Assembly: GCA_021790475.1 (NCBI GenBank)
Contig: JAJYDU010000011.1
Location: 1-32,952, forward strand
Direction of reading: 5' to 3'
Origin: Planctomycetota bacterium
Lineage (GTDB): Bacteria; Planctomycetota; Phycisphaerae; WQYP01
Length of the DNA stretch: 32,952 nt
Positions 1 through 32,952 of the stretch are shown one piece after another. Under the pieces are notes generated by a model. That model saw nothing but the letters and a program-made list of their open reading frames with translations, had not been told where the DNA came from and searched no databases. The position numbers were made by a program, and so were the translations under genes. The first letter of the stretch is position 1; each line of letters begins with the position of its first letter.

Positions 1-48
1 CTCCTCAGAAAGTCGCACGATATATTTCTTTCGCATCCGAGCCTCCAT
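1..48 (-). CDS. IS630-family-like transposase, N-terminal fragment (truncated by window edge)
   Basis: Reverse complement of 48..1 reads MEARMRKKYIVRLSEE, resembling IS630-type transposase N-termini (M-K/R-K-YIVRLxxEE). Only 16 codons visible. Confidence 0.5.
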   Translation of the reverse strand, partial: MEARMRKKYIVRLSEE

Positions 49-248
49 GCTCTAAAACCTACAAACTTACCCGCTACCATGCGGGCTACGGCCCTATCCT
101 AACATTTTGCTGTGACAAAGCACTAGCCTTGAATTGCGGATTCAATTTCGTCGTCCGTTGACGTTAGCCGCCAGTTCGGTATGATGTTTCAAGTCGGCAC
201 GCACGGCGGCGTGTGGGTCGTTCCAGAATCATTTTTTGCGAGCTTATC

Positions 249-1361
249 ATGTCCAAAGAAAGCGGGATTCCATCCGCACGCGAACAGGCTCTCGAACGCG
301 CCCTGTCCCAAATTGAAAAATCATACGGCAAAGGCGCTATCATGACCCTGGATGGCGCCAATACGCTGGCTATCGAGGGCATTCCCACCGGTTCGCTGGG
401 GTTGGACATTGCCCTGGGCGGCAAGGGAATGCCGCGCGGCAGAATCGTTGAGGTATTCGGACCGGAATCTTCCGGAAAAACCACACTGTGTCTGCACGTG
501 ATCGCCCAGGCTCAAAAAAAAGGCGGCGTGGCGGCTTTTGTGGACGCCGAGCACGCCTTGGATCCAACCTGGGCCAGGCGCCTTGGCGTGAGTCTTCAGA
601 ATTTACTGGTCAGCCAGCCCGACACCGGCGAACAGGCGCTGGAAATCGTCGAAATGCTCGTGCGCAGCAACGCCGTCGATGTCATCGTCGTGGATTCAGT
701 CGCGGCTCTGATTCCCAAGGCGGAAATTGAGGGTGAAATGGGCGACGCTTCCATGGGTATGCAGGCGCGCCTGATGAGCCAGGCCATGCGTAAACTCACC
801 GGCGCCGTTTCCAAGAGCAAATGCCTGGTCATGTTCATCAATCAGATACGTGAAAAAATCGGCGTGATGTTCGGCAACCCCGAAACCACCACCGGCGGCC
901 GGGCGCTTAAGTTTTACAGCTCCGTCCGCGTGGATATCCGTCGCATCAACACCATCAAGGAAGGCGAAGCCGCCATTGGCAACCGGGTACGCGCCAAGGT
1001 GGTCAAAAACAAGATCGCCCCACCGTTCCGCGAGGCGGAATTCGACATCCTTTTTGACAGCGGCATCAGTTACGAGGGCGACCTGCTGGACATCGCCGTG
1101 ACTGATAACATGATCGAAAAAAGCGGGGCGTGGTTCAGCTATGGTCCGCTGCGGTTGGGACAGGGAAGAGAGCAGGCCCGTCAGTTCCTGAAGGACAATG
1201 CCGAGGTGGCGCGTGAAATTCGCGAAAAAATTCTCGCCCGCCGAATGCCGCCGGTCGAAGGGGCTGAAAAACCGGGCGTGGAAAAACCGCCCGCCCGGGC
1301 GGACTCCAAGGAAGTCAAACCATCCGCAGTCGAAAAAGTACTCGTCAAGGCTGGTCGGTAA
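249..1361 (+). CDS. recA: Recombinase RecA
   Basis: Walker [42 protein letters not shown]. Probable start is MSKESG at 249 rather than 213. Confidence 0.98.
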
Positions 1362-1375
1362 TAGAATAGATCGGC

Positions 1376-1690
1376 TCAATCCAGATGAAACACCTCGTCC
1401 AGCGCGACCGAGAGAGGGCTGTTATCCGGATTGTGCGGCATGATGTCGCCCATGTGTTTCCACCATTTCCGGCATATCGGCGTCGCGGCGATGGCGTTCC
1501 AGCGAGTTTCATCCTCGATTTCCACGTAGCCGAAAAGTTGCCGGGTTTGAGGATGTAGAAAAATCGAATAATTGTGCACGCCGTGGGCCTTGAGAACACC
1601 AAGCATTTCCCGCCACACCGGATTGTGCCGGCGTTCGTATTCTTTTTCCTGGCCGCTGTGAACGGACATTACAAACGCTTTGCGGATCAT
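1376..1690 (-). CDS. rhaM: L-rhamnose mutarotase
   Basis: 104 aa; [28 protein letters not shown]...LFGYVEIED...[17 protein letters not shown] is typical of RhaM/RhaU. ATGA overlap with the upstream gene. Confidence 0.88.
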
Positions 1691-3852
1691 GGCTTTTTCT
1701 CCTCGGCCGCAAGATAGCCGTATTGCTTCATCGCTTCCGTCAAAAAGTCAAACATGTGGGTCTGCGTATCGGTCTTCCAGCGTCCGACCGTATCCGCTTT
1801 TACCGGCAATTTCACCAGAGAAAAGCCGAGAAAATCGGAGAGTCGCTTAAGCGTTGCGTCCTGGTCCAACACCATGTCTTCAAACCGCACGGTGATAAAC
1901 CGCTGCGGGCGGGGCGTGGCGGCGATCAGGTCCGCCTGGTATTTCCAGCTTAGCGCCCGTAGCCGCCGCATGTCGCCGGTCGCTTCGCAGGGCACGCCGA
2001 AATCGGCCAGGTTATCCGTCATGTGCTCTCCGATGACGCAATCGCGCGGGTCGCGGATCCAGTGGATGTAATGCGCCTGCGGAAACATGCGGACAATCCA
2101 GGGAACAATCAACGTGGTTTCGGGTAACTTCCATCCTTTTCGCAGGGCGGGACTGGCCAGAACATCGGCCAGATATTCCTCAACCAGCCGGCGAAATTCC
2201 GGATCAATCGGCATGTTATGCAGAGCGGAAAAATCCCAACGCGCCTCGCCCAGATAACGCACGTGGCGACCCATCACCCGGCACGCTTCATAAAGTTTTT
2301 CCGGCGGCGTCAGATCGCCGGAAACATTCTGCGTTGTGCCCATGTAGGTTCCGCTCTGGGCCAGGATGCGCGACATCAGGCGTGTGCCGGAATGCCCGCG
2401 GCCAATGATGGTAATCAGGGTGGTTTCGTCCGGCTTATGCTCGCCGCGATCGCCGTAGGGATGCCGCGCCTGAAGTTTCGCCGCCTGTTTGGGATCGCCG
2501 ATGTGCAGCGTATCATAGGCCTGCTGGCTGGTTTTGAATGGTCCCACGCCCTTCTTGCCATGCCAGTCGCCCTGGGTATGGATAGGATTCTTGATTCCGG
2601 TTTGCTTCTGGCGTTTTTCGATCCAGTCATTCATCCGTTGGCGCAGGCTCGCTACAATGTCCGGCTTTTGTTCGGCCAGATTATGATCCTCGTGCGGATC
2701 CTCCCGCAGATCGTAAAGCTCCACCTCTGGCTTGAAATGGAAATCCGGCTCGAGCGCCTCAATGAATTTCCAGCGCGGCGTTCGCCAGCCGTGCTTGCGC
2801 ATCCAGGTGCATTCGGTGAGGTAGAACTCGCGGTCAAAATCTTTGGCTCGGCCGCGGATCAATTGCAGCAGCGATCGCCCGTCAAATTTGTCGCCGGTTT
2901 TTAGTCCCGCCAGTTCCACCAGCGTCGGTACGAGATCCTTATGCTGATTGTAACCGGTGATGACGCGACCCGTCGGAACTTTTTTCGGATAGCGGATGAC
3001 CAGCGGCACGTGCAGTGTGACATCGTACAGGCCGTGGTGATCGAACCAGCATTCATGATCGTAAAGCGTTTCCCCATGGTCGCCGTTGAGCACCACGATG
3101 GTGTTGTCCAAAATTCCCCGCTGCGCCAATTGCGTGAATATCCTTTCTATGCAGGCGTCCATGTAGGCCAGCGCGCCGTCATACTGGGCAATCACATAAT
3201 CCTTGTCGGCGATCCCCGGCGGCATCCAGCTTCGGAAAAAGTCCGCAAAGGGTTTGAATGCCAGCACCGGCTTCATCGAACGGTTGGCCGGATCCGCTTC
3301 GTTGCCATGATAGAACATGCGGTCGTAGGGCGGCGGCGGCAGATAGGGCGCGTGCGGGTCCATGTGCCGCAGCAGCATGAAGAACGGTTTTTGTTCGCCG
3401 GAGAGGCGCTCTATTTCCGGAATGGTCACGGCATTGAGATTCTCGGCTTTCTTGCTGGGTCCTTCATTCCACGCTCCCCACCCCGGGAATTCAATGTATT
3501 TGTCAAATCCCCGCGAGGCCGGATTCCACCCAAAGCCTATGCAGGTGGTGTTGTAGCCGTTCGCTTTGCATATTTCCGGCAATGTATGAATTTCCTTCGG
3601 CAGCGTGCCGACGTGCCGCAGCGCCACCACCCGGGTGCCAAAACAATCCCGCCCCGTGAGCATGGATGAATACGCCGGCGTGGTCGGAATATGCTGGGAG
3701 TAGGTATGCGTGAAGCGCGTGCCCTGGCGGGCGAAGGCGTCCAGATGCGGCGTGGTCAGCCGGTGGTAGCCATAACAGCTCATGTGATCGGCCAGGAGCG
3801 AATCAACGGCGATCAGGAGGATATTGGGAGCCTTCCCGGTGGATTTAGCCAT
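1687..3852 (-). CDS. Sulfatase-like (alkaline phosphatase superfamily) hydrolase fused to C-terminal sulfotransferase domain
   Basis: N-term [20 protein letters not shown]...NGDHGETL...DHHGLYD sulfatase-type fold. C-term [19 protein letters not shown]...[17 protein letters not shown] sulfotransferase-like PAPS-binding motifs. One continuous 721-aa ORF. Confidence 0.85.
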
Positions 3853-3899
3853 GATGGTAGATACCTTTCATAAAAACATAACAAGGCGCGCTCCTATTG

Positions 3900-4952
3900 T
3901 CAGGAGCGGATTTCATCAAGTTTCACCATTCGTCCAAGTTCACAAGAGTGATGACAAGCCAGTGTCATGCGGAGAATTTCCCGGCCCTCTTCGGCGGTGG
4001 CGATCGGCCCGCGGCGGCCCTGCAGGAAAGCCGCCAGTTCCGGCGCCACGGCGGCGATGCGCCGGCCGTGCTCCGACGGCGAGGGAATGTCGCTGATGGT
4101 CCAGACGCCACTTTCCGGAAGGAACCATTTGAGGCCCGTGGCGTTCGCGGAACGGGGAACGTTGCAGCTCGGCGCATCGCCGAAGTTCTGAATGATCGAA
4201 CCTTTGGAGCCAAATATTTCAGTTGAGTTTTCCGCGGCGCAGCAGACGAAAGAGCACGAAACTTCGGCGAAGGCGCCGTCCGCGTAACGAAAAACGGCGA
4301 TCCCGTGGTCGTCCGGAACCCGGGGATTGTGCAGCGTGGCGATCTGGGCGATCACGCTTTGCGGCCGACCCAGGAGCCAGTAGATAAAATCAATCGCATG
4401 GCAGGCGTCATCGGCCCACATGCCACGATTGAGTTCGGGGCGCACGTGCCAGGAATTCTCGAAACCGGGCCAGAGATGAGTGCTCAGTCCGTGGCGGCGG
4501 CGGACCATGTAAACGCGGCCGATTTTTCCCTCCCGCACCAACTGTTTCATCTGAATGTTCTGCGGGTCGACGCGCATCTGCCAGGCGAGTGTGAAGGGAA
4601 CGCGATGCCGATTTACAGCGGCCACGATGCGGTCGGCTTGCGCCAGCGTCAAGGCGAGCGGCTTTTGAAGAACAATCGCCTTGCCGGCCGCGGCGGACTT
4701 CTCAACCAGATCGGCGTGCCAGGAGGTTTCCGCGCCGATGACCACCGCGTCGATCGCCGGGTTTTCCACCAGGGCGTCAACCGAGCTTGCGCGTGCGAGC
4801 TGAAAATCAGCTGCGGATTTTTCGGCGCGCCGGGCGTCATGATCCCAGCCCAGAACAACCTTGACGCCCAGCGCCTCATCCTGGCGCCACTGCCGGCAAT
4901 ATGCTTCGACATGTCCGTGGGCAAAGCCCAGAATGCCAACGCGCGTGTTCAC
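3900..4952 (-). CDS. Gfo/Idh/MocA family oxidoreductase
   Basis: VGILGFAHGHVEAY N-terminal Rossmann motif, VLQKPLALTLAQAD (EKP-like), WADDACHAIDFIYWLLGRP. Probable GTG start (VNTRVGIL) at 4952; ORF open to 5018. Confidence 0.85.
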   Translation of the reverse strand: MNTRVGILGFAHGHVEAYCRQWRQDEALGVKVVLGWDHDARRAEKSAADFQLARASSVDALVENPAIDAVVIGAETSWHADLVEKSAAAGKAIVLQKPLALTLAQADRIVAAVNRHRVPFTLAWQMRVDPQNIQMKQLVREGKIGRVYMVRRRHGLSTHLWPGFENSWHVRPELNRGMWADDACHAIDFIYWLLGRPQSVIAQIATLHNPRVPDDHGIAVFRYADGAFAEVSCSFVCCAAENSTEIFGSKGSIIQNFGDAPSCNVPRSANATGLKWFLPESGVWTISDIPSPSEHGRRIAAVAPELAAFLQGRRGPIATAEEGREILRMTLACHHSCELGRMVKLDEIRS

Positions 4953-4990
4953 GGGATCCCAGCCTCCAGGGGAGCAAGCCAAGAGAAGCC

Positions 4991-5788
4991 TTAGCGCTCT
5001 CCGCACGCCTGAAGGCACGCCTGCATGTGTCCGCGCGCTTCCGCCGCGATCGCCACGCAGCGGGTGACGTCGTAACTCTTGGCGCCGATTATCTCCAGGT
5101 TGACCGGTCCCTTATATCCATGCTCGTGCAGCGTGCGAATATAGCCCAGCAGGTCAATGTCGCCCCGGCCATTGGCCTGCATCTCCGGCGTGCCGGGGTT
5201 TTGCTGCCGGCCTTTGCAGTCGCGAATGTGCACGTGCCGGACGCGCGAAAGTATCGGTCGCAGCGCCTCGACGGGGTTTTCTCCCGCCCGGTGCACGTGG
5301 CTCGGATCCATGTCCAGCCCGAAGTGCTCCGAGGAAATGGCCTGCAGCGCCCGCAGCGAGGTCTCGGTATTCCATATCGCCGCGCCCACGTGCGCTTTGA
5401 CGCACAAAGTCACGCCGTAATGACCGGCGCGGTCCGCCAGCCGGCCCAGCGACTCAATTGCCTGCCGCAGGCTTGCCTCATCTCCCGCTTTGCCGCCCGG
5501 CCCGCAGTTAATGATCGGAATGCCTATTTCCACCGCCGCCTGAAACGCCTGTTCCATCTTCTGCGGGTCCTGCGAGGGCTGTTCCATCGCCGCCGTCGCC
5601 AGCCGGTGGCGAGCCGCGAGTTCTTTGATCGGCTGGGCCAATTCCTTCCAGCGTTCCAGCACGAGATGCTCGCTCATTCCATCGATGGCGGAAAGCTCGA
5701 TACAGTCGTATCCGCACGCCGCCGTCCAACGAAACGCCGTTTCCAAGTCATGGCCGCCGAACAATACCGAATTCAAACCTAGTTTCAT
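4991..5788 (-). CDS. Sugar phosphate isomerase/epimerase family protein (xylose isomerase-like TIM barrel)
   Basis: MKLGLNSVLFGGHDLETAFRWTAACGYDCIELSAIDG...FGLDMDPSHVHRAGENPVEALRPILSRVRHVHIRDCKG, metal-site pattern of the AP endonuclease 2-like sugar isomerases. Confidence 0.88.
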   Translation of the reverse strand: MKLGLNSVLFGGHDLETAFRWTAACGYDCIELSAIDGMSEHLVLERWKELAQPIKELAARHRLATAAMEQPSQDPQKMEQAFQAAVEIGIPIINCGPGGKAGDEASLRQAIESLGRLADRAGHYGVTLCVKAHVGAAIWNTETSLRALQAISSEHFGLDMDPSHVHRAGENPVEALRPILSRVRHVHIRDCKGRQQNPGTPEMQANGRGDIDLLGYIRTLHEHGYKGPVNLEIIGAKSYDVTRCVAIAAEARGHMQACLQACGER

Positions 5789-5804
5789 GTTTTAGGTATC
5801 CTTA

Positions 5805-6800
5805 TCAAACCGCCGGCACTTCCACCACGGTTCCTTTTTCCCATGATTCAATCGCCGCTTCGATTACCAGTTGCGCCCGCAGCGCATCGGCCGCCTTGCC
5901 GTCAATTTTGTCCGGCGGGGTCTGGTTGACCAGGTCGTCCACCCAGGCATTGATGCGCGACTGGAATGTATCGTCAAAACCCATCATTCCGCCGAGATAA
6001 TGATATGTTTCATACTCGCGCGACAAGCGGCTGTGGAATTCCAGAACTTCGCAGGCTTCCCGGATAATTACCCGCCCCTTCGAGCCGACGACATCGCATT
6101 GCTCCAGACCGTAGCCCGCTCCGGCGTCATAACTGCCGGTAAGATGACCGACCGCGCCGTCGGCGAAAAGAACGTTCATCTGCACGTTGGACCAGACCTT
6201 TCGGGCCGCTCCCTTTTTGAAAAACGCCTGCACCTTGCGGATGTCGCCGCCGAAATAGCACATCACGTCGATCGAATGGGGATGCAGCGCCCGCATGTGA
6301 AAGTGCGGGCTGGACTCGTTCATATTGTTGATCCACATTGTCATGTTCAGGATATTCACTTCGCCGAGGCGACCTTCGGCCAGCCACTTTCTGGCCTGGC
6401 GGGCTGCGGGGGTAAAGCGATGATTGAGATTGACGGCGTAGGGAATGTTCTTTTGCCGGGCCAGGGCGACCATTTCGCGGGCCTTGGAAATTTCATTGGA
6501 AATCGGCTTTTCTCCCAGCGTGGCGATCCCCGCCCGCAGCAGGTCCATCGTTGGCTGGTAATGGTCGCCGCCGTTTTCCTTGCCCCCGGTGGTCATGCTG
6601 GCGGCGTGAATTTTCAAGCCGGAATCCAGCATTTCCTGAATCGAACCGAAGGCCCGACAATTAAGTTTTTGGGCGGACTTTTCCGCTTTTTCGCGGATCA
6701 TATCGCATACGGCGACCAACTGGACCGCCTTGTTGTTCTGGTAGCACCGGGCATGGTTGTTGCCGATGCCGCCCATGCCGACCACCGCTACGTTAATCAC
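5805..6800 (-). CDS. Gfo/Idh/MocA family oxidoreductase
   Basis: INVAVVGMGGIGNNHARCYQ, GEKPISNEISKAREMV, HPHSIDVMCYFGGD. Probable GTG start at 6800; ORF open to 7043. Confidence 0.88.
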   Translation of the reverse strand: MINVAVVGMGGIGNNHARCYQNNKAVQLVAVCDMIREKAEKSAQKLNCRAFGSIQEMLDSGLKIHAASMTTGGKENGGDHYQPTMDLLRAGIATLGEKPISNEISKAREMVALARQKNIPYAVNLNHRFTPAARQARKWLAEGRLGEVNILNMTMWINNMNESSPHFHMRALHPHSIDVMCYFGGDIRKVQAFFKKGAARKVWSNVQMNVLFADGAVGHLTGSYDAGAGYGLEQCDVVGSKGRVIIREACEVLEFHSRLSREYETYHYLGGMMGFDDTFQSRINAWVDDLVNQTPPDKIDGKAADALRAQLVIEAAIESWEKGTVVEVPAV

Positions 6801-6942
6801 CTTATGAACTCCTCTATCAGGCCTGCGCCGTTTTTCCAAACTCATCGACACGAGCCAAAGCCCGTTGAATTCGATGGTTGAATAGCGGCGACGCCGGGAG
6901 TAAGTATCCGCTTGCCGGGCGGCGGCGACCAGCATAAAATCG

Positions 6943-7860
6943 ATGAAGTTTTGGACTTTTTTGCGCATGCCCACGAAAGACTGGCCCACCCTGCGATGGG
7001 GAATTGCCGCGCCGCCGGGCGGCGTGAGCGTACAACGCATCAACCATCATCCGGCCATTGGACCGCACGATCATGTATTTCATGAAATCGTGTTCATTGA
7101 GGCGGGAACGGCGGAGCATCACACGGTGGACGGCGTACGGATGCTCCGTCCCGGCGACATCATTATCCTTCGGCCGCTGGCGTGGCATTCCTACCAGAAG
7201 CCCCGCCATCTGACACTGATCAACTGCCTGATTGACCGCCGGCTGATGAACCGGTTGATGCTCCTGCTGAGCGATCAAGCCGGTGTGTTTGATCTCTTCA
7301 CGCGACCGTTGCAACGCCCGCGCCAGACGCCGCCGCTGGTGGTACACGCCTTGCCGGCGGAAAGTCAGATATGTATGGAGCGGCTCCAGACGATTATGAC
7401 GGAAGACCGCAATCAACTCGCGGCGTGGGAGGCGATGGCGGCGGGCGCGCTGCTGGAGTTTTTAACACTGGTGGTGCGCCTCCATGCGCGCATCCATCCC
7501 CGGGAAACCGTTCGCTTGCCGGACCGGGCGCAAAAGGCGGTGTTCGATACGGTGGTATGGCTGGAACAGAATCCACGGACGCGGGATTCTCTGGGCGCGC
7601 TGGCCGGAAAGGTGCATCTGAGCGCGGGGCATTTGTCACGGAACTTTTGCAAACGGATGGGGATGGGAATCACGGAGTATCGAAATCGAATCAGGATCGA
7701 AGAAGCTTGTCGGCTGCTTGCGCACACGGATTTAAAAGTGGCGGATGTGGCCAGTCGCGTGGGTTATAACGAAATCGCCTATTTTTCGCGATGTTTTCGA
7801 TCCATGGTGGGGCAAATGCCGCGGAAATATCGCGCCTCCGCGCGGCGGGGCGGAGTTTGA
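6943..7860 (+). CDS. AraC family transcriptional regulator (cupin + AraC-type HTH)
   Basis: Cupin-like HEIVFIEAGTAEHHTVDGVRMLRPGDIIIL; C-term LAGKVHLSAGHLSRNFCKRMGMGITEYRNRIRIEEACRLLAHTDLKVADVASRVGYNEIAYFSRCFRSMVGQMPRKYR. Divergent from the carbohydrate operon. Confidence 0.92.
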   Translation: MKFWTFLRMPTKDWPTLRWGIAAPPGGVSVQRINHHPAIGPHDHVFHEIVFIEAGTAEHHTVDGVRMLRPGDIIILRPLAWHSYQKPRHLTLINCLIDRRLMNRLMLLLSDQAGVFDLFTRPLQRPRQTPPLVVHALPAESQICMERLQTIMTEDRNQLAAWEAMAAGALLEFLTLVVRLHARIHPRETVRLPDRAQKAVFDTVVWLEQNPRTRDSLGALAGKVHLSAGHLSRNFCKRMGMGITEYRNRIRIEEACRLLAHTDLKVADVASRVGYNEIAYFSRCFRSMVGQMPRKYRASARRGGV

Positions 7861-7870
7861 GCGGGAATGA

Positions 7871-8551
7871 TCATCGCCCGGCCAATTCCCTTTGCAGCGA
7901 CGCCAGCTCCCGCCGTAGAACCTTCATCGGCAGCCCCACCACATTGGAAAATTCTCCGGATAACAGCTCCACAAACGGATCACCATGATCCTGGATGCCG
8001 TACGCCCCCGCCTTGCCGCGCCATAGTCCGGAATCCAGGTATTCTTCCAGCTCTCGATTGCTCCACCGGCGCATCCGGCAAACGGATATCGCCGTGGCGA
8101 TGCGGCAAACCGAACCAGCCAGCAAAGCCAGTCCGGTGACCACCTCATGGTTTCTTCCGGCCAGGCGCAGAAGAATATCACGCGCCGCGGCGCGGTGGGA
8201 GGCCTTGTTGATGATCCGTCCGTCGAGCACGACGAGCGTATCGGCGCCGAGCACAATCGCCGGCCGGCGGAGACATTCCTGAACCGCCCGCGCCTTGGCG
8301 AAAGCGAGGCACGCCGGCCAGAGGCGCAACGGTACTCCGGCGGGGCGCCGGGCGGGTTCCGGCGCCGGGCTGGGAAACACCCGCGGCGACCAACCCGCCT
8401 GGCGCAGCAACTCGGCCCGGCGCGGCGAGCCGCTGGCCAGAACCAGCGGCCACGCGGCGCCGGCCGGCGAAGCGGCTTTACCCCGCCGCCGCGGGGGCGG
8501 GAGAGAAGACGGGCCGGGTCCGGCCGCCGGGGAAATTATTTTTGTTGTCAT
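7871..8551 (-). CDS. maf: Maf-like nucleoside triphosphate pyrophosphatase
   Basis: LVLASGSPRRAELLRQAG, VLGADTLVVLDGRIINKASHRAAARDILLRLAGRNHEVVTGLAL, GKAGAYGIQDHGDPFVELLSGEFSNVVGLPM. ORF open to 8599; start assumed at MNMTTK. Confidence 0.93.
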   Translation of the reverse strand: MTTKIISPAAGPGPSSLPPPRRRGKAASPAGAAWPLVLASGSPRRAELLRQAGWSPRVFPSPAPEPARRPAGVPLRLWPACLAFAKARAVQECLRRPAIVLGADTLVVLDGRIINKASHRAAARDILLRLAGRNHEVVTGLALLAGSVCRIATAISVCRMRRWSNRELEEYLDSGLWRGKAGAYGIQDHGDPFVELLSGEFSNVVGLPMKVLRRELASLQRELAGR

Positions 8552-8565
8552 ATTCATAAATATAT

Positions 8566-9594
8566 TTATTCTTGAAGAACTTTCTCCACCATCCGCCATA
8601 CTCTCTCCACGGGCAGCATCGCGAGGGTTTTCGATCGATCCGCCGCCGCCGCCCGGAAGTCGCCCGTTTCATCGAATCGCAGCACGTGATCCATTTGTCC
8701 ATAAGGACCGACCGAAACCGGATCAGTCGGTCCATACAGTCCCACCAGCGGCCGTTCCAGAGCCGCTGCCACGTGCAATGGTCCGCTGTCGTTGCCGATC
8801 ACGATCCGGCAAAGCGAGAGCAATGCGACCATTTCGGCCAGAGTGGTTTGCCCCGCCAGATTCATTGCGCCGTCGATGCGATCAGCCACCTCTTGACCAA
8901 GGGACCGCTCGTCCCGGGATCCCAGAATCGCCACCGCCACGCCGGTCGCCGCCAGAAGCCGGGTGATTTGGCGGTAGCCCCGTTCCGACCATCGTTTGGC
9001 GTGCCAGCGGGCGCCGGGAATAATCGCCGCCGGCGGTCGGTCGGAAGGCAGCCGGCTTTGGATGGCGCGCAACGCCGCCGGTTGGATTGGCAAGCGGAAC
9101 CGAGCCGGTCCGCCGGGCGGCCCAACCGGGTTGAGCAAAGCCCGCATGCGCATCACGGCCGGCTCCTTTTCCCGCGCGATGGGCACGCGGTGCGTGTAGA
9201 GCCGGGTCGCACCCTCGCGCGCATCGGCGAAACCGATGCGAATCGGAGCGCCGCTGAGTTGTCCCAGCAGGGCGCTTCGCAGCAGTCCCTGGGCGTCGAT
9301 AACCATCTCATAGCGACGGCGCCGCAGCGCGCCGATCAGCGACCATAGTTCGCCCGTCGCGCGAGGATTGATCCACCAGCGGGCCAGCGCGGCGCGATCA
9401 AAAAAAATCAACTCGTCCAGCGCGTCGTGATTTCTCACCAGGTCCGCCAGGGCCGGATGAATCAGCCAGTCGATACGACCGGCGGGATATAGCGCCTGCA
9501 GATCGCATAGCAGGGGCAGCGTGGCGGCGATGTCGCCCAGCGAACTCGGTTTGATAATCAGTATGCGCCGCGGTGCAGCCGGTATGGCGGGCAT
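8566..9594 (-). CDS. Glycosyltransferase family 9 (heptosyltransferase-like)
   Basis: ILIIKPSSLGDIAATLPLL, VIDAQGLLRSALLG, IIPGARWHAKRW, VIGNDSGPLHVAAALERPLVGLYGPTDP. Confidence 0.9.
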   Translation of the reverse strand: MPAIPAAPRRILIIKPSSLGDIAATLPLLCDLQALYPAGRIDWLIHPALADLVRNHDALDELIFFDRAALARWWINPRATGELWSLIGALRRRRYEMVIDAQGLLRSALLGQLSGAPIRIGFADAREGATRLYTHRVPIAREKEPAVMRMRALLNPVGPPGGPARFRLPIQPAALRAIQSRLPSDRPPAAIIPGARWHAKRWSERGYRQITRLLAATGVAVAILGSRDERSLGQEVADRIDGAMNLAGQTTLAEMVALLSLCRIVIGNDSGPLHVAAALERPLVGLYGPTDPVSVGPYGQMDHVLRFDETGDFRAAAADRSKTLAMLPVERVWRMVEKVLQE

Positions 9595-9605
9595 GAAGCC
9601 TTCCT

Positions 9606-10736
9606 TCAACCCCGTACCTCGCCGTCGTCTTCGAGGTCGTGGCAAGAGTCCCGGCCGGCGGGAACGCACAGAGCCGGGCGACCCGGTCCGTCCGAACCAT
9701 AGTGCCTTTGCAACACGCCCAACCAGTCCGCCGGGGATTGAACGCCGATGAATTCCCGCCGGACCTCGGCTTCGTTCGGGTGCAGCCGGGCATATTGGAT
9801 GGCGATTTTCCTCATCCGTCGCGAAGTCTGTTCCTGACCATAAATCGGGATTGCCAGGTGGAAGTGTTCGAGTAACGCCTCGCGCTGTTCATGGATGCGC
9901 GGCGGCGGAAGCGGCCGATTCTCCATCAAGGCGGCGAATTCGCGGAATATCCAGGGATTGCCGATCGCCCCGCGCGCGATCCATACGCCGTCCACGCCCG
10001 TGTACCGGTACATCCGCAGCGCGTCCTGGGCGGTAAACACGTCGCCGCTGCCCCAAAGCGGTACATCCGGACAGCGGCTTTTAAGACGCCGCAGAAAATC
10101 CCAATCCGCCCGGCCCGTATATTTCTGCCGCACGCTGCGGCCATGCACGGCGATCGCCGCAAACTCCAGCCGCACCGCCTCCTCGAAAATCATCGCAAAC
10201 GATTCGCCCGCCTGGGGGGAATCGTCAAGTCCCCGCCGCAGCTTGAGCGTCAGCGGACCGGGCGTTGCATCCCTCACCCGCCGCATGATCGCCAGCGCCT
10301 GGTCCGGTTCGCTTAAGAGATAACCGCCGCGGCAACGTCCCATCACTTTGCGCACCGGGCAGGCGAAATTCAGATCAATTCCATCAAAACCGGCGTCCAG
10401 AAGAATTTGCGCCGCCCGCGCCAGTTCGTCCGCTTCGCTGCCCATCAACTGCCCCGCCACGGGGTGGTCTTCTTCGCAAAGTACCACCCCTTTTTCTCTG
10501 CCCCGCCCGCCCGCCAGCAACACCCGGTCCAGCAGCGCTTCGCTCACCGCATAGGGACAGCCCCGGCGTCGCGCCACCACGCGCATAGCCATATCGCTGT
10601 AACCGGCCAACCCCGCCTGCATCGCCGGAGGAACCAGGCCAAATGGGCCTATGTGGCAGGTGCGGAAACCGGCCTGGGCGCCGGCGTTCGTGCCCCGGGA
10701 CACGGTTTCTTGAAAATTCTCTGTGTCCACGATCAT
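9606..10736 (-). CDS. dus: tRNA-dihydrouridine synthase
   Basis: PPAMQAGLAGYSDMAMR, VAGQLMGSEADELARAA, GFDGIDLNFACPVRKVMGRCRGGYLL, AVHGRSVRQKYTGRADWDFL, GSGDVFTAQDALRMYRYTGVDGVWIARGAIGNPWIF. Confidence 0.95.
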   Translation of the reverse strand: MIVDTENFQETVSRGTNAGAQAGFRTCHIGPFGLVPPAMQAGLAGYSDMAMRVVARRRGCPYAVSEALLDRVLLAGGRGREKGVVLCEEDHPVAGQLMGSEADELARAAQILLDAGFDGIDLNFACPVRKVMGRCRGGYLLSEPDQALAIMRRVRDATPGPLTLKLRRGLDDSPQAGESFAMIFEEAVRLEFAAIAVHGRSVRQKYTGRADWDFLRRLKSRCPDVPLWGSGDVFTAQDALRMYRYTGVDGVWIARGAIGNPWIFREFAALMENRPLPPPRIHEQREALLEHFHLAIPIYGQEQTSRRMRKIAIQYARLHPNEAEVRREFIGVQSPADWLGVLQRHYGSDGPGRPALCVPAGRDSCHDLEDDGEVRG

Positions 10737-10810
10737 CCATTCTCACCGCGCATGACAACGGTTGGTAATGTACCATGCGCCGCGACGGAAAAGAATCTGG
10801 AGAAAGCGGC

Positions 10811-11554
10811 ATGTCCTCACCCCAAACCATCCTGCTCATCCACGGTTTTCCCCTGGATTCGCGTATGTGGACGCCGCAACGATCCGCACTGGAGGCGGTT
10901 GGGTATCGCGTGTTAACGCCCGATTTGCCGGGATTCGGCCGGCGTAAACCATGGCCAATGGAAAATTGCTCCATGGAGTCGTTCGCCGATGACATCTATC
11001 GCCTCCTTCTGGCCGATGCCGGCGGTCGTGCGGCGGTGGGAGGCTTTTCCATGGGTGGCTACGTGCTGCTGGCGCTGTTGCGCCGCCATCCCGACGTGGT
11101 TACCGCAATTATGTTGATGGATACCCATGCCGCCGCCGATACGCCCCCGGCACGCGAAAATCGTCACGAAATGATTCGCGCCGTTCAGGAGCGTGGAGTC
11201 CAACCCGTTGGAGCCGCCATGGTTCCCCGCCTGCTTTCTTCCGCCGCGCCGGTGGAACTTCGCCGGGATATTTCCGCAATCATTGGCGCCCAGAGTTCCG
11301 TCGGGATCATCAACGCCCAGGCGGCCATGGCCCGTCGCGGCGACCATACCGATCTTCTCCGGCAATTGCGCGTGCCGGCACTTGTGGTCGTCGGACAGGA
11401 AGACGTCATTACGCCGCCGGCGACGGCCCGCGCCATGTGCGATAAAATTCCCGCCGGCCGGCTGGTGGAAATACCGGGCGCCGGCCATCTGGCGAATCTC
11501 GAGGCGCCCGCGGCGGTTAACAACGCACTCGTGGAATTCCTCCGCGTTCTGTAA
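10811..11554 (+). CDS. Alpha/beta hydrolase
   Basis: ILLIHGFPLDSRMW, VGGFSMGGYVLLALLRR nucleophile elbow (GFSMGG), GAGHLANLEAP catalytic His region. Confidence 0.92.
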   Translation: MSSPQTILLIHGFPLDSRMWTPQRSALEAVGYRVLTPDLPGFGRRKPWPMENCSMESFADDIYRLLLADAGGRAAVGGFSMGGYVLLALLRRHPDVVTAIMLMDTHAAADTPPARENRHEMIRAVQERGVQPVGAAMVPRLLSSAAPVELRRDISAIIGAQSSVGIINAQAAMARRGDHTDLLRQLRVPALVVVGQEDVITPPATARAMCDKIPAGRLVEIPGAGHLANLEAPAAVNNALVEFLRVL

Positions 11555-12002
11555 AGAGTGGCAATTTTTTCGGGAACAATCGCACACGCGGCGGAGCGCC
11601 CGACCGCGCCGCCTTGGTATCCCCCTATTTTCACCCCCTTGACTTTCTTAGAAGAGACACGGTGACGGTTTTAAACCGCCAAGACGCCAAGGAATATTTT
11701 GGGAACCGCCGGAACACGTTTTAGCCATAAGCCCTGGCCCGCGCGTGGCCGACGTGTTCACGCGGCAATGCGTCGAGTTTTTCGGCATGATCGGCACCCC
11801 TTCGCGTTATTTTCCGCCCGCCCTATTATATTTGTTTTGGTCGCACTCGCCCCTGCGCGCCAGGCTCACAACACAGGATGAACATCTGGATGCCACGGGC
11901 AATTTCCATGCGTCTAACCGGCGAGCCGGCGGGTTTATCCCGCCGGGCTTATCGCCGGCCTGTACACCGTATTGACAATACTATGCGTCCCCCCCGCGGA
12001 AC

Positions 12003-13079
12003 TCATTGCCCGGCACGGATGGCGGCGGGAAACTCGCCAACAATCGGGATCGTCAAACGATGTACCCCGTCACCGCTGTAGGTTACTATAACTGAGGACG
12101 CAATGAAGCCCGCGCCAGTTCTCGGTTTGATTAAAATCGCCAAGCCGGTCTGCGACCAGGCGATCACGGTGATCGAACGACTTCGCGCATGTACGGCGAC
12201 GATTCGCGGGTGCAAATAGGGCTCGAAGACGAACGCAAACCCGGCTCGGAGAATTCCGCTGTGGAAACGCCCGGGGCCGAAGATGAGCGACCCCGGCGTA
12301 ACGGCCAGCGATTTTTCCGGTTGCCCACACACCACAAGGGGGTCGCTAAACCGGCGAAGGATGCCGCGCGCCTCTTGCTGTGTGCCAACAACCCGTAATG
12401 TGGACGTTTGGGGAAAATCAGGCAGGTTCGGGCGCAAGGTGACCCTTACCTTGCCGAACTTACCTGGCGGCACAAGTAACCGCGTCCGTCTCACCGAGAA
12501 AAAGCTGCCGTCCACGCGCGGGACGACGATCCGCATCGGCCACGCCGTCGCATTGCTAATGAGCGCGAAGCTGGAAGGCGTCTTCCCAGATCCAGGAGTG
12601 AATGGGATGGTGCAAGAGCCCACGCCCAGCCCCGGTTCGACTGTGGCCGAAAATGTTCCGGCCAACAACACTTGGTCAGCCAGGCGCTTGGGCCGCATGT
12701 CGGAGACTGTGAATCCCCTGGCGTAATCGCCGGGGCCTGGTAGCGATCCCGAGTCGAAGGCTATAACCGCGCTCGTTGAGCGTCCCGGGGGTAGCATGGT
12801 TTTGTTCACAAGAACCGAAGTACAACTGCAACTCACGGCGGAGGTCAGGTGTAACTCCCTGCCCGTCTTGTTTACCAGAGTATATCTGCGCCTGACTGTT
12901 TGCCCCATTGCGATTTCAGGGAACCGGAAAGCTACCCTACTGATCGCTTTGTTCGTTAAGTATATCGGCGGGCGGCCGGCATGGCGGCTAAACCAGCGCC
13001 ACGCAACTATAATAATAACCAGTGCGCCGATTGTCACGAACGCAAGCAGGTATATGTAAGTAATTGCCTTGAATTTCAT
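12003..13079 (-). CDS. DUF1573-like membrane-anchored protein (copy B)
   Basis: N-terminal TM (ITYIYLLAFVTIGALVIIIVAW); RRRYTLVNKTGRELHLTSAVSCSCTSVLVNKTMLPPGRSTSAVIAFDSG resembles the DUF1573 Ig-like CxC core. Confidence 0.55.
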   Translation of the reverse strand: MKFKAITYIYLLAFVTIGALVIIIVAWRWFSRHAGRPPIYLTNKAISRVAFRFPEIAMGQTVRRRYTLVNKTGRELHLTSAVSCSCTSVLVNKTMLPPGRSTSAVIAFDSGSLPGPGDYARGFTVSDMRPKRLADQVLLAGTFSATVEPGLGVGSCTIPFTPGSGKTPSSFALISNATAWPMRIVVPRVDGSFFSVRRTRLLVPPGKFGKVRVTLRPNLPDFPQTSTLRVVGTQQEARGILRRFSDPLVVCGQPEKSLAVTPGSLIFGPGRFHSGILRAGFAFVFEPYLHPRIVAVHARSRSITVIAWSQTGLAILIKPRTGAGFIASSVIVTYSGDGVHRLTIPIVGEFPAAIRAGQ

Positions 13080-13162
13080 AGTCTATCCTTGTCTCTTATT
13101 GAACCACAGTCCATGGCGCGGCTCCCCGATGGGACACGGCAAAAGATCATCGCCAGGCGATC

Positions 13163-14206
13163 CTACCTGGCGGCGGCGGGTGTATTGTGGCCGAGCGGAA
13201 CATTGGGATTTTTATATCCATAAAAGTAGTCATGCGGTGGTACATGCCTACTGTCCTCGATAAAACTCCCATAGTTCGGCACGTAAACAAACGTCTTTGA
13301 CGGCAATCTGGGATTAATTCGGACGCGGTGGAACCTCATCACGTACATAGACTTCAATTTGTACGGGGAAAACTGCCATTCCCGTTTCGTGATCAGCCGG
13401 GGAAAATAATGCCCATGGCCGTCGCTGGAAAAATGCCGCTCTATTAAATCGAAGACCAATTTATTTTCCCCTCCGAACTGGACGAATACTTGCGTCCGGA
13501 GTATCTCCAGGCCCTTCCGCAGGCGTATCATGTAAACCAGGCGGAAGGAATAGAGGGGATACGGGAGGGACTTCCGCGATTTGTATACCACGACATAGGT
13601 GTGCCCCGGTTCGGGCGTAATTGACTTGAACTTAAAAAGTGCCGCCCAGGGCGTTCCGGGAACAAACGGCCCCACGCGCACTTTCAACTTCCACGCCGAG
13701 AAAGCGATCATCGCTTTCTTCAGGGATTGCAGGCCGAAGATAGAGAGGTAGCCAACATCCGGGATGCCAAGCCAATACCCAGGGCGGGTCAGCGTGACAT
13801 TCCAAGCGTTAGGACGGCCAGAAACGTAATCGGCCTGGGCGAACCATTCCTTCTTATCGTTGCGGACCCAGACGTTCACGGACGGCCGGTTCGGGTTCGG
13901 AATTTTTCCCGGGCCAACACGATCAGGGCCAACAAGGGATGCTCGGACGAGATTGTGCGGAATGTCCCATTGAAGGTGAACTTCGGCGGTGTAAGGGTCG
14001 GACACTCCGTACCATCCGTTGCCTACCCCGTATGTGTAGGTAAATCGCGCGCTAATGCTGTGAACCGCGTTGCGCGTGGCAGCAAGCATCGCCGCGACCT
14101 CGTGGGCCGTGGGAAGGGGGGGCTGTATGGTCTTGGCAGCGCGTGATCCGGGGATGGACGGCATTAACAGCGCCGTGACTGTGAGGATTCCGAAATAGCG
14201 ATTCAT
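13163..14206 (-). CDS. Secreted protein of unknown function (module B)
   Basis: MNRYFGILTVTALLMPSIPGSRAAK signal peptide at 14206 preceded by AGGAG (GCAGGAGTACCAATATG). Beta-rich sequence; vague resemblance to lipoprotein-carrier-type periplasmic proteins. Confidence 0.6.
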   Translation of the reverse strand: MNRYFGILTVTALLMPSIPGSRAAKTIQPPLPTAHEVAAMLAATRNAVHSISARFTYTYGVGNGWYGVSDPYTAEVHLQWDIPHNLVRASLVGPDRVGPGKIPNPNRPSVNVWVRNDKKEWFAQADYVSGRPNAWNVTLTRPGYWLGIPDVGYLSIFGLQSLKKAMIAFSAWKLKVRVGPFVPGTPWAALFKFKSITPEPGHTYVVVYKSRKSLPYPLYSFRLVYMIRLRKGLEILRTQVFVQFGGENKLVFDLIERHFSSDGHGHYFPRLITKREWQFSPYKLKSMYVMRFHRVRINPRLPSKTFVYVPNYGSFIEDSRHVPPHDYFYGYKNPNVPLGHNTPAAAR

Positions 14207-14797
14207 ATTGGTACTCCTGCTTTCACAACATATCCAATGAAGGGCCGCCCAGCCCATACGAACATAAGTGACAGAGTTGCCCGTGCGGGCCGCCACTGCA
14301 GGCCGGTCTGTTGCAGGCACTTTCACCGTGCCGTTGGTCGCAGCTTGATCACGTCGCAAGGCTTGCCTGCCCCGCCGGGACGAACCAATCAGCATAGCCA
14401 CCATCGCCGCATCCAGCAGGACGGTAAACCACGGGTTCACGTGCACCTGGCCAAAGCAGCCGCAGGATGCTTTTCCCGCCAGAGCTTCCCAGCAGGCATA
14501 GCCGCCAAAGAAAGCAAAGCAGCCGATTGCCGTGCGCCGGGCCGCAAGCGGCAGCGCCCCGCTGAGCAGCCAGAGTCCCAGGAAAATTTCCCAGCCGATC
14601 AATACGGGGGTGAATCCGGTTATTCCCAGCGGCGCCGGCATCGCCACCGGCGAATGAATGACCCGCCAGGCCTTCAGCCCCGCGGCCAGAAGCAACACCG
14701 CACCCGCGACAAGGACAACAGCTCTGGCCGGAGAAATCGCATCGGCACTACCCATCCGTCCCGCCATACCGGAATATGAAAAGTTTTTTCTTTTCAT
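14207..14797 (-). CDS. MauE/DoxX-like redox-associated membrane protein; frame continues without a stop into the downstream secreted-protein gene
   Basis: Several hydrophobic segments and a CGCFG motif (GKASCGCFGQVHVNPWFTVLLDAAMVAMLIGSS). ORF 13163..14833 has no stop before the next gene. Confidence 0.6.
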
Positions 14798-14988
14798 CCG
14801 CAATGACTCAATGTCTCGTAACGCCCGCAACAACCCGGCCCTTCACATCTACGCATACGTTCCCAAGCGAGCGCCCACTAAATACGATGGTGCACTGAAA
14901 CCGGCCAGTCGAACACAAGCAGGCACGTGCAATAGCACACGCACGACCTTATCGCGAGTCGACCGGGAAGAGCCTATCGTTCGTAGCT

Positions 14989-15621
14989 TCAACCTGCATC
15001 CGCTCCCTGGCGAAATCGCGAAATCGACACGCTTGTCGGCAATGACCGAAGCAGATCAGTCCAACCACGGATATAGAGGGATGATTCGACTTCGCCGCCG
15101 GGCGCAACATGCCCCAAATATATACTTTGTGGATATAATACTATGGGAGAATTTGAGACGGCGTCGCCACGAACAAATACCTTTAGCGACAGCCGATCCC
15201 TGTTGGATGCCGTCCGATACACGACTGCCACAGACTTGCCAAACGGGCCGAACGCTCCAGGAAATCCGCGGTAGGTGATGGAAAGTACGGCGCTGCCGCC
15301 AGGCGCCAGATTGCGCGGTGTGCAGCTTGCCGTGATGCAACTGCAACTCGGGATCACATGCTCTATCTCCACGATTCTTGCAGATTGGTTCGTCAAAGGG
15401 AAGCGGATGGTCGGGTGTTGCTGGGGGGCTATACGGCCAAAGTCGGCGAAATAGAATGCGGACAGGAGCGGACCCGCGCCGCTAGCCGACAACCCAGTGG
15501 CCGGCCACCGAATAAAACGCATCATCGCGAGAACAGCAATCCCGGCAAGCAGCACTCCAGTCACGAGCAATGCCGAAAAGGGGATCGGTCTGCCTTGTTG
15601 CTTACCAGTCAGCGTTTCCAC
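14989..15621 (-). CDS. DUF1573-like membrane-anchored protein (copy A)
   Basis: TM SALLVTGVLLAGIAVLAMM; TIRFPLTNQSARIVEIEHVIPSCSCITASCTPRNLAPGGSAVLSITYR. Putative GTG start at 15621 overlaps the stop of the upstream gene. Confidence 0.65.
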   Translation of the reverse strand: METLTGKQQGRPIPFSALLVTGVLLAGIAVLAMMRFIRWPATGLSASGAGPLLSAFYFADFGRIAPQQHPTIRFPLTNQSARIVEIEHVIPSCSCITASCTPRNLAPGGSAVLSITYRGFPGAFGPFGKSVAVVYRTASNRDRLSLKVFVRGDAVSNSPIVLYPQSIYLGHVAPGGEVESSLYIRGWTDLLRSLPTSVSISRFRQGADAG

Positions 15622-16841
15622 GACCAAATCCTCCGCCCGATCAGCCAAACAACAAATGCAAAACAAGCCAGTGATATCACCAATATCGTCCGCCAAAGCC
15701 ATGGCGACACACGGCTCCGCGCAGGCAAACCAGTAGCGCCGAGCGGGGGTGGCTTGGGCAAGACGGTTCTCGCGGTTGACTGAGCTGTGGAGCCGTCACG
15801 TGGTTCTTGTCCGTTCCCAACCGGTGCAGGCGGCTTGACAATCAAACTGCTGTCGTTCTGCTTGAGCAAAAGGTAAATCGCCGAGTCTGACATTTTGCGC
15901 GGACGGCTCTCGATGATAAAGCTGTGGTTGGTCCGTGTATCAAGCACACTGGCTCCTTTTGGAAATATGAGCAGATAACTGGATGGGATATTAGACTTCG
16001 AACCCAGTTTATAGTGCAGCCCTGTGAGCACCACTGTCTCAATGCATGCACCATGCAAACCATAAGGCAAAAATCTCGCAACAATCCGTCCCGGTAACTC
16101 GACGCCAGCGACGCTGCGGAAGTCCGAGCAGTACACGACATGCTCGCCGTCCCCTGGGGTCACAGAATCGCGAAAGCTAACAAGCTCAAGCATCGGTGTA
16201 AGCCGGAAAGTCCACCATTCAGTCCGTAGACCGCTGACACAGTTTACTACCAAGGTGTCGGCGCCACCGAGGCTGATCTTCATCTTCATGACATCCGCCG
16301 ATGTCAGCCAATGGCTGGCGCGCCAAGCCCGCAGCCCAAGCGCAACGTCAATCGTGGAATGCGGAAGCGGGGAGCTGTTGAAAATCTCGCCCAGCGGCCT
16401 ATTAGGCTCGTGGAGGTCCCAGATCAGCGATTCGGCGCGCTGCGGCGTATAGGTGTGAATTTCCTCGAGCAGCAGGCCAAGACCGGCACCACCGGGCACA
16501 ATCCGGCGCTCGTAAAGGGCCCGGCCGTGGAGAAACGAAAACCGGCATGTGAAACGTTGAATACCCATAGACAAAGACAAACGCCAATTCGGCTGGCTCG
16601 CCCTGAAACGTCTCCACCTCGCCACCAGGCTTGGAATAGGCGTATAATCAACCATCCGGTGGTAGGTAACCGTTAGATTCTCGATCTTTTTTATTCGGCG
16701 GATAACCCTGTCGAGGGTGGACAAGACGGACGCCGAAGAGGAAGTGTTCTGTGCGTGCGAGACCTCCGCACGCGCAACTCCCCTTGTCGGTAACTGAAGG
16801 ATCAGCCCGGCCAATAAAATTGCCACACGCGTAATCCGCAT
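15609..16841 (-). CDS. Secreted/periplasmic protein with signal peptide and C-terminal TM (module A)
   Basis: MRITRVAILLAGLILQLPTRGVARAEV signal; C-term PWLWRTILVISLACFAFVVWLIGRRIWSWKR TM with basic tail. Confidence 0.6.
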   Translation of the reverse strand: MRITRVAILLAGLILQLPTRGVARAEVSHAQNTSSSASVLSTLDRVIRRIKKIENLTVTYHRMVDYTPIPSLVARWRRFRASQPNWRLSLSMGIQRFTCRFSFLHGRALYERRIVPGGAGLGLLLEEIHTYTPQRAESLIWDLHEPNRPLGEIFNSSPLPHSTIDVALGLRAWRASHWLTSADVMKMKISLGGADTLVVNCVSGLRTEWWTFRLTPMLELVSFRDSVTPGDGEHVVYCSDFRSVAGVELPGRIVARFLPYGLHGACIETVVLTGLHYKLGSKSNIPSSYLLIFPKGASVLDTRTNHSFIIESRPRKMSDSAIYLLLKQNDSSLIVKPPAPVGNGQEPRDGSTAQSTARTVLPKPPPLGATGLPARSRVSPWLWRTILVISLACFAFVVWLIGRRIWSWKR

Positions 16842-16901
16842 CGTTGTTTCTCCGATTTGACCATCTTTCCATCTGCCGAATAACGACCTAACCTAACACG
16901 A

Positions 16902-17198
16902 TCAGGCAATCTGGCCACAGGGGTCCGAGCCTGCACCGCAGCCATTCACATTCGCAGTTCCGGAGCCGATCGCCATTGTGCAACCGGAGTCGGCGTAAAT
17001 AACATACGAACCGCAAGGTACCATCGATCCTGCTGAACAGTAGTACTCAAAGTCAGCACCACCCGGCGGGGTGCAGGCATTGTATGCTTCCGCTGTGAGC
17101 ACCCAATAAGCGTCGAGCTGCGAGTTCCAAGAACACGGTTGAGCGCAGCCGGTGTACAAAGTGCAGCACTCGTATTCCTGTGGTTCACTGGCAGCCAT
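16902..17198 (-). CDS. Small Cys-rich peptide (10 Cys in 98 aa); true start possibly at ATG 17236 with a frameshift
   Basis: MAASEPQEYECCTLYTGCAQPCSWNSQLDAYWVLTAEAYNACTPPGGADFEYYCSAGSMVPCGSYVIYADSGCTMAIGSGTANVNGCGAGSDPCGQIA; first gene of the minus-strand redox series. Confidence 0.55.
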   Translation of the reverse strand: MAASEPQEYECCTLYTGCAQPCSWNSQLDAYWVLTAEAYNACTPPGGADFEYYCSAGSMVPCGSYVIYADSGCTMAIGSGTANVNGCGAGSDPCGQIA

Positions 17199-17225
17199 CG
17201 CCGGCGGGCAGGCAAGGGGGGACGC

Positions 17226-17247
17226 GGAGGAATCATGGGGATCCTCC
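17226..17247 (-). promoter_or_regulatory. Inverted repeat around SD and start codon upstream of the Cys-rich peptide
   Basis: Plus strand GGAGGA-ATCATGGGGA-TCCTCC: 6-bp perfect stem, 10-nt loop containing the ATG (17236..17234); the SD AAGGAGG is in the stem on the minus strand. Confidence 0.4.
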
Positions 17248-17352
17248 TTGCCTACCGGCAGGCAGGCTTTTTACCGCACAGCCAAAGCCGGCACGGAGCT
17301 TCAGGCCGCCGTAAACTATTACACAAATATGTATATATGTCGTATGGTGATA

Positions 17353-17365
17353 CCCCCCCCCCCCC
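17353..17365. repeat. 13-nt C (minus strand G) homopolymer followed by (AT)n
   Basis: Direct reading: TA-CCCCCCCCCCCCC-ATATATATA-G at 17351-17375. Confidence 0.9.
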
Positions 17366-17418
17366 ATATATATAGTCCCGGTCCGGCAGCTTGTGGTGCG
17401 GACCTCCAGGTCTGCCGT

Positions 17419-17540
17419 GCAACGACTGCGGGGTGGGAGACCGGTCGCCACAAAGTCCCCAGCCCGGTACGCCTCGCTTGGCAACGACTGCAGGTCGGGT
17501 GACCGGCGCCACAAATCTCCATCCCGGTGCGCCCGCTTGC
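17419..17540. repeat. Imperfect tandem repeat, two copies of about 60 bp (period 62)
   Basis: Copy 1 GCAACGACTGCGGGGTGGGAGACCGGTCGCCACAAAGTCCCCAGCCCGGTACGCCTCGCTT at 17419; copy 2 GCAACGACTGCAGGTCGGGTGACCGGCGCCACAAATCTCCATCCCGGTGCGCCCGCTT at 17481. Confidence 0.8.
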
Positions 17541-18115
17541 TGAGGCGCGGCTCTGTGGCAATTCCGGCAGGCATGGCGATAAGCCGTCTGCGACTCTGGC
17601 GTTCCTTGGCATTGGTTTACAAACGTGCATGGTCAGCCTCGTTTGCGTTACGCACAGCTTTTTTTCACCCATGCAGCCGCAACATGCGACGCGGCTGTAT
17701 ACCGAATACTTGGATAGTCTAATCCAATTCCGATAAAAAGCAAGAGAAAAATTGTCGGCCCGCGGTCAGGAATGTTGTAACTACTGGTTATACTGGCACT
17801 TACGCGCCTATAAATTATGAAGAGATATTGAAATTCCACCGCAGGCGAAGATTATTCCAAGGATTTCACACATTCGCCACAGTGAACTCGCCATGGCGAA
17901 TCTACTTTTCTACTCAACGCCGAGGGCCCGAAGTATAGTCCCCAGAAAAGCATGATTTCCACACCGTGAACGGATACGAAAAAACTGCCGCGCGCATTCC
18001 CTGGATCGCCGGCCGCGCTATTTTACTTTTGCCCCGTCGAAACGTAACATATTCTCATGGATTGCAACGCCGGGGGATTTTCTTACCCTCCATCATTTTC
18101 AACAGGAGTGTTCCC

Positions 18116-19267
18116 ATGAATCCGCGAATGAAATATTACCTGGTCGGCGCGCTGGCCTGCCTGGCGGCGGCCGCCGTTTTACTGAACTTATCCGGCGTTT
18201 TAAGCGTATCGCGCGCCGCCGGCTCCGGCGCAACGCCTCCGGGCGAAAAAGCCGCCGTCGGCTCTCTCCAAACGAAGCTGCTCCGGGACGGCCGCAAACT
18301 GGATCATCTGCTGCGGGGCGCCGCGCCGACCGCTTTATTTACCGATGCCATACTGCGGGGCCGGATAGGGCCGAAAATTGTTCCAATACTGTGGGATATA
18401 GTTACGCGTGTCGATTCGTTTAGCAAACAATTTCCCGGCGCCGCCGCCCACGTCCGGTATCTGAAGTATCATTATCTGGCCCTGCTCGAACTGCTCGGCA
18501 ACGCCAGGGCCGCCGCCCGTTTGAAGGCGGCGCTCCGGAGCAAATCAAAAACCACGGTGCTGGCGGCCCAACTGGGCCGTTTGGAAGTGCAATGGTGGCA
18601 AAACGTTCATCATGCCGCCGGGCAACAAGCGGTTCTGCAACACTTGCGGAAATTGGTCCGCCAGGATCCCACCGATGATGATTTTACCGCCGTGGTCTAT
18701 TCCATGTTCCGCGGCGGCGCCGCCGACCATGCGATCGCGCTGGCGGTCCGCCATATTCTGCTCCATGAACTCAAAGGCCCGCTCGCCCGCGCCATCCAGA
18801 GTTCCCTCGAGGGTCCGCGGCGCCAACAGGCCCTGCTTAACAAACCTCTGGTAATTTCGGGCCCCACCATAACCGGAAAAAATTTCAGCAGCGCCCAATG
18901 GAAAGGCAAGGTGGTGGTGGTGGACTTCTGGGGAACGTGGTGCCCATGGTGCCGCCGCGCCATACCACACCTGGAAGCGCTCTATGCGAAGTATCACAAG
19001 CAGGGGTTTGATCTTCTGAGCGTGTCCAACGATCAGAGCAGAGCGACGCTTCGCAATTATCTCAAGGCCCATCCCCAAATGGTTTGGCCGCAGATATATG
19101 ATCCCGCCATGCCCGCCAAGTACAACATTGAAGGTTTTCCCACCCAGTTTGTAATCGACCGCGGCGGTGTGCTGCGGGATATTGTTGTCGGCTATAACCC
19201 GAAAGGGCTTACGCGGGACGTGACCCAATGGCTCAACCCCAAGCCGGTTTCGCTTCCGGGTAAGTAA
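18116..19267 (+). CDS. TlpA-family thioredoxin-like protein with large N-terminal helical domain (paralog 1, WCPWC)
   Basis: Start MNPRMKYYLVGALACLAAAAVLL with CAGGAG upstream; KGKVVVVDFWGTWCPWCRRAIPHLEALYAKYHKQGFDLLSVSND...IEGFPTQFVIDRGGVLRDIVVGY. Confidence 0.9.
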   Translation: MNPRMKYYLVGALACLAAAAVLLNLSGVLSVSRAAGSGATPPGEKAAVGSLQTKLLRDGRKLDHLLRGAAPTALFTDAILRGRIGPKIVPILWDIVTRVDSFSKQFPGAAAHVRYLKYHYLALLELLGNARAAARLKAALRSKSKTTVLAAQLGRLEVQWWQNVHHAAGQQAVLQHLRKLVRQDPTDDDFTAVVYSMFRGGAADHAIALAVRHILLHELKGPLARAIQSSLEGPRRQQALLNKPLVISGPTITGKNFSSAQWKGKVVVVDFWGTWCPWCRRAIPHLEALYAKYHKQGFDLLSVSNDQSRATLRNYLKAHPQMVWPQIYDPAMPAKYNIEGFPTQFVIDRGGVLRDIVVGYNPKGLTRDVTQWLNPKPVSLPGK

Positions 19268-19346
19268 TCAGGCCTCGATTGGGCGCCTGGACAAGGGCTT
19301 TCCAGTGCCTTCGCAAATATCGCGAAAGAAAACCTGTCGGGTGGGA

Positions 19347-20558
19347 ATGATCGCCCGCCTGTCCGCCACTGTGCTCCTGGGTCTTGCGGGCGCCTGGAAT
19401 GTGTCGCGCGCCGCCGGCGGTTCATCCGCGGTCTTTCGGCGCGAAAAAACCGCCTTTGCCTGGCTGAAAATAAAGATCGGCGAAGACACTCGCCAACTCG
19501 AACATTTGTGGCGGGGGACTTCGCCCGCCGCCATGTTTACCGATGCGAAGCTGCGGGCCGGCCTCAAACCGAAGGTCGCCCCGATTATGTGGGATATTGT
19601 CACACGCGTTGATGCGTTCAACAGGCGATTTGCGAACTTCGCCGCGCATACCCGTTATCTGAAGTATCGTTATCTGGCCCTGCTCGAACTGCTCGGCAAC
19701 GCCCGGGCGACCGCTCGTTTGAAGGCGGCGCTCCAGAGCCAATCGGCCGCCACGAAACTGGCCGCTCGTATGGCTCGTCTGGATATCCGATGGTGGCGAA
19801 ATGCGCGGGACGCCACCGCCCAGGGCGCCGTGCTGGCCCAAGTGGAAAAGCTGGTCCGGCAAAACCCTCGCGACGACGATCTGACCGCCGTCGTGCTTTC
19901 GATGAGCCGGTGCGGCGCCGCCGACCAGACAATTGCCCATGAAGCCCGCCATATTCTGCTTGATGAACTCAAAAGCCCATTGGCCCGAGTGATCCAGACC
20001 TCCATCTTCGGCCCGCGGCGCCTCCGCTCATGGCTTGATAAGCCTCTCGTAATCCGTGGAATCGCCCTCGGCGGCAAACAGTTCAGCAACGCCGCCTGGA
20101 AACCGGCTGATGCGCGGGAAATGTTCGCGGCGGCCATCACCGACGGCAGGCCGTTCAGCAGCGCCGCCTGGAAAGGGAAAGTGGTTCTCGTTAATTTCTG
20201 GGCTGCATGGTGTCCTCCCTGCCGCGCGAGTATTTCAGATTTGGAATCATTTTACCGCAAGTACCACAGGAAGGGTTTGGAAATCGTCGGGATACCCAAT
20301 GACAACAGCGCCGCGGCTCTGGGCAGTTTTCTCCAGCAGCATCCGAAAATGGTATGGCCGGAGCTTTTTGATCCCCAGCGGCATGGCTGGAACCCCCTGT
20401 TGGCCCGGTATAATGTCAGCGCAATCCCGACGCAGTTCATTATCGATCAGCAGGGAATTCTCCGAGCCGTGATCGTCGGGTATAAACCCAGGCGAGTTGC
20501 GCGGGCCGTGCTGGCCCTGCTCGCCCCCAAGCCTGGTCCGCCGCACGGCGGACCATAA
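19347..20558 (+). CDS. TlpA-family thioredoxin-like protein (paralog 2, WCPPC)
   Basis: KGKVVLVNFWAAWCPPCRASISDLESFYRKYHRKGLEIVGIPND...SAIPTQFIIDQQGILRAVIVGY; co-linear with paralog 1. ORF open from 19305. Confidence 0.9.
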   Translation: MIARLSATVLLGLAGAWNVSRAAGGSSAVFRREKTAFAWLKIKIGEDTRQLEHLWRGTSPAAMFTDAKLRAGLKPKVAPIMWDIVTRVDAFNRRFANFAAHTRYLKYRYLALLELLGNARATARLKAALQSQSAATKLAARMARLDIRWWRNARDATAQGAVLAQVEKLVRQNPRDDDLTAVVLSMSRCGAADQTIAHEARHILLDELKSPLARVIQTSIFGPRRLRSWLDKPLVIRGIALGGKQFSNAAWKPADAREMFAAAITDGRPFSSAAWKGKVVLVNFWAAWCPPCRASISDLESFYRKYHRKGLEIVGIPNDNSAAALGSFLQQHPKMVWPELFDPQRHGWNPLLARYNVSAIPTQFIIDQQGILRAVIVGYKPRRVARAVLALLAPKPGPPHGGP

Positions 20559-20608
20559 CGACTCCGGCGTTCGTCGAGTAGAGGCCTTAACGGAAAAGAC
20601 AGGGGAAC

Positions 20609-21124
20609 ATGGGACCACGCTCCAAGCGAACCAGCTATTACGAGGCCGCGTTCGAGGATTATTTGCGCCGCAAGGGATTGCCATACATCGCCGTGGACGA
20701 GGCGAAAAAGGCGCTTTTTGCCGGGGCTAAACTCAAAAGTTTTGATTTTGTCGTCTATCGGCCGCAAGGCGCCAACCTGCTGGTGGATGTGAAGGGCCGG
20801 AGTTGCGGCAAGGCCGCGAGCTCCAACGCCACGCTGCCCAACTGGGCCACTCGGGAAGACATCGACGATCTGCGGCAATGGCAGGAAATTTTCGGCGGCG
20901 GCTTTACCGCCATGTTTCTGTTCATATACCACTGGCCAAGTTCGCCTGACCAATCGCCCTTCAGGGAACTCTTTCAGTTTCAGGAACGCTGGTACGGTAT
21001 GTTGACCATCGGCGTCGGCGATTACCGCGCACACATGCGGGCCCGCTCGGAATCCTGGGGCACGGTCCATCTGCCCACCGCCGATTTTCGCCGTTTAGCC
21101 AAGCCGTTTGATGAGTGCTTGTAG
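20609..21124 (+). CDS. HYExAFE family protein (putative PD-(D/E)XK nuclease-like fold)
   Basis: TSYYEAAFEDYLRRKGLPYIAVDEAKKALF; FDFVVYRPQGANLLVDVKGRS gives a D...DxK-type core. Confidence 0.7.
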   Translation: MGPRSKRTSYYEAAFEDYLRRKGLPYIAVDEAKKALFAGAKLKSFDFVVYRPQGANLLVDVKGRSCGKAASSNATLPNWATREDIDDLRQWQEIFGGGFTAMFLFIYHWPSSPDQSPFRELFQFQERWYGMLTIGVGDYRAHMRARSESWGTVHLPTADFRRLAKPFDECL

Positions 21125-21243
21125 ACTCTGGCTTGGCATTGGAATCCCGGGGCGCATAAAATGATCCGTATCCACGCCTCGCCGGTTCCGCCCGGCGCGC
21201 CGAGCGCGGGACCGGTTTTTCCTTTAACGTAAGGTTCCGAACG

Positions 21244-22632
21244 TTGTTGTCCGGCAATTCCGAGGATTCCCCCAAAGCCCGGCGTTGGTGGACGGTGGGA
21301 ATATGGGCCGTTGTGACGGTTCTCACACTGATCCTGGCGATCCAGGCGCGCAATCGTCAGATTCATGATCTCGCCGCCGCGCACCCCGTAGACATCAACG
21401 ACTTCAACCGCTGGTTGCGAATGCTGCCGGGATTTCTCCATTCGCATCTGGCGATGCGCAACGACCTGTGGCCGATGCCGCCGCTGACGATTCTTTTGTT
21501 TTCTCCCTTTTCGCTCCTTTCTTTTCCCAACGCCCAGTTTGTGTGGGTGCTTTTCAAGCCGCTGCTGCTGGCAGTCATATTCTATTGCAGCCTGGGAATC
21601 GTCCGGCGGGCGGGTGGGAGGGTGGAATCTTTACCGCTGTTGCTTATCCTTCTGGCGTGGTTGTGGCCGGTAATCGGCGACATGCAGGAGGGGCAGGTGA
21701 ATCTGCTGATGCTGGCGCCGCTGGCGGCCGGGTTGTATTTTGCGCAGTCGGAAACAGCCTGGGGAGACCTTCTGGCAGGCGGCCTGATCGCCCTGGCGAC
21801 GTGTATCAAGGTCACCCCGATTATCTTTCTGATCTATTTGCTCTGGCGGAGACGTTGGCGCGCGGCGGCGGCCCTGGCCATCGGAGTTGTTTTCTGGCTT
21901 TATTTGCCATTAAGTCTGTTCGTCGGCTGGCGGCAATCGTTTCTGTGGAACCAGCAATATTTTCACATCATGATCCTGCCCTATGTGGTGCACGGCGCGG
22001 TGCAAGTTCCGACGGGAGAATCCATTCCCAGTTTCCTGCTGCGACTGCTTTCCCGCATACCGGCGTTTCATACGCACCACCACGGTGTGACCATATCCTA
22101 TTACGTGAATGTGTTAAATTTGTCCGTGCCCACATCTCGTCTGATTATTCGGTTGGTGCTGGTGGGTATCGGACTGGGCGGACTCTTCTGGATGCGCCGC
22201 CGACTGCCGACGTTGCGTTGCAGGCGCTACGTGCTGGAAATCGGCGCGATCGCCGCATTTATGCTCTGGGCGGAAGAGTGGTGCTGGGTTCCGCACTACG
22301 TGACGCTGATTTTCACGCTCATGGCGGCAGCCATGATCGCCACCGACCAATTCTCGCCCAGGGCGGCCGCGCGGCGGGCGCTGGCGGCGCTGGCGGCCGC
22401 CGCGTTTCTAATGGCGATGACCTCCGACGTGATCAAGATTTTCGGTCCGCACGCCGGCAACTGGGGGCGGACCATTGATCCCGCATTATTTGCGGGTATT
22501 TTGCTGGTGCTGGCGATCATGACCACCGGCTATTCCCATGCCGCGGCTATTGCCCCCGGCCAATCCGTACCCCAGCCGCCGCCGCAGGTTGCGCCTCCGG
22601 GACGGAAAGTCGAAAGCCCTGAGCGTTCGTGA
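21244..22632 (+). CDS. GT87/DUF2029-like polyprenol-phosphate mannosyltransferase-type membrane protein
   Basis: Multi-TM; DINDFNRWLRMLPGFL..., WPMPPLTILLFSPFSLLSFPNAQFVWVLFKPLLLAV, GQVNLLMLAPLAAGLYFA, GLIALATCIKVTPIIFLIYLLWRRRWRAAAALA. TTG start assumed. Confidence 0.8.
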   Translation: MLSGNSEDSPKARRWWTVGIWAVVTVLTLILAIQARNRQIHDLAAAHPVDINDFNRWLRMLPGFLHSHLAMRNDLWPMPPLTILLFSPFSLLSFPNAQFVWVLFKPLLLAVIFYCSLGIVRRAGGRVESLPLLLILLAWLWPVIGDMQEGQVNLLMLAPLAAGLYFAQSETAWGDLLAGGLIALATCIKVTPIIFLIYLLWRRRWRAAAALAIGVVFWLYLPLSLFVGWRQSFLWNQQYFHIMILPYVVHGAVQVPTGESIPSFLLRLLSRIPAFHTHHHGVTISYYVNVLNLSVPTSRLIIRLVLVGIGLGGLFWMRRRLPTLRCRRYVLEIGAIAAFMLWAEEWCWVPHYVTLIFTLMAAAMIATDQFSPRAAARRALAALAAAAFLMAMTSDVIKIFGPHAGNWGRTIDPALFAGILLVLAIMTTGYSHAAAIAPGQSVPQPPPQVAPPGRKVESPERS

Positions 22633-22714
22633 AGGAAAGTTTACCTCTGTAATTTACGCCCTTTATTGGCAGCAGGCGCAAAAATTCCCAAAAAGTGAAA
22701 ACGGATAGTGAAAA

Positions 22715-23266
22715 TCAGCGTCGTATCGGTTCCAGGATCGATTGCGTGCGAATCAACGCGCGCACCTCGCCTAGAAGGTGAAATCCTTCAATATGGATCG
22801 CGCGCCGATGCAACTGGGTCACGAGCACGCTAAGATACTCCGTCCGACCAAGATCATTCTTGCGGTGTGCAACCAGCCCGTCCTGCTCTTGAGCCAGGCG
22901 AAGCATTTCCGTAACTGAGTTTTCAAACAACGCCTCGGTGACGTGCTCTTCGTTCAGAGCCAGGTAATAATAATAATCGTCGCCCAGCGCCAGATCGAAC
23001 TGCTTATCGCCTTTGCACGGCAGTTTCTCTATCAGCCCGCGCTCGGGCAGGGCCTTGTTGGGAAAACAGGCCAGTTCCAGAAACGTATGGGCGCCGGAAA
23101 TGGCCGCCATGTGTCCGCCACCGGTCAGCAGCCACAGGTTAACATCAAAATCGCCCATTATGCGAGCGCGGCGCACATCAGCGGCGAAAAGTTCAGGATG
23201 CAGAATGCGATCATAAATAAGCACCGAAAGACCGGCGCTGCGGGGTTTTTTGTGATGAACACCCAT
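22715..23266 (-). CDS. Uncharacterised protein, possibly DUF2617-like
   Basis: Probable start MGVHHKKPRSAGLSVLIYDRILHPELFAADVRRARIMG; ORF extends to 23560 but the upstream part is low-complexity and basic. Family name is a weak recall. Confidence 0.4.
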   Translation of the reverse strand: MGVHHKKPRSAGLSVLIYDRILHPELFAADVRRARIMGDFDVNLWLLTGGGHMAAISGAHTFLELACFPNKALPERGLIEKLPCKGDKQFDLALGDDYYYYLALNEEHVTEALFENSVTEMLRLAQEQDGLVAHRKNDLGRTEYLSVLVTQLHRRAIHIEGFHLLGEVRALIRTQSILEPIRR

Positions 23267-23765
23267 CGTTGATTCTTTGTTTTGTTTCACAACGGCTCCT
23301 TCTGGCATCTTAACAGTCGATTTCTGACGTCTCATACTCTTCTTACGATTCAAAATCGCCGCCGGCTCGCTGAATTTTTCCGGATTCGGCCTGATTTCTA
23401 TCCGGCGGCCATTTGCACATCTCCGTTGATTTTCCACAGTTACGGCTTCTTGCGGAACATTGTAACTTTTTTTCACAAGGCCGCCTCCTTTTCCACGCTT
23501 GTAGTAAGCAAACTCCGCACGGTAAAACTTTCTCCGTACCAAACACCACATCTCTGGCATGGATTGAGTTTACCCCATGTCGAGCATTGGCGGCCTGGCC
23601 TGACACCATGCCCTGCGGCAACTGGAATTCTCAAGCTGCCGTAAGACATTATACCATAATAAGCTCACAATGAGTGAAAATTTTTACAAATCGTTAAAAT
23701 ATTCGCAAAGACGATTGTAAAAGGACAATCTGGCGGCAGGTTCGTCGTGGGCAAGAAAGCGCATA

Positions 23766-24701
23766 TCATTTGATTTGGGCTTCGCCCCGGCCGGCCAGCG
23801 CCGCCTTGCGATATTCCGTCGGTGGCAGGCCATCGATCCGGCGAAAGGCGCGTGAAAAGTGGAATGCGTCCGTGAATCCCAACTGGCGGGCAATTTGTTT
23901 GATGGGGCGGTCTATGTTCAGCAGCAGTTGCTTCGCCATGGCCACCCGCTGGCGGAGCAGGTACTCCATGGGTGAATAACCGGTCCATAATCGAAACAAG
24001 CGGTTGAAGTGGGAGCGGGAAAAACCCGCCGACTCGGCCAGCGTGGCGGCTGTGAGCTTTTCCGCCGGATGCAAATCCATATACGTCAACGCCCGTTGCA
24101 TTTTGGCCCGTATAACCGGATCCGCACCCGGCGATCGCCGTGCGTCTGGATCGGAAAGCATTTGGATCAGAATCTGCAACAGCAAGCAGCGCGATTCGAG
24201 CATCCCCAATCCCGGCGCGCCGGGATCCCGCCGGCGGGCTTGAACCAGCCGCTCCAACTTCTCCGCCCGGGGGTCCAGCGCCGCAAGCCGGCTGACTTCG
24301 GGAATCACCCGTCCGCCCTCCAGCACGATTTGATATGGTTTTCGCCGATCGATGCGCGCTCCTCCCGGTACGACCCGCGCCGCGAAATCGAAATGAACCG
24401 CAATGTGCGCGCAGGGAATTTCATCGCGGGTGTTCAAACGGTGCGGCACGAACGGCGCAATAAGAAATAACCGGCCGGGTTCAATTTTTTCCGTCCGCCC
24501 CGCGACCTGAAAAATTCCCCGGCCCTGTAAAAAGAGAACCAGCTCGTAATCGAAAATGATCCGCGTGGGAATATGCAAGGGGCCGTGCAGTCGATGCGCG
24601 ATGCGAATGACGGGATTCAAGCGTTCCAAAGGTAACGAAATCCGCCGCCGCGGACGCGGCGGTCCAAACAACGAGCGGCGTTCGATTGCCGTCATCCGCA
24701 T
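23766..24701 (-). CDS. AraC family transcriptional regulator
   Basis: LTAATLAESAGFSRSHFNRLFRLWTGYSPMEYLLRQRVAMAKQLLLNIDRPIKQIARQLGFTDAFHFSRAFRRIDGLPPTEYR; N-terminal cupin-like sensor. Start MRMTAIERRS at 24701. Confidence 0.93.
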   Translation of the reverse strand: MRMTAIERRSLFGPPRPRRRISLPLERLNPVIRIAHRLHGPLHIPTRIIFDYELVLFLQGRGIFQVAGRTEKIEPGRLFLIAPFVPHRLNTRDEIPCAHIAVHFDFAARVVPGGARIDRRKPYQIVLEGGRVIPEVSRLAALDPRAEKLERLVQARRRDPGAPGLGMLESRCLLLQILIQMLSDPDARRSPGADPVIRAKMQRALTYMDLHPAEKLTAATLAESAGFSRSHFNRLFRLWTGYSPMEYLLRQRVAMAKQLLLNIDRPIKQIARQLGFTDAFHFSRAFRRIDGLPPTEYRKAALAGRGEAQIK

Positions 24702-24777
24702 GAATGTCCTTCCACCTGCACCGCGTGCGTATATACGAAGCCCACGGCGCGGTAATTCTTTCGGGAGGCCCTGGGAG

Positions 24778-24796
24778 GGCGGCTTTTCCAGCCGCC
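24778..24796. repeat. Short perfect inverted repeat (7-bp stem, 5-nt loop)
   Basis: GGCGGCT-TTTCC-AGCCGCC read directly. Confidence 0.6.
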
Positions 24797-24999
24797 AACG
24801 GTAAGCGCGGCTGCCCCCGGTCGCCAATGCCTTTCGGAGGCGTTTTCCCGGCGGCGAATATGGCCCTCCGTTGGTCAAGCACGCGCACATCCCGGGAAAA
24901 TCGCCGCGCCGGGATCCAAAGTGCGGAAAATCTCCTCTCCCTGTATTATGCCGGTTCTGATAGATATTGTACGATCCATATTATACTCGGACTGGGCGT

Positions 25000-25491
25000 A
25001 TGCCAATGTCAACCAGGCAGCGACGCGGAAAATGGAAAGTTTCCCTGGCGGTGCTGGCGCTGTTTATCCTGGGGCTGACCGTGGCGAACCTCTCCTTTTG
25101 GCGATCCGTGTTGCGTTCGACGGCGGGTTGGAAATCACCGGTGGACCGCATGGGATGGCTGACGGATTTTCAGACCGCGGCGCGGCGGGCGAGAAACCGG
25201 AAGCGGCGGATTCTGATCGATTTTTACGCCGCATGGTGTGCGCCGTGCCGCCGGATGGAACGCGACGTCTGGTCGGACGAAAAGGTGGACCGCGCGGTGC
25301 AGCGGCGCTTCATACCGCTGCGTGCCGATGTTGATACGCCCGCGGGAAAACAGCTGGTGCGGCGGTATAAAGTCCGGGCCCTGCCAACCATACTGATCGT
25401 CAGCGCCACGGGGAATCTGCGCCGGGTCGCCTGGACCATGAACCGGCGGCAAACATTGGAATTCATACGCGCCGCCGGAGCGGGAAAATGA
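25000..25491 (+). CDS. Membrane-anchored thioredoxin-fold protein (DsbD-gamma-like)
   Basis: TM VSLAVLALFILGLTVANLSFW; RRILIDFYAAWCAPCRRMERDVWSDEKVDRAVQRRFIPLRADVDTPAGKQLVRRYKVRALPTILIV. Confidence 0.88.
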   Translation: MPMSTRQRRGKWKVSLAVLALFILGLTVANLSFWRSVLRSTAGWKSPVDRMGWLTDFQTAARRARNRKRRILIDFYAAWCAPCRRMERDVWSDEKVDRAVQRRFIPLRADVDTPAGKQLVRRYKVRALPTILIVSATGNLRRVAWTMNRRQTLEFIRAAGAGK

Positions 25492-25540
25492 CATTGCCGG
25501 GCGGGTTTTTTCCACCGCGCGCCGGTGTAAACTTGGCGGT

Positions 25541-26899
25541 ATGAACACGGCGGACACCATCGCGGCAATCAGTTCGCCACCGGGGATGGGGTGGCGTGGA
25601 ATTGTGCGCCTTTCCGGGCCGGAGGCCTGGCCGCTGGTCCAAAAAATATTGTGCGCCGATTTTGAACCGATAGCGCACCGCTGGCGCGATATATTACTTC
25701 CCCGCCCGCCGGTCCCGGCGGGCCTGATTTTCTTTCGTGCGCCGCGCAGCTTCACCGGCCAGGACATGCTTGAACTTCACCTGCCGGGATCTATGCCGTT
25801 GCTCAATATGGTCCTGCGGACCCTGCTGGCGGCCGGGGCGAGGCAGGCGCAAGCGGGAGAATTTTCGGCCCGGGCATTTCTCAATGGGAAATGCGATCTG
25901 ACCGAAGCGGAAGGAATTGCCGCCACCATTGCGGCGCGGAACGCCCGCCAGTTGCGCGCCGCCGCCGGCTTGCGGGAAGGGGCGCTGCACCGGTGGACGA
26001 AGCGGCGGAGCGATAGCTTGGCCGATTTACTGGCTTTGGTGGAAGCGGGAATTGATTTCAGCGATGAGCCGGAAATATCGCTTATCGGGTCCGAAGATTT
26101 AGGTCGGCGGATTTCGGACATGCTGCGGGACATCGCGGAACTTCGCGAGCATGCTCTGCGCTGGGAATCGTTCGACACGCTGCCGACGGTGGTGCTGCTG
26201 GGCCGGCCCAATGTGGGGAAAAGTTCGTTGCTCAACGTCCTGAGCGGTCAGGAACGGGCGATAGTTTCTCCCCAAGCCGGCGCCACCCGCGATTCCCTGG
26301 CGGCAACCGCGCCTACTCCCGATGGTCCGGTTCGCTTGCTGGATGCGGCGGGCGTGGAGGATCAAGGCCGGGGTATGGCACTCCTGCTCAACCAGTCGCG
26401 ACGACACGCCCTGCTGGCGGCGGACGGGGCGCTTCTGGTGATCGACGAACGGGACACACCAGATTCGGTGCGACGGCTCATGGAGGAACTCGCCGATAGC
26501 AGCGCGTGGAAAATACTGGTCCGCAACAAAATGGATATTCCGGATGGGCTTGGCGCCGCGCCGCGGGAGACCGGGCTGGAGTTTGTGGCGGTTTCAGCGC
26601 GTACCGGCGAAAATTTAGCCGACTTGTTGCGCCTGATCGGCCGCCGGGTCAAAGAGGAATCTCCCCTGGCCGAGGAGTATCTGGCTCTCAATGCGCGGCA
26701 TCGACACTCGCTGGAGCAGGCCGCTGCGGCGTTGCGACGCGGATTCGATATGACGCGCAACGCCGGTGCGGAGCGTTTCCCGGAACTGGTGGCCGGGGAT
26801 CTCCGCGCGGCATTGGACGCCCTGGGCGCTATTTCCGGAACCATCTCCGCCGACGACGTGCTGGGGCGAATCTTCGGCAGTTTCTGCATTGGCAAATAA
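25541..26899 (+). CDS. mnmE: tRNA uridine-5-carboxymethylaminomethyl(34) synthesis GTPase MnmE
   Basis: DTIAAISSPPGMGWRGIVRLSGP; SFTGQDMLELHLPGS; GEFSARAFLNGKCDLTEAEGIA; GRPNVGKSSLLNVLSGQERAIVSPQAGATRD; NKMD; C-term FGSFCIGK. Confidence 0.95.
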   Translation: MNTADTIAAISSPPGMGWRGIVRLSGPEAWPLVQKILCADFEPIAHRWRDILLPRPPVPAGLIFFRAPRSFTGQDMLELHLPGSMPLLNMVLRTLLAAGARQAQAGEFSARAFLNGKCDLTEAEGIAATIAARNARQLRAAAGLREGALHRWTKRRSDSLADLLALVEAGIDFSDEPEISLIGSEDLGRRISDMLRDIAELREHALRWESFDTLPTVVLLGRPNVGKSSLLNVLSGQERAIVSPQAGATRDSLAATAPTPDGPVRLLDAAGVEDQGRGMALLLNQSRRHALLAADGALLVIDERDTPDSVRRLMEELADSSAWKILVRNKMDIPDGLGAAPRETGLEFVAVSARTGENLADLLRLIGRRVKEESPLAEEYLALNARHRHSLEQAAAALRRGFDMTRNAGAERFPELVAGDLRAALDALGAISGTISADDVLGRIFGSFCIGK

Positions 26900-27120
26900 C
26901 CCGTCCACCGCCACCGATTGACGCCAGGGACGGAATGTTAAGACGGCATGAGCCGGGCGCTGGCAATGCGCGTGCTTTTCTCCCAATCGCCGGAATTATC
27001 AAACACTTAGCAATGTCCTCATAAATTCTCAACGCCGCCGGTGGACAATCAACCGCGTTGCGTGGCGATGACGCCAACGTGTTGAGTAACGGTTTTACCT
27101 GTTTTTTAAGGAGAATCATC

Positions 27121-28632
27121 ATGCGGACCCTCGGCGAAAAATTGGCGATGCGATGGACACGACCAGCGGTTCTGGCCGCCATCTTCGCGGCGACGAGCGC
27201 CGCCGGCGCGACCTGGGGCGCCGGCGCCGTCACGACGACAACAAGCGCGTCCGCCGGCGACAAGGTGAGTAACGCCCAATTGCAGAAGGAAATCCAGTAC
27301 CTCAAGGCGCAGGTCGCCGGCTTGCAGGCCCGCAGCGACCGGAAATGGATGAGCCAACAGGAGGCCCGGCAGGTTCGCCAGATCGCCCGCGAAGTGCTCG
27401 CGAACGCCAAAGCCCACTCGCATTACCTGAGTTCGCAGCTTCAGGCCGGCTACGACAACGGCTTTTTCATCCGCACGCCGAACAAGGCTTTTGAACTTCT
27501 TATCAACGGTTATCTCCAAGTTCGTTATACGTTTGCGCACAGCTCAAATCCGATAGGGAATCCCGGTGTGACCACCGGCGACGTCAATGGCATCGATTTT
27601 CGCCGGGCCCGCCTGATTTTCAGCGGCAACGTATTCCACAATATCGTGTACACCATTTCCGGAGATTTCGCCGGTGCTTCCTCTAATCAAGGCGATTTTC
27701 AGATTCTAGACCTCTTCGCCGGCTATCGTTTCAATAATATGTTGACGGTGGTTGCCGGTTCCCATCTGATTCCTTTTACTTACGACGAATATTACTCCTC
27801 CGGTCAGGAATTTCCGGAGTTGCCCTTGACCAATGCTCCGTACGATGCCAATCGCGGTCTGGGTATTGACGCTTCCGGTCAATTCATCAAAAACACGTTG
27901 AGTTACGAGGTAAATATCAACGATGGTTCCAACTCCAACACCGGCGGGCGGGTGGCGCAAATCGGCGGGGCGTTGGATAACCGCATGGGCTATTACGCCC
28001 GTTTCCAATTCGCTCCCGCCCACGATCTAAGTGATTTCTTCGATGAGGCCGACCTGCAGAATCATCAGCACTTCCGCTGGATGCTGGGCATCGCGGCCGG
28101 TTATGAAGAACAGAAAGCCCTGGCGGGTACGTTCCCGTCGCCACAAACTTCTTTGAATATCTTTGGTCTGTCCTCCAATCAATCCCCCGGATTTATCGCC
28201 GGCGAGCCGCTCACGGGCAGCGACTACAGACTGACCGCCGACTGGCATGCCAAATATCGCGGTCTGTCTTTGAACGACGCCGTCTTTTTCCAGCAGGTTA
28301 ATGATACTGGCGGGCCGACTGATGCCTTGCAGTCCGTTCTTCACAAGAGCAGCATCGGGGAATTGGGTTACTACCTGCAGGCCGGATATATGTTCGTTCC
28401 GCACCGCTGGGAAGTGGTCGGGCGTTTTGAACAATTACTGACCACCGGTCTGCCGAATCACATGGAAGCATACAGCGTTGGTTTAGACTACTACCTCTTC
28501 GGCGACAACGCCAAGATTCAGACCGCGCTGACCTTTGTGCCTAACCAGGCGGCTTATACCAGCCCCACCGGCGATACGGTTATGAATACCCAGGATCTCA
28601 TCTACCAGTTGCAGTTTCAACTGAAGTTCTGA
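27121..28632 (+). CDS. Phosphate-selective porin O/P-like outer membrane protein
   Basis: Signal peptide MRTLGEKLAMRWTRPAVLAAIFAATSAAGA, coiled coil, GYLQVRYTFAHSS...GIDFRRARLIFSGNVF...YTISGDFAG...LDLFAGYRF, ends ...YQLQFQLKF with terminal Phe. Confidence 0.88.
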   Translation: MRTLGEKLAMRWTRPAVLAAIFAATSAAGATWGAGAVTTTTSASAGDKVSNAQLQKEIQYLKAQVAGLQARSDRKWMSQQEARQVRQIAREVLANAKAHSHYLSSQLQAGYDNGFFIRTPNKAFELLINGYLQVRYTFAHSSNPIGNPGVTTGDVNGIDFRRARLIFSGNVFHNIVYTISGDFAGASSNQGDFQILDLFAGYRFNNMLTVVAGSHLIPFTYDEYYSSGQEFPELPLTNAPYDANRGLGIDASGQFIKNTLSYEVNINDGSNSNTGGRVAQIGGALDNRMGYYARFQFAPAHDLSDFFDEADLQNHQHFRWMLGIAAGYEEQKALAGTFPSPQTSLNIFGLSSNQSPGFIAGEPLTGSDYRLTADWHAKYRGLSLNDAVFFQQVNDTGGPTDALQSVLHKSSIGELGYYLQAGYMFVPHRWEVVGRFEQLLTTGLPNHMEAYSVGLDYYLFGDNAKIQTALTFVPNQAAYTSPTGDTVMNTQDLIYQLQFQLKF

Positions 28633-28705
28633 TCCAACGCTGATCGGCTTGCCGGCGGCGGAATATCTGTTTTTACACGCGCTATTGATTGGCCGAATGC
28701 CTCCT

Positions 28706-28741
28706 GGGCCTGGGATCGAGAAAAACATCCCCGGCCCTTTT
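28706..28741 (+). terminator. Intrinsic terminator downstream of porin gene
   Basis: GGGCCTGGGAT-CGAGAAAAAC-ATCCCCGGCCC-TTTT: 11-bp stem with one mismatch followed by T4. Confidence 0.75.
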
Positions 28742-28852
28742 CATGTCATCGATTCCGCGCGGTCGTTCCTGACAAAATTGTCGCAACCGGCCGAACCACT
28801 TCTCCGCCGATCCGCTTGCCGGTAGCGGCAGGGGGCGTAGAATAAGCTGGTC

Positions 28853-28880
28853 CGCCCCGGGGAAAATCGGGCGTTTTTTT
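28853..28880 (+). terminator. Terminator-like hairpin immediately upstream of tRNA-Lys
   Basis: CGCCC-CGGGGAAAATC-GGGCG then TTTTTTT (28874-28880); the tRNA begins at 28881. Confidence 0.5.
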
Positions 28881-28953
28881 GAGGCCGTAGCTCAGTTGGT
28901 AGAGCAACAGACTTTTAATCTGTGGGTCCTGGGTTCGATCCCCAGCGGCCTCA
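28881..28953 (+). tRNA. tRNA-Lys (anticodon UUU)
   Basis: GAGGCCG/CGGCCTC acceptor, TAGCTCAGTTGGTAGAGCA D-arm, CAGACTTTTAATCTG anticodon arm with TTT, CTGGGTTCGATCCCCAG T-arm, discriminator A; no encoded CCA. Confidence 0.97.
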
Positions 28954-30292
28954 TTTTTCCCGCAGGCTGCACCGTGGTGCAGAATCCCGCATTTTCCTGC
29001 GAAATATGCGTGTTTTTGGCGTCCGCTGGTTTTGCCTGCTGTGCAGGAAAATGCGGCTTGTGGTGCCAAAAAGCAGGTTCCGTGGTGCAACCTTTGGTGC
29101 AACCCAAAGTGACGTGCGCTTCCACGTCCGCCCCTTGGTCGCTGGGTTTCACGGTGACCTCCCCAGTGACCTTCGGCTGCTCGTTGCCGAATCGGGGCAA
29201 GCGGGCCATGGCATCCAGTATTGGCAGTTGAGTAACGTCTGTGTATACGATATTGGTAAGCCGTTGGTCCGAATGTCGCATGATTTCTTGCGCCGTTCGC
29301 GGCGATACGCCGGACCGAGCCAGTAGCGTGGCGGTGGTATGGCGCATGGAATGCCAGTCGATCACCCGGCCTTGCGCGTCCACACGGCATATGCCGGCAG
29401 CCTTCAGTTCTGCGTAAAACCTCCGCATTTTGCGTGGCTCCATCACGCCCTTAAAAACCGGTGCCATAGGTTCTGGGGCGCTTGGTTTGAGGCTACGCAG
29501 TTCGGCAACCAAGTCATCACGCAGCGAGAGTATTGCGCGCTTGCCATTCTTGGTGGTGCTGGCTCTCAACTCCACGAACGGATTAGAGGCGTCAAGATGG
29601 ACATCACCCCATTGCAATTGCCGCATTTCTCCGCGGCGAGCACCTGTGAGGATGGCGAACAGATATGCCACCTTTCGGTGCCCGGCGACCGCAAATAGCC
29701 TCTCGATCTCGTCAATTGTTAACGCCCGCCGTTGTCGGCGAATGTTCCCGTTTATCTTTACTTCGGAAATATTCGCCAGCGGATACTGTGGCAATCGACT
29801 GAGTCTCACACACCAGCGGCAAAAAGCTCGGGCCGTGCCAAGGTAATGGTTTAAAGTCTTCGGAGCAGCTTCGCTCTGCTCTTCGCGCCAGCGAATGAAG
29901 GAATTGGCAGTGATGTCAGGCAAACGAGTCCAGTTACAACTCGCAGCCAGTTTTTCTAATCGCTTCTCGTTAATATAAATATGAGCCTTATCGCGGCCGG
30001 CGGCATTCAAATCGGCTAGATACTCCCGGACATGCTCACTCAATGGTTTTTTGCGATGTTCGGCAAAGCGATCGATAAGGCCCTGCTCTCCCCAGGCCAG
30101 CCGCTTCTCGTGATCTGCCGCCTTGGCGGAGGTGGCGGTCTAATCCGAGTAGCCGGGATAACGCCGTTTATCGCCAATTACCTTGTAGTACCAGATACGG
30201 CTTCGGCCACGTTTCGCACCCGGCACACTTCTCCGACAAGCCTTGCCGGTTTTCGGGTTGATCCAGATGGAACGTTTGAATACGCTTGCCAT
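28892..30292 (-). pseudogene. Tyrosine recombinase/integrase of an integrative element, interrupted by in-frame TAG at 30142-30140
   Basis: Same-frame upstream reading from ATG 30292 (AGGAGG SD): MASVFKRSIWINPKTGKACRRSVPGAKRGRSRIWYYKVIGDKRRYPGYSD*TATSAKAADHEKRLAWGEQGLIDRFAEHRKKP then LSEHVREYL... Catalytic motifs TGARRGEMRQLQW, HSMRHTTATLLARSG, IMRHSDQRLTNIVYTD. Confidence 0.85.
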
Positions 30293-30387
30293 ATTCGGCC
30301 TCCTGGTCTATGGAGTTTCTGTTTAAAATTATATCTTATCGAAAGAAAAAGTCGGTGATCGCCGCGAGGCGATGCCTTGCAAAACGA

Positions 30388-30603
30388 TCAATTTCGATGT
30401 ACGGCCATTTCTTGGGGTCGCTTCACGAATTGTTCGATCTCGGACTCGGGTATTCGTGTGCTGCGCAAGCCGATGTGGACAGCATGAATCTGGCCTTCTG
30501 AAATCAATTGCCACGTCTTGCGTGGACTGATACCGAGACGTTGGGCGGCTTCCGGCACGGTCAACAACTGCGTGTGCTGTTTTGTTTCGGTGATGGTCTT
30601 CAT
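30388..30603 (-). CDS. Excisionase-like helix-turn-helix protein
   Basis: QLLTVPEAAQRLGISPRKTWQLISEGQIHAVHIGLRSTRIPESEIEQFV is a MerR/excisionase-type HTH. Start MKTITETKQ. Confidence 0.8.
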   Translation of the reverse strand: MKTITETKQHTQLLTVPEAAQRLGISPRKTWQLISEGQIHAVHIGLRSTRIPESEIEQFVKRPQEMAVHRN

Positions 30604-30733
30604 ACGCTTGTCCTTATACGTGGTTCCTACTTCATTGTGCTCATTATAGCACTGTGGTATAATTAAAGTCAACTAAGTCATTGACGGTAGGTAACTTGCA
30701 GATTTCATTGTCATGGCATAAGGTAAATACACT

Positions 30734-30982
30734 ATGGTGAAGCGAAGCAAGCCCGCGAAATCTTCGGAATCGGCCCGTAAGCCGCTGACAATGCAGCGAA
30801 CGTATCGGTTCAACACCGAACTCTTCGAGTCTTTTGAAGAGGATTGCGCCCGTCATCTGGCCAATCCCAAGCTGGTGCTGGAAGCCTTGATACTCCACTG
30901 GCTGGAGCAAAGCGCCGACGCCCGCGGCAGTATTGCCATGCGGCACCGTGAACGCTTCGGCAACGCTGTCGGCGAAGAGTAG
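30734..30982 (+). CDS. Small protein, possibly ribbon-helix-helix-like DNA-binding
   Basis: 82 aa; QRTYRFNTELFESFEEDCARHLANPKLVLEALILHWLEQ resembles a strand-helix-helix layout. No firm family. Confidence 0.4.
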   Translation: MVKRSKPAKSSESARKPLTMQRTYRFNTELFESFEEDCARHLANPKLVLEALILHWLEQSADARGSIAMRHRERFGNAVGEE

Positions 30983-31176
30983 GTTGCGGCGAACAGCCTG
31001 TCGATACCGTCTTCAACGCAATTAACGTCCCGAAGCATGCATTACCTACCACGATCTCGCCAGTCTCTCGCGCGGAAAACTGTCACTGCGGGGAAGTGGT
31101 ACTCGCAACCTCATTTCGTTAAGCTGTTGGGCCAGACGGAAAGACACAGCAAACGTACGATTATTTATGGTCACTT

Positions 31177-31746
31177 ATGTCTGAAATGCACCCACTCGTT
31201 TCCCCAGTGGCTGTTGCCACTCAGAGATTCAAGGCGGCCTCCGGCGAGGGAGCGGTCTTTGAGTTGAAGATGCGACTTTGCGCTGGGACCATCCCAAGCA
31301 TAGAACAGCTCCCAATTGATACTGCCCTCGGAAAGCTGCGCGAGGCAATCGTCCAGCACTTCCAATCTCGATTGTCGGCAGCCGAGCAATTGCTGCTGGA
31401 GGAGGCCTGCAGGATACGGAACAAGCTCTTGCACTGCGAGTTCTCGGCGTTCCGGGAACGGTTGGACGGCTTAACGTCGAGGTCTCGTGACGGTGGAGTT
31501 ATGGTGCTTACGGGCTTGGACACATCAGACCCAGCCGCAGCATTGGCTAAATTCGAGCAGATGCTTAAGGGTGCGAACGTTGGCCAGCAGGCGGTCGCGA
31601 GTACGAAAACCAAGACGCTGAGGGATGTATTCGGGTGGTTAACTGAATGTTGCGGAGCGGGTGAGTTTGAGGAGGCGTCGGTGACATTTCAGAAGGCGTG
31701 CGACATGCTTGAGCAATTGCTTGGCTCGCAGATTCCCACGCCGTAA
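31177..31746 (+). CDS. Uncharacterised protein with HEPN-like RNxxxH motif
   Basis: 189-aa ORF; LLLEEACRIRNKLLHCEFSAFRERL contains R-N-K-L-L-H. Confidence 0.4.
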   Translation: MSEMHPLVSPVAVATQRFKAASGEGAVFELKMRLCAGTIPSIEQLPIDTALGKLREAIVQHFQSRLSAAEQLLLEEACRIRNKLLHCEFSAFRERLDGLTSRSRDGGVMVLTGLDTSDPAAALAKFEQMLKGANVGQQAVASTKTKTLRDVFGWLTECCGAGEFEEASVTFQKACDMLEQLLGSQIPTP

Positions 31747-31789
31747 TCTTGTGGCTTGGCTGTCGTAGCAGCCAATTGGAAGGACTGGC

Positions 31790-32161
31790 TTAAACCGCCC
31801 CGCGTTTTTTCTTATCGAAGCGGGTGATTTTCGCCGCGACATAGCTCATCCGCACAATGTATTCCTTGGGCACGATCATGGGCTTGTAGATCGTGTTGTC
31901 GGCCCGCAGTTCCACCCGTCCATCCTTAAGGTCGTAAACGCGCTTAAAAGTGCATTCGCTGTCACGCTCGGGACTGAAACGCACGTAAACCGCATCTCCG
32001 TCTTCAATGGGCGTGCTGGGAGAACATAAGCATAGTTCCCCCGGTGCGAAGGCGGGAACCATGGAATCTCCGACGACCTCAAAGGCAAAGACCAATGGAT
32101 CGTCTATACCCGTGCCCACCACGGACACATAGTCGCGGCCAATGCCATTGTCTCCGTCCAA
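31790..32161 (-). CDS. S24/LexA-type peptidase domain fragment (no HTH)
   Basis: DDPLVFAFEVVGDSMVPAFAPGELCLCSPSTPIEDGDAVYVRF...CTFKRVYDLKDGRVELRADN; catalytic Ser (GDSM) and Lys (FKR) present. Begins with TTG inside another ORF. Confidence 0.7.
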   Translation of the reverse strand: MDGDNGIGRDYVSVVGTGIDDPLVFAFEVVGDSMVPAFAPGELCLCSPSTPIEDGDAVYVRFSPERDSECTFKRVYDLKDGRVELRADNTIYKPMIVPKEYIVRMSYVAAKITRFDKKKRGAV

Positions 32162-32466
32162 TTCAGAATAATCCGCGGCATGGCCTGCCGGCGCACGGAG
32201 CGATTGGCGGCGATGGGCAACGGAATCGTAAAATCCAAGTCTTCGCTAAGCCGATAGAATCCGGCGTGGACTTTCGCCAGGCACGTGCCACCCTTGAACA
32301 CAAGCGCATCGCCACCATACTGGGCGAAATATACCAGGAGAAGCGTGCAGAAGTAGTCATGTTCGATCAGACGGGCATTGAAACCTGTCCGTGCAACCGT
32401 GAAATTGATCGCCTCACGAAACAACGGCATATCTTCATGTAAATGTAATCCGGTGAATTCAGCCAT
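32104..32466 (-). pseudogene. AbiEii/AbiGii-type nucleotidyltransferase toxin, C-terminally truncated
   Basis: LIEHDYFCTLLLVYFAQYGGDALVFKGGTCLAKVHAGFYRLSEDLDFTIPLP nucleotidyltransferase core (GG...SEDLDF), then loses the family C-terminus. Confidence 0.75.
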
Positions 32467-32952
32467 TCACTACGATCCCCCAGCGTTTCAGCAGGATTCC
32501 GCGGACGGTTTGGCCGGGAACGAAGGGAATCTTGGCTGTTGACGTGGTAAGGGATCGTTCCAACCGCCTGAGAACTCGCCGGTCACTGCCCATTTGTTCA
32601 AGCAGGGCGCCGATGCGGCGGATTGTAGCCAAGTTCCCATAAAGGATAGCCATTTTTGCCAGTTCATCCGGTCTGATGCGGGCAGCCTCAATATCTTGCC
32701 GAATCCAGCCGTAGGCACGGGGCAGACTGTCGAAACGGGACCAATCATATATTGCATCGACAAGTGTGCGTGCTCGCGAAGAGTAAATCAGCGTTTGACC
32801 TGATGGCGTTGACACCCTCTCGACACCGCCAAGGCGATTGCGGTTGACCTTAATTAGCGTAAGGGATACCTGACCGATGCGGCGCTCACTGGAGAATATG
32901 TCGTTGTAGATGGTAATTCGAGCAGGGATCTGCTCGTCGTAGCCGTAGCGGT
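32459..32952 (-). CDS. AbiEi-family antitoxin (N-terminus beyond window)
   Basis: Frame open to the window edge: RYGYDEQIPARITIYNDIFSSERRIGQVSLTLIKVNRNRLGGVERVSTPSGQTLIYSSRARTLVDAIYDWSRFDSLPRAYGWI...; overlaps the AbiEii-like start by 8 nt (ATGGCTGA). Confidence 0.65.
   Translation of the reverse strand, partial: RYGYDEQIPARITIYNDIFSSERRIGQVSLTLIKVNRNRLGGVERVSTPSGQTLIYSSRARTLVDAIYDWSRFDSLPRAYGWIRQDIEAARIRPDELAKMAILYGNLATIRRIGALLEQMGSDRRVLRRLERSLTTSTAKIPFVPGQTVRGILLKRWGIVVNG

What the first reader, a model, noticed from the sequence alone, without database searches (positions are those of the whole stretch)
12003..20558. Candidate undescribed redox/peptide locus: Cys-rich peptide + MauE-like + paired DUF1573-like/secreted proteins, divergent from two TlpA-like thioredoxins
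Minus strand in transcription order: 10-Cys peptide, secreted protein A, DUF1573-like A, MauE-like CGCFG membrane protein, secreted protein B, DUF1573-like B. Two TlpA-like proteins (WCPWC, WCPPC) run the other way from the same roughly 0.9 kb intergenic region. In methylamine dehydrogenase maturation, MauE plus the thioredoxin-like MauD support production of a small disulfide-rich subunit. By analogy (inference), this locus could oxidise, export or display the Cys-rich peptide. The secreted and DUF1573 proteins fit no single known pathway that I recognise.
Basis: partly seen in the sequence, partly recalled or inferred. Interest (0 to 1): 0.85.

Follow-up and report, generated by a model that had tools for sequence, protein, structure and literature searches.

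The report
Decayed operon for disulfide-rich secreted proteins
A group of uncultured planctomycete bacteria carries many copies of an undescribed operon that appears to export small, highly variable, disulfide-locked proteins together with their own disulfide-forming machinery; the copy in this window is real but partly broken, and the two thioredoxin-like genes beside it are unrelated neighbours.

Summary
The genes are present and the locus belongs to a recurring, apparently undescribed operon family in Planctomycetota genomes. Core order: membrane-anchored beta-propeller, Cys-rich exported protein, LolA-like secreted protein, DUF1573 protein, MauE (usually with a fused thioredoxin domain). 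In 15 of about 41 propeller ends with readable downstream sequence, the Cys-rich gene starts -40 to +90 nt from the propeller stop. Its leader is conserved while the mature part is hypervariable. Cysteine counts in the mature part are even in 28 of 30 proteins (p about 4e-7), as expected if every cysteine is paired. DUF1573 proteins keep a CxC motif and MauE proteins a CGCFG motif. I infer dedicated export and oxidative folding of a diversifying secreted protein. The target is unknown.

The window copy is degraded. The propeller and the peptide's signal sequence are missing at one junction (17199/17198), DUF1573-A is frameshifted, and MauE lacks its thioredoxin domain. The "0.9 kb intergenic region" is mostly the multicopy 5' region of propeller operons. 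The two TlpA genes are not part of the system: in the sister species the same pair sits elsewhere without the locus. Assembly error at the junction cannot be excluded.

The parts
17199..17874 (-). Multicopy 5' region of propeller operons, ending with the first 38 nt of a propeller gene (ATG at 17236, MIPPRPPLPARRR...), then cut
   Evidence: 87-90% identical copies on contigs C28 (L066) and C111 (L067) and a more diverged one on C151 (L069) run into the propeller N-terminus; the corresponding region lies upstream of the propeller in the sister species (L084 9312-9598)
16902..17198 (-). Cys-rich exported protein, mature part only (98 aa, 10 Cys); leader lost
   Evidence: 46-47% identical to G145 and G091 proteins next to secA, DUF1573 and MauE homologues; match starts at residue 36 of the 166-aa relative
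15609..16841 (-). SEC-A: signal peptide, LolA/LolB-like domain, C-terminal membrane helix; intact
   Evidence: AlphaFold2 pLDDT 68; Foldseek top hits LolB/LolA, E 7e-7, prob 1.0; matches residues 22-433 of the 433-aa L083 homologue
14989..15702 (-). DUF1573-A (CSC motif), frameshifted by an 8-bp tandem duplication at 15026-15011; homology continues in another frame to about 14861
   Evidence: Pfam PF07610 52 bits; tblastn frame change
14363..14797 (-). MauE-like membrane domain (CGCFG); the thioredoxin domain fused to it in relatives is missing
   Evidence: PF07291 29.9 bits; tblastn aligns only residues 35-156 of the 379-aa relative L086
13163..14206 (-). SEC-B, second LolA-like secreted protein, in one open frame with MauE
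   Evidence: family secB recurs after the Cys-rich gene in L086, L099, L103, L110; SEC-A and SEC-B related by profile comparison, E 5e-7
12003..13079 (-). DUF1573-B with N-terminal membrane segment and CSC motif
   Evidence: PF07610 34.5 bits; recurs after secB in L086, L090, L099, L103, L110
11704..11970 (.). Dispersed repeat at the downstream edge of the locus
   Evidence: 86-96% copies on contigs C21 (L071) and C7 (L043)

Best explanation
The locus is a damaged copy of a multi-copy planctomycete operon that makes an exported, fully disulfide-bonded protein of variable sequence together with its own folding and handling machinery. Shown: the recurrent gene order propeller - Cys-rich protein - LolA-like protein - DUF1573 - MauE(-thioredoxin); a conserved leader joined to a variable mature part; even Cys counts; conserved CxC and CGCFG motifs. 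Inferred: the leader sends the Cys-rich protein through the inner membrane; the MauE-thioredoxin pair oxidises it (MauE passing electrons into the membrane, as DsbB or VKOR do); the CxC of DUF1573 reshuffles wrong disulfides or relays thiols; the membrane-anchored LolA-like protein holds or ferries the product; the propeller is its surface anchor, receptor or sensor. In the window, loss of the propeller and of the leader, plus the frameshift in DUF1573-A, probably makes this copy non-functional. A fuller copy exists on contig C90 of the same genome.
For: Operon recurrence: the Cys-rich gene starts -40 to +90 nt from the propeller stop in 15 loci; nine loci have the Cys-rich gene plus DUF1573 plus MauE, and five more have the Cys-rich gene plus MauE without DUF1573. 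Even Cys count in 28 of 30 mature parts (p about 4e-7) and in 21 of 22 sequence clusters (p about 5e-6); similar ORFs found by chance in the same loci give 8 of 17 even. Leaders are significantly similar in 83 of 231 pairs, mature parts in 31; three tandem proteins of L087 share 88-97% of the leader while their mature parts align only over short stretches. CxC in every DUF1573 protein checked, CGCFG in 16 of 16 MauE proteins, CxxC in the fused thioredoxin domain of 9 of 11 long MauE proteins. DUF1573 occurs as a selenoprotein with a UGC motif, supporting a redox role (PMC9312934, PMC13188914). MauE is thought to act in disulfide formation, and MauE sits beside precursors with at least 8 Cys in Streptomyces candidates (PMC7794033). 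Damage in the window. Fuller copy on C90: L044.
Against: No experiment shows disulfides, secretion or interaction. Roles for the LolA-like protein and the propeller rest on fold and gene order only, and both models are of moderate confidence (pLDDT 68 and 65). About half of the propeller loci, mostly distant paralogues, lack a Cys-rich gene. The proteins are related, so the parity p-values are not from fully independent observations. MauE alone without a thioredoxin domain occurs in several loci, so the redox module varies. The assembly is fragmented at these repeats, so the window junction could be an assembly error.
Confidence: 0.55

Rival explanations
1. The Cys-rich proteins are secreted antagonistic effectors (bacteriocin-like), diversified by competition, with the propeller or LolA-like protein serving immunity or delivery.
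For: Conserved leader with hypervariable Cys-rich mature part and several copies per genome; weak Sublancin Pfam match for one member (E 0.006); MauE beside Cys-rich candidate RiPP precursors in Streptomyces.
Against: No toxin or immunity family, no dedicated ABC exporter or Pfam-recognised leader peptidase in the core operon; PADLOC finds nothing; mature parts are 75-140 aa and mostly acidic, unlike most bacteriocins.
Confidence: 0.2
2. The Cys-rich protein is a structural or binding subunit of a surface complex with the propeller, stabilised by disulfides and assembled with pilin-like proteins.
For: Immediate propeller-Cys-rich gene pairing; DUF1559/prepilin-type genes follow in L084, L086, L087, L090, L103; propeller domain resembles periplasmic or surface propellers such as BT4663 and PorZ.
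Against: Hypervariability of the Cys-rich part while the propeller is well conserved is not what a fixed interface would give; pilin-like genes are missing from many loci.
Confidence: 0.2
3. It is a methylamine-dehydrogenase-like system: propeller as heavy subunit, Cys-rich protein as light subunit, MauE and thioredoxin for maturation.
For: Same types of parts: propeller, Cys-rich small protein with a leader, MauE, thioredoxin-like protein.
Against: No Pfam match of 20 Cys-rich proteins to the light-chain family; Trp, needed twice for the TTQ cofactor, is absent or single in most mature parts; the propeller matches Reg_prop, not the heavy-chain family.
Confidence: 0.04
4. The unusual layout of the window (no propeller, leader-less peptide, TlpA next door) is an assembly chimera at repeats, and the true locus is intact elsewhere.
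For: Both edges are multicopy repeats; left and right flanks lie on different contigs in the sister species.
Against: Damage also lies inside the unique part (frameshift in DUF1573-A, missing thioredoxin domain). In this genome the sister's neighbours of both flanks lie on long contigs C133 and C69 that continue into other sequence, which fits real rearrangement.
Confidence: 0.3

Closest known systems
MauE-containing candidate RiPP families of Streptomyces (decRiPPter, PMC7794033)
   Same: MauE homologue (one with MauD) beside a precursor with at least 8 cysteines; disulfide formation proposed
   Different: Different phylum; text describes no propeller, LolA-like or DUF1573 partners; here a conserved leader and fused MauE-thioredoxin
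mau operon (methylamine dehydrogenase maturation, MauE/MauD)
   Same: MauE plus thioredoxin-type protein beside an exported Cys-rich small protein; a propeller protein is also encoded
   Different: No MauA or MauB family match, no conserved Trp pair; LolA-like and DUF1573 partners
BT_3928 family (NCBIfam NF045576, MauE-type redox protein, Bacteroidetes)
   Same: Best NCBIfam match of the MauE proteins (37 bits)
   Different: Far below the family cut-off of 250; only the MauE region aligns
Two-component regulator propellers (Reg_prop, e.g. BT4663)
   Same: Propeller fold and Reg_prop repeats
   Different: No kinase domain found; followed by a conserved C-terminal region without Pfam match
LolA/LolB/RseB superfamily
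   Same: Predicted fold of SEC-A
   Different: About 10% identity; SEC-A and its closest relatives have a C-terminal membrane helix; no lipoprotein role shown

Membership tests
DUF1573 (PF07610) | Pfam score over the curated cut-off | tested here: met
   52 and 34.5 bits against 26.1
DUF1573 (PF07610) | CxC redox motif (UGC in selenoprotein forms) | tested here: met
   CSC in both window proteins; CxC in all relatives checked
MauE (PF07291) | Pfam score over the curated cut-off | tested here: met
   29.9 bits in the genome scan against 27; 26.6 on the fused ORF, so borderline; relatives score up to 62
Methylamine dehydrogenase system | Light-chain family match for the Cys-rich protein | tested here: not met
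   No such Pfam match for any of 20 members
Methylamine dehydrogenase system | Two conserved Trp for TTQ | tested here: not met
   Most of the 22 mature parts have no Trp or a single one
Methylamine dehydrogenase system | MauE plus thioredoxin-type protein | tested here: met
   Fused MauE-thioredoxin in relatives
LolA superfamily | Fold | tested here: met
   Foldseek E 7e-7, prob 1.0 to LolB/LolA, model pLDDT 68
LolA superfamily | Carries lipoproteins | not testable with these tools
   needs biochemistry
RiPP | Leader-guided enzymatic modification beyond disulfides | tested here: inconclusive
   Conserved leader present; no modification-enzyme family found in the core genes scanned
Reg_prop two-component sensor | Histidine kinase output domain | tested here: not met
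   Only Reg_prop over cut-off in the relatives' propellers

The most novel reading that the evidence does not exclude
Planctomycetes carry a bacterial counterpart of conotoxin-style diversification: a fixed leader feeds a dedicated export and disulfide-folding apparatus, while the disulfide-locked mature domain is swapped and mutated freely, with a cognate propeller gene beside each copy and repeats between copies that promote reshuffling.
Probability: 0.2. Interest if true: 0.85.

Novelty: new variant of a known kind. Interest (0 to 1): 0.58.

Why it matters
If right, this is an operon family dedicated to oxidative folding of one variable exported protein, with MauE-thioredoxin fusions and CxC DUF1573 proteins as natural partners. 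It gives a concrete testable role to DUF1573, a family of unknown function, and to MauE outside methylamine metabolism, and offers a source of disulfide-rich scaffolds. For the window itself, the lesson is that the striking layout comes from decay and rearrangement, not from a new TlpA-linked pathway.

Tried and rejected
- Role of the TlpA pair: rejected. Its homologues occur in all 28 family genomes. In the sister genome the same pair, with its HYExAFE/GT87-side neighbours, lies at 92.8% identity next to other genes.
- Mobile element upstream of the peptide: reinterpreted as the shared 5' region of propeller operons, since it leads into the propeller start in three contigs and lies upstream of the propeller in the sister species.
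- Methylamine dehydrogenase subunits: no family match, no conserved Trp pair.
- Anti-phage defence: no PADLOC match.
- Peptide family outside the bacterial family f1: only weak hits, the listed ones in unrelated proteins.
- A C39-peptidase-like reading of the domain fused to DUF1573 in L041/L093: suggested by eye, not supported by Pfam or NCBIfam, so not used.
- Literature: no description of this operon found in the open-access library searched. Subscription papers were not searched.

Full report
Check of the observation. Pfam confirms both DUF1573 proteins over cut-off, Redoxin domains in both TlpA-like proteins, and a borderline MauE (26.6 against 27 on the fused ORF; 29.9 in the genome scan). 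The peptide and the two secreted proteins match no Pfam or NCBIfam family. MauE and secreted protein B are one open frame of 556 codons.

Recurrence. A search of 200 genomes of the class found clear peptide homologues in two genomes of the same family (E 3e-21 and 3e-14) and weaker ones whose position next to a SEC-A homologue supports them. In those loci the order is Cys-rich gene, LolA-like gene, DUF1573, MauE, and a large protein with two-component-regulator propeller repeats lies directly upstream. That protein is absent from the window.

The operon family. A scan of 85,488 species genomes with the propeller alignment gave 47 loci, about 40 of them in Planctomycetota or Phycisphaerales records, several per genome; the weakest hits are Bacteroidetes records and stray ones. 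Mapping them gives a consistent core: propeller, Cys-rich exported protein, LolA-like protein (several subfamilies), DUF1573, MauE with a C-terminal thioredoxin-like domain, then often a DUF1559 prepilin-like gene and a pair of TPR-like genes. The Cys-rich gene begins between -40 and +90 nt of the propeller stop in 15 loci. L080 (the same locus as L041) has three tandem Cys-rich/LolA-like modules and an ECF sigma factor gene. A leader-only profile searched in 400 genomes of the class found strong hits only in the window's own family (12 genomes), so the system looks lineage-restricted.

The Cys-rich proteins. They share a leader (consensus MFxxIRxRFNWRSGKxRLxxAAAxCAAGLxIGxGG) followed by a mature part of about 75-140 residues with 6 to 14 cysteines. 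Leaders are alike in 83 of 231 pairs and mature parts in 31. In L087 three tandem proteins have leaders 88-97% identical with mature parts that align only over short stretches, and in L080 two have 86% against 27%. The number of cysteines in the mature part is even in 28 of 30 proteins; the two exceptions lose their odd cysteine if the leader cut or the C-terminal extension is read slightly differently (inference). One protein per cluster gives 21 of 22 even. Similar ORFs elsewhere in the loci are even in 8 of 17. Even parity is what full disulfide pairing predicts; it does not prove it.

The partners. All DUF1573 proteins examined keep a CxC motif; all 16 MauE proteins keep CGCFG; 9 of 11 long MauE proteins keep a CxxC in the fused thioredoxin-like domain. 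DUF1573 is listed among selenoproteins with a UGC motif (PMC9312934; PMC13188914), which fits a redox role. SEC-A is modelled with a LolA/LolB-like fold (pLDDT 68; Foldseek E 7e-7) and has a C-terminal membrane helix. The propeller is modelled with a BT4663-like propeller near its N-terminus (Foldseek E 3e-15, model pLDDT 65), an N-terminal membrane helix and no recognised kinase.

The window copy is degraded. The 676 bp upstream of the peptide are multicopy in the genome. In contigs C28, C111 and C151 the same sequence runs into the propeller gene, ATGATTCCTCCGCG... (MIPPRPPLPARRRVFAAWWK...). In the window it stops 38 nt into that gene and jumps to the mature part of the peptide, out of frame with the propeller start. 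tblastn finds no other propeller remnant, finds DUF1573-A split over two frames at an 8-bp tandem duplication, and finds only the membrane half of MauE. Contig C21 holds a still more reduced remnant: repeat, a MauE fragment, then the downstream repeat. A fuller copy lies on contig C90 (L044): propeller cut at the contig edge, 12-Cys protein, LolA-like protein, DUF1573, start of MauE.

The TlpA pair is a bystander. In the sister genome G040, window 1375-11574 matches contig C43 (92.9% and 87.9% identity) and window 18008-24714, with both TlpA genes, matches contig C80 (92.8%); neither has the Cys-rich locus at that place. The sister's other neighbours of these flanks lie on different contigs of the window's genome (C133, C69), which continue into unrelated sequence. 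So the locus sits at a rearrangement breakpoint, or at an assembly join through repeats; reads are needed to decide.

Mechanism. The best-supported model is Sec-type export guided by the conserved leader, oxidation by MauE-thioredoxin, correction or relay by the CxC of DUF1573, and handling by a membrane-anchored LolA-like protein, with the propeller as partner or anchor. Gene order, motifs, parity and leader/mature contrast are shown; each biochemical step is inferred. MauE has been proposed to act in disulfide formation of the methylamine dehydrogenase beta subunit, and MauE genes beside precursors with at least 8 Cys were listed as candidate RiPP clusters in Streptomyces (PMC7794033). That is the closest published parallel found.

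Limits. Relatives are mostly fragmented metagenome assemblies. One 6.4-kb contig is nearly identical in genomes assigned to three genera, which points to binning errors or recent transfer and warns against counting genomes too literally. Gene calls used a simple longest-ORF rule and start codons are uncertain. Literature coverage was open-access only.

Noticed in passing
window 17199-17874; L066 216-898; L067 64-540; L069; L071 6148-6444: The same 5' region, ending at a CCGCCGGCGG palindrome, is joined to three different genes (propeller start, MauE start, Cys-rich mature part) in one genome; repeat-mediated reshuffling of operon starts, or assembly joins.
   Followed up: partly
L177, L178, L179 (G040:C23, G145:C191, G085:C59): A propeller to MauE operon contig is 99.7-100% identical over 4.8-6.5 kb in genomes assigned to three genera: binning contamination or very recent transfer.
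   Followed up: partly
window 28880-30043: tRNA-Lys overlapped by the 3' end of an integrase-like ORF on the opposite strand, as at the attachment end of an integrative element.
   Followed up: no
L104, L107, L111, L117, L118: Distant propeller paralogues are followed by a different conserved set (families c15, c11, c19), without a Cys-rich gene: possibly a sister system.
   Followed up: no
window 17966-20558: Two adjacent TlpA-like paralogues with a long N-terminal region before the thioredoxin domain, WCPWC and WCPPC; homologues in all 28 genomes of the family.
   Followed up: partly
window 24967-25491: A third small thioredoxin-like protein (YAAWCAPCRRM) with an N-terminal membrane segment, just upstream of an mnmE-like gene.
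   Followed up: no
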